Shown piece by piece: positions 1-64,000 of a stretch of 64,000 bases of DNA. The position numbers were made by a program, and so were the translations under genes. The DNA is taken from NCBI GenBank assembly GCA_950295325.1, contig OX485807.1, forward strand, positions 10,071,001 to 10,135,000, in the 5' to 3' direction. The stretch comes from Polytrichum commune (Eukaryota > Streptophyta > Polytrichopsida > Polytrichales > Polytrichaceae). Every line of letters starts with the position of its first letter. The stretch's first letter is position 1. The notes beneath the pieces are model-generated. The model made no database searches, was not told where the DNA came from, and was given only the letters and a program-made list of their open reading frames with translations.

Positions 1-89
1 AAACTCGTTGTCGCTTTTGCATTTTCAAAAGATTTGAATTCAAGTCAACCTGATCAATGTATCACTTGAACAGAAAAGGTGGCCTGGCG

Positions 90-3000
90 TCAGATACCTG
101 TAAATCTGCACGATGTATCTGTAGAAGCAAGCCCATATGTGGCAATGAATTCATGAAGTGAATGCACATTAGGAGCACCACGATATATTACAGGGGCATG
201 CTTCCTCTCGGCAGGGTAGAGGACAACAGCAGGATAAGTTTCTCCCTGTGCATGTATTCCAATAAAGTCAGTCAGAGACTGTTGACATATAACCCCTCAA
301 GATGCAATCACAAGTATCCAGTTTCAGTAATCCAGATACCTCCATGACTTTTGTTGACTCTTAAAAGTCTGAGCGGTCCATGCTGGGCCTCAAGGTGACA
401 AACAATAGGGTTTAGAATTACTTTAGAATATGTTTAGCTAGAAGTGTCATGAGTGGCACTGTCCAAACTTGGCCCATTTGTCATATGCATTATCCCAAAC
501 AAAGTGTACATATGTGCTAATTGAATTATAGGGAGATTTGAGCTTGTATAGTGATCTAGACTCAAATACATACCTTATATATCTAATCACCATTGTCACA
601 TTTGACTTTATTTTCACTTTTTTAACGGCTCAGCTAAATATGGATTCAATATCATAGACCAAATATAAATTATTTCACTACTTGTTGGAGATTCGTATAG
701 ATTGTCATTTATCCTATATAAACATACCTCTGGTCCTTTTTAGGGTTAAAGGTGGTCATCACTGAAGCACTACATTTGATCACAGGATTACAGATATAGG
801 TTGAAAGTCTCCTACATGGTAAGGCACTTCAACTACCCTATTCAGTTCTAAAGATGTCATTGCCTTTATGATGAGCACCATGTTGGAAGATTTCAAGTGA
901 AAAGTCATCTGATTAGAGTGGAGCTTGAAGGTGGGTTAAAGGTGGTCATCACTGAAGCACTAGATTTGATCACAGGATTACAGATATAGGTTGAAATTCT
1001 CCTACATGGTGAGGCACTTCAACTACCCTATTCAGTTCTAAAGATGTCATTGCCTTTATTATGAGCACCATGTTGGAAGATTTCAAGTGAAAAGTCATCT
1101 GATTAGAGTGGAGCTTGAAGGAGACAACTTAGACAAGATAAGGAGTGTAGCATGAATTTGTATACATTCAAGATTTTATATCACTTGCTTGAAGTGATTA
1201 ATTCAGTTCATATATTGGATCGTGTAGTACAGGTTCAGTTGCTGACTTCCAAAAATTCAAGAACCGATCAGTAACATGTGTAAGAGCAGCAAGGTAATGT
1301 TGCTTTCTGCTCAACCTGATGAGCATTCAAAATGGAAAGACAGATACCGGTATAAGGAGTTCGTGCAAGAAGAAATCGCAGTCATTCAAGGCGCAATCCA
1401 TTTGCAGAAACACAGGTAGACCGTGTCCTCTATCACTGTCACAATTGCTGGCTTCATTATGTTCCACATTCTCTGCACCCAAAAATAGACACACATATTG
1501 GCTGCTCATCAGTTGTATTCAGGGAAACATTCAATTAGACATGTGGCTACAAACTTGCTGTTGAATACCTTTCAGAATACTGATTCACTTGAAAGTGAAA
1601 TATCTCACACATTGCTCACATTTCTTGAAACCTGCTTACTGTATTCTGCTACAGACTTCTGGCAGGGAGACAATACAGTTGCTGACTGTACCTGGACTAT
1701 CCACAAGAGAATCCGTCACAAGTGCATCCTCCTTATGCTCTGTAGATGATGGACAATATGACTCCTGAAATAAGAGATAAATATCCAACATGAGAAATGC
1801 AGTGTTTGAGCACTAATGTTACACAATTATGTGAGATGCTCTCTGCAAATCAATGAGCTGGGAGTGAGGATGTTACTACAAATATGAATACTTGTAACCC
1901 AAATATTGAATGACTACTGAAAACTTTCTCAAACCATGCGACACATTTCCTGGGAGGCTGCATGACTGAAGTCTATCCACATATGAATGTCTGACTAAGG
2001 TAAGTGGGGCTAAAACTAACACTTTCAGCTCTGGAGACTGCACTCACTTCTCTTAGGATGTTAAACACGTAATTTGTACGAGATGATTAACAAATCCAAA
2101 TTGAAGCTGTAGCCATTTTCCTCATATTTTTTGGAAGTGAAGATCCCCTTTCTTCTTAAATGATCAGATTAGCCCCCCCCAATTATGTTGACTTTTGAAC
2201 CAAGGTAACAAATTTTGAGCAGGTAGTCCAATCTTTAAAATACATGCCTTGTGATGAGCGATATTAGATCCACACATCACTCAAATACAGATGTCTGATT
2301 AAGATCTAACCAAACTAGGCTGCATACATACAGACAGATCTCGGACATTGAGTAATCAGATGTGACTTGTATACAGCCTTGTTAGACCTAGACCATTTGT
2401 GACATGGTTTTTAATTTTGGATGCAGGGCAATGATGCAGGATTTGAACAGCAATGAAGTAACAAGATTGCGATGAGGTGAAAGACCTTGTCATGACAGCT
2501 ACCAGCAGAAGAACCCACATAGGGTTTTAAGGCGCGGTAGACCTCTCGAACAACAAGTTCCATGCGCTTGCAGAACCCACACCATGGTGTTGTGAAGAGC
2601 ACCAGAACATCCTTCTTCCAGGCTGGGCCCATGAGCTGACTCTCTGTTGGTTCGGAAGCTGTGAAGGCAGTTGCATTAGGTGGAAAGCCAAGAACCTTGT
2701 GATGGAAAAGATCGGCAGTAACATGAGGGATGGAATTATGATCATGAAAGTCGAAGTTCGCATAAGGTGGACAAGGGCCTTCCCTCTGAGGTCCCGGTGG
2801 TGGCTCTGACCTGACTGTTTCTCCTAATAGACCAAGGAAAAACTGATCTATAAAGGTTATCAGTGATGACGGAGTTATGCTTTCATTCAACGGAAACACA
2901 AAGTAAGCCTCAGTTTGTGGATTTACTATCACCACTGCAGGTGTCATCACACTCATTGTGAGTTTTTCCTTCAGCAAATCATCGCCATCTCGAAAGAAGA

Positions 3001-6000
3001 ATCTAAGCTGGGGTTTGAAGCTCTTAGATTGGCCTTGTCCTTCAGTATGTTCTGGGTGAGGAACTTGAGAAGCAGCATCCTCATCCTTCCCATCTCCAGG
3101 ACGGTGGCTAACTTTAACATCCTCAGCTTCAACTAACATTTTGGGTTGTTTCTTTCTTATCAGAAACCCTCCACTTTCAGGTCCACTTGTTCTCCACTTT
3201 TCTTCCATACGATCTCTCAAACTTTCAACTAGTTCTGAAAGGTCTACAGAAAGCATTTCCGAATCATCATACTGCACAAGATGCATACCAAAAGCCTCAG
3301 TTGGTGATAGATTCTGTCCTCCACCTTCATAAGAATCTGATGACAAGGCTTTCTCACCTACAATATCAGGACCATCAAACTTCACATCACTCTCTTCTGG
3401 AAATTTTTGATCTTCAACATCAATCCCCACCCCTGAAGTTCCTAAGTCCTCCTCACTGATTTTACTACCTTGTGGTTCTATAACCTCAGAAGCTGCAGTA
3501 GCATCAACAAGTTGGTTCTCCTGGAAGAAATCCTTTGGCGTTGCAGGCTTCTGTGATTCTAAAAACACATCAAGTAAATCAGATTCACTGAGTTTGGTCT
3601 TGTCCTCTTCTTGCTCTGCCAGAAGCTCTTGGCGCAAGATCTTAAAGTCTTGGCCCTGGGCTTTGATCTTCACTCTCAAATTCCTACTCTTCCCTTGCAG
3701 CTGGACAGAATCCACCTTAGCATCCTTTAGAAAAGCCAGAAGGTCTGAGGCATCCAGCACGTGAGATTGTGTGTGTTCTTCGAGCCCCTGCGGGATCCAG
3801 AACTCCAAATCTTCATTAGTAATCATCTCCTTCACTGCCAACCCTGATGATGCTTGCACTGGGAAGCCTTCTTCTATATTACTGCTACTACTACTATTAG
3901 TTGTGGTTACAAAATGCCACGCTGCATCTCGGGTGGCCGTAAGAGCGGCCTGACTGTGCATCCGCACTTCAGAATTGGTCGATGACCTATCAATGAAGAG
4001 AATCAGGGATGGTGTGTCATTCAGAAAGGCAGAAGAAGCAGACCCATGCTGATGGTGCCCCTCCCCTTCCAGCTGCAAAACATTTGAATTATCCCACTAT
4101 TCACAATGTGCAATTTTGATTCTAGAGAAGTATTAGCACAAACAACAGGAGACCAAGTTGAAGAAGGTGATTGAAGCGACCAACTATCATCATAACTTCA
4201 AGACATGTTCAGCTCCCACGATTGCAATGGCGCACTTAGCAGAGCACTGCATTTATAACCATCAATCCAGAAATTGCATTCATTAGCTTTCATAGATATG
4301 TCTACTGTAGTCATTGTGCAATTTTGAATCTAGAGAAGAATTTAGCACAAATATGATCAGTTGAAGAACTCCTCCTTGGAAATCAATAGCACAAGTACCA
4401 GGTCTTGCTGCAGAAGGTGATTCGAGTGACCAACTATTGTCAGAAACTTCAGAACATGTTCAGCTCTGGAGATTGCAACAGCGAAAGAGCGTCACATTCT
4501 AACGTTAATTTCAAAGACATTCATTAGCTGTCATATGCCTACAGAAGTTTGCAACACTCACCTCCAAGACGAGGTGGTGAGAGACACTTGCGACAAAGCA
4601 TTCCACATCCACTTTGCCATCAAAGACATCAGGAGGACGATGGGGTTCGTGAACAAATGCCAACAATTTCCATGGTGCAGGATCGTTGTCATTGACGAGT
4701 CCTGCTTCGACTGCTACTGCTTTACTTGATACATACCCAAACTTGACCCGATGAGGAGACAAAGCGTTTTTTGCCGCCACAATCGTGAAGTTATCATACA
4801 CAACCTTGAAGTGTTTTCTCTCCAACTCACTGCACACTGAGCCACCACCAACATCTCCCAAAATAATCCCTTCCTTCCCTTGTTGAGTTTCGTTCGAGGA
4901 GTTCGCATTGTATCCTCCTCGTTGCACATAAACCTCTTGCCATGATTGCAAGCCCATTGAAACCTGCAAGGAAGAAGTATCCATCCCAGCCTCGTCCACA
5001 TCTTCGACAAGGAGCTCGGAATTTAGGACTTCCGCAGTGAAATTTGCATGCTTATTAGTGGACATGTTATTTCTATCTGATTCAAAATTTGTCGGCCCAT
5101 ATGCAATCCGGTGCTTTGCTTCCTCTCCCTCTTCATTGTCAGTAGTTCCGAACCCACAGAAGTCTAAAAGCAAGAAACTGCGATCGGTGGAATCTGTCAA
5201 CAACTTCGCGTCCTCGGATGTTCCCAGACGTGCAATTGGGAACCCTAGGTTACTGCTGCTGATAATTCCATACTTCAGAGCCTCCAGAACATGAGGCCCT
5301 GTAAGACGCCCTCCATACACATATGGAACACCATGTCGGAAGAGGTAAATGGTTGGCGACCGACCAGTTGCCAAGAATTTCACTGCAGGACGGTCTCTGT
5401 CTATGTACACGTATCTGAGTTGCACAGCGGTGACATCGGTGACTTCCTCCTTGACTAACCTCGACAAATCTCGCATAAGGCTTCGCCCTTCACCACACCC
5501 TGCAAATTAGGGAAACCTAATCGTCAAAGTGATAATCAGAGATTGTGAAAGAAGAACTTTGTCAAAATGATTTTGGATAAAGAGGTATTGTAGATAAATC
5601 CCTATCTCAAAACTTTCCAGAAGCCTTCACACAGACACGGACAGCATGGACTTGATACTGAGATAAACCCTTCTACGATGAACCATTCTCAACTTCTGAC
5701 TTCTCGACTTCGAGAATAACTGTCAGATGCGCTGTTGCATCCTCGTATTCTAATGAAGTGGACGCACTATCTCACCAAACGGCTGAAGAGGTCGAGGACT
5801 TTGTTTCGAAATTCAGGTTGAAGTCACATGTTACAACATACAGAAGGAGGTCCGCAAGCAATCGGAAGATTGGAGTTCGAAGATATGGAAAAGAGATGCA
5901 TGTGGAGTATTATCTTACATGATAGCATGATGATGCATAGAGTGAACTCATCGTCGTGGACGAGGGTGAAGTTTTCCTGCGTGAGTGCCTTCCAATGCTC

Positions 6001-6135
6001 ACTTCCAGAATCATGTGATGCAACAGGTAGCGCTCTGCCACCTTGTTGAAAAAAGCCATCAACCGCAACCAGGCAGCACAGGAAAATTAAGAAACCTGGC
6101 ATTCTGTTTACTGCTGCCCACTTCATCTTCATCAT
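90..6135 (-). CDS. Two-module thioredoxin-fold protein of the secretory pathway, six exons
   Basis: Reconstructed minus-strand exons are 6135-5919, 5499-4562, 4072-2486, 1764-1692, 1472-1348 and 245-90, with AG acceptors, GT donors and matching phases. The product is about 1,031 residues. Residues 1-28 look like a signal peptide. The first thioredoxin-like module has WCGEGRSLMRDL near residues 73-84, made by joining exons 1 and 2; its second CXXC cysteine is absent. A long acidic, low-conservation middle follows. The second module has PWCGFCKRMELVVREVYRAL, with CGFC near 883-886, then LQMDCALNDC and ETYPAVVLYPAERK in the last exons. The layout matches a conserved plant family of large, poorly characterised thioredoxin-domain proteins; an ER-lumen redox or chaperone role is inference. 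The donor at 2486 (AAG|GTC) is the weakest junction. The stop at 90-92 could instead lie in an intron starting at 97, in which case the C-terminus lies outside the window. Confidence 0.85.
743..1121. repeat. 189-bp tandem duplication in the last intron of the thioredoxin gene
   Basis: Copy one (743-931) and copy two (933-1121) both begin GGGTTAAAGGTGGTCATC and end GGAGCTTGAAGG. I count about four substitutions between them, so the duplication is recent. It lies wholly inside the intron between the exons at 1472-1348 and 245-90. Confidence 0.93.
2050..2300 (+). repeat. Dispersed repeat, copy 1 of 3
   Basis: This intronic stretch shares blocks with 12777-13168 and 59880-60165. Shared words include AATTATGTTGACTTTTGAAC, AGGTAGTCCAAT and ACATCACTCAAATACA. 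The best preserved copy (12.8 kb) has terminal inverted repeats, so this is probably a decayed MITE in an intron. Confidence 0.6.
4104..4545. repeat. Diverged tandem duplication in intron 2 of the thioredoxin gene
   Basis: Units of about 200-230 bp (4104-4305 and 4312-4545) share GTGCAATTTTGA, CTAGAGAAG, GAAGGTGATT, GACCAACTAT, ACATGTTCAGCTC and CATTCATTAGCT in the same order. They are more diverged than the 743-1121 pair. The unit nearest the upstream exon ends close to its splice donor. Confidence 0.75.
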
Positions 6136-7755
6136 GTTATATGGATGGCACTGCGTTATATGGATTCATTCATGACTCATTCTCGAATATCTTCTGTGGA
6201 TTCATGGACCGTGTGCCTGACAACAATACTCCTTGTTGCACCCCACGTTCCATGAACAGGACATTGCTTCCGAACATTCTCACCATCCGAATTTTGAAAC
6301 CCAAACCTAGCACCAGGCCACAAATCACACTCCATCGAGAACATCTCTTCAATTTCCTACTGATGAATCCACTAACGAGCTCATCATTGTTGCAGTGTCA
6401 GCTGGCCGATGGCTGAAAGAGCCATACGATGATGAAGCCGGAGCTCCGAACCCTAATTTGCCAACACACTTCCAGCTGATCGGCAATGACAGAAGAGACT
6501 GTCGACAACTTTACATCTGAATCCTAAGGAGGTGTGACAAGGTATTGCACACTGAGCTTAAAACTTCACTGTCATGGCACAGCTGAAGGTTTCCACAGCA
6601 GGCATGCATTCGGGGAAATGACTCTTCTGCTTCCGCTAACGTCCCAAACACCTTCATAAGTTGCCATATGGACTGATGGCTTTTATGAAAAAGTTGTACA
6701 CGTATGTACAGGCTAGTGACATGTTATTTAACTAATCTTGAATATGACCTAGCAATCTATTAATGATACATATTTACTCCCCAAAAACTCGGCGGCCCAT
6801 GATCCGTAATACCCAAATCTTTAAGCTTACTGTGGCCTGCGTAGTACGGTGGATTCATGGATTCCCTCCTTGTATGTTATGTTCTCTGGAAGGAATCTCA
6901 TCTTATGGTTCAGAGTCTGTGACGAGTGATCCTACGGTGCAAGGGCCAACCACAATGGAAAACCCAATAGGTAAACAGGCGAGTCCGAAATAGGTAGAGA
7001 ACGTCCTTGGAATAGGTAAGTACAATAGTGGCACCGGAGAATTTCAGTCACTTTGACGAGTCACCTGTTGCAAACGGTGATTGGTATAAGTTACATCTGT
7101 TCTGGCTCCGAGTTATCAGGTCATAAATATGATCATGCTGGACATTCCTCAAGCGATTGATCAGTTCGTCAAGTTAATCTACGAAGAATGTTAATGTCGG
7201 CCGTGAGGGTTTAGGAGACAATAATGTGGCTCAAGCTTTGAAAACGAGTGAAGGGTACAGGGTTTGAAGAGAAATAGAGTTTCTTTCCAAGACCTATACC
7301 ACTGTACACGTTGAGTTTCTTGCACCACATTCTGACGGAGCGAAACGTAGTAACAGGCTTGGACTTTTCCAGTTTGATCGTGCTTATCTTCCCTTAAATT
7401 AGGTGGCAATTTCGTGCGGGTGCCCCTTAAACTCCAGATCTAGGTTTGGAGCCTTGAATGTGAGCAGAGTTGCGGTGAAGAAAAGGCATCTTTTGACTTT
7501 GTGAGTGGCTTACTTTCTCTTTGAAGAACAGCTTCAGTTGTAAGAGAAGCATATCTATGAGTTGGAAGACGAACAATTCGAGTTTATGCCTACCCAACTG
7601 ATTTGGTCTGCATTTGTTGTTCGCCAAATTGACAGGTCGAAGGGGTGCTACGCCCCGCAAAGCGCTTTACATTTTCTAAAGCGAATAGTCAAAGAGAAGA
7701 AATATCAGTGCGTGGTTTTACAGGGCTTGTCTCTCCGGCAGGGTTTTAGGACCAA
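6136..7755. promoter_or_regulatory. Intergenic region upstream of the thioredoxin gene
   Basis: No convincing gene was found. The stretch must contain the 5' UTR and promoter of the minus-strand thioredoxin gene (start codon at 6135) and the region upstream of the DHDPS pseudogene on the plus strand. Short ORFs here do not resemble known proteins, and I could not identify a TATA box or other specific site. Confidence 0.3.
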
Positions 7756-9359
7756 ATGGAATTCCCAGCTGCCATGGGTACCTGTACGTTCCGCCTTTCA
7801 CAAGGGGATCGCCTGGGTGATGCACTTAGCACAACATCATCACCAAGCATTGTTCGCTTTGGCGAGGCGCCCAGCGCATGTCCCCATGGCATAAGGATAT
7901 CCAGAACTGATGGCCTCAACAATACTCGTAGTGGACGTGACATTTCTCGCCTTTCAGCCTCCGTTTCAATGATGAGCAGACAGTTCCCAAAAAAGGTGTG
8001 TTTCCGACCCTATTTCATTGGCTGGCTTTCTGATTTCTCATCTTTGGTCGCTCATCTCATACCCGGTGACACATTCACGAGGTGATGCTTGCAGTCTATA
8101 TGTCAATTTTCTTCGGTGTCGGTTGTGGGTAAAATCAAGATAATTTTGGGCTCCCCGCAGATTAAAGAGAGGGTTTAAAACTGCTACTGCAAATCCATCA
8201 CAGAGCGCAGAGTTATTTTGATTCATGTGTGTCCCCGACCCTGTTCCATTGGCGGATTTACAATACTTTCTCATTTTTCATCCCTGGTTGCTCATTTCTT
8301 GCGAAGTGACATGTTTACGAGGTGATGCTTACAGTGGATCATCTATATGTTAATTTTCATTAGTGTCAGTCGTGTATCTTCCATTGGTTGAATCAAGATG
8401 TTTTTGGTTCCTCACAAATCAAGGAGAGGGCAGAAAGAATGCTGTTATATAAATCATTGGAGTGTGTAGAGTTTTTATGATTCATGGTGTATTAGTCAGG
8501 TCGAGAAAAAAAGGATGTCCAATTGAGGGGATCATGTCTGTCTGCCTATTACATGAGCTTGAGCTTTCGAAAATGCAGAAATTTTATCATATTTGCAGCA
8601 TGGATATCGAAGAAGTGAAGTAACTCCGACTGATGACAGCAATTAAGACTCCATATCTTCCTGATGGACGGTTTGCCTAGATGCATTTGACGACCTTGTC
8701 CAGCAACAAGTTGAACATGGTGTAGAAGGTGTTATTATTGGTGGCCGAACTGTTGAAGGCCAGCTCATGAACTGGGAAGAGCATATTATGCTTGTTCCTC
8801 ACACTGTCCATTACTTTGGCAAGGAGATCGAAGTCCAAGGTAAAGAACTGCCCGGTCACAGTTTTGATGATCCCTTCGTCTTGACAAGAATTCCAGAATT
8901 TTGCAAGTTTCACATATGTACTCAATACTTGCTGTAGCCTTGGGATTAGAACTGTTTTGGGTTTTATGGATTGACTGCATGATAAAGTTGAGAGAAGTCT
9001 CACAAAATTGTTCACATTGCTAGGTAACACTGGAAGCAATTCAACAAGAGAGGCAACTTACGCAACGGAGCAAGGGTTTGCAGTGGGGATGCATGGGTCT
9101 CTTCAGATCAACCCTTATTATGGGAAGACATCAAACACAGGTGTTCTTGCACACTTTGAGAGTGTGTTGCCATTTGGACCTACTATCATTTATAATGTTC
9201 CACCCTGAACTGCTCAGGATATCCAACCTTGTGATATCGAGGAGATTGCAAAAGTCCCCAATTTCACGGGTGTAAAGGAGTGCACAGGGAACGGTTGCAT
9301 CACAGGATATTCTAAGCAAGGGATGGCAATTTGGAGCAGGAATGATGTCACAATGCACG
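7756..9359 (+). pseudogene. DHDPS: Dihydrodipicolinate synthase pseudogene, intron-bearing
   Basis: Plus-strand pieces match plant DHDPS, the chloroplast enzyme that condenses pyruvate with aspartate semialdehyde in lysine synthesis. Exon-like block 8599-8839 encodes [15 protein letters not shown], then [11 protein letters not shown] and [12 protein letters not shown]. Block 9024-9359 encodes [29 protein letters not shown] and GPTIIYNVP. The splice sites between them (GT at 8840, AG before 9024) survive, so this is not a processed copy. Damage includes stops at 8621 (TAA), 8678 (TAG) and 9206 (TGA, where the family has Arg) and a frameshift just after 8680. Sequence beyond the donor-like GTATGT at 9360 is lost, so the C-terminal third is missing. 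An ORF at 7756-7995 rich in Ser, Arg and Thr could be the transit-peptide exon, with a donor at AAAG|GTGTGT; that part is inference. Confidence 0.85.
7999..8487. repeat. Diverged tandem duplication in the first intron of the DHDPS pseudogene
   Basis: Two units of about 230 and 260 bp (about 7999-8228 and 8227-8487) share CCGACCCT, TTCATTGGC/TTCCATTGGC, ACGAGGTGATGCTTACAG-type blocks, AATCAAGAT and TGATTCATG in the same order. They differ by many substitutions and small indels. Confidence 0.75.
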
Positions 9360-10310
9360 GTATGTATGCAAGAATACGGCAAATGTGATTTATTTATTGC
9401 TGCTTAACGGGCATTTTACACACAAGAACTCGAGTGGTTGTGGTTCAGGCCCAGTTTCAACCACAAACTACAAAATTCTCATTTACATACGAGGTGTAAT
9501 TGTAGTTGAAGAATTGATTTGACCTCAATTATCATTCCTCATATTGGTGCAATCCATGGAGTGGAGACAAACAGTTTATGAATTCTAGAGTTAAGTTTTG
9601 TCTAAGAGTAATTTCCTCCTACAAATCCTCTCCCATGCTTTAGCCTCGAAGTTCTCTCTCGTTGCTAAATAGTAACAACAAAGAAAAACAGAATCAAAGA
9701 AAGCAAATTACAACCATTGCGAACCACTCCTAATGGCACCTTGTATGGTGTATATATATAAGTATGCTCTCGTGAATGCTCAAACACTTCGTGAGCTTGT
9801 GCGCTGGAAACCAAACCTTCAAAACAAGGCACTGGAATTCACTTCAAATTGAGGATGCCAGTTGCAACCCTTGTCCGTATGTGTTGTCAGCGATTTTAAC
9901 AAGAAAACAGTAGAACCGTGAGGCTCTGTTCTTTATTATGAAAGACTACAATTGTAGTTGTCCACTTTTAATTGAATTATCCTCATTTGCAACTCATGAA
10001 TGTCATTGTGACCATGGCCATATGAACATGAGCCTCAATGGACACTCCAGTTGCGTTAAAACAATACTCAAGATTTCTTCTTAAATAAGAGCGAGCATGC
10101 CCACTCCGATGGTATACATAACTTGAGCATTGTTGCCAAAATGCGTCGTCATAAAGCTCGTCATGGCTTTGAACAAAAACAGGCATGCACACTCTTTTCC
10201 AAGCAAGGCGGGGCTCTTGCACAAGTGCACCTCGGTCTCAACAAATACTACTGTTAAAATTTTAAAAAAGGTTAGTTTTTTAAATCTCGTTTATTGATCA
10301 CAATGGCATC
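9360..10310. other. No gene recognised; contains a 70-bp dispersed repeat
   Basis: A segment at about 9898-9970, containing ATGAAAGACTACAATTGTAG, recurs in reverse orientation at about 45955-46030. A plus-strand reading after it gives Cys/His-rich fragments (ECHCDHGH) with stops that might be a retroelement tail, but I cannot assign it. Confidence 0.4.
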
Positions 10311-10312
10311 TA

Positions 10313-11892
10313 CAGTCTAACCTTGATAATGTCACACCATCCGTTTCACCAAAAAGAGTGATATAAACAAGGTGTGACATATTTGATAATGTCACATTTT
10401 GAAGATTTGTGCATAATGTGATATTATCAAAAAAATAGGTAGAAAATCAAAATAAATTTACAATTTAAAAAATAAAATAAAAAATACGAGACTTCAGTGT
10501 TTTTGAATGTAAAATCTAATTCAAAATTGTGAATAACAACAAGAGCACATCATAACATTTCTGTCATTGAGATCAGGTAAAGACCTCTCACTAGAGACAA
10601 AGAAGCTTCTAATGTCACATTGTTTTGTTGATGTTAAATGTGCAACACCAATTCTAATGAGTTTGTCATGGATTTTTTCCATTCCTAACAACTCCATAGT
10701 GTTGAAAATCTGAGAACCTTGGCTAGCCATAAAATTCAAAACATCTTTAGCATATTTTTGTGCATCGCTTAGCTTCACTAATTTAGACTCATCATCACTG
10801 CTATCAACAATCAATGGGTCTACTTCCATGAAATCAAGAACATGTTCGCCATCTTGCATTAATTGCACAAACTCCTCGGTAGAATATTCCACCTCAAAAT
10901 CATCTTCACCTTCCATGTTTATGTACTGCAAAGGACAAAGCTTTTCTACAGGCTTGCCTTCGACATCCAAACCCAAATTCAATGCGGCGATGAGATTGCC
11001 CAATTCCAAAGTTGCTTCCTCCATTTTGGACTTCATACGTTCATCAAAATTGTTGATATTTGCATTCCACTTTGTAGGCAATATGGCGGGCTTTCTCCGA
11101 CAATTTCTAATGGTTTGATCATCTAATTCATGCCATGCCGCCACACACCATAGCATAGCTTGAAATAGATCAACATTCAGTTTCCCCAAATCTTCATTTG
11201 AGTTGTTATCAATTTGTTGCAAAGTCCAAGCAAACAAGCTTGCGCTTATAGCACATTTTGAATGCTGCAATCACTCCTTGATCCAAAGGCTGTACAACTG
11301 AAGTCACATTTGGTGGAAGGAACAAGATAGTGATATGGGAGAGCACAAAAGCATTAAACCCATCTATAACTTTCTTGAGCTCACCATGAATATCATGGCT
11401 TCCTGCATTATCCATAATAATGCAAATCTTTATGTCTTTCAATGCCATCCTTCGGTTCTCACTCTTCACCCAATGCGTAAAAACATCACCATTCATCCAG
11501 GCTAAATTGTTAGAATAATAGTGTACTGTACTATTTGGATCAAAATTCCAAGGAAAGCATATGGGACGCGCTGATTTGTGAATGAAAATAAGCTTCAATC
11601 GCTCCTTCCCTGTATATTAGTGCAAAGCCCCAATGTCACACGACATTTATCACAGGGGCGGCGCATGACCCCTCCGGCTACTACAATCTGTCCATCCAAC
11701 CATCACATACAATCCATCCATACTTGGTATTATCACATTTACACTACGGATTTTGAAAAAATATAGTGACATTACCAAGGGTGATAGGGATAATAACGAG
11801 GGAGTTTTACACTATGAAAATCGGTTTCAAACTTTTAGGTGACAATATCAAGGTGTTCTATTAACAAGGGTGACATTATCAAGGTTAGACTG
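10313..11892 (-). mobile_element. Tc1/mariner superfamily (pogo/Tigger-type) DNA transposon
   Basis: The ends are perfect inverted repeats beginning CAGTCTAACCTTGATAATGTCAC on the left, with its exact reverse complement on the right (about 23 bp). Both sides are flanked by the dinucleotide TA, the expected target duplication. Subterminal copies of GATAATGTCACA/GTGACATTATC lie inside both ends and may be transposase-binding repeats. The 1,580-bp body carries a decayed minus-strand transposase. Perfect termini with a broken ORF suggest recent movement in trans or recent decay. Confidence 0.92.
10521..11655 (-). pseudogene. Pogo/Tigger-like DDE transposase remnant
   Basis: Minus-strand frames encode LIFIHKSARPICF, then IIMDNAGSH and FLPPNVTSVVQPLDQGVIAA, the hallmark of the DDE_1 domain of pogo/Tigger/jerky transposases. 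The Asp of MDNAGSH and the Asp of QPLDQG are the second and third catalytic positions. The N-terminal HTH/CENP-B-like region and the first catalytic Asp are missing. A frameshift near 11210-11270 separates the catalytic ORF from the downstream ORF (11270-10521), which has an acidic C-terminal tail typical of the family. Another frameshift lies near 11625. Confidence 0.9.
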
Positions 11893-12776
11893 TATTGAGG
11901 TTAATTAAGAATTTGATGCATTTTATAAATTTAAAATAATATTCATTTAAAAAATATGATTCAAAAGAAGAAGAAAAAAATGGCTAGGCATGGGTGGCAA
12001 AATCTATAATTGGACTATTAAAAAAAATTACAAAAGACTTTATTATGTAAATGAACCTAAAATCACTTGCTTTTCAAAATTGAAAATATTACGAATCCTT
12101 TTTGTCATGGCTCTATCTTTGATGCCAAGACATCCCCCATTATTCTAAGAGTACACACGTTTAATTACTTTCTCAACTGAAGAAGCTCCACTTCCACATA
12201 TTCAATTGAAGCCAACATTTCAAATCATTTTGATGGGGAGGAAACTTCAATCCTATCCCTCAAAACTCTCTCTTGATGCCAAGTTATCTCCCTTGATTTT
12301 ATCCACTAACAAGAACATAACATTTAGCACCTTCTACCCGGGAAACCTCCACACCTCTACATATCTCTAGATATATTAATATCTCAAATGAAGCCACATC
12401 ATTAACCTCAGATCATTTTGAGTACAAACACATTCAGCTTATCAAGAGAAATGGGACAAGTTGCCCAACATACAAACTTGGACGATGATTTTTTAACTTA
12501 CAACATAAAATTTGAGGTTAATAATGTGCACGAGGAATGGTGATATTATATTTATCATAACATTACTCAGCTCATGAGTTGTGTTCAGCTGCTTTGACTT
12601 CAACTTCAAGCTGAAGCGTTGGGATTCCAACATCCACGGGCTTTATTCTCAAATCTACTATGGGGCCCGAGAACGCCACTGAGTAAAATTATGGCACGTT
12701 TACTGTGCAAATAGCTTATTTGAGTGATTCAAGTGATATATCGCAACAGTTTACAATGATTTGAGTGATATAAGTT
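11893..12776. other. AT-rich intergenic stretch, nothing recognised
   Basis: No ORF, RNA gene or repeat boundary was recognised. The sequence is AT-rich with many short stops in all frames. Confidence 0.4.
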
Positions 12777-13168
12777 GACTACACATTGGTAATGGATTTT
12801 GAATGATATCTAAGCTAAGGTAGGCATGTGTTCATTCAGAGATCTTTTCTCTTTGCACCTACTCCTTGCAAGATAAGGAACACACAATTAGTGTGAGGTG
12901 AGTAGAAAATCCAAATCATGGCCACAACTATTTGCTACGTACTTTCTAGACCTCACATGAATCTCTTATTCGTAAACAAAAAATAAGATTCTCATGCTTG
13001 GTAAATGGTCATATAGGTCCTTTCAATTGTGTTGACTATTGAACCCAAAATGGTTAGTATATGTTGAACATGTAGTCCAATTTTTCTTAAACACGTACTT
13101 TATATGGTATCTGATCTTAGATCCACACCTGACCACATATCACTCAAATACATTACCAATGTGTAGTC
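12777..13168 (+). mobile_element. MITE-like element with imperfect inverted ends, copy 2 of a three-copy family
   Basis: The left end GACTACACATTGGTAATG is the exact reverse complement of the right end CATTACCAATGTGTAGTC. Similarity continues inward for about 35 bp (ATTTTGAATGATAT versus ATTTGAGTGATAT). The body is 392 bp and non-coding. Related blocks occur at about 2050-2300 and 59880-60165. I could not define a clear target duplication, so the superfamily is open. Confidence 0.75.
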
Positions 13169-14287
13169 TATGGAGAGTTGTTACACAACATGAAATTGGT
13201 TAATCTACACCACATAAAACCTCAGTTAAATGTTTGCGGCTTCCAGTTTCTTTATTTTTTCATACTAAAGTTGGAACCTACTCATGCTCTGCCATAGGCA
13301 AGCTACCATTCTACAATTCCAATTTATTGCTATAAATTTATTAGGTGCCTCTACCTCAAGCCTCTCCAATGGTTTTGTTGAACCTTGGTAGCCCAGTGGC
13401 TCCTCCACTGTTTGTTTGTATGCACATCTTCCTACTTAGACATCTGGATCGGAGGGCATGTTTACACGAAGTTCTCAATTCTCTCATTAAATGAGAAATG
13501 AATGATGGTCCCATCTCGTTTTACACAGGATCGTCAAAAATAAGAATGACCGTGTCAAAAATGAATGAGAAAATGACTTGGAAGTGATATGGAATCCTAC
13601 ATGTCCCATAAATCCATATTTTATAGATGATTACCAAGATTTTGCAGTAAGAAGACATTTTGCTGGGGACATCGACGTTTCAAAAGAAGGATGCTCTGCA
13701 TACAACTTGGAACTCTTCATGGGCCCCCAATTGTAATATGTGTGGCTCCATGCTTATCCAGAAGAATCCCGACCTCTCTTGTGTGACTAGACAATTGAAC
13801 TTGTGTAAATGTTACATTGATGAATGTCAAACTCACCAATCTCAGTGTGCATACGACACATGAGATAAATTTTGCCTCATGAATTGTAACTCTCGAGCTT
13901 CAATTACGGTGACAATTGGATCTGAGTAGCTCCCGCCTTTCCACTCTCCACTTTCTTCAACTACATTGTTACATATGTTGGGTAAGACAATAGAGAATAC
14001 CACATAGCAACTTCACCCATTATGTTTTAACAAATGTTTTTAAAATGGGTGCAAGTAGTATAAAACATAGTATACAAGTAAAGTGGTGTTGTAATTGTAG
14101 AATACTAAACCAACCAACAAATCAAACAATTTCTATGCATGGGCATTATGTGGTCACTCCCATAGAGCTGTCATCTATATATTTGAGTCGTATATGGTGT
14201 GACTTGTTCATAAAGAACAGACACTAAAAAGACATGTGGTGTGATGAAATCAGATTATGTGCTTAAAATATAAACATTATCTAACCC
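13169..14287. other. Intergenic, no gene recognised
   Basis: Only short ORFs without recognisable motifs occur. A phrase near 13455 (GGCATGTTTACACGAAG) resembles the ends of a repeat family seen at 49.9 and 51.8 kb, suggesting another old MITE scar. Confidence 0.35.
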
Positions 14288-14599
14288 TGATAGCAGGTTG
14301 GGGCGAAAATAATTTAAGCCTAATTTTATTGGAAATTCTTGGGCTAGATGGTCTAAATCAAAGCAAAAAATAATGACCAAAATGTCTAAGTTTTAGGAAA
14401 TTTGGTGCATTTGAAAGCTCAATCCAAAGTCATGAATGAATTTTAAAAAGGTTATAGTACATGGACTTAGAATATGCTATGTGCTTAATTGAATAAATAT
14501 ACATATTTGCCTAATTTTTCAAAAATAGTTTACGGATCGCCTGAGCCCTTTTCTTGAAATCATTTAATTATTGGCCGAAATATGCCCAACCTGCTATCA
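14288..14599. mobile_element. Small MITE with terminal inverted repeats
   Basis: The 312-bp segment starts TGATAGCAGGTTGGG and ends with the reverse complement, CCCAACCTGCTATCA. The interior is AT-rich and non-coding. Weak similarity continues inside the ends. Target duplication is not clear. Confidence 0.65.
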
Positions 14600-14985
14600 A
14601 CCTATGGTATAAAAGATCCAATTGTTAATGCAAGTGGGAGGCCCTATGCAACCATTTAAAGAGAAAAACAAATCTTCACTATGGCAGATTGAAGTTGATT
14701 TCTAAAGTATTCACAAGGATATGAAAGCTAGATGTCAAATAAAGTCCAAAGATGTCGACACCACACAATCAGCAAAGTAAATAAACAAGGTCCACCCCTT
14801 ACAGGTTATCCTTGCACTTCTTATGCCTCCAGATATGATAGCAATACTACCAGACAGCCATCCAGCTTCAAGGAAATGCCTCAGCACACTTTTTAACTCA
14901 AGAAATTCTCACCAACAGGGAAGGAGCTGACCAGGAATTTCAACAATAACATTTAAGCTACATAGCACAAGCTTTACTAGATATC
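14600..14985. other. 3' flank of the eIF5-mimic gene
   Basis: This lies immediately downstream of the minus-strand stop codon at 14988-14986 and should contain its 3' UTR. No specific polyadenylation signal could be fixed with confidence, and no other gene was seen. Confidence 0.4.
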
Positions 14986-17900
14986 TTACTCCTCCTCTTC
15001 AGCTTCTTCCAGCCACTTCACAAAAGGCTCAAGACCTTTCACAAATGTTTGCCTGTCACCACACACAAATATATTAGTCACTGATACTGGAAAGTTGCTG
15101 AAGTGTTTGGATATTGTGCTGTGCTATTCTAGTGGTTTCAGTTGGTCAGTTGGTTTGTCAGTTGGTCCTTCATGATCATCTTGCACTCCCTGACCAAGGT
15201 CAGATCTACCCTCTACAAAAAAAACACTCCCCTCTAAACAATGTTCATAAAACACAACAACAAACTCCTTTTCTAGACCAGAGGCCTTACCGTCCCTTTG
15301 GATTAGAACCCTTCTTGTACCAAGTAAGAACAGTGTCTTCGTCTAATACATCTTGATCATACAGGGCTCTGATGATCTCTGGAAACAGCTTCATAAGCTT
15401 TGCATCCTCATAACAATGGATCTGGATCTTATACATCAAATCCATCTCCAGCTTTGCTGTTGTGCAAAATGCTCCCAGAAGTTTGCCCCATGTCTTCACC
15501 TGGAAACTCCACAAACCATTCCCAATGCCTCACATTCAGTACCATTGGATTGCATCCACTGCACCAACCTCACAGCAACCACCATCTCAAGTCACGTCAA
15601 CTTTTCTTTTGGCCCCCACCATCTTTACAAAACCCAAAAGGACAAACACAATAGCTTGCACCCTCTAGAATCAACAACTTTGGAAATAGACCAGACCTGT
15701 CGCAGAGCAAGGTTGGAGTTTTGCTGCTGGTTCTTGCCAGACCACTGCACAGCATCCATGATGGCATCCCAAATTGTGCGAACCACGTCCATATCAGGCA
15801 AACTGGCTTCCCTGCGTTTCAGCTTCACCATCTCAATCACCTCTCCCACATCTATGTTCTCTGCAACCTGGTCTGTCAAGGTGGTCCTCAGCTCCTTCAG
15901 CTTCACGTCGAACACCTTCTTTGTGTTGTACTCCACCAGTATGCCCAGACCCTCCTTACTGCAATCGTAGTCACCACAAAACCCCTAAATCAGCTCACAC
16001 TATGGGAAACCACTACCAAGACATGGTAATCCTAACTATTCTACCATACCAGCTACCATATCAGTATTTCAAACCACCTTATGAAACTATGTGTCAGCAT
16101 CACACCAAGAACAATGACCATACTAGCTGACGTATGAGGTCAGAAATGTACTTGAAATGCTCCGCAAAAGCTTCGATTGACCGCTTCTGCGCAGGGAACA
16201 GATCCAGAAGCCGATCGTCCATCTTTGCACGCTTTAGAAGACTCACCAGATCATCTAAGCTGTTTTCCACCAGATACTCTTTGAATGCATCCGTCACAAA
16301 GAACAGAACGGTACCCTTTGCAATCAATGTGTCGCTCAGCAGTGCTGAGAATATAGTTTCCGGTGGCAGCCCAGAAAGCTTCTGAGAAAATGTAAGCGCA
16401 GTGAAGATGGCCAACTTCTTACGGTCATCAGGCCCATATAGTTCCTGTCAAATGCCACCATGCCAAATCAGCCACACCACCACAATCCACACCGTCATAC
16501 ATCCGCACCTTCATTTGATAAGCATTTGAACCCATATCTTCATACAACTCAGGAAGATAGACATGTCCATGTCCCATTCTTATTTACACAAAAAAGAAGC
16601 CCGTCCAAGCTTCACAATATCAAACCATCCTGACAACATTGCTGTAGGAAGGCCTGGCAGAGGACTAACCAATGACTGTAGCAGCCTGCGCATCACATTT
16701 TCAAGGTTCTTGATCATAAAAGGCCTGCGCCTGATGATCTTCTGCAAGTAGAGAACATAGGGCAAAATGCTCTCCCGAGTGGCATCGCAGTTCAGAACAG
16801 AGTAAGGATGCCGATCACCTTCCTCTGGTTTTGTGGTGCCCGGCTGATTTCGCCCACCTGTGAAGACAACCTACAAATATTCACAACACACAGGTCAGAC
16901 AACCACCGGATTATAAACTTCACCCTTGCAACTGTTGATAGCCTACCAATTGCAGAGGTACCCAATGTTCTAATATCAAGGCCATGACTTTTTTAGGGAC
17001 AAGCCACATTAAATCAGGACAGTCCCATTGTAGGACTTTAAGAGACTGCCAATCCAAACCATTTACATAATTACACATAATATCAAAAGTTGATAAATAC
17101 CAAATGCAGGGGCACCCATTTTTTGATATCAAGGCCATGGCTTCTCTTAAGATAAGCTCATATCAAATCAGGATAGTTCCAGTTTAAATATTGAGCAGAT
17201 TGACGACCCAAACCATTTACACAGACGTGAATGCCAAAAATATCACCAGATGGCTCACATTCCTAGTTATAGAATTTTTACAAGAGAAAGTAACCTACCT
17301 CAAAGAAGGTGTCACCATATCTTGAGAAGTCAAGGTCTGATGCCTCAACATCCTTGGCAATAAGCTCCTGCACAATCAACCAAATCTATGAGAGATTTGT
17401 ACCCAACTTCATCAGCCATTCCATCTCATTGAATCAATGACATCTACAATAGCTTCCCAGAATTGGAGTATTCTGTCAAAGTTACTAACCAAGTCACCCT
17501 TGTGCTCATTGTAGATTTGCACAACAGCATCGGCAAACGTCCCAGTGTCCAATGGAACGGCTATATTCCGTTTGCGGGTTTTGATCCGCGTGCCACTGAA
17601 ATCAGGGAAACAGGATAAGTTAAGAGAAACTATAAAGATTTTGAAAGGGTCAATAGACCCTACACAGGAAAATACTCACAAACAATGAATGATTATCATC
17701 CAGCTTCATCATAAGCTTACTTTGCTGAGAACAACTGGAAATCAACATTCAATAATAGAATTTGTCGGTAGAGATTCTATTTCAGACTGCCAGATTACAC
17801 ATTCACTAAGTAATTTAGTGCTGACTGTCACAAGTCAGTCCTAAAATTGGCAAACACTGAACCCAACTTGACTTTAGATTCATTGCTGGAATGAATTACT

Positions 17901-18757
17901 ATAGCAGCTCACTTTCATTGATAAGCTCCTACAAAGAAAAGGAAATCAGCCATTTTCACGTACCCAAGGGTCGGTTTCTCCTTCGAGCTGAAAATTAAGG
18001 GCCACACCAACAGTTCAAGGGGTTAGAAAGGACATAAAAGGAAAACATAACCCAAATAGCTTGAGCATAAAACTGGAAGAAAAAAAAGGTCAGCCATTGA
18101 TAGCTGACAAATCTATGTCTTCCAAGGAGTGATCAGAATAAATTGCAGCAACTTGACGTCAGAAACAAATCGAATTTTCCCACTTCCTTTACTTCGGATG
18201 CTATCACTCTAGCAGAAATGGCTATTCCCAATATTAGGAACTCGTCGTAGATTTTGACGCCTCTTTGGCAAATATTCTGGAAACCCAAGATCTAATCAAC
18301 ACAAGGCTACATCTAAGAAGCTTCTTCTGCCTGCAACAACTTATAAGCAAGTGGATTAACGTGCCCAACACACACACATCCTCAGGAAAGACCATGGCAA
18401 ATTCGCCGAAGGCATCGACACGGATGCTTTGAAATTAACCCATAAACACAAGGATGCGCAATCCAATTTGGACAAGGATGATGTGTACAAATGAATATTC
18501 GAAATACGAACACCACCACAATCGTAATTCAGGTCAGGTCACCACCATCCCAATCAATGCCAACCTGTGAAACAAAACCCAGCTGCACAGCAATGACTCA
18601 TAAACCACTAACCAGAAACCAAATCCAGTCCAAGTGCCCAAAACCAGCTGGAAGGCACCCGAAACACACTCAAACGATCCTTGCCAATCCGACCAAACAG
18701 AGACTCACAAACCCTAAAATGCACATAAACAACCAAACCTTGATTTGCGCACCTCAT
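14986..18757 (-). CDS. 5MP: eIF5-mimic protein / bZIP and W2 domain-containing protein (BZW), complete
   Basis: Nine coding segments on the minus strand: 18757-18753, 17987-17964, 17595-17490, 17367-17299, 16870-16670, 16444-16152, 15958-15697, 15499-15291 and 15052-14986. All junctions are GT-AG and phases agree, giving 411 residues, the usual plant length. Landmarks in order are GTRIKTRKRNIAVPLD, SDLDFSRYGDTFFE, GGRNQPGTTKPEEGDRHPYS, LAIFTALTFSQKLSGLPPET, VRTIWDAIMDAVQWSGKNQQ and the C-terminal W2 region KLMKLFPEIIRALYDQDVL, ending in FVKWLEEAEEEE. W2 domains are HEAT-like and bind eIF2 and eIF3; 5MP proteins compete with eIF5 and alter start-codon stringency in the cytosol. The start codon is placed at 18757 because ATGAG|GTGCGC joins in phase to the 24-nt microexon, giving MSSKEKPTLG. 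No damage is seen, so the gene is probably functional. Confidence 0.95.
16951..17222. repeat. About 120-bp tandem duplication in an intron of the eIF5-mimic gene
   Basis: Units at about 16951-17070 and 17105-17222 share ATATCAAGGCCATG, AAATCAGGA and CCAAACCATTTACA in order. They lie within the intron between the exons at 17367-17299 and 16870-16670. Confidence 0.8.
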
Positions 18758-18995
18758 AAACCGAAGCGGGCGGACAAGCGGGGTATCTACAAAGGTGAGG
18801 TTGGAAGCAACGTGGTGATTGAGAGAAGAAGGAGCAAATCGAAAGCCGTGGAGCAGGGGTGCGCGATGGAAACGCAATCGGGAACCCTAGCAGGAGAGCA
18901 TGGAGGCGATGGCAATGGTATGCACAACGAGCAATGACGAAGACAGAGAGAGGTGAGAGAGAGAAGAGAGAAGAGAGAAGAGAGATGAGCGTGAG
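18758..18995 (-). promoter_or_regulatory. 5' UTR and core promoter region of the eIF5-mimic gene
   Basis: On the transcribed strand this region holds a pyrimidine tract of CTCTCTTCTCTCTT type (plus-strand purines about 18950-18988), similar to the Y-patch or CT-rich leaders common in plant housekeeping promoters. The tract precedes several upstream ATGs, including ATGCTCTCCTGCTAG, a four-codon uORF. Transcription start is not determined from sequence. Confidence 0.45.
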
Positions 18996-20990
18996 ATTCC
19001 TCTTCCGTTTACAGACCCATATCCTCCGTGCGATGATAATATCGACGGCCAGGATCCCGTCCCCCCTGCTAAGTTAGTTCGGACCCTTTCGCATTGCGAG
19101 GAAGGCAGGAATGAGAAGCCTAACGAGGTGACAGAAGCACTGCGGTCCCTAATCCAGGTCCTGAAGGGATGGGCACATGACCCAAAAATGGGCCGCTTCA
19201 GCTGCATGTAGGCTGGGTTTAGAGCTCATGCCAAACCGCATGGGCCTGGCTCTCCAAGCCATGACCCCATCATATTCGAAAATTGCTGCCCTCTGCATCT
19301 GACTTCTCAAAAAAAAATTATCCATGTATTTTTGAAGGCCTCTTGTTCGCAAAATTCATAATTGAGAGCACTTTCATCTTCAAGGTCTGAAATCCAATAT
19401 ATATGTTCACTTCTCCCTAGTAATAAGCAATTGATTAGGATTTTATTCCCGAAGTGAAACCGTTGATAAAGCATGTCACTAACTTGGAAGTCAAAAATGT
19501 TACAAAATCCTCAGTAGCATTGAGGACCTTATAGTTTACGTGATTTACCATTTGAAAGGATCTTCATTGTTCTTAAATGGAACTGAAATTAGTGCACTAT
19601 GTGCTCAAATGCGCTTACGTGAACTATTTATGATTTGATTAAGGTCCTCAATGATTCGTTTTTTGAGGAGAGACAAAGTGACAAACTCAAGGCCTCTTTA
19701 CACTAGAGCTTGAGGCCCCTTCACCCATGAGATATAATTTATATGATCGGTTGAGAAGTCGGAGAGGGCCTTATTTTTACTTTACACTAGACCTTGAAGG
19801 CATGAGGGACCAAAGAAATTTGAATGGATGAAAATTTTACATAGCAGTAAGTGGATAATGTTTCATGGTTTATTATGCCCATCAAAAAGAGGTGGGTCTA
19901 ATGCAAAACTAGTGGTTGTGGCAATCAACTAAATTGCCATTGGCTTTATAAATATTATGATGCCATGGTGGGAGCTCAAACTTGAAAATATGTTACAATC
20001 CCTCAACATGGTCCACTTTCACTTGAGTAGCTTGAGAAATCACCAATTGCAAAAATGGAATTCTGATTCCCATGGTACATCCTTTGGATGATTTTAAAGA
20101 GCCCTTAAATTTTCATGGTCACATCTATTGATACTTGTGTAAATTAGCCCTTGATGTCAAATTATGAAAGAAAAAAAATACAAAAATATGGTATGAGATG
20201 AACATGCCTTTCAAATTCAAAAATTCATGTTATTACATTTTGACATGATTTTACAAAGCTTCCAATGATGTAACCCCACAAAATATCTTAAATGACTTCT
20301 AAAATGTTAAATATTCAAACTTGCAAATAGGTATGGTACATTTACTTGTTTTATACCTGGTCAAAAGTGTCATGCACTGCATTAGATCATTGGATAACAT
20401 TATTAGTATTAGTATTATTGAAAACCATCCCCATTTGTAAAGGTAGTCTTGGCATGTCTTGGGGTAAAATGGTCTTAAGGGGGTCCACTTGGAAATCTAC
20501 CGAAAACCCATGAACTCATAATTTTCTCAAAATATGAAGAGAAATGTCGAGATGGTGCATGCAACTTTTGACCAAAAACTTGGATCAATTCAAAAGTTTG
20601 TTAAGGCCCCCGAATGCCACTCCAAGTGAGTGTTTGGGGTCACACATGACCTTGTGAGCATTTGGAGTAATTGTTCATTCATAACCCTGTACTTATTCAC
20701 CATCTTCTAACGTCACTGTCATAAGGCATGGCCTAGGATGTTCTACGAACAGACACTTTATTCACTCCGGCCTCCTCCGGAGACCATAGTTCTTCTTCTT
20801 CTTCTTCTATTCATCATCATTGAAAATATTATTAAATAAAGTTTAATATAAGCAGTTTACATTTTTCTCTCTCTCAATATATATATATATATATATATGT
20901 ATTTGCTTAGGGGTTTTTGTGAACACTTACAACTATTAAAGATTCTAAGATGGTCTTTAATCGCTCCCACACTCCAATAGAAGGGCTAAT
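18996..20990. other. Intergenic; contains a Mutator-like arm relic and short microsatellites
   Basis: Apart from the relic at 19275-19610, no gene is recognised. Near the end are a TTC repeat (about 20790-20807) and an AT/TA run (about 20876-20900). Confidence 0.45.
19275..19610. mobile_element. Decayed arm of the 38.6-kb fold-back (Mutator-like) family
   Basis: This segment aligns in the same orientation with the left arm at about 38670-38990. Shared words include AATCCAATATATATGTTCAC, AATAAGCAATTGA, AAGTGAAACCGT, AACTTGGAAGTCAAAAA and TTACAAAATCCTCA. Only part of one arm remains. Confidence 0.7.
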
Positions 20991-22880
20991 TGTCAGCCAC
21001 AAACCCCCACCCTTGTGTGTCGTAATCCGGGTGAGAGCCTATGGCTCACATGTACTTGTATGACTTCCCTTAGCCCTTGGAATCAAGCTCCCAATGTTCC
21101 ATCCAATTAAGCATAAAACACACAACTTTTATTCACAACACACAACTCCACAAGTATTCAAAATTACTTTCCTTCTTTGTAGTTATTTGCACTACATCAC
21201 ACTCTAAGCCCTAACCATGCTACAATAACTATGCTAAGTGCTTGTCACATGTGCATCGAGGTCATCCCTTGTGCTAGTCATAATGTGACTTTAATTCAAT
21301 TAATATTTCATGCAACTTCACATGAATCACTCCCACTCTACACATCCTAACCTAACAATGCAACTCCACACAATAGGAGGAACCGGCTTTTCACACCTGT
21401 GTTGCCTCTGCAACCTATGAGCTGACACCACCAGCAAGCCTTCCACCCCACAGGCACACCTCCCATCATCTAACACCCTTGAGCTCACAGTCTACCTTGT
21501 CCCGCAATTAGTCCCAGCAACAGGGTCTCGGTAACCATTGTCTCGGCGAAGGCAAGCCCAACCCCTCACAGACCCAGCCACTTGCACCCTTCACATTTGT
21601 GGCAGCAGTCACCCTCGTGGCTGCATCCCCTCAGACTCCCTCCATTCACCGCTTGAATCCGTCAAGTCCTTCGCGATTAAATTTGCACCGGCACTTACAC
21701 ACCCTCGGAACCTGTGCAGAGCGGCCCAGGCTATGCTTGGCGGCCCATGTCCACACCCAATCTTGGTTCCGAAGTCCTACTTCCAGTGCCCAGATTAAGC
21801 AATCCACTGCATTGCACAAGCCCACCAGTTTCGCCCCTTCTGCAATTTCCCAGTGAGCGATACCACTCCTCACCTTACCCCACAAGTCATCAACTTGCGC
21901 GTGGTTCGCGGCAGCGCAATCCTAACACTCCTCCCTCATTAGCTGAATCCTCATATCCTTCAAGCTTGCGGCTGCAACATTGTTTTTACCACAACCTCGC
22001 AGTCGTTGAGATCTGCCGTATAATCACTGACTGCTCAACCCTTCCAGCTCAATCCACCTCTCCTCTTTCTTGCAACCCAATTCCCCGAAAACAGATGGTA
22101 TCCACCCAGCGCACAGAGTGCAATTCGCGGTTCGCTCCCTTTCGGGGTGTTTTGACAATGTTGCCGGCCATTCCTTAGTTGCGGTTTAAGTGAAGTAGTT
22201 CTACTCTGCGGTGGCCCTCGATTTGTATTAGGCCATGATTTCTCAGCCCAGGTGCACTCCCCTTGTGTCTCCTAGAAGTTTGCTAGTGGTATGTCGATAA
22301 ACTCCGGTTGTCCTGCCCACCTGTGAATGTCGAGCTCCTCCCACACACAGATTCAAAGCCACAAGAAAAATCGATATTCTAGCATCCCTCTACCTGCTTC
22401 CCTCCTCTCGTGTTTCCACGCATCAAGGCACAAGCCGTCTTCCTCAAAACCGAGGCATTGCTGGATACCTCTGATTGCTGGTCAGCAGCCTCCGCCCTGC
22501 ACTTGCAGTTTTTTTTACTCTCTCCGCAACTGCCAACAAGTGAGTGAGAGGGAGGATCCCCCTTCATTCATAGATCCCTGGATTATCCACAAAGCCCTAC
22601 CCCCCCTAAAACGGACAACAAGGGGCCCAATTCAAACGCTAAAACCCTGAATTTGAACTTTTTGCCTTAAGTACTACCTAACCCTCAACTAATTCCTATA
22701 TCAATTAAGCTATGATCCTAAACTCTAATTATCTCAACACATGAGCTTAAAGTAACTCAATTCTAAGCTAATGAACATCACTCTTTTTATCTTTTCAAGA
22801 ATTCAATGCAATCACAAAGTCTAAGTTTTAGAAAAATTAGAAGTTAAGAACACATGTGGGCACAATATTGGGCTCACACT
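20991..22880. mobile_element. Possible non-autonomous element beginning TGTCAGCC, copy A
   Basis: This GC-richer island starts TGTCAGCCACAAACCCCCACCC, closely matching TGTCAGCCATAAACCCCCACCC at about 28254. Near the right end GGGCTCACA is roughly the inverse of TGTCAGCC. The interior has only short proline/serine-rich ORFs without known motifs. Boundaries and class are uncertain. Confidence 0.35.
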
Positions 22881-24578
22881 AATCATGAGTCACAACTATG
22901 TATTATTTGCAGTGTTTTGACAATTAGCTACTAGTAAGAAAAAATATGAGTATCTTTTGGTGTTTCATATACCAATTAATATTCAAGATAAACTTCATGG
23001 TCATGTTTGGTTAAGTTGTGCATTGTGCATGCCTCCCCCTACTCTATTGTATATATTAAACAAAACTTTGCTTCAATGCTACCATTTGTGTTGGCAATGT
23101 GGCAATGGTGCATTTAGTTTTTTCAAAGGTTGGCAAAGATTACTCTACTTTTTGCAACGTGGTTGTGTCTTTTTGCAACATGGTTAGAGAATTTGCTTTA
23201 CATTTATGCAATATAACCCATGTGTTGCACTTCATGTATCGCAATTTGCATTGTGGTGAAACCGATAACAAGCACTTGCAACATGTAGACACCTTGTGTA
23301 TGTGGCTATTCAATCTTCGTGATTGTTTGGTTGCATGGGCGCAACTAAGGGTAGCATCCTCTACGAGGTGTAGTGCTCTCATCTTTGAGTGGTATTATAT
23401 TGTATCAATCATGATTTTTTTAATAATTTATTGGTGAAATAAGGTATATTATTTTAAAGTTGTTGTGGATTTGTTGCATTGTTCTTGTGGCAATTTTAAG
23501 TTGTAAGGAGAAAATATGATTTAATGAGGAGTTGCCTCGTTGAGAGGGTGTCCTACTTGCCCACATGTGGGTTGTCTCTCTCTCCATCCATATATAATGT
23601 GCTTTTTGGTCTTCCCAAATGTCATTGTATACATTGTCTTCTAGTAAGCCCGAGGAAATTACACTTCATACTAAAGCTTGAGTGTCCAATTCCCATGAAA
23701 ATCTAAGTTATCTCAGTGATAGAAAATGTGAAGATTGTTATGCTTCACTTTCAACTAATGGTTAAGGGCCTAAGGAACCAAGGAAGTTTGAACAAACAAA
23801 TAACCTTTGTGGAGTCCTACATGGCATCCAAGTAATAACGTTGCATGATGTCCATGATTCTGCATTAATCCATAGAGATGATACCAACTATATGTTGGTG
23901 TGAAAGAAACACTTCAACCTTGATCACAACTGCAAATTCATATGTAACCTTGAGACAGGTTGTGTCAAGGCTCTCAAAGAGGTTGTTCTAACAATGAAAC
24001 TAGGAGCCCATAACACTTCAATATTTCACAACCCTTTATTTATTATAACTTATTGTTTGGAGGGACCCATATAAATAGACTAGTAATAAATAGCATTCAG
24101 TTGAGACTCTAGTTGAGTATTTCTTTACATTGTATTTGAAGACCCGTGATTACATAAATTTGAAATTTGAAATGCAAAGAGAGAGTTGTCTTTTTTCAAA
24201 GTTTTTTTTCAAAGCTTGATCTTCCTCTTTTCCGAGGCCTTTTCCATTTTATTCTTCATCAGAATAAAGCAAGGGTAGGTGGGTGGGATTTTCTCTCATC
24301 ACAAATCTATTACTCACCAAAACATAGTATTTGTCATTGTAGCCATGGATGTAGTGCTATGTTCTACATCATATGAAGTAGTTTGAACTTTTAACAAGGA
24401 GTATGTATTCTCATTAGAGTGGTTAGATATGTTATCATGTTTCCTTGCTTTCAAATCAAAGTTTGATAGCATAAAGTACTAAAATGTAATGATGTGTGTC
24501 ATGCTCACAAAAACACATTACATATGGCAACTAAGTTCAAAACATAATCTAGTATGTCACTACATTGTGCATAACATC
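22881..24578. other. Intergenic, no gene recognised
   Basis: A stretch near 23080-23310 has many TTGCAA/TGCAACRTGG words, giving Cys-rich but meaningless ORFs. No RNA gene or intact coding sequence was seen. Confidence 0.35.
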
Positions 24579-24987
24579 CACGGGGGGCGCACTTCATTGT
24601 CAAGTTGAACACCACGTGCGATAAAACAAAATCTACTTTTTACATAAAGCATCACCAAAATGGTTCAAAATTTTATGATTTTTTTTTCATGAGTAGATAT
24701 ACATAGTATCTATTGCATAGTAAAAATTGGTAACCAAATTTGATGATTTGTTTTTTTATAAAACATACCGTTTCTAACTAGAATGACGCAACATTGAACT
24801 AAAAAGATTACTACAAAAAATGAAGATGACTAAAAATTTCAAAAAAATATACAAAAGATATTATCAATGGTTATGTGTATGTAGAAAAAATATCATAATT
24901 TTAAAAATTATCTATGGCATGTAATATAGGGTAGCAAACTTTTATCGCACGTGGTTATGAAATGTAAGGGGGTGTGATCCCCCCGTG
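24579..24987. mobile_element. hAT-like MITE, copy 1
   Basis: The 409-bp element begins CACGGGGGG and ends CCCCCCGTG. It is flanked by ATAACATC on the left and ATAACAAC on the right, an 8-bp target duplication with one change. Its body aligns end to end with 50479-50902, sharing CACTTCATTGTCAAGTTGAA, CATGAGTAGATATACATAGT and CATACCGTTTCTAACTAGAA. It is non-coding. The right TIR interior has diverged more than in copy 2. Confidence 0.87.
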
Positions 24988-26229
24988 ATAACAACTATTG
25001 TTACAACCAAGTAATAAGTTAAGGATGTAATATGTAAACTTACATACCTCACAGAACATTTATGCTAATTTCAGAAGTATGTGAAGGATTAGGTAGTGGG
25101 TTCCACCCCACCAAAGGATAATCTATAGAGACCTGACTTTTCAAAACTTTTACAAAGTTTGAACTTCCTCTGTTTAGAAGCCAAATCCTTCAATAACTTC
25201 TTCATTGCCATACATGGGTGGGTGGGAATTTCCACGAGACTCTTTCTATTCTCTTGGCATCGTCCTACTTGGTAACACAATAGCATTTTGCATAGTGTAG
25301 TTGTTTGCAATCATGCTCATCTCTATGTTGTATAACATGGATCTTTTGTGTTATAACTCACTTTGCTTTGCAAGACTATGTACCTTACTTAGGGTTTCCG
25401 TAAAAACATGGTAACCAACAACAAATGTTTAAGTTTGACTGCTCCATACCTTTGAGGTTTAATCACCTATCTTCTTGCTTCACTACAAAGTACATATATC
25501 TACTCCACCCCATGTATGGAGTGCTTACAAAGGAAAAGTCCCTAGTAACATCAACCCATAGAAATGCTTAAAATATCATAATCACAATACATCCTCATAT
25601 TGAGAGTGTGAAGGGCCTGCCTCACCTGTGCCCATGCAACCAACCAACAAACATTGGAGGATTAGTTACGTACACGAGGTAAATAACAACATGACCCAGT
25701 TAATATCCATGTCGCGCACATATAAATTAAACACCATCAAAATCATTGCAGTATTTCAAATTATAACACTCATTGCCAAATGACATATGGGTGTTCAAAC
25801 CTGATCCTTGGCCATGATTAAGTAGAATACTCCTCTTGGGGATTCGTCCTTGTTCCTCACTTTCCACACGTATCATCTATTCTAGTCAATATGCACAAAG
25901 TCACTTCACCTTGCGCTTGCATGAATGGTAAAAAAAGGAGGCTTCTTTTAGGGTTAGGGGTTTATATTGGAGTTCTTACATATGGTAAGTTCGTCCAAAC
26001 CCTGTTTTTACCATGGGTTACATACGTGATTCACGGTTGTAATCATGGTTACTATACCTCTTTCATCTACATCCTCGTTACATATCTGGCAAGGAAAGTA
26101 TGACCATTTTCCATGTATGTATATGTAGGATTTCTTGCTTGTATTGTCATCTATTTGTAAAGAAAACAATTTTTAGTTGACTAATGTGAAAGTTTATAAT
26201 CACAAAGTGTTTCATATCATAGCCTTGAT
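24988..26229. other. Intergenic, no gene recognised
   Basis: Only short ORFs without motifs are present, with no repeat boundary or RNA gene that I could support. Confidence 0.35.
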
Positions 26230-28090
26230 CAAGAACTAGAGAGAGAGAGACCCTCCACCAATAAATAACCTTGGTATGTACATATTTCCAGATATTAGAT
26301 GCATGTTAGACTTTCTGATTATCCAAGAATGACGAGCATGCATCCACTCTTGGTATGTATACCAACCCTCTTTTGAAATCTCTCTACCCTCATATCTTAT
26401 TATACAATCCAAGATACTATGATATTGGATTGATGTCTCTCTCATATACCAAATATCAGTCAAGCAAAGAATGTATGTAGAACATAGTGAACATACCTTG
26501 AAGCACAGTAATAAGGTCCTTTACCATGAATTTGACTGCCGGATATGTTGTCCTTGAGAGAATCTTAATTACAAGTTGTAAAAGTTTATGTTTCCGGAAT
26601 CTATTGTTGGCAAGTGTAGAAATTAAAGTTTCAATTTCATTTTTTGCTAGAAGAATGTCACTGGACTAATACAATATAAGTACTGTTTGTCAAACAATGA
26701 CATCCTATACTTGTTTAACTGGCCTATTGGAGTTAAACTTGATGTACAATGTATATGTAAAAGGGGGATTTCGCCTTTTATTAAACTTTTGAAGTTTCTA
26801 AACTCCATTGTCTTCGTTGGAAATTGTTATTAGCACATTCATGAAATGTGCTTTGATACCCGAATTAGGATTAACCATAGAGAAATTAGATTCTTCAGTC
26901 TTAATTTCTAGAATGTGTAGAAAATAAATCTAATATGGGTTATCCATGGTTCTAGGTTGTGTGGGATCAAGAAAAAATTGTGCATTTCCGATATTAAGCC
27001 AACACATGTCATCAATGTATTAGAATGCATGATTAAACCTAGTCATAATATATGTTCTTCCAAGTTTAGTCAATCTCTAAATAAACTTGATTTCAAATGA
27101 TATTAAGTATAGGTTACACCATAATAGGGAACATGATAAACACATTCGTATGCCTAATACTTGTTTCCATACTTGATTGCCCAATCTCACGAAGCAGTTT
27201 GTAGTGAGCCATTTGTATAATGTTAGAAATTTTTCCACTGACATGCAGTGCCAGTCCCCATAGTTGGGGCATGTAGATGCCCAAACCGCTTTAGAAGAAG
27301 TTCCAGTAGCGTTAGTCCGATACCAAATATGTGGTTTGGACCTAGGGTGTCTTCGTTTGAAGTTTTTTACCCCTAGTGAGGTTATGAATTTCATTGCCTT
27401 AAATAAGGTATCTTGTCAATTGACAAAATATGTTGAGGACATGTTGAGGTAAATTGAGATAAAATTCATTTATGGAGTTTATAATCTAATAAATGGATGT
27501 GTCCACTTGGAGGAAGTTTTTATATCCGGTGGTAGTGGTTTTAGCCCATTACTTAACTTCATCAAGAAGTGTCATGGTAGCTATGGTGACTAAAGTAGCA
27601 AAGTTAACATACATGGACCCAAATGCATTTGAAATCCACCTATATTTCTTTTTGTGGGATTTATATATAGCCATGATATATGGTAGTTTATGGCTATCTA
27701 TGGATAAGTCAAATATGACTTCCTGAATTTTTGCATGAAGATTAGAAGTGACCTCATCAATAGATAGCCATCTATCATTGTCCAAGCAAGGTAAAAAACC
27801 ATGGTTATTTAGTCTTTGATATGCTTATTTTCTTATGTGATCAACACATATGAAACATGCATTATTAGAGGCCTTGTCTAGTCCATAAATATATACATGG
27901 TTGAGAAGCCATTCTAACTCATTATTGATAGTTTTGTTTGCAAAAATATAAGTTTGAGAGTACTTGAAGCCAAACTTGCTTTGCATGTAAGCTTCAAGTA
28001 ATATCATTCTGCATATGTAGCGTACCTCCTTTATCGTTATTTTCATGTCCACAAGGTGTGTGATGTTCAATAACTCACAAACCTGCAAAA
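26230..28090 (-). pseudogene. Reverse transcriptase relic, Penelope-like, copy A
   Basis: Minus-strand fragments line up in the same order as copy B at 43-45.35 kb. They are NNACFICVDHIRK (near 27830-27850), YKSHKKKYRWISNAFGS (near 27650-27700), KFLTLYKWLTTNCFVRLG and QVLGIRMCLSCSLLWCNLYL (near 27110-27240). The last corresponds to the RT motif GIPMG.SCSPLW. In this copy it is mutated, and many stops interrupt the frame. The 3' end reads into GGTGGAGGG followed by CTCTCTCT (about 26230-26255), the same terminus as copy B. Reverse-transcriptase identity is strong; assignment to Penelope-like elements rests on general motif style. Confidence 0.75.
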
Positions 28091-30071
28091 AAAATCATGT
28101 GCCACTTTGGATAGCTTCATGTATTAATGTAGGTCTTAAGGGTATTTGATTAAGGCCCATCTTGAGGGTGTGTCTTAATCCTTTGTGTTGAATGATGGAT
28201 AAATCCATTGTTCTAACATGCCCATTGCTTTCTTTTTCCTCAATTGTACATTGTCAGCCATAAACCCCCACCCTTTTGCGTCAATGGTCATGGTGGAGGG
28301 TTAGGGCTCACATGTCTCTGCCAACTCCTCAGCCTCAACAATCCCTTACCCTTACTTTCACATATCCCCAAATATCAACCATACTCTTTATATTTAATTT
28401 CACAGGGCCTTAGTATTGAAAAATACTTATGCACCCTTGATACATGTTACACCATCACCACACTAGCATCCCCTTTCCCTTCTAAATTCCTGCCTAATCC
28501 CATGTGCTACTACACTAATTACCCCCCCCCCTTACTAGCACCTTGGAGGCAACCACTTCCACATCAAAAGCCACCATAACCCCCTGGACTAGTACCATCC
28601 TCTAACCGGAACCCAGCTCCCCTCGATGCCTCCCCTCTTCTACCCAACCAGTCAGCAATTTCCCACCACCGGTGATCACAGTCCTGGTAAGCCTGGTGGT
28701 GCCACCTCCTTCGGTGACCCTTCTGTACCGAGGCCGTTGGCCTTCCTAGCACCTCTTTCACCTCACCCTCTACCCATTCGGCAGACAACACCACCTTCTC
28801 CACCTTAACTCTGGCTACCTGTCCTCGCCTCCTTCCTCAATGCCACGTTCGGGGCAGGTTGCAATGCGGTGGACGCATTGACCTTGAATCAAAGCCCCCT
28901 CTCACGACTACAATCCCCTTGCCACTACCCTTCGCTCGCTTGCAGAATTCCGCATCCATAGTCACTCGCATATTCAAAACAAAGGACGTATTGATAATGT
29001 GAGATCTAGCTCTCGGGTGGGAATTTTTGTGCGCTACCGCAATCCTGAAGATACCCCCTTCCCCAATATAGCAGCATGCGGTGGTTGCGCCTCCCTCCGC
29101 TGATTCAACCAGTATAATTCCAGTTTTGTTCGCGCCTTGCAGTCCCTCAATCCTCCCCTTTTCGGAGGCTGGCATGTTTCCAACATCCCAGCTGCTCAAC
29201 CCAACCACATACACTTTGTAGAGCTCAACTACCTCCATTTGTTCCTAGGGATGACCGTATCGTAGTGACTTAGAGCGTCGTCCGGATTATGATGACCTAA
29301 CTACCTAATTTCCTCGTTGTGCGTTATTATCGTCTCGCGGTTGTCCTTTCTTTTACATTCGATAAGTAGCCAAGTAGTCGTCTTCAATGAGCCAGGTTAC
29401 TTTTCGTTCCAAAACTTTTCCCTCTCTTGCAAGTCTTATCTTTAGTCTCCTAATTGTTACTTTCCACCACCGGAACTCCCTTCCGTTGAAACATGTGTTG
29501 ATAGTATTTTAACAATAATGAAGTGATTGTTAGATACTCTTTTTCCATGTAAAGGAGATTTCTTCTTCACATGTGTAGTAATGCCTCTACTAATCTTCCA
29601 TTTTCTTATCGGCTCTTGAGGAGGCATCCTTGAGTTTATTAACTCACTTAGTCATTCATCTCATAATAATTTTCTTTCCCTCGTGTGTCCTTTGGTTCCT
29701 CAATGTTTATAAAACACAACCTATTTTTAGAAAAACCTCTTAATATTATTTCTTCGAGTATCCGAATGGTCATAAGTTTCTTCAAGTCGCCAAATACCGA
29801 GTAACAAGTAACTTCCTCTTCAAGTGACAAGTATCCAAGTCACACGTAACTTTCTTCAAGTATCAAAATCATCTTCCTCAAGTGTGTATCAACTTATTCT
29901 CACATGTGTATCAACTCTTAAATTAACTTCCCATTTCCTTATCAACTTTTGATATGACATCTTGCATTTTCTCTCTAAGACTTACTATGTCCCTCAATCT
30001 TCAACTCTTCTCTATAAGTTAGTTTTCCCGTTTTATAATCATCTCTCAATATAATAAGTTATATTTTAGTC

Positions 30072-30240
30072 CCATCTATAAATAAATACATTATATTTTT
30101 AATGCAACTGTTTAGTTGTTTGAAGGTCTCGGTTATAAATAGATACAACCTATTTTTAGTGTATGCTTTTGGTTGTTTGAAGGTCTCAGTTATAAATAGA
30201 TACATGCTATTTTTAATACATCCTTGAGTTGTGTGAAGGT
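30072..30240. repeat. Three-unit tandem repeat, about 57 bp per unit
   Basis: Units share TATAAATAGATAC, CTATTTTTA and GTTGTTTGAAGGTCTC. The first unit is the most diverged. Confidence 0.8.
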
Positions 30241-30530
30241 TTCATATATGCCAATCAATAATACGATCATGTAGTCATAGATTTAGTGATCATTACGGAA
30301 TGAAATGATAGTAGAATGAAGTAGATATCTATATCTATATATATATATATAAGGATTAATTATGTTTGAGTTATGTTTGAGCAAGTCTACTTAATCAAAT
30401 TTAGACTGTATATAGATATGCGCCATCATGAATTGTCCTTAATGCACTCTTCCTATCATCCTTACTCATAATCATAACTTCATAATTCTCACAAGTTTTC
30501 GGTAACCAACTTCACTCATTTACACAATTG

Positions 30531-30725
30531 CCTTTCAACACTACAATTGCTCTCACCTCATGTGAGTTTCTATAACCTCTCAATCACACAATTTCCTTTC
30601 AACTCTTACAACTATCTCACCTCATGTGAGCTCCTATGATTATTCTTACAACTATCTCACCTCATGTGTGTTTCTATAATAATAAATTTCCTTACAACTA
30701 CCTCACCTCATGTGAGTTGCTATAA
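30531..30725. repeat. Four-unit degenerate tandem repeat
   Basis: Units carry TTTCCTTTCAAC or TTACAACTA, then CTCACCTCATGTGAG and TTCTATAA. The core CTCACCTCATGTGAG recurs four times with small changes and is itself partly palindromic (CTCAC..GTGAG). Confidence 0.8.
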
Positions 30726-31943
30726 CACTTCTCAAGTCTCATTCACAACCTCTCAACTTAACTATGTCTAAGTTAATATTTTACTTTGCCTCCACCTTGA
30801 ATATCTATGAAGAAGGTTGAGCTTGAAGCTCATATATTCCAAAATGGTAAAGGATACAAAGGACCTAGCTCTTGTGTAGCCTATCGACGTGAATAAGGTA
30901 AGGTGTTCTAATTCTAATCCTAAATCTATATATATTAAGAGGAGGTGTCTAACATGTGCCGTCCTCTTAATTATCATATCTTTAATTATTCTAAGAAAAT
31001 GTAGATAGCTCTTCTGGACATCCTCGGAAAGAGCTTATATAATCCTCATCTTCTTTTACATTCAAAATATGGAAGATTGTAGCCTAAAATCTATATATGT
31101 AATATCTAGGTAAGGGAGGATTCTTAAGGCTAACCAAGAAGTCATTTCTTGGCCCTTAATTACTTCCACCTCCGTTTTCCTCACCTATGTGGCCTAGGCG
31201 AGTGTTTTACACCATGAAGCCCACTAATCCTAAGTGGCTTGCTATGTGGCTTACTAATTTCTCTAATAATGCTACTAATGTTTACTTGCCTCCTACATAA
31301 CCTACTAATCTAATGGCTTACTAATTTTGGCCATTTAACTTTTCGTAGTTACTAATTTAACTATCTTCACTAATTTGGTAACTGGTTCGTTGGCCCTCGT
31401 AACCTCATTACATAATCCTTCTCATGTGGCGATTTTGGTGATTCTCCCCTTTCGTCGTTGAGATTGTGGTGAACACACTTCACCCCTGCCGCCTCATTGC
31501 GTCACTCCCTCAAGCGGTTGTGGACTGTATTGGCTCCTGGCTATCTCTCACCAGCCGCATTCCTCCCTCGTAGTCTATGTGTCCCCCCTCGTCCTCTCCT
31601 GCCACCGCTAGCAATCCCCCTGGAGGCTCTCACCTCCTCCCGCACCAGCACTTGATCCGCGGTTGGAGGGATTTTCCTCCTTCCTTAAACAGCCAAACCC
31701 GAGGCCTTAAACAAACACTAACCCATCCCTAACTAACCCCACACTAAATAACTCAATCCCAACACCACGACTTAATCACACTTCTAGTTGCCTTCCGTAA
31801 TACTAAATTCAAAACCTTAATTCAACTTAAGTCTAACATGAAATCCCTTTTAAACAAGGCAATCAACTAACTCTGTAATTATTAATTTTTATGCTTTTCT
31901 TGCTTTCAAAATGTTAACTTGAATTGTGAGCATGACTTTAGGC

Positions 31944-32330
31944 TCACATACATATAGATGTGTCCTCATCAATGAACATACTGAATTGTTTAGAGGAGTT
32001 ACATATACAATTATCCTCTACCATGTTTAATTTTGAAATATCAAATCTCTTGAACACCATGTTTGGTTTGTAGCAAAACTTTGACACATTTGGGTGGTAG
32101 GTCCAAACAAACATTATATTAAGTAGCGCATGTATAAATTGGGGTATGGATAGAAACATGAAAATTTCCGAAAAGATTTATTTCATGTTAATCCATTCCA
32201 GTGCCCTACTGCAATATAACGCATGGACAAAACCGGTGTTGTTCAAAAAAATTCTCTAGTTATGATTTTTCTACCAAGAAAATTGTATTCGAGACGTCTT
32301 TGTTCACCTGTGGTCACATTAAAAGGTAAG
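31944..32330 (-). pseudogene. N-terminal fragment of the Penelope-like ORF, copy C
   Basis: Minus-strand frame 32159-31944 gives NVSKFCYK, then F and ..CNSSKQFSMFIDEDT, aligning with NVSKYCYK and CNKAKRFQKFIDPKT of copy B near 43240-43375. Only the part upstream of the RT core is present; it then runs into unrelated sequence. Confidence 0.6.
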
Positions 32331-32589
32331 ACAATATGAATACAAAATCTATATGTTGTATATGTAATTTGCTTGGAACTATTCTATTGCTTGGAATTAT
32401 AAAATTAGCTATGCCTGTATATCCTCAACCCATAACAAAATTCTTCCCTTAAGAGGTGATAGAGTACCGTTATTGCTAGCATGCTCACTTCCTGTATTTG
32501 GGGTCGAAACTGTTCCTGGACCTGGTGTGGATTCCCCACTCACCAGGCCAGCTGTGCCTCCCCACAAGCCAAAGGCCCTACCCGGGGAC

Positions 32590-34310
32590 TGGACCCCGAG
32601 GTTAGGGTTTCATGCCGCAGCTCGCCCACCACCGCGTCCTCTATAGGCTTGGCCGCCCTGTGTAGGGTTGGCGCCACGGCCTCTTGGGCTTCCCCTTCCT
32701 CGGCTTCCCTGAGTCATTCAATCTGAGGGAGTCGAATTTAAGTTGAGTTTATGTCTTTTGAAAGGGGACGGTGCCTTGCTGGGTGAACCCGGGTTTGCAA
32801 GGGAGAATTTTGGACCCTTCAATAGTCTTTCAATCTTGCTTGCAATAGGTGATTCAGTGATGTCCGTGAGTAACCTTTGATTTGGATTTTCAAACAATTG
32901 TATTGCTACCTTCATCATTTGCTCTCTCCCCGTGTGAAACACTATTGCTGCCTTGACTGCTACCCTCGCAAATTCTTGTATCCAGATCATGAATGCGGCA
33001 AATCGCGTTACTGTAGTTGGGTAGTTTGGGAAGAAGATGTCTACCTTATTGACCATCGTCCATATTGCATGATCGAACTAGATTATGGATCCTTTACACC
33101 CACTTGTAGCTCTTGGATTACATAGACAACGTATGTAGGGTCTCTGGACATTCCACATTTCTGACAAATGCGAATCTTTGCGATTATGTCCTGTAGGCAG
33201 ATCTTGCTTGGTGTGAAGTTTCACATCCAAGGTTGTGCACTTAGCGTGGTCGAACATTGTAAGAGGGAAAACATGCATTAAATCCATAGGTGCTCTTAAA
33301 ACACCTATGTTGTTCAATGCTTGTTTTTTACAACATTCAACTTCTTGATATGAAAACCCAGCCCATGCTTTCCACATAGGGATTGAGATTGGAGCCATCA
33401 GATTGGTGTTACCTATGGCCCACATCCTATGTTGAAAATTTGTCACCAAAAGTTCCACACTCCGAGGTGGTTTGAGTGGAACTATTGGCCCCTTGTTGGC
33501 CACCATGGTGTTTCTATGTTTCTCTACTTGTGAATATTGGATGCCCTCACTAAAATCTTCTAGGGCGCTTTTATCAGCCGCATAGATATTCATCTTAGCC
33601 AGCAGAGGATGCATGTATGTGGTTTCCAGAGTTTCTGGTCCGAGCACTATCCGTGCCGCATCCACAGTTGATTCATCCTTGTTTGCCAGCTTGAGAATTG
33701 TTTCGATCTTCTGAGCGAGTTGGGCTGATTTGACAGCTTCTAGCTCGTCTTCCAACAGGATGTCGGGGAGTCTGGTATGTGCGCTCTTAAGCCTAGCTAC
33801 CGTCCTGGTTCGGTCTGCTCTGGCTAAAATGAAAAGTGACGTCCAAGCAACAATATCAAGGGAGCAGAGGGATCAAGGGATCAAGATCAAGGTGTCCAGG
33901 AGCAGAGGAGCATGCACACCTTCTTCGTCGACGTCATTGAGTGCCGTCATATTCAACTCTTGCACGCAGCTATGGAACTCCGGCACATCGATTGCTGTTA
34001 AAGTAGTATGGACATCAGGATCTCTTTGGTCATTGGAAACGACTATTTTCAATTGGGGGAAAAGACAAGTGGCATGCTTCTCTGGCCCGCTCCGAACTTT
34101 CCCGCTCCAAGCTCTCCCGCTCCGAGCTCTCTCTCTTGTTGGTGGCTCCTCCTATTTGCTTGTTGGCTATCATTGCTTCTGCTTGGCTTCTAATAATCAT
34201 CTCATCATATTTCTTGATTTATGCTAGAAGCTCCTCGGTGATGCTGCTGTCTGGAGTAAGAATTCCGATGGTCCAAAGTCTTGTAGCAATTCTTGGTATT
34301 AATATGAGAG
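32590..34310 (-). pseudogene. Degenerate gag-like ORF with coiled-coil, repeat and RGG-type segments
   Basis: On the minus strand, fragments near 34310-34180 give EELLA and KKYDEMIIRSQAEAMIANKQ, coiled-coil-like. Next come repeated GELGAGKFGAG or, in another frame, ERESLERESSER. The longest open part is 33755-33078, containing DAARIVLGPETLETTYMHPL and MWKAWAGFSYQEVECCKKQA. It is followed by 33056-32718 and, after a TGA at about 32715, by the Arg/Gly-rich SRGRGSPRGRG and YRGRGGGR. The order of coiled coil, helical domain and nucleic-acid-binding RGG tail suggests a retroelement gag or ORF1-like protein. Several stops and frameshifts make it non-functional unless introns explain them; AG at 33816 joined to GT near 33930 would restore one break. 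I do not recognise a defined family. Confidence 0.5.
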
Positions 34311-37300
34311 CGGTCTGAGAGAGGTACTCATTTAAAGTATTATGAGGCTTTTGTTTCGTTAATTACTGCTTGGTTATTAGAGTGTACTCATGAGCTTCGC
34401 AACAGTTGCAGTCGATTTGACTCAAATATGCCATCTTCAAACCAGAGAACTCTCCTCGTACTGGTTCCTCCGTATCTCGCTCCCTTTTGGTGACTCGCTG
34501 CTATCTCTCAGTGACTCTTCTATTTTCTCAACACTCTCTCTTTTCGATCAACTTATGTGTAAGCACTCACCATTGTTCAATACACTCTCTCTCCAATCAG
34601 CTTATGTGTAAGCACTCACCCTGTTGCTAATATGTCTCTCACTTGCTTGGATCAACAGGCAGGGAGTTGAGTTACTGGAGCAGAGGAGGAGACAACTTGG
34701 GGTTCATGTGCTTCTGTGAAGACGGGTGCAAGCATCCTTATTTCTTACTTCAATGCTTCGGACGCTCTTCCGACGATTCCCCCTTGCTGCTTCTCATCAG
34801 TTCTCGATTTATCAAGTTGTAGGACTTATTAGCATGTAGGACTTATCAGCCCACAATTGAGCCCTTCGATGTTTCTTTGAACTTTTTGCCCAGCTCCCAT
34901 GCAAACTGTCCTTCCCATGGTGAGTGGTTTGTGAAGTAAGCACAAAGGCCGACATCGATTAGCGACGAAGGAAGGAAAAAAATAGATAAAAAAAATTCAC
35001 TGGTGCTATGTGGATAATGACTCCTATAAGAGTGTTCATCTCTTTCCGGTGATTCTCTCTACTACTTTTGCTGATCATCGTTTGCTGGTTTGCCTTGCTT
35101 GTGCTGTGTGAATAGATATCTAGACAAAATATTTTATTATTTCTTCTTTGCTTGCCTGACCAAATTTTTTGCTTCCGCTGGAAATCTGGTTCAAGGGCTT
35201 CCCTTGACTACCGCTCCCTGTAGTTAGGTTTTTAGGTTTGGGTTCATACTCTCAAAAAACCCCAGGGAAGACTAAATAAGTGTCAGGTGTAACTTTAGTG
35301 TGTCATAATAAGATTAATTGATAGGTTGAAATGGTTACGAGATGCTTTTGACAGTCAATTAACTTAGGATTCACTTTCTCATCTATACTTAGTGACCACT
35401 TGTGAGGGTTACTTAATTTATAAAGTGTCTAAGTGTTCATAAAATAAATTATCATCTTGTTTTATTTACCAAAAGTCTAGTAACGAGTAACCGGGACCGA
35501 GTCTTAAGCGCCTTAATCGGCCTAAGTCAGTGTCACGAGTCTAGTACCGAGTCAAGCGCCAAGAGTCTAGAGTCTCAAGTAGACAGTATGAGTAGCCTAG
35601 TAACGAGTCTAGTAACCAATAACCAATAGACAGTCTTGTGTCATAAGAAGCGTCTGGACACATTAGCCACTGAGAAAGGATAGGTTATATACCTGCCCTT
35701 ACTGGAACTCCCAACCAATATGGGATAAAGGCGCACTTGACTCCCGCGACTCCTTCTTCATAGCTTCTTCCTCGCGATCGACCACTTCTACGCTTTTCGA
35801 CTCTCCTTCTTCACGGTCGGAAACATGTTCATCACAACACTTCTTCCCTCAAATGCATTTGAACTTAGACACCTCATGATGGGAAGTAATCACTACGCCA
35901 ATTCCATGCATCAAACAAAGTGTTTCAACAGAACAAACCTCGCACCTCCTTCGGCAGCGATCTCAATTACATGCTCCCGAATTCTGTACAGTAAAAGAAA
36001 TCCTCCACGACCGCATCCGATTTTCTCAGGGAAGAATCACCTTCTCCTTGAATATTTGCTGGTTGACTTCTCGATTAATTAAACGGGTTGCTCTCATCCG
36101 AATTCTTTAGGAGAGATTCCTCTCTTCCTCTACATCATTACGCTCGTTATCACTAATCCCTAGATTCCACGATAAAAAGCTTCTCCTTTCTCAGGTATAC
36201 GTTTGCGAGTGAAATCTTAAGGTTATCTATTCCCACTCAAGCAGGTGACTTTTACCAAGCAAAGGGGATGACTTCAGAACCTTCGGCCAGGCTAAGTATT
36301 TCATTTCTTTTCACAAGAACTCCCTGATCCCCTTATCCCTCAATCACACAACACCTGAGAGACTTACTGAATTCTGAAGTTAATCGTGATCCGAATAAGA
36401 TCTCTATTAGTGTTCCTGTTTCATAATTCAAAGTTCAAATACTAAACTCATATCATGGATTCAGGCTCCTCACTGTCCCTACACTTTCTTGCTCTTTCCC
36501 ATGTCCGTCATCATCAAGGTGTGAAAACCTTTCATCACCACAAAGAGACTCAATTTGTCCTTTCACAAGAACAAACCTTCAGAGTTCACAATCATATTAT
36601 ATTTCATTTAGATGTTGACTTCCTACCACTTCAAATTCCCTCAGGAGTAACCCCAAAGACTCTTTCAAGGTATGGACACTACTTTCTCTTTCTTCTCGAG
36701 AGGAATATTAGACTTACACTAGATGATCTCGCATAATTAAACAAGTCTTGTGATCACAATGGAATTTCACATTCCACTTGCAACGTGCAAATATAATTGA
36801 ATACAGGGATCTAAGAGACGCAAACTGTTTCCCACAGTTCACTCTTTATTACTTATATTATCAAGAGACTCTTCAAGATTAAATCGGGAATTCACTTCCC
36901 TGAAAAGACCACCCAAGTAATGGGTATTGCACTGGTTTGTACGAGAGTGTAAATTCTTGGAAGCTTATTATGTGACTGAGAGTTTCTCACTCCCCTATCT
37001 GTCACTGACTCCTTCACAAGAGTAGGATGAATTAGATTTCCTCTTGACTTACTCCGAATTAGGGACATTCACTGTAGCTTTTTAAAATCTTAAGACACTG
37101 TCCAAGAAGTTTTGGACTAGACGGTTTACAATACAACCATGAAACACATACGAGTTCCTTCAAGAGTTTCACACCCTTGAATAAAAAATTCCACAATAAC
37201 AACAATGCTCACACTTCCCACTTTCACAATGGTAACAACTCCATGACACACTCCAATCCAATCACCAGACTCTCAATTTCACATTCACCACTCACTGAGG

Positions 37301-38089
37301 AAGGATTCGATAATTGCACTTTGTATTAATATATTTCGAAAGATGTGGTACAATAAAATTAAGGGCTTCACACCCTGAGAGTTGACAAAAACATTCACTC
37401 TCTTCACGAGAGGAAAAATCAAAAACTTACAATGCCCCCCTTGTCTTCTCCTTCCTTCTTCTTATCTTTCTATCCTCAAAAGGTGGTGATTGTCTGCAGC
37501 TAGGATTCCAAGTGCTACTTCTTATTGTCACATGTGAATTCCATGCCCCCTGATATCCTTCTAAACTCTGGGCAGCAAAGGAAATTCTTCTTTCCTAGTT
37601 TGTTTCCATTTCGGAGTGACTAAGTGTCTAATACTTCACTGTTTTACTAGTCTTGAGTAAAATTTATCATTCATTTACATCTCAAAACTAAAACTTAAGC
37701 ATTCAGACCAAAAAATGGTACCACACTCCCCATTTCAAAACAACAACTATGGCTGCTTTTACAATTAAATTGTCGTGCACTTTGCACACATTGTACCTCT
37801 CAGTGTGCTTGCATAGAAAAACCTACTGTCGCCGGCCCGCAGTCTCGTGTGGGAAGTGGTCCTCAAGCAGGGAGAGACCCCTGATATGAAAGCAGCTCCC
37901 AAGGAGTGTCCGGGGGGGGGGGGGGATTGAGCATAATCGGTCGAGATCCTGGTGTTTCCAAGTTCCATGTAGACTTTTTATTTTTATTTTTATTTTTTTG
38001 GTAGTAATTTGGGGTATATTCGATACATTCCTCTAAAATGGTTGGTAATCTGTAAGTAGTAGTTGCTGCTCCCCGTTCATTGCTCCGAA
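34311..38089. other. Long stretch without a recognised gene; several small tandem repeats
   Basis: Contents include two units containing CTTATGTGTAAGCACTCACC (about 34505-34620) and degenerate repeats of AGTCTAGTAACGAGT type (about 35470-35640). There are many dispersed TTCACAAGAG/CTTCAAGAG words (about 36300-37420), and a run of 14 or more G at about 37914-37926. None of the short ORFs carries a recognisable motif. Confidence 0.4.
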
Positions 38090-38377
38090 ATGGATTCATC
38101 AGGAAGAGGACGCACATTGAGCATCATCAATCAGCAAGTAAGAAAGAAAAGGGCATCTGAATCGCCCTGCAACAAATTAAAGGATAGGATAATGACTGAG
38201 TCCTATCGGTTAATTTGTAAGTCAGAACTTGTTGTAGATTCTGTTGCCTTTTGTGGCGGAAGTGTGGTGCACATGCTGGTGGGACAGGGGCGCGCATTCT
38301 GTAAGTTGATGCCTGTGGGCCGCGTGGCAGGTAAGTTTAGCACTTTCGATTATTTTATTCCATGCCGCAGTCCTTAA
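38090..38377 (+). CDS. Unrecognised small ORF, 95 residues
   Basis: It starts MDSSGRGRTLSIINQQVRKK and ends CRSP, basic at the N-terminus with no predicted membrane segment. No family was recognised, and no neighbour supports a function. It could be one exon of a larger gene or a chance ORF. It lies just upstream of the small tandem array that hosts the fold-back element. Confidence 0.2.
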   Translation: MDSSGRGRTLSIINQQVRKKRASESPCNKLKDRIMTESYRLICKSELVVDSVAFCGGSVVHMLVGQGRAFCKLMPVGRVAGKFSTFDYFIPCRSP

Positions 38378-38456
38378 ACGCATCCAAATCCAACTCCTGC
38401 TTGAGTCGCTTGGTAAAGTTGCAGCACAATTGGTAAGGCTCCTGGTGACCTTTCAA

Positions 38457-38561
38457 CTCAACTAGGTCCTCTGTTACGAGCTGCCGGTTATGTCACCTCA
38501 ACCGGTTCATCTGTTACCAGCTGCCGGCTGGTTCTCTCCCCTCAACCAGTTCCATTGCAAC
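38457..38561. repeat. Small tandem array interrupted by the fold-back element
   Basis: Units of about 40-44 bp start CTCAACTAGG (38457), CTCAACCGGTTCATCTGTTA (38497) and CTCAACCAGTTCCATTGCAA (38541), each followed by AGCTGCCGG. The third unit is cut by the element at 38562. It resumes at 39941 with TAGCTGCCGG, and a fourth unit starts at 39961 (CTCAACTGGTTCATCTGTAA). Confidence 0.85.
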
Positions 38562-39931
38562 GGCTAGGGTGAACCAGCACCTACACTCGTACCTTCGGGG
38601 GATGAAGGCCTCGCGGATGACACTGAAAACGTCATCCTTCTTTATGGGAAAGCCCCCCGACAATTTTTTTGCACCCGACCGAAAATTGCTACCCGCCCGC
38701 CCGATTTCGAAAAAACTAGTGTACTTGCATTTTTGAAGGCTACTTGTCCACAAATCCCATATTGAGTGCACTTCATTTTCAAGGTCTCCAATCCAATATA
38801 TATGTTCACTTCCATTGAGTAATAAGCAATTGACTAGATTTCATTTTCAAAGTGAAACCGTCAATAAAGCATGCAATTAACTTGGAAGTCAAAAACATTA
38901 CAAAATCCTCATTAATACTGAGGTTATAATTTTTGTCACTTACAATTGAAAGGGGCCTTGTCATTCTAAAATGAAACTAAAATTCATGATTTATTTATTT
39001 TATTTTAAATATAATATCATGTATTCTAGTATAATGTATTTTTAATATAGTATATACTATAGTATAATATTTAATATTATACTATATATTTAATACCTTC
39101 TACAATCACAAAGTTTTCATACGCATTTAAACTAGTAAAGTAAGATTGAATGCAACTAAGTCTAATAATTTATGGTTAATCCTAATGAATCGTATTCAAG
39201 CCCAATTAAATCAGAAAATATGCGTACCAAATTAATTAAACCTAATTAATTATAAAATGTACTTACTGGAATTAATCATGATTTAAATGGAATTAACTAA
39301 TTTATGATTAATTAGGCATAATTAATTTGGTAAGCATATTTTCTTATTTAATTGGGTTTAATTAGGATTAATCAAAATATATTAGACTGAGTTGCATTCA
39401 ATCTTACTTAACTACTCTAAATGCATATGGAAACTTTGTGATAGTAGAAGGTATTAACTATATTCTATTAAAATATTAAAATATTAAAAATAAAATAAAT
39501 AAATCATGAATTTTAGTTTCATTTTAGAATGACAAGGCCCCTTTCAATTGTAAGTGACAAAAATTATAACCTCAGTATTAATGAGGATTTTGTAATGTTT
39601 TTGACTTCCAAGTTAATTGCATGCTTTATTGACGGTTTCACTTTGAAAATGAAATCTAGTCAATTGCTTATTACTCAATGGAAGTGAACATATATATTGG
39701 ATTGGAGACCTTGAAAATGAAGTGCACTCAATATGGGATTTGTGGACAAGTAGCCTTCAAAAATGCAAGTACACTAGTTTTTTCGAAATCGGGCGAGCGG
39801 GCAGCAGTTTTCGGTCGGGTGCAGAAAAAATGTCGGGGGGCTTTCCCATAAAGAAGGATGACGTTTTCAGTGTCATCCGCAAGGCCTTCATCCCCCGAAG
39901 GTACGAGTGTAGGTGCTGGTTCACCCTAGCC
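38562..39931. mobile_element. Mutator-like fold-back element with very long inverted repeats
   Basis: The element starts GGCTAGGGTGAACCAGCAC and ends with its reverse complement. It is flanked on both sides by CATTGCAAC (38553-38561 and 39932-39940), a perfect 9-bp target duplication typical of Mutator-like elements. The two arms, each about 650-680 bp, read as near-perfect inverse copies around a centre near 39270. The left arm has roughly 55 extra AT-rich bases (about 39020-39090). Both arms hold the same open frame (38771-38514 minus and 39722-39943 plus) simply because they are copies; I regard it as non-coding. No transposase is present, so it is non-autonomous. Confidence 0.93.
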
Positions 39932-39961
39932 CATTGCAACTAGCTGCCGGTGCTCTCAATC

Positions 39962-40365
39962 TCAACTGGTTCATCTGTAACTAATCTGCGAGTCTCCCCG
40001 ATCAGTGTTGCTGCCGTCGGTGTGTGCTGGTGTCAGTCATCGGAATCCTCTATACCTCTGTAAACCGAACTAACTGCTAACCTATGTTGATTAATGGCTA
40101 ACCTCACTCTGGTTACTACTAATCTAATACTGTTAACTCTAATTTAATCATTGGTTAACTCTAAATCTAACATTGATGAACTGTTAATATGTCCTATTGA
40201 TACTCTTGTTTATGTAAAATGTTTCAGCCCTTGCTAATTTGCTTATCTGCTAACCTCTTTCCTGCTCTGTTTACCTATTTAGTGTCGTCATACTTGACTA
40301 ATGCTAAACATACTTTTGTGGATGTTTAGCATTTCACCCCCCCCCGCATTGAAGAGATATTGCCC
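39962..40365. other. Short spacer, no gene recognised
   Basis: It contains the fourth array unit, AT-rich sequence with repeated CTAAC words (about 40080-40190) and a C9 run near 40337. Confidence 0.4.
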
Positions 40366-42905
40366 TCAGGATCTGTAGTTTGATGTTCGTGCAATGCAGG
40401 GGTTGTAATTTGGAAGCATCAAAATAGTGTGTTCTCCATGTGTATAGAAATGATGCCTTTCCAGAGTAGCAGTTGCATACTCCTTTATTCTAAAGGTTTG
40501 AAATTGGGTTGGAAATGAGGTTGGGTGATGTTGGACCAGCCATGTGTGGTTCTCAGCTGCCTCTTGGAAAATACTTGTATCTTCCCTTCTAAACACTGCC
40601 ATTGCTTTGTTGAATTCCTCCTTGTGTTCTTCAATCAACTCTTTGACTCTGTTGAATTCAATCTCTGTATATGGCTTCATATTGGGCAATGGATTTTTGA
40701 AGTTTTGATTTGAATAATTAGCTGATGATGTTCCGACATCCATCTTATTGCCCTTAAACTAAATATGGTTATAAAGAAAGACGGATTTATAGCTATCAAT
40801 TCTGCAACTCCTAAGGGTAATCTAAGATCCCTTAGAGCTCACATAAACATCAATGTGTCCTTCGCAATTGAAGTTGACCTCTGTTATAGTCTAACAAACT
40901 GCTGCTTTGTCATTTGTGTGCCAACTTTGAGATGTGGTAACCCTGAACTCATCAAATTTATTTCCTGGGTAAATTGATAAATTTGTTTAATAGACACTGC
41001 TCGATTTAAGCTGCAGTATACTTCTTTCAGTGCATCTCCCCCTTCGGTTGCCCATTCCTTTGGCAATTGTTATTTTTTCTCCTGATCTACACATTCTTGT
41101 ATCCCTTTAGATTGGAACCTGAATGTCTCATTCTCTTCTGTTAGTTTTTCAATCTCCTTATGTAAGTTCTGGAGTACATGCTTTGTTTTTGCCGACACCT
41201 TTTCTTGAAACTTCTTAAGTTTCACTGCTTCGGAATTTGTATTGGCAGCCCATTGTTCATAAATTGTTGACCTGATCATCATCTGTATGTTGGCTTCTTC
41301 ATCTCTCTGATGTTGTTTTTCTTGATTTTTGAGATCCGTCACCTGATCCTTAAGGGTCTAGATCTGAATTAATTGACTATCCTCATTGGATTTCAACTGG
41401 ATTCTCAGCAAGTTTTGTTTTTGCTCCAATTCCGTCACTATGTTTTGTGGTTTAAGGCATCATTTTGGCTATCTAGCCTTACTTTTGCTAACTCTGCCTC
41501 AGCCTTCTCATACTGTTGTTGTTTGGTATGTAAGTAGTCTTTTAACTATGCTATTTCCTTTCGCAAGGTTTCTTCTTCCTTTCCTTGTATTTATGTTGTC
41601 CGGTCATGTATATTTTTTTTGAGTTGAGATACCTCTTGAACTAAACGGTGGTTCTTATCTTTTTCTAACTCTATTTGTTTGTGCAACTTTGAATTCTGCT
41701 CTTATAAAGTTGTCATCCCCTCATCCATCTTTTTTCCTTCCGGTTGACACCTCTCATCATGCTGTCCTAATTTAATCTCCTCTGTTATGCCTTTCAGCTT
41801 ATCCCACAATTCTGGACCAGCATGCCTTAACATATTTGACAATAAATCTCAGTACGCTTTGATGAAGTACATAGTTGCCCAAAAACTTGACCTAGTTCAC
41901 TCTGGTTGGTCTTCCTACTCACCTTTTCTTGGTCCCGAGGTGGTCGCATTCCATTCTTCAGTTGAACTTGGTTACGTTCACACCTCCCTTCATTTCTTGG
42001 TTGTGTTGCTTGGGTGCATTCTCCTTTGGCTTCTAGTTTTGTTGTTTCAGACATGAGCTGAGTATTTTTTTCCAATTTTTGAACCTTCACAGCGTAAATC
42101 TCAGGCTTCAGATTGGTAACCTCTTCTCCTCTCGAAGTCAAGGTATCATTGGATGCTGCAATACCCTCATCAATCTTCTGGGTCAGAGATGTGCTGCTAC
42201 TATTATCACCATGCTTTCTTTTTACCCCAGTAACAACTTGAACTTCAGAAATGGCGTCTGAGTCAAACAATCCAGCTTCTGCTTCTTGTTTTACAGTAAG
42301 TAACCATCTAGCTGCCATCAAAAGCTTGAGATGGGTACCGATCAGGGACTTCTTCAAATATTTTTTTTCCTGGACAAATCTTTGTCCAAGAGCATCAATT
42401 CTACTCTCATATTATCGTAAAGCATCGTGGGCCAATCTATTAGCTCACCGTTCAGGGCAGCACATATGCGAGTTATAAACTCTACCAAAACTGTAATTGT
42501 ATTCTCTCTCAGTAATAAAAGTGTAACCAATAATTTCAGGGGCTTCTTGAATTCCTTTATGATGCACTCTTCGATGTTCACTACTGTTTTCTTTCCAACA
42601 TTTGGAAACAAATCACTCACTTTCCACACCTGTTCGGAAGCAAGTCTCTCTGATCGTTTAAAAAATATCAAATAAAATATCGTTTTCATATATTTAACCC
42701 AGTCATCGGGGAACAACACCATTTTTTTGTTGTTAAGCCTCGACTCTCTGTATCCGTTGCTCATATTGTCTACTAACTGCACCATTACATCCTGGTGAGC
42801 ACTTTCCCACTCCACACGATTTAAAAATCGGTCTAGTTCTAATTTATGAAGTAACGCCTCTTCTCCCTTTATAAGCTTTGGTTGCACAGCCCTGGCCTCT
42901 ATGCC
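40366..42905 (-). pseudogene. Degenerate long coiled-coil gag-like ORF
   Basis: Fragments on the minus strand read in order as one protein of about 800 residues. They are 42905-42354 (PKLIKGEEALLHKLELDRFL, VLFPDDWVKYMKTIFYL, LFPNVGKKT, LLLLRENTITV), 42357-41827 (HLKLLMAARWLLTVKQEAEA, KRKHGD, then heptad-rich coiled coil), 41820-41400 (coiled coil with several stops), 41342-41070 and 40743-40366. The first two meet at a frameshift near 42355. The head domain plus a long coiled coil resembles gag-like ORFs of plant LTR retroelements, but I found no protease, integrase or zinc knuckle. A decayed host gene of unknown function is the alternative. Confidence 0.55.
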
Positions 42906-42999
42906 AAATCTAAGTCTAACTTAAACTATTCCCAACATACTTATGAGTTGGATGACATTAAGTAGGTCTGAGAATTCTACAACTTGAGTATCTGTATTT

Positions 43000-45323
43000 A
43001 ACTTATAAGTTTTGTGATTACAGAGGACGACAATATTTTGTCCCGTAATGCATTTGGAAAGAATTTTGAATCAAGAATTAAAAAATCAGATAGCTCTGGC
43101 ATAATTCATATCAAGTACTGTAGCCGAGCACTATAATGAATTAACATGATAATATTATTTTCCAAAGTATTTAGACATTTCTACATACCTTATGTTATAC
43201 TAAACTTACTTAAATTGATGTTTGCTTGGAGCTTCTTTTCAAATGTATCCAAATATTGTTATAAATATGTTGTATTTTTTAAAGAATTTAGTGTAATACT
43301 TCCCATCAATGGATTTTATGCATGCCTATGTAATAAGGCCAAAAGATTTCAAAAATTCATTGATCCCAAAACTATAGATAATACTTTGGTTAATCCAATG
43401 GCACATGTACGTACCATGGACACCAACATTATTCATTATCTTGGACTTAGGAAATTTTTTACATTAGGACTAAACCATGTTTCTTTAAGAAATACTAACA
43501 TTAAAAATTTATTCAAGTGGTGGTGGATATTTTTATGTAAGTGTGTTAGGTAGTGAGGCTAAGAGGGTGTTTGGATATCCATAGTGCTATAAAAATAATA
43601 CGTACAAGATGTAAAGACATCCTCATTTCAGCCTTGAAAACTAATATGTATGGGTTTAGGTACTTTAAATCCTACTTATTCTTTGATAAAGTTGTTGACA
43701 ATGAATTATCATGGATATGATAAACCAACCAATAATGCATGTTTTATTTATATCTATTATATAAGATACCAAACCCTTGCTAGATTGAATGGATAGGATT
43801 TTAAGCCATGTCAAAATAATGACATTTGGGAGTTTATTGAAGTAATCACTAGCAAAATAATATCCGATTTATTAGCAATCATACCTTAACTACCCCTTAT
43901 GTGAGGAATAATTATCTTACATAATGACAATTTATAAGTTCCATAAGAAAAAATAAAGGTGGATATCTAATGTATTTGGATCCATTTATATTAATATAAT
44001 CACTCTCTTAACAATTTTCTACTATGTCAATTCTAGAGGAAATTAAGGAATAGGCCCACACGAATGTTGAAGGCAACAAAAGATTCTTAAAGGTTGATAC
44101 GTCGTTATATTGGATCATTGATTCAATAACTGACTTTATTCTAAATGTGCCACATATGATCGACAATATTTATGTGGTAAATATTACGAAATATTTTGAA
44201 TCCATACCAATACTAGGACGAGACACACTATATGAGGTAATTGAATTTATTACCTCATTAGGTGTTTCTAACATGGAACGTAAATTTCTTAAATCTGAAC
44301 AATTCTTTTGGATCAAAATAAATGACAAATGGGTTACTCTTAAAGCAATATGGATATTTTCTGTTCCGAGGCATGGTAATTGGTTACCTTTGACAATTAC
44401 TAAGTTCTTAATGCTCCATAAGTGGCTTACCACTAATTGTTTTGTACGTCTTGGGGATAGAGTTTTAAAACAAATTCTAGGCATCCCTATGGGTTTTTTT
44501 TGCTCTCCATTATGGTGTAACTTGTATCTTTTATCATAAGAGATAAAGTTCATTCAAAGACTTGCGAGACTTGGAAAATCAGATTTTATGAGCAAGTTCA
44601 AATTTGTTTTTAGATACATTGATGATCTCTGTTGGTTAAATGTAGGGGATGCAAGAATATTCCTTGACCCCACGTAACAAATAATTCCGGATAATTTTTT
44701 TTAGATTTATCCTCTTGACATTATTGAAATTAAACCAGAAGTTTTTCAATTTTCCCAAGTATTACCAAAGTATGGCATTATAGCACATTCCATGAATGTA
44801 TCTATTCATGTATATGAGGAAACTTCCAGACAATGCATCATATGGAAGTTTGACAAAAAACGAGACTTACCTTTTACGTACACGCAATTTATCATGTTTA
44901 AATCAAACAAGCCAGTTAAACAAGCCTATAACGTGGTAATATCTTAAATTGTTTCCATTCTTTATTTATCCAACCATGCATTTGTAGCGGCCCAAGAGGT
45001 GTTTGCTCTATTTACAACATTATGAAGTAATGGATTCCGCATCCAAAAGTTAAAGCAGATCACGATCTTATTCTTGATGAATAACCACTTCCATGCAATC
45101 AAGTTTTGCAAAAATGAACTAATTCTCCTACTCAAAGGTATGTGTATGACAACTATTTCAAAGTTTTAGGGAGAACTTTTGAATCATGTATTACACATGA
45201 TTTACATGAGAGAATGAGTGAAAGAGAATTAACTAGAGGATTGGTATGCAAGCCCGGAGTGGATGCATCACTAGCGTCCACTCTTACAATAGAATTGCTT
45301 ACCATGGGTATATAAGGTGGTGG

Positions 45324-45352
<29 letters not shown>
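43000..45352 (+). pseudogene. Reverse transcriptase element, Penelope-like, copy B
   Basis: This is the best preserved copy. In order on the plus strand it has NVSKYCYK, CLCNKAKRFQKFIDPKT, AHVRTMDTNIIHYLGLRKFF (43146-43553), DKPTNNACF (near 43720), FHKKK.RWISNVFGS (near 43950), and 44147-44539 with LMLHKWLTTNCFVRLG and ILGIPMGFFCSPLWCNLYL. Then come FRYIDDLCWLN (near 44610, the RT catalytic YXDD box) and IYPLDIIEIKPEVFQFSQ. KPVKQAYNVVISQIVSILYL follows near 44910-44970. Stops and frameshifts occur between most blocks. It ends at a GGTGG-(CT)n tract. No GIY-YIG endonuclease was recognised. Assignment to Penelope-like elements is tentative; reverse transcriptase is secure. Confidence 0.8.
45324..45352. 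repeat. (CT)n microsatellite at the 3' end of the reverse-transcriptase element
   Basis: About 14 CT units directly follow GGTGGTGG. The same terminus in shorter form is seen at copy A (about 26236-26250 on the plus strand as GA units). Confidence 0.9.
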
Positions 45353-45355
<3 letters not shown>

Positions 45356-46031
45356 TCTAGATTTTGCCTTTGAGATATAATTAAATGTAACATTCTTGAA
45401 AAAATGATTAAAACCTTCTACTAAGACTAGGACACTTAGTATAATCTACACCACAGTTCAAACATTAAACTAAACCTAACCATGACTTAACTTACCATGG
45501 TAAAGGAAAGTTACCATGCTCCACGTTTTAGGGTTTTCAATGACCTAAAGCGGCCTCTATACCTTACTAAACCAATACTTAAACCCTAAGCTCCTCCATA
45601 TGAAAACTCTTTTACATGCCTGAAGGAGCAAACTCTTGGCTTAGAATGTAGATACAAGACTAGTGTGGAGGTGCATGTAAAAAAGTTGAATGCATTGAAC
45701 TTTATTATTGTACTTAGTGCCCTAAATCGCACTGAATTTAAACCCTAAGTTTAAGACACTTAGGTGCATGTGAAAGAATTGAATGCATTGAAAGAAATTT
45801 AGTTAACTATAGTTATTTCGGTAGGTTTTTTATTATTCATTTAAAAAAAATTGGGTGACAAATGAGTAGCTTCAATCCTTGACCCGCATTTGAGGAGAAG
45901 GTGCACAAAATCCAATAAAGGTTTGGTATAGTGAATAGCCATGGATTGGCATGAGCAAAGTGGACATCTACAATTGTAGTCTTTCATAGTAAAGGACAGA
46001 GCCTCATGGTTCTACCGTTTTCTTGTTTATT
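45353..46031. other. Spacer, no gene recognised; ends in a dispersed repeat
   Basis: AT-rich sequence without ORFs of interest. About 45955-46030 is the inverse of the 70-bp repeat at 9898-9970. Confidence 0.4.
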
Positions 46032-46775
46032 ATTGTAAGGGCGTGGTGTTTGGCTATTAATTCTGCCTTGAAAATGTTTTTGTAGGCCTAGTAGTTGTAT
46101 TGCAAGTTTGATATTTTTTTCTTGGTTATATATGCCGTAATCCACTTCTTCCCGTACCAAATATCTCCTACATTTTTTGGAGGGTTGAAGTATCCGTCCA
46201 TGTAGAAGCAATATTGGGGAGAGAATTTGAGGGGTGTTTTGTTCTCGTAGTTATGGATTTGGTGTGCAGTTGGGGAATCCACATGTCTTCTTTTGAATTG
46301 CTAATCCCATTTTCCGATTATGGGTAATGAGTATGGTACTGCATAAAATATGTATGCTATTCTTGCTCTAATTATTGTATCTAGCACACTAGTTTTTTGT
46401 TTGATTGTTGCTGGACAATTTGCTAATTGACTACATTGGCTAATTACCTTAGTGATTGTGGTGTGTATTTGTATTTTCCATTTGAGGGAGGGGACGAATT
46501 GGATACCTAGGTATACATATGGTTTGTTTTGGTGTAGTATTGGGACAATCTGGTCTCTATATGTAACGTTGGCGGTTTGTATTTCTCTTTTGAATGTTAT
46601 TTGGTTCATTTTGGATTTGTTAGGGCACCCTGTGACTACACATTTTGATATTCTAAGGTCCATCCCTGCCCATTCATAGTATTTATATGTTTTGTGACTG
46701 TACTGATGTGAGTTTGTTGGTGTTGGTGGCCAAATTGTCTACTTATGCTATAGAGCTGACTGCGGATTTAGACAT
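46032..46775 (-). pseudogene. LINE fragment: RT C-terminal part fused by deletion to RNase H start
   Basis: On the minus strand a remnant of the RT YxDD box (V-DNLA near 46760) is followed by 46663-46301 with ISKCVVTGCPNKSKMNQITF, YVYLGIQFVPSLKWKIQIHT and TIIRARIAYIFYAVPYSLP. This is the thumb and downstream region of a non-LTR RT. It is joined directly to NYENKTPLKFSPQYCFY and MDGYFNPP (46250-46190), the first strand of RNase H. The intervening region seen in the 61-64 kb relative is deleted. The catalytic TDGS is changed to MDGY, and a frameshift follows near 46190. Confidence 0.85.
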
Positions 46776-46860
46776 GCCGAAGGTGTTTCCATAGATTCCT
46801 CTTTGTAGCCACCTTAGTAGTGGTTATAGGAATATGATAACGAGATATGATAACATGATA

Positions 46861-47130
46861 TGAATTCATAGCCATGATCTCTTTATTTTGTGTTAGGCCT
46901 ACCTCCAAGAGATGGCTTTTGAAAATAGTCCACGTGACCATGTAACATGATCCATTCGATGCCATGTAGGAATCCATGTAGACTTTACATCCATCTCGCA
47001 TTCACATAATCCGTCGGTCCCTCAAGCGTAGTGTGAAGCGAACTTGGACCAGCTCCGCCTTTTCCACCAATGAGAGTGCTTGAAATGTAATGGTCACAGG
47101 CTCTCAGTCTCGTGTATGAAGTGACCCTAA
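46861..47130 (-). mobile_element. Partial copy of the PIF/Harbinger-like element at 58.4 kb
   Basis: About 270 bp is the inverse of 58416-58690, sharing GAAGCGAACTTGGACC, GCTCCGCCTTTTCCACCAAT and TGCCATGTAGGAATCC. The outer end GAAGTGACCCTAA matches the inverted end of the other copy. The inner half is missing next to the LINE fragment. Confidence 0.75.
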
Positions 47131-50100
47131 TACCCCACTCACACATGGGCAAATGTCAAACATTTTGTCATTTGAAAAAATAGCCTCACGTGTGTGAGTG
47201 CAGAGAAGCTTTCAAGACACCCAACATTTGGGTAAAGTGTTATGGTAGAAAGTCATGACTCATACACAAGAATGAGAAACCGGTATAATTGTCACCAATT
47301 GCAAGCCAAGATTTGTGATGAAGATGGTAACTTGGTCTTTCATATTTTGATGTTTTAAGAGTTGTCAAATGTTTTGGTAGTTGAACGTTCTTGTTTGTCC
47401 AACATTGGAGTGCACAAGGTGGTTCCTCAACTTGTGGGAGGGTCCTTTAACATTAGACAATTGCCATGTGCGAGTAGGTTGTAAACTAGGTGCATATAAT
47501 TAGGTTTGTAACCCACTTTGGAGATCTAAAACTAAGGACACAGTAGACACAGAGGATACTATGTTACATGGTATGCCTTTCAATAAAAAACCAAGTGGAG
47601 ACATAGCATAACCTATGTGCACGAACGGCAAGTATTATAGTTTAGTACACCATGACATAAATAATTGAATGGAGACCACGGGTAGATCACTTAGTGCATT
47701 TTAAAAACGACGTGCAGCATAATATAGAGAGGATTAAAATCATTTGAAATAAAAATTATAAAGGAATTCCAAATAATGAAGGGGCCATTAAACGTAGACA
47801 ATCCCATTATAAGTAAGTTAGATGGACATAAAACGTGGGCCATTATTTTTTTGTAAAATTAATATAGGGGTTGAAGATAAGGATCCTAGAAGGTATGTTT
47901 AGTATGGTATGTAAATGGGTTTAGGACTCACGGGGATGGATGATAATTGGGATTTCCGTCTGTCCAAAATTACTTAAAAGGAATATAGAGTACAAAAAAT
48001 TGCAGTGACTTGGACAATATAAGTAATGGAAGGGTGCAAACAAATGGGCCATTTTTTAAATTTAAGTAATTATAGGGAGGCTTTAATTCAGCCCTTGAAG
48101 GTAAATAGCCCCAAAACAAAAAACCCCCAGCCGCACGTGGTGCACAAAAATGCCTTAGAGTGATCTACCCGTGATGGAGACTCCAACATAGATAAGGTTT
48201 TGGATACTATATAATTGAATCTCTTGTTTGTTCTCCACATGTGGGGAGCCTTCAAAGGATGTGAAGCAAGTGAATTGATCCACCTACACAATATAGCTCT
48301 TACAATTACGACACATGTGCACATTGAAACAAATCGTTATGTATTTACCGCTCGTAAGTCTTCTTGCTACTCTTGGGAGGTTTATTTGCTAACAAAATAT
48401 AAGGATTGAGAGTTGTATGAGATTGTATTAGGTAGATGGTAGGGATGCCGTCGATATCAAAATTGAGTGAGATGATGCCTAATTTTATTTATGAAGTTGA
48501 TGACTATTGTATATAAAACGTCCAATCATACAAATTTGTCAATCGACTTCGTGTCAACAATTTTGCTTCATGAATGTTTCATAAAGCAAGGTTGCAAATC
48601 TCATTTTATAACCCATCTTGAAAATACAAAAACTCATAGGGATAATAAGGGTTATGGGTATGTTCATTGATATCAAATTGTGCTAAATGATATGTAGGCC
48701 GACCCCCTACCGTGAGTGGGCTCAGGGGACCCATTATTAGAATCAAAACACATTCACCTCTCTTATTCCATCAAGAAAGAAGAAGAATCACAACATTGCC
48801 ATGGACTCCACTACATATTGTATTTAGTGCCACCAATTCTACGTGTTTTGCTTATTACCAATTGTAAAGAACCCATGGGGTGTCCACCAACACTAAAAGT
48901 AAACCTAGCATTATTTGTTATTCCTTGTTAAAAAAGTTGGGCATTCTATATTTACGATATTGCAACTATTTTCACTTCCTAAGTGAATTTTCACTCATCT
49001 TTCAATCATCCATGAAATTTTTTCAATACATGCATGTTAGGATGCTAAATAAAAGTTGTTTCAATAATTGGCAATGATTTCATCCATGACAAAACTTGTA
49101 AACTTATCTGGTGACTTTAAACACAACATTTAGTGTAGTAAAACAAAGCATACAGAAATAGCAATACTAAAAAAAATTAGGGTCTCATCCCAAAGCATGT
49201 AGAATTATCTGCAAACATCATGTGAAGAAACACGTGAAGGTATGTGGGTCTTAATGCATAGTCACTCCTCTTAAGGGGACACTAATATATTTAAGTGGTA
49301 TATGGATACATACCAAAAATGACATATGTTATGATGGAGTGTGTGCTTGAAACATAGACATTGTTTTAAATTCATCGATTAACACATTTGGATAAACGTA
49401 TATGATCAATAAAAGAGAGTGAGATTCTTCACTATGGCATTTCAAATTTGATTGTAGAATTTGAAACGACGATCTTTATGACTCACAATTGCTAACATGA
49501 CAAGACACTTCTTAGTCTAAATCAACCGTTGACTTTTTGTGTGGAATGGGAAGTGCCCACAATAAGACCATATAGTTCATGTTCATATACTTTCAATACG
49601 TTCATGCTAATTATGTACATGTTCTTTATATTGGATGATATGAAATATTTGTCAAACTCTTTCCGAGTTACTTCGCATGTCAAGAAGAATAGATAATCTT
49701 GCAAAACAACAAACTCTTATTGTATCTACGAGAACCCGAATCGGACTTTTAAAAATGTGTTGGGGTTATTCGATGATAGGTTAAACCAAGAAAGAGCCAC
49801 GATCGCATACAAGTCGGGCAATGCTTTAAACTGTCAATTACAGCCAATTTCATCTCCTAGTGATGTGGCAAAAAGCAGGCCTCACCTCGTTACAAACACT
49901 TAACTTAGGGCCGGTTTACACTACGAACCATGAAGTTGGACCACGAGTTGGACTAGGGCATTGTAAGAGCATTGATTGGCTGTTGAACTCATCCCGACAC
50001 CACTTCGGTTTACACTTAGGAAAAAATGGCATAGGGACCATGAAGATCGAGGTCCCCAAAATACAATTTCCAAGGTCTAATAAATGCATTGACATGGTCC

Positions 50101-50478
50101 AATGGGTTTTGCGGTGAGAGAGGTAAGAGAGATGGTTTGCTAGGAAAAGGCAAGGGCCCAAGGTAGAGAAATGTCGTTTTAATATGTTTTAAATGAAACT
50201 TTTTTGGGGGCATGTTTACAACTCTTCCCACTAGGCAAGGCTCACACTTTTTAGCATATGTATGATGTAATAAATCTTGAAAAGCAAGTCCGCCCTCTAT
50301 GTGCCTAGATCATATCATAGGCCATGAGACATACCATTTTTTCCATGCCCTACCCCTTGAACTTGCTCCCACATGTTTCATCAAATAATGTGGGACATCT
50401 AGAACTCAAGAATTTGAGTGCAGATTTGTTTTTTTTTTTTCTACCAACTGAAATGATTGGGATTTGGGGACTTGTAAT
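47131..50478. other. Long AT-rich stretch without a recognised gene
   Basis: No intact ORF with motifs was seen. From about 49908 to 50235, TTAGGGCCGGTTTACACTA followed by ACCATGAAGTTGGACCA resembles, in inverse, the end at about 51793, so another TTA-flanked MITE family may be present there. No RNA gene was seen. Confidence 0.35.
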
Positions 50479-50902
50479 CACGGGGGGGGGGGGGGGGGGG
50501 GTTCACTTCATTGTCAAGTTGAACACCACGTGCGACCAAAAAACATATTCTTTTGGTAAGTTGCACCACCAAAATGGGTCAAAATTTTATCAATTTTTTT
50601 TCATGAGTAGATATACATAGTACCTATGACATACTTAAAAGTGGTAACTAAATTTGATGATTTGTTTTTTTCATAAAACATACCGTTTCTAACTAGAATG
50701 ACACATAATTGAACTAAAACAATTACTAAAAAAAATAAAGGTGACTAAAAATTTCAAAAAAATATACAAGAGATACTATCAATGGTTATGTATATGTAGA
50801 AAAAATATCATAAATTTTAAAATTATATATGGCATGTAATATAGGGGTAGCAAACTTTGTCCGCACGTGGTGTCAACTTGACAATGAAGTGACCTCCCCG
50901 TG
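50479..50902. mobile_element. hAT-like MITE, copy 2
   Basis: The 424-bp element begins CACGGGG followed by about 18 further G and ends GACCTCCCCGTG. It is flanked by perfect 8-bp duplications CTTGTAAT (50471-50478, 50903-50910). Inverted ends extend about 40 bp: TCACTTCATTGTCAAGTTGA, then CACCACGTGCG, and the inverse near 50865-50898. It is non-coding. It is the better-preserved relative of 24579-24987. Confidence 0.93.
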
Positions 50903-50961
50903 CTTGTAATATACTGTTGAAAAGGTTTTGAAAATACCTTTTCAACGGTATATTACACGCC
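50901..50961. repeat. Strong hairpin next to the MITE
   Basis: A 26-base arm (50901-50926, TGCTTGTAATATACTGTTGA and on to AAAGGT) pairs with 50936-50961 around a 9-base loop, with about three mismatches. It overlaps the right target duplication of the MITE, so part of the palindrome is pre-existing host sequence. Confidence 0.85.
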
Positions 50962-50966
50962 CCAAA

Positions 50967-52342
50967 ACTTTAAAAAACTACAGTTGCAAAACAAAAAGAA
51001 GAATTTGTAGTCGTCTAGCGACTATAGATCAAGGTGAACAAAAGAATTGCAATGGGAAAACAATTATGGTTTTTTTTGCATAGTTTTCTACTACACTAAA
51101 TAGGACGTTTTGTTTTTTATACACAAAATAAGAATGCATACACTAAATATGAATAGCCCTATGAAAGCAAGTAACATTAAACATGAACTATGGTAATATG
51201 TGGAAGTTACATGTCTTAATTTAGTGTTAGTAAGGATATGAAAAGAGAAGAAAAGAAAAATGATAAAAGGAGATTTCCAACATATCTTCTAACACTAATT
51301 ATCAAAGAATTGAAAATTAGTGTTGAGAGCAAGATATGGCGGTAACAACATTAAATTCAAACGAACACTAAATATCTTATTTAGTGTACTGACAACACAA
51401 GGTACATGTCACATGTAAATTACATTGAACGTGTACAAATTAAATCGCTCATTTTTTGTAAAAAAATATTGTGAGAAGATTTGGAAGCCACATCTTTGAC
51501 ACATTTAACAAGAATTGAAGCCCAAGAGAAGACAAGAGAATGGTCAAACTTGAATTTATATCAACACTGCCCTGTTTGGGCATGTATTAAAAAAAACTAG
51601 CACGTTCATTTTTTGGTGCATAGTCATTCTTCTTGTCCACATTCGGTTTACACCTACTAAGGGGCCCAAGGCTTTCAAAACTATTTTTTCAAGAAGTTGG
51701 ACCATGAAAGTCAGACCATGAACTCGGACCTATGACAAAGGCCCTCTTCCATGGTCTGACTTCATGGTCCATAATGTAAACCAACCTTAGATATATTAAC
51801 ATCCCACAAATTCATCATTGACTAGAGTAGAGTAGAGTAGAGTAGAGTAAACATGTGTTTCGGCTTAATCAAAATTGAGTCCCACCTTGATTGAAATGCA
51901 TGTACCATGTAGATTGTTGATGGGAACCAGAGCAGGAATAGGCGCATCTAATATACACTAATAGTGCCATGACAAATGTCCCTAGTTGCCAGTGCTAAAG
52001 CTCCTCACGGAATGAGCGGTTATGGCAAACTCTAGACATTGGTAATATGTTCAGGCCAACTTATGACTTAGAAAATTCATAGTGATCTCAATTTAAAGAA
52101 TGAAATTACCAACAAAAAATTGCAATCCTCATGAATATTATATTCCCACATGGGAAATATTTGCGTTCCCTTATACCTCTCTAGATCCGGCACATAATCT
52201 CTTCAATGATCAATTATGAACGCCTCTACTATAGTGTGGGTTACCGTTTGGAGTTACATAGTGCTATAACTTTTTATCAACATTTTTTTTACCAAGTAAG
52301 TTACATCATGTTCTTTGATGTGCATCACCCGTTAATCTCATA
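50967..52342. other. Intergenic, no gene recognised; one microsatellite
   Basis: Includes an (AGAGT)n tract at about 51822-51851 and a possible small inverted-end element at about 51640-51793 (CGGTTTACAC... and ...GTAAACCAACCTTAG). No coding evidence was seen. Confidence 0.4.
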
Positions 52343-52810
52343 AACATACTTCATGAATTAATTGGCTTTATTTGTATTAATTAGGATTATTTAGACTTAA
52401 TTAAATTTAATCACACTTAATTAGTTTTAGTGTGTATGAATACTTTGTGAAAGCATAAAGTATTAACTAAAATATTATAAAATGAACACACTAGAAATAA
52501 ATCACTCATTTTAGTCCCACTTTAGAATAACCCTTTGATTGGTTAGTCACAAAATTTATAACCTCAATGCTAATGAGGATTTTGCAATGTTTTTGACTTC
52601 CAAATTAATTACATGCTTTATTGACGGTTTCACTTCGAAAAGGAAATCCCAATCAACCATTTACTTACTCACTGGAAGTGAACATATATATATCAGATTT
52701 TGAACCTTAAAAATGAAGTGCAGTCAATATGGGTGATATGGACAAGCGGCCTTCAAGAATGCAAGGGTCAAGCCATGGTCCATGGGTCGACGCTTTGGCT
52801 TTTTCGGTGC
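52343..52810. mobile_element. Decayed right-arm copy of the fold-back family
   Basis: It aligns in the same orientation with the right arm at about 39300-39790. Shared words include ACCTCAATGCTAATGAGGAT, TTTTGACTTCCAA, CATGCTTTATTGACGGTTTC, ACTGGAAGTGAACATATATA and GCAGTCAATATGGG. The left arm and termini are not present. Confidence 0.75.
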
Positions 52811-53974
52811 TGCCCCCGCCCGCCGTCCTAATGCATGCAACGCGCATTGGAGGTATTTAGAAAGACCCCGGAATTGGGAGCCCTGATGCCCTTTACGAAA
52901 ACCTTATGGGCAACTAAGAGCGTGCCCACCAACCCGGGCATGGGGCATGCCAACGCCAAAAATGGGGCATCCCGGGTTCTTAGGTGGTGGTACCGGCATA
53001 AATTGAGCCCCACCAATGTCCGGTCTCCCATAATTTAGAACCGGCCCGGGTATAGTGAAGACCTCCCCAGCCATAAACGGTTCATCTAACGGCTCGCCAA
53101 GAGATTACTTTAATATCAGATACTTCAATATCCTACTTTATCACATGTCCGATAATAGGTGTCGTTGTCTTATTGATTGCTTCCTAATTATACCGGGGGT
53201 ATGCTTAGGTTTTGGTGGGCTTTGACTTAAGACGAGCTACCCCGTCCAAGATGGAGGGCTCCCCAAAGGTATAAAATACTATATACTCTATTTGGTGTAT
53301 ACCCGATCTGGTGGGGATGCTCTAAGGAACCAGGATTGTTCTAAGAAAGTCATGTCCACGTTCACCAACTTGTCTCCGGGTTGACACACAGCCGTAGGAT
53401 GTAGATACGATGGACGGATGAGATACTCCACCCCTCCCGTGGCTCCATCGGCTGTTAGTGAAGGCTCCGTGCTCTGAAGCAGACGGCCTGCAACCTTTCC
53501 ATAGCCGACCCTCGGATAGCTGCAGTGCATTTGTTTCCATTGAACTCATGGTATTGTGTTCGTGCCAGTGTTGGAAGAGTTGTTCACTATAAGTTGGGGG
53601 TGGAGATGATGTTGGGCATGATGGCGTGAAGAAGGATGCATGGCATAATGATCCGGGGTTTCAGTTTATACCACATTGGCAAGAGCTTGTTGGAAATCGG
53701 TCCAGTGTGACTTTTGTTTCTCAACATTCACAAACATTCTGGCATCGAAGAGCTGTAACCGGAGGAGTACTCTCTCGTTCGAGTGAGGTAGATCGTGGTT
53801 TCTACATCGTCGGAACCAAGAGTGCATGGGCGAAGGCAATTGCAAGGCAGCAAAAAGATCAGTGGCACTAACATGTGAAGCATTGACGGATGCTACTGCC
53901 AACAGAATCTTGACGAGGTCCAAAGGAAAGAACCCATTCTCATTTCAAAGTGAAGTAACGTCGGTGGGGTAGAA
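52811..53974. other. GC-richer upstream region of the membrane-protein ORF
   Basis: Short ORFs occur on both strands (for example 53626-53871 plus) without recognised motifs. The promoter and 5' UTR of the ORF at 53975 should lie here, but no specific element could be named. Confidence 0.3.
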
Positions 53975-55228
53975 ATGAAGGTGGGTTTGGAATGGCCGCG
54001 CATGTTGCGTTGGTGTGCACAGTTGGATCCTCTGATTTTTTCGGCCATAGTCATCAGTTTGTGGTCCGTTGTGTCTGCTGCTCAAACGTCGGGGACATGC
54101 GAGTGTGATCAACAATGCCCTAAGACAAGGGAGTTGGTGACAACTATTTGGGGTGGTGCCGTCACTCTCTTTGTGCTCTCCTTTGATGTCCGGAGGGAAA
54201 TGAAGTCATTTATTGATGATGATGATTATGGGGAAAAATTCAGTGAAGTTGTGGACATGTTCTTAATGGCATTTTGGATCATGATAAATCCGGTTTTTGT
54301 GCTTTTTGCGATTGTTCACAAGGTGGCGTGGAGATATCACTTGAGGCGGAGAATGCCTAGGTTTATAGTTTTGTCCTTGTTGTCACCATGGACAAAAGAT
54401 CTTGCAAAGATCGTAATCAGTTGTGAAGTTGTCATCACTGTGCCTACGGTGATTTCTATTCCTCGGAGGTTTATTGCTTCGGGCATGCCGAGCCTTTCAG
54501 AAGCAGTGGTGATTGGTCGTGGACCAGAAGAATCACGGGAGACCAAAAACATTCTCCTTGGTTACGAGGGAAAAGAAGTTTTGTTGCAAATGGGTGTTCT
54601 TCCTCCATACGATCAACTCAAGGTCTTGCAAGGACGTTCTGGGTGGGCCTCAATTATATCCTCAGTGCAGAGTATGGGATATATATATGGTGTTGTGATT
54701 CGGACTATACAAGGACTCCCGATGAGTCCAGTTGAAGTTGTTGCGTTAACGTTGAGCATACAAATCTTGATCAAGGCTCTCCTACACAATATTGTAAGTT
54801 TATGTTATATGCCCCTTCATGTTTATTTGACACATGACCAAGCACAAAATTTTGTAGATAAGTGCGGAGAATACATTGCACATGAAGTTCCTAAGAATTG
54901 GGTTGCGGGCCCATCCGTGGTTATAGTCTTGTTGGTTTCAAGTGTCGTGATTTATTACGTCATACATGTGTGGCAAACCACAAGGAGAATCATGGTTGTC
55001 CCAATAATGCTAGCACTTGTTGGATCATATTTACAATTAATCACCGCATGGGCAATTCCATATGTGCATTCAACAATTGGAGCATCATGTTTAATCATGT
55101 GCACCATGGTAAATGTAACATCGTACATTTTTGCATTAGTTGTTACAATTAAATATTGGAAGGTTGATAGGTTGAATGCGAAATCTTCTAGCATGCTAGC
55201 TCAAATATTTCCATACATTGGTCAATAA
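53975..55228 (+). CDS. Intact multipass membrane protein of unknown function, 417 residues
   Basis: One uninterrupted ORF starts MKVGLEWPRMLRWCAQLDPL and stops after FPYIGQ. Residues 19-37 form a hydrophobic segment that could be a signal peptide or anchor. A small Cys cluster follows (CECDQQC, about 42-48). Further hydrophobic segments lie at about 57-70, 92-117, 230-248, 254-285, 315-333, 341-360 and 366-390, with a hydrophilic stretch at about 160-228. A conserved-looking phrase is GLPMSPVEVVALTLS. The design suggests a membrane protein with about seven or eight spans. No transporter or enzyme motif was recognised. It lacks introns, unlike the other two intact genes, and could be single-exon or retroposed. 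AATAAA-like signals follow at about 55226 and 55272. Function is unknown. Confidence 0.75.
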   Translation: MKVGLEWPRMLRWCAQLDPLIFSAIVISLWSVVSAAQTSGTCECDQQCPKTRELVTTIWGGAVTLFVLSFDVRREMKSFIDDDDYGEKFSEVVDMFLMAFWIMINPVFVLFAIVHKVAWRYHLRRRMPRFIVLSLLSPWTKDLAKIVISCEVVITVPTVISIPRRFIASGMPSLSEAVVIGRGPEESRETKNILLGYEGKEVLLQMGVLPPYDQLKVLQGRSGWASIISSVQSMGYIYGVVIRTIQGLPMSPVEVVALTLSIQILIKALLHNIVSLCYMPLHVYLTHDQAQNFVDKCGEYIAHEVPKNWVAGPSVVIVLLVSSVVIYYVIHVWQTTRRIMVVPIMLALVGSYLQLITAWAIPYVHSTIGASCLIMCTMVNVTSYIFALVVTIKYWKVDRLNAKSSSMLAQIFPYIGQ

Positions 55229-55759
55229 AAATATTTTCAATATGATTTGCACATGTAGTGTACTTTTATTGGAATAAATTTCATTTCCATTTGTACTAGG
55301 TTGGTCACTATAATAATCTCTCTATTTAGAAAAACAAAAAAATCTAATGGAATGATTGTTGTCCAATTTATGTACATCAAATAAGAATTTGATGGTCATT
55401 CCAAGTTGGGTTTGATGGTGAATCTTGTCAAAATATTGTTCTACATTCTCAAAATATATTGTAATTGGTGGACCCACCACGTGGTGTCATTGAGCCCATA
55501 ATTGGTAGCATGTTCTTTGCACATACAATCTCACCTCGATATATAACGACGCCTCGGTTATTTGACGTATTTCCCGTCAACCAAACTCTCCAAAGTTAAT
55601 TTATCCCCATATTACGATTACGATGCTTGTAATATGACATGTTTTAGGCCAATTTGTCATGTTATAGAGGTAATTAATGTGTACACGTGGTGTACCCACA
55701 CTAAGATAATGCTATGGGATCGAGGAGTTGTTCCGAGTACGACATTGGTTGGTTGGGGA
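55229..55759. other. 3' flank of the membrane-protein gene
   Basis: It contains the likely polyadenylation signals just downstream of the stop and otherwise AT-rich sequence. No gene was recognised. Confidence 0.4.
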
Positions 55760-56118
55760 TAACATTACCCAACCCAATACTCTTAACTCCGGCGCGGAGT
55801 TCGATGCGGCTCCGATGCGGCTCCGGGGAGGTTCGGATGCCAGCTCCGGTGGGTTCGGGTGGGTTGGGGCAAAAATTGCCCCCTATTTTTTTGATTGGGT
55901 GGGGCCTTACTTGATCTCATAAGGGGCCTCCTAGAGTAATTTGGGGCCGTAGAACCCAAATTTAGCAAAAAAAAACCAAAAAAAGTCATCAAGGGGCCAA
56001 AACGGGGAGGGCCAAAAAAATGGACCCACCGGAGCTGGCATCCGAACCTCCCCGGAGCCGCATCGGAGCCGCATCGAACTCCGCGCCGGAGTTAAGAGTA
56101 TTGGGTTGGGTAATGTTA
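55760..56118. mobile_element. GC-rich MITE with about 95-bp near-perfect inverted repeats
   Basis: The segment starts TAACATTACCCAACCCAATA and ends with the exact inverse. The arms (about 55760-55854 and 56024-56118) appear identical over about 95 bp. They include GGCGCGGAGTT and a doubled GATGCGGCTCC. The central 170 bp is non-coding. Such identity suggests recent insertion. I could not define a direct target duplication; TAA/TTA at the extreme ends would be part of the inverted repeat. Confidence 0.88.
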
Positions 56119-58415
56119 GGGGTTTGTTGGTGGGTTAACTTAACTTAATTCAAGTTAATTGTTTAATCTTGGTTCCAAAACAAACGTTGCACTTTTGGGT
56201 GGAGGTTAAAGAATTTGAGGATTGTAAAAGTTGAGATGAATCTTTGGATCCGGGATGTTGTGAGCATTGTAATTGAGTGAATCAATATGAGGTGAGAGTC
56301 ATACAAGTTGTTCATGAGTGTTGTTGCCACCCTTGCCTCCTCATGAAGTAGAAAATAAATAATGTATTATTTTAGGTTCAACGTTACGCTAGTGGTGCAA
56401 CCAACATATTTGAAGCTGACAACTTTGAAACGAGGTTTCTTGGAGATCCAAGGAAGGGCCATATCATACAACAAAGTTGTTCCATGGATGTCACATGGGA
56501 GCTTTTAATAATGCATCGCCTTTGAAGGTCATGTGTAACTTGGCATAACCCACATTTGAATCTTTTGAATCATGGAATCCTTTGAACCTTTGAATCTTGG
56601 AAGTGAAGAATATGTGTAGTTGATAGACAACCTATCAAAGAATATTTGCAATTGGGAGGGGAGTATTGTTGATGCAAAATACAACATAGTGTAGTTGATG
56701 AATTTGGGATGAGGTAGAGAAACCCTTTGGATTTTGATTTGAAGGAACAACCAATGAACATGACTGATGTGGATGACCAACCAACACCAACAGTCAATCT
56801 TACTCAAGCACCTGAGTGTGCCCAATTAGTATCAAGTTTTGCAATGGGGCGTTCTTTGGAAATAACAATTGTAGATGTGATGAACATGTAAATTTCTACG
56901 GATAAATTGAACAGGACATCAAATTCCAACATCAAAAAGCATTATTGGATGACTATAGATTTTTACTTTTGTAGTGTGTGATATGGTGAAGACATCATCA
57001 TGGGACTATAATACTTTTAACTCCATATTGTGTGATGTTGGAAGCATATTTCTTTAATAGAAATGTTTGATCAAACTTATGTATCTTCATTGCGTATACC
57101 AACTAACTTTTGAAATTGAAATAGGCCATTTTCTTGAGAAAACTTGACAGTACAACATTTGAGATTAAAATGTCATAATGTTGAGAATACAGCATATGGA
57201 AGATGCGATACTTTCTTGCACGACCAAACATATCATCTCAAAGAAGCATAAGAATAGTCAACCTTGTCAAAGAAATACTCCCTTTAACCCTAAGAAATGA
57301 AAGTATCTTTATCGACCTTTTAGTCTTCCCTCTACCCCATTAAGTTACCGATTATTCTATGACGGTTAGATTACTAAATTCTATTGGTCACGTGACTAGT
57401 AGATCCACCACTATTATAACTGCCAATATCTATCTTTGGAAGCTCACTAGTTAGGGTCCCTATACCAACTTGCCACTAGTCTAACTATACTATCAATATT
57501 CTCAAGTACTTCCTTATACACTATGACTACCAGTCGGCTCGCTCTTTCCTCACCTATTAAGTCTTTTGGTTACCCATAACCCATGAGAATACCTAACTAG
57601 CTATTCCCAATTTCGAGTATTGGTAGCCCCTTTCCTATTGTTACTAATACCATCCCTATTACCAGAATATAGTTTCCACATTGACCACCTATCACCTAGG
57701 AATCCCAATTGCCCAAATGTGTCCATACTCGTGTTCATGATTTGGTGCTACCACCTATTATTAACATATAAACATGCTACGTTCTCTACCCCCGTTTGTA
57801 TCCCAAACCTCTGTTCTTGTGGACACAGTGACACTTTGTTAGCAATAATGATCTTGTAGCTAGCTTAAGATCCATGATAGGGCCAACTCAACACAATTAT
57901 CAGCACACTACCTCCAACCATGCACCAAGTATGGAAGATGTTGTATGCAAAACAACCAATTCCCGACCAAAACTTCCATTGAGTTAAAGAATACCTCTAT
58001 TGAGCAAGGTTCAAGAGAATATATGAGTCAGTGTTTGAAGAGGATTTTGGACATAATTAGTCAAAGTCCTAGTGTTTCCAAGTCCAATTGGTTACATGCT
58101 GCACTCTGTGACTTTCCTTCATCAATTTGAGGTATATTCTGTAGATGCCTCTAAAATGATCATATGTTACTTGTATGAAAAGTGATATTGTCAGTAAAAA
58201 GTTATAACAATGTATAACTCCAAATACTAACCCACACTAATAGGACAATTTAGTGTAGTAGGAGAATCATTGGATTAAAACACTAACACCACTCCCAATC
58301 TTTGCAACCGTCCTCCATGGGCATCTTAAAATTGGACTATCTTACCATATGGGCCTACTGTGCCCAACATCAACCTACATTGTGGATCAGTGCCCAGGAA
58401 GTTTTTGGGCATGCC
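56119..58415. other. Intergenic, no gene recognised
   Basis: AT-rich sequence up to about 57270, then a C/T/A-rich, low-G plus strand to about 57880. The ORF at 57620-57859 is hydrophobic, but probably by composition only. Confidence 0.35.
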
Positions 58416-58922
58416 TTAGGGCCACTTCATACACAAGTACTGAGAGCCCGTGACCATCACACTTCAAGCACTCTCATTGGTGGAAAAGGCGGAGCCGGTC
58501 CAAGTTCGCTTCACACTATGCTTGAGGGACGAACAGAGTATGTGAATGCAAGATGGATGTCAAGTCTACACGGATTCCTACATGGCATCAGATGGATCGT
58601 ATTAACTGGTCACTTGGACTATTTTCAAAAACCACCTCTTGGAGGTAGGCCTAATACAAAACCAGGAGATCATGGCATTCCAAACGCTCACAACCGTCAA
58701 TTTGTTTTATTTTATCATATGTGAGGACCCGCATGAATATAATTTCATTGGAATAGCATTTTGATTGAGGGCATGGTTGCATATGACTTCACACTGCACT
58801 TGAGGGTCCGTGACCACACTATATGATTTGGGAGGTGTCTTGGGACGGCCTTTCGACACTTTCTTTTAGGCTCTCACAATTTCATGGTCATGGCTCTTGG
58901 CTCGTGTGTGAAGTGGCCCTTA
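58416..58922. mobile_element. PIF/Harbinger-like non-autonomous element
   Basis: The ends TTAGGGCCACTTCATACACA and TGTGTGAAGTGGCCCTTA are inverse copies. Similarity runs inward about 40 bp (GAGCCCGTGACCAT versus ATGGTCATGGCTC). Each end is abutted by TTA in direct orientation, matching the 3-bp TTA target duplication of PIF/Harbinger. The 507-bp body has a 140-residue ORF (58302-58724) that crosses the element boundary and is not credible. A partial inverse copy is at 46861-47130. Confidence 0.78.
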
Positions 58923-61274
58923 GTGTAACATGTCATAATTTACTGACCCGCAATAATCCACAAGAATCCACGTTCAAGATAAATCACGGGTCCACAATGA
59001 TCACACACTAGCGAGATCATTGACAATAATAACATAGACATAATATTATTGATCTGGATATTGGAGCCCTTGAAATACAATGTAAGATTACGACTTATAA
59101 AAGCAAGATAAAAAAAATTAACATACTCCAACATACTAATTGGTTTAAATAATGGAGATCATTAATTAAATGTGAAAGTTAATGTAGATATCATTCTTTT
59201 GGGTTAATATGAAGAAATTGTCCACGGCATCATTTCAAGTATATCATGCATGCATATTTTGTTGCGAGCTTATGTGAGGGTGTTGACTCCATTCAATGGT
59301 TGCCACTCCAATGTAAACTTTCCATGGACATAAACATGTTTATTTTGGTAAAAGTGGTATTTTGTGATGCTCATGCAAGAACGACATGTGTGCTCACATC
59401 AATTGTTTAATTTAATGTTTTAACATTCTTTGATTTTTAAGGAATTATTTGCATATGGGACGATTTACATACTTCTAATGCAACGCAACTAGCCTATTAT
59501 GGTTTGCAAATTTTTGGCAAGAGAAATCGTGGAGGTGGTCAACTATTGAAGTTAACCATGTAGCATTCCACTCCCTTTTCATGTGAAATGGATTGGACAA
59601 AGGTCTTTTATGAGGGATAAAACATGACATTTTCTTGTGCATCCCTACCTTCAATTGTTATAATCTAAAAATAAAAACAATTATTCATGTCCATTCCACC
59701 TATAAATAGCTCGTTTCCCACATTTCAAGAACCTACATAAATTCCAATATAAGCTCATAACTTGTCCATGAAAATTCCACGATCAACATAGAATGAAATG
59801 CTCCCAAAATACCCTACCCCCATAGGCTTGGGATGTTAGGGGTTAAATATACATCTTTTACTCTCTGCATTCATTTCTTGTAAAATATGAAACACGCAAT
59901 TAGTGCGAGATGATCAACAATTCGGACTCATGTCCTTAGCAACTTTTTTGTAATTGTAGGAGCTCATATATACATCTTATTCATTGTCAAAGTGAAGATT
60001 CTCATGCTCACTGGATGATCGTATAGGCTCCCATCCCCCAATTATGTTGCTTATTTCTTGGTCAATAGATTTACGCAAGTAGTCCATTATTTTCTCAACA
60101 CATATCTTTTTGGTGTTTGTTCTTAGATTCACACCCAACCATACATCACTCAAAATATAGGTGTTTGTTTATGAACGAGCACCATGTTAGGCACGTCTAC
60201 CTTATTCTTCATTGTGAGCAAAGAAGATTACCATAACACAACATCAGAGAATGTATAAGACTCTTGTTTTGTTGGGCTTGTAACCCAAAACTCACACATA
60301 ACATAGAGCCAACATTGTGTATCAATGTTATACACTTGAAACCATTAAATGTATGATTGTGGTACATAGTGTTGGTTTTGGACTTCGCATTCTATTCATC
60401 TTCTCCAACTTCCACATGTATAATTTGGCCCTCTGTTTTTTTGACAGTGAGTACAACATATGTTCAATGTACACCAATGTAGTTGTTGCCCATGACATTG
60501 CAATAATTGGTGTGACCTTTGACCACAACTTTGAAGTCTTTGGTATAGTCTTTGGCATCCACTAAATTGTATTCCATGGTACCATGGCGAGCCATACATG
60601 TTATGTTCACCAACGTTGGAGTGTAATGTGTATGTGAGATTCAATGCCTAAAGGTTTGCAAAGCCCAAATTTTGGTTGTAAATTTTGTGTAAATTTAGGG
60701 TGTTGGACAATGGAAATTAGATTTGGGACTCAAACGTAGGAAATGTGGGTGTAAGTACCACATGTCCTCCCAACATTCAAGGAAATTTGATAATTCGTTA
60801 CCCAACTTTTAGGCTTTCTATAACATAGTGTTTTACGCATGAAACCATATTACAATTGGCTTGGGGTTCGTGGCGTCTATCTAACTCACTCATGATGGAC
60901 AAGAAGATTCCAATATAAACAAGCCCCATTCAATTTGAGGGTTGATTCATTCCAACTAAAACCCATTAGACTAATTGAGGGTCTTTGATGTTATTAATGA
61001 AGTGAAAACATTTAAAAAAAATGTGCATGCTTAGACATAATACCTCACTACGATGTCACCTTCCTAATGATGAGTTTACGCAAAAACAATGTATCCATAA
61101 CCAATTAGTTTCTATTCATTATCATTTTATTTAAACATGTGAATCATTGAGGGGGGGGGGGGGAATGACATCTGTAAGGGAACAAGTTGAACTCACACAT
61201 AGATAGTTGCCCATAACAAGTATGGGAAATGACTCCTAGGCATGTTAGTTATTGCAGGATTTAGATGCTTGTCA
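58923..61274. other. Intergenic, no gene recognised; contains a dispersed repeat and a G run
   Basis: Apart from the copy-3 repeat at 59880-60165, only short ORFs without motifs are seen. A run of about 13 G lies at about 61150-61163. Confidence 0.4.
59880..60165 (+). repeat. Dispersed repeat, copy 3 of 3
   Basis: It shares ACACGCAATTAGTGCGAGAT, AAGATTCTCATGCT, AATTATGTTG, AAGTAGTCCA and ACATCACTCAAA in the same order as 12777-13168 and 2050-2300. Confidence 0.65.
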
Positions 61275-64000
61275 ATGGTGAAGCATTTTCACTAAAAAAT
61301 GCCTACCTTAGATGTATCAGGGAACAACTCATAAATGCACTAAATGATAAAGGCAAACTTGGAACAATCTACAAGGGTCTTACACACTATATACTTGCTA
61401 AACATTAAGGTGCAAAAAACATACCTAGAATGAAACGCCACGACTGTAACCAATCACCCACCACTAGAACAATATACCTTATAAAAGCAGCAGGTGGAGC
61501 CCATCTCAGAAGTCAAATAGAAATTTTCCCTTTGGAAGCAACGCCAATTGAAAAAAAAAAACATAAACTATGCATAACACCACCACCCAAAAAAATCTTT
61601 ATTCAAAATCTAAAACACATACACAAACTACTCTTAGAAAACATATATGATATAAAACAACTCACTCTAAGGAATGACATACACTTGATGTCCTATACTA
61701 AATATATAAACTTCTACAAAAAACCAACACACGTGATAAAAACAAGCACTAAAAATAGAAGAACAATTATTTTGCCACCCAGGATGCAATGAAAATTGTC
61801 AAGAGCCATGCCAAAATCATAACCCACCAGTCACACTAGAACTAGAATACATTATAACAAGACATAATATAGAACCTCTAAATAGTGATACCCACACACA
61901 ACCACCAACCCTAACACCCTAACACATCTAATACACCCACCCACACCACACACATAATAAACAACCCAATAAAATACCCTATATACTCAATAATAGATCA
62001 TTATACGAAACCAATCAAAGACAATCATAAAATTATAAAAAAAGCAGTACACATACCTATGCCATTGGATACTACCCGATGATACAACTTATAACAAAAA
62101 ACTCCCACTAAGAAAATTGTTCCCCTATAACATCCCAAAAGTCATACAACACAATACAAATATAATACTCACATACTTTACCAAGAAACAACATACACTA
62201 TATGAAAATATCATACAAGAAAATGATTTTTCTACCCAAAACAAAGACCCAAGGCACAATCCCCGCCCCTAAACATCCCTCTCGTAAAAATTTCAACACA
62301 TGAATGCAACCCCGAAAAAGATATCAATACTAACACAAACAAAATTCAAGTACAAGATGACATTGCCCACATATATGACGAAACAAGCAAACATCGTATA
62401 ACCATTCCTTATAATAGACTTGCATGGCTTTGGACCCAATACAACCAAATGCCACACCAACCACACGACCTAATACCCCCCACCCAAACATTCGAAATAG
62501 AATTAACTTGGCTATATCAAAGATATAAACATAGAATCAAAAAATGACCCACTCAAAAACTCACACCACCTCCTACCCAAAGTACTATTAGACTACATCA
62601 CAACATCCTTTAACATTACCCATTCCTACTTCTCCTCACTAGTTACATGCTCCACTCAACTAACAAAATCCTTCTCGCCATTTCCCAAACACACATGTAA
62701 TCCCTCATATATCGGCAAATACCACTAAATACGAGGAACCAACTAAACCTCCAGAACTCAGCGAGCCACGTATAGAACCATTTGCTATTAGAATCCTTTG
62801 CATACACCACCAAAATAACAACATCGGTACCATAGAACAAATGGACACAATCAAAAATATATGTGATGACCTTAACATAAACCGTACAACCACACAAATT
62901 GCTCCTCCTAGCTTGCAAAATATAAAAGTTAACAAAAGCAAAACATGGAATGCCCTCACTTACTCAAGTCCATACACACACAATCGTAACACAATCCCAC
63001 CAATCCCAAACTACGAGAACAAAACACCCCTCAAATTCTCTCCCCAATATTGCCTCTACACAGACGGATCCTTCAACCCTCCAAAATAGGATATACATGG
63101 CTACGGGAAGAAGTTGGTTACGGCATATATAACCAAGAAAAAAAAATATCAAACTTGCAATACGACTACCAGGCCTACAAAACATTTTAAGAGCATAATT
63201 AATGGCCATACACCACACCCTTACAATAATATATACAAACTTCCCAAATGAACCCGCACATATCTTCACAGACTGCCTCAATGGCCTATATGTGATACAA
63301 AACCAAATAAAACACCCCACACCTCATAACAACCACCCAAATAAAACTATTTTAGAATAAATAATTAACTTCCTTATACAAAGGATTCAACCCACAACAC
63401 TATATAAAGTAAGAGCATATGCAAACATCATGGGATTGAATTATTGCCTTAAGTATTAGATTAGACTAGGATTATTTAGAACTACTAAAGCTTTATATTT
63501 TTGAAACCTTTGAGACAAGTAGCCGATGACATAAGGTAATGTCTAAAGTGGTTCATCTCATCCATAAAGATGACTGAACTCTTATTACTGAGAATACATG
63601 AGTGCCACGAATCCCCGGCCCGGAGGGCCCCGACACATGCCTACACGTACTTCTAATGTGCAAACAACACCACATACATGCCCTCCGAACCAAAAGCCAT
63701 AATAAGGCAATATGAGAATTAAAAAAAAAAAAAACTTATAGTGGCATCAAAAAAGTCAAAATGTTATATTCTCATGAATGCATGCACATTCAATAATAAC
63801 CCACCATAAAACACAATCCCCCATGGCTACTACCTTGCACGTGTGGTCAACAAAGATGTCATTGCAATGCCAAATTCAATCCAGACATCTTATGTGTGAA
63901 AGGACTACCATATCAATCCCCACCACCAACATAACCAAATGGGAACCTAACAATACAATTCATGGAATTCACATATCGTAATGATAGAATACCAGATGAT
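61275..64000 (+). pseudogene. 3' half of a LINE: RT tail, RNase H, zinc region, restriction-like endonuclease segment
   Basis: Plus-strand blocks run in order. AFSLKNAYLRCIREQLINAL and AAGGAHLRSQIEIFPLEATP (61275-61560) are the region downstream of the RT thumb. NYENKTPLKFSPQYCLY and TDGSFNPPK (63010-63085) start RNase H; TDG carries the first catalytic Asp. LMAIHHTLTIIYTNFPNEPA and HIFTDCLNGLYVIQNQI (63200-63310) follow. The catalytic Glu codon before LMAIHH is TAA at 63196. HVLLMCKQHHIHALRTK is near 63645. CTCGQQRCHCNAKFNPDILC is near 63840-63895, then after about 25 residues IQFMEFTYRNDR near the window end. The PD...E-F-T-Y...NDR pattern after a CCHC-like cluster resembles the restriction-like endonuclease of early-branching LINEs. 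Many stops and frameshifts make it dead. The element continues past the window edge, and its 5' part is missing. Confidence 0.85.

Follow-up and report, generated by a model that had tools for sequence, protein, structure and literature searches.

A 64,000-nt stretch of the genome of a land plant, the moss Polytrichum commune (C5:10071001-10135000; hereafter the window), most probably contains dead copies of an abundant non-LTR retrotransposon with two endonucleases, of the Dualen/RandI type. From sequence comparisons, we put the probability of this reading at about 0.82. The initial annotation had proposed a land-plant LINE that joins RNase H to a restriction-like endonuclease (RLE) in the manner of Dualen/RandI, and the relatives found in the genome agree with it, since they carry an APE endonuclease, a reverse transcriptase (RT), RNase H and an RLE of the LINE type. 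A PCIF1-like domain, 2A-like motifs and a structured 3′ RNA come in addition to that proposal. In the relative L055, ORF2 is arranged in the order 2A-like motif, APE endonuclease, RT, PCIF1-like domain, RNase H, CCHC knuckle and RLE; a linker lies between the RT and the PCIF1-like domain, and a zinc region between the knuckle and the RLE core.

Copy A (61268..64000, plus strand) is a 5′-truncated and decayed dual-endonuclease LINE, delimited by co-linear tblastn matches to residues 1774-2918 of the 2,919-aa frame of L055 (three groups, with E values of 1.6e-74, 1.1e-59 and 2.6e-66). It begins with the end of the RT thumb, the linker and the start of the PCIF1-like region (61268..62544, plus strand; L055 residues 1774-2195, in shifted frames). 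A PCIF1-like remnant, FNITHSYFSS.VTC.., was located at 62470..62715 on the same strand by comparison with the copies that have an intact frame; the segment equivalent to the NPPF motif of PCIF1 was not found when L055 was aligned to the window. RNase H follows at 62990..63435 (plus strand), with the motif KVRAYANIMG, and a CCHC remnant, the zinc region and the start of the RLE at 63632..64000 (plus strand), both recognized from motifs and the match to L055. All the motifs quoted in the initial annotation are present, TDGSFNPP at 63,060, FTDCLNGL at 63,265, CTCGQQRCHC (the C-X-C-X4-C-X-C zinc region) at 63,836, PDIL at 63,881 and EFTYRNDR at 63,965. They occupy three frames, split by frameshifts and stops, and the co-linear match of the L055 frame shows that they are not chance occurrences. 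Extension past position 64,000, which the annotation had advised, completed the RLE segment: PDIL is followed by a stop, EFTYRNDR, then K-T-stop-K-Y and more sequence, so that K-X2-K-Y is interrupted by a stop, and the protein match ends at 64,267 (position 4267 of the locus L009, C5:10131001-10141000). At about 63,434-63,628, copy A has 193 bp where many sister copies, for example the one at C2:9.166 Mb, have about 430 bp; two sister copies on C6, among the matches listed, share the 193-bp form.

The second copy that had been announced at 46.0-46.8 kb was confirmed at 46,847-46,007 on the minus strand. This decayed copy B (46007..46847) contains the end of the RT and the thumb (L055 residues 1563-1765) and then RNase H (residues 2399-2505); the linker and the PCIF1-like region of L055 were not found between these two parts. 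Copies A and B are 88% identical in DNA over 240 bp of RNase H. Both are broken, and the APE and most of the RT are missing from each. A 238-nt repeat present in opposite orientation at 46871-47108 and 58439-58676 (89%) has one of its two units directly upstream of copy B.

A third copy, C, lies just outside the window (64,684-67,920, minus strand) and has a 541-aa frame running from RNase H to the RLE. It seems to have inserted in the opposite direction into the 3′ UTR of copy A, because the match of copy A to its sisters stops at the complement of the TTC-rich tail of copy C (L009 4230-4600, equivalent to 64,230-64,600). Since copy C intervenes, the 3′ RNA of copy A cannot be read. The present state of the window copies would result from 5′ truncation, deletion and nested insertion. 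Pfam searches with the broken window pieces alone gave nothing useful, and the anatomy of the element was read from better-preserved relatives. A PDB search with the extended RLE of the window gave a single match, which was dismissed as chance.

The genome comprises 407.8 Mb in 64 contigs, and n = 7 is likely since contigs C1 to C7 make up about 406 Mb. Among ordinary single-domain LHC chains, one of its light-harvesting proteins scored highest with 8htu and 7xqp of the moss Physcomitrium (463 and 461 bits), followed by 8c29 of spruce (440 bits), 5zji of maize (433 bits) and 6kac of Chlamydomonas (389 bits), in keeping with a land plant and probably a moss; a longer LHC chain, 9vfj, reached 521 bits. 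Fifteen loci were taken by match length from the best 150 of 2,620 RVT_1 candidates and, for that reason, are not a random sample. Eight of them, L011-L018, are related to the window element and make up family A, and the seven others (L019-L025) are of the L1 type. The locus L055, picked for a PCIF1 match within its 2,919-aa frame, is of the window type, which is designated family B. Protein identity between L055 and L011 is 46% in the APE, 61% in the RT, 36% in the PCIF1-like domain, 40% in RNase H and 42% in the RLE. The collection of copies from the genome, another step advised at the outset, thus yielded two unbroken ORF2 among nine full relatives, those of L055 (2,919 aa) and L011 (2,372 aa). 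L011 is the only family A copy with ORF2 in one open frame, the seven others being broken by stops or frameshifts. An ORF1 lies upstream, in stop-to-stop frames of 1,302 aa in L011 and 1,513 aa in L015, and its pieces gave no Pfam match.

The abundance of the element was estimated with two queries. The 541-aa RNase H-RLE sequence gave at least 81 match rows in the whole genome, a lower bound because 80 of 6,236 candidates were scored. By a hand count that includes copy C and one duplicated copy on a small contig, 48 of the 81 rows are free of stops in the matched part, as opposed to the whole ORF2. With the DNA of the window copy as query, at least 69 matches were found (40 scored of 1,173 candidates), at 78-100% identity and including the window itself. 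The two copies tested showed no target-site duplication reaching 7 bp. Scans of viral contigs with the RLE, PCIF1-like and RT alignments returned no relatives; a bacterial match to the RT at 26% identity, from the scan of prokaryote contigs, was dropped as irrelevant.

Several domains of ORF2 were recognized by Pfam. In L055, RVT_1 scored 95.8 bits, RNase_H 54.8 bits and PCIF1_WW 47.0 bits (cut-off 31.1). RNase H (PF00075, cut-off 25.8) reached 55.0 bits in L011. The APE of L055 was matched by Exo_endo_phos (PF03372) at 25.5 bits for a cut-off of 24.5, and that of L011 by Exo_endo_phos_2 (PF14529) at 32.3 bits (cut-off 27.4), PF03372 staying at 21.2 bits, below 24.5. The APE keeps GDFN and SDH, the RT keeps YADD, and RNase H keeps TDG, RAEL, FTD, K-V-[RK]-A-H and GNE.AD, landmarks which we take to be the catalytic sites.

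The six tested regions of family A ORF2 are under purifying selection. The median dN/dS was 0.164 for the APE (21 pairs) and, over 28 pairs each, 0.049 for the RT, 0.210 for the linker, 0.179 for the PCIF1-like domain, 0.062 for RNase H and 0.103 for the RLE; these ratios are rough because the median dS exceeds 1 in every region. In the close pair L015-L016 (dS 0.07-0.16), dN was lower than dS in every region. Stops were encountered in the APE of 2 of 7 family A copies, and in the RLE and the linker of 1 of 8 each. Judging from the open frames and the selection, this LINE family was active in the past and perhaps recently, even though ORF2 is broken in all family A copies except L011.

The most unexpected part of the element is the PCIF1-like domain. 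Pfam PF12237 matched this region in all eight family A copies at E ≤0.1, with a best value of 5.5e-9. For L011, PCIF1_WW scored 27.4 bits in the full ORF2, below the cut-off of 31.1, and 31.2 bits with the region alone. In the genome, at least 150 places passed the cut-off (150 scored of 697 candidates; best E value 1.1e-12). Ten of these best 150 of 697 were inspected, and six run in frame to the start of a LINE RNase H, one with a stop. A profile of 13 rows searched against the PDB had just two matches up to E 10, with PCIF1 in each case (E 0.014 and 0.32); the profile of the eight family A rows retrieved three unrelated chains (E 1.5-2) and no PCIF1. The NPPF motif is missing from all 13 aligned rows, where the position reads [FYH]-P-x-[DNT], as it does in ten stretches looked at separately, some of them from the same copies; NPPF of PCIF1 aligns to fPtd of the element. 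Because the profile matches PCIF1 and the NPPF position has diverged, the domain is related to PCIF1 and probably not catalytic. The titles and abstract openings found, in literature that includes few subscription papers, contain no description of a PCIF1-like domain in a LINE, and a search of such literature for PCIF1 together with transposable elements and a methyltransferase in green algae returned none.

Two readings of this domain were considered beyond simple kinship. The LINE may have captured a PCIF1 domain which lost its catalysis and was kept as a module binding the cap or the 5′ end, the two RNA ends being selected jointly and the two nucleases splitting the strands between them; we regard this full scenario as tentative and on balance unlikely. 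If it were true, the same protein would hold a structured 3′ end and a capped 5′ end, thereby selecting full-length templates, and the two nucleases would divide first- and second-strand cutting. The other reading, in which the domain methylates adenine in spite of its diverged motif and thereby marks RNA or DNA of the element itself, is still less probable: the domain reaches 47-56 bits with Pfam in high-scoring copies, is conserved between the families and has a dN/dS of 0.18 in family A, but the catalytic NPPF is replaced in every row at the very position where that of PCIF1 aligns. Deprived of NPPF, the PCIF1-like domain would most simply be an RNA-binding module, perhaps for the cap or the 5′ end, and not a methylase. 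The conservation of such a domain in a LINE points to a novel means by which retrotransposons could deal with capped RNA.

At the level of motifs, a C-terminal RLE of the LINE type appears to be present. In the excerpts available, LINE RLEs are described as having in common a knuckle of the form CX2-3CX7-8HX4C and a catalytic Lys, the leading residue of KX2KY, and the RH pair that opens the first helix is important in R2Bm (PMC5678591); for the R2Bm RLE, Asp996, Asp1009 and Lys1026 are given, the Lys being on a helix (PMC10499050), and these passages also refer to GXW towards the end of the fold. Nine of nine moss rows are unchanged at the C-X2-C-X9-H-X4-C knuckle, at RH, at the zinc region (C-X-C-X4-C-X-C) and at K-X2-K-Y, the knuckle spacing of X9 being one residue longer than the published X7-8. 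In a ten-row alignment that includes copy A, the Glu is invariant, and the Pro and the Asp of PD are each found in nine of the ten rows; two rows thus depart from the full signature by a single residue. GXW was not found in that form in the moss RLE rows, which show G-W. The initial annotation had suggested profile searches of the C-terminal segment against R2, Dualen and Utopia endonucleases. Among 177,635 PDB sequences the RLE profile had two distinct matches up to E 10, 8gh6 and 8ibw, both the Bombyx R2 protein; they lend support but are weak (E 0.35) and span the knuckle/RH part only.

In PDB searches, the RT of L011 scored 131 bits against the R2 protein versus 72 against L1 ORF2p, and the L1-type RT of L023, the one tested, showed the reverse pattern, with 140 bits against L1 ORF2p chains and 63 against R2. 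In an unrooted RT tree of 19 rows, in which long branches were flagged, the nine sequences of families A and B form one group (100/100) and the seven L1-type elements another (100/100); the three R2 rows fall on the side of families A and B. An RT tree had been proposed in the initial annotation as a means of placing the element. In this one, whose sequences are limited to families A and B, R2 and, as the sole APE-only clade, L1, the element separates from the seven L1-type elements.

These results bear on the view that the element is an ordinary APE-only plant LINE, an L1 with a C-terminal RNase H whose zinc and PDIL/EFTY motifs form a nucleic-acid-binding tail. An APE and an RNase H are both present, as plant L1 can have them according to the excerpt available (PMC4640811), and the RLE segment gave no meaningful Pfam match. 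Against this, the CCHC knuckle, RH, PD...E and K-X2-K-Y follow each other in the published order and are kept across families that are 42-44% identical there, the segment evolves with a dN/dS of 0.10 in family A, and the RT matches R2 with a much higher score than L1 and forms a cluster separate from the L1-type elements of the genome, which makes this explanation very unlikely. We consider it least probable of all that the element belongs with the RLE-only LINEs (R2, Utopia, NeSL), having gained RNase H and keeping a degenerate APE-like remnant: R2 is the solved structure closest to its RT and the sole match of the RLE profile up to E 10, and the APE barely exceeds a Pfam cut-off, but the APE passes such a cut-off in the one copy scanned per family, retains GDFN and SDH and has a dN/dS of 0.16 in family A, while RNase H lies downstream of the RT and retains its His, unlike that of Utopia.

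The dual-endonuclease reading was compared with known systems. In the excerpts consulted, a single Dualen/RandI element carries an APE together with a PD-(D/E)XK-like endonuclease (PMC3636483) and also has an RNase H (PMC4640811). The moss element shares the N-terminal APE, absent from the truncated window copies, the RNase H in the same ORF and, at the level of motifs, the C-terminal RLE. Dualen/RandI elements belong to green algae such as Chlamydomonas, whereas the present host is a land plant; the 2A-like motifs and, in family A, a three-way-junction 3′ RNA further distinguish the moss element, and the PCIF1-like domain between the RT and RNase H may do so as well. It would thus be Dualen/RandI-like in what it works like, and is set beside Dualen by description, not by sequence. 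In the part of the text available, where Dualen falls is taken as evidence that APE elements arose by swapping the RLE for an APE (PMC4640811).

With R2, NeSL and Utopia, the element has in common the RLE signature of CCHC knuckle, RH and K-X2-K-Y (PMC5678591, excerpt), and the RT of R2 is the closest one solved; R2 also recognizes the RNA of its own 3′ UTR (PMC10499050, excerpt). Those elements have one ORF and no APE, the RLE being their single endonuclease, whereas the moss element has a conserved APE; in Utopia, RNase H, where present, lies upstream of the RT and Arg replaces His (PMC4640811, excerpt). The L1-type elements of the genome (L019-L025) share an RT with it, and an APE was matched in two of the four frames scanned. 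These four frames contain zf-RVT, and neither RNase H nor PCIF1_WW matched them at E ≤0.01; the moss element has an RLE and its RT falls outside the L1 clade. The cap-adenosine methyltransferase PCIF1/CAPAM resembles the element through the PF12237 match and as the only protein found by the 13-row profile, and differs in that the catalytic NPPF is not kept by the element, whose domain is embedded in a retrotransposon ORF. A literature search on RLE LINEs, covering few subscription papers, returned only R2 reports with moss and none with conifer.

2A peptides separate translation products co-translationally. A 2A-like motif, GD[IVM]xxNPGP, occurs upstream of the APE in seven family A copies, the exception being L018, where neither the motif nor the APE was found; it reads GDIETNPGP in L055. 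The motif is doubled in L011, L012, L013 and L017, the two occurrences being about 430-800 bp apart, which suggests that a 5′ part of ORF2 was duplicated. A single open frame of L017 connects the end of ORF1 with the APE and includes both motifs. By analogy, the 2A-like motif would separate the products of ORF1 and ORF2 during translation.

The 3′ end of family A consists of a 103-109-nt RNA, in which a three-way junction closed by GAGCCC/GGGCUC is followed by a terminal hairpin; T-rich tails, mostly TTTTC-like, come after it. The same fold was obtained for all eight copies, with z values from -5.3 to -8.1, and compensatory changes were seen at 12 of the 35 pairs when the eight sequences were compared. 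Ten 3′ ends of the window type were taken, and two were excluded (L045 is without its start and L053 does not align). The eight remaining rows have a similar layout with a different sequence, GUGCCC/GGGCAU closing two hairpins. The closing stem is absent from the best fold of L054 itself, and the consensus fold omits the terminal hairpin. Compensatory change was seen in 1 of 27 pairs, the variation being too small to test covariation. Searches with the covariance model of family A recovered the eight copies it was built from and three weak minus-strand matches inside them, with no match in the window, in L009 or in the other loci given, a set that does not comprise L045-L054. Homology of the two 3′ RNAs is accordingly deduced from their layout. 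Rfam gave no match in three loci. At the 3′ end of four window-type copies (L049, L050, L052 and L054) stands a long microsatellite, (TG)n in one copy and otherwise (TC)n. The idea that the pyrimidine tails reflect insertion into microsatellites was abandoned, as the two 5′ flanks examined contain no such repeat.

Taken as a working model, the element would move by target-primed reverse transcription. Its protein, freed from the ORF1 product at the 2A-like motif, would recognize its own 3′ RNA; one nuclease would nick the first strand and the RT would extend from the nick, RNase H would remove the template RNA, and the second nuclease may cut the second strand or refine the choice of site. With such an abundant dual-nuclease family in a land plant, the role of each nuclease becomes testable, and the covarying 3′ RNA could serve directly as substrate when target-primed reverse transcription is assayed.

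Other repeats and genes were noted in the course of the analysis. Two related fragments of the window, at 44054-44539 (plus strand) and 27077-27415 (minus strand), share G-I-[PR]-M...C-S-x-L-W-C-N-L-Y-L and resemble a Penelope-like reverse transcriptase. The frame FLPPNVTSVVQPLDQG at 11209-11616 (minus strand) resembles a pogo/Tigger DDE transposase. A 451-nt inverted repeat (98%), with arms at 38562-39012 and 39481-39931 that are 468 nt apart, has related sequences near 19.4 and 52.5 kb and would represent a fold-back element or MITE family. A shorter inverted repeat of 95 nt, 100% complementary and with arms 169 nt apart, is located at 55760-55854 and 56024-56118. Elsewhere in the genome, 58 light-harvesting matches were counted, and 14 light-harvesting genes with identical match scores are clustered within about 95 kb at C5:1751760-1846160.
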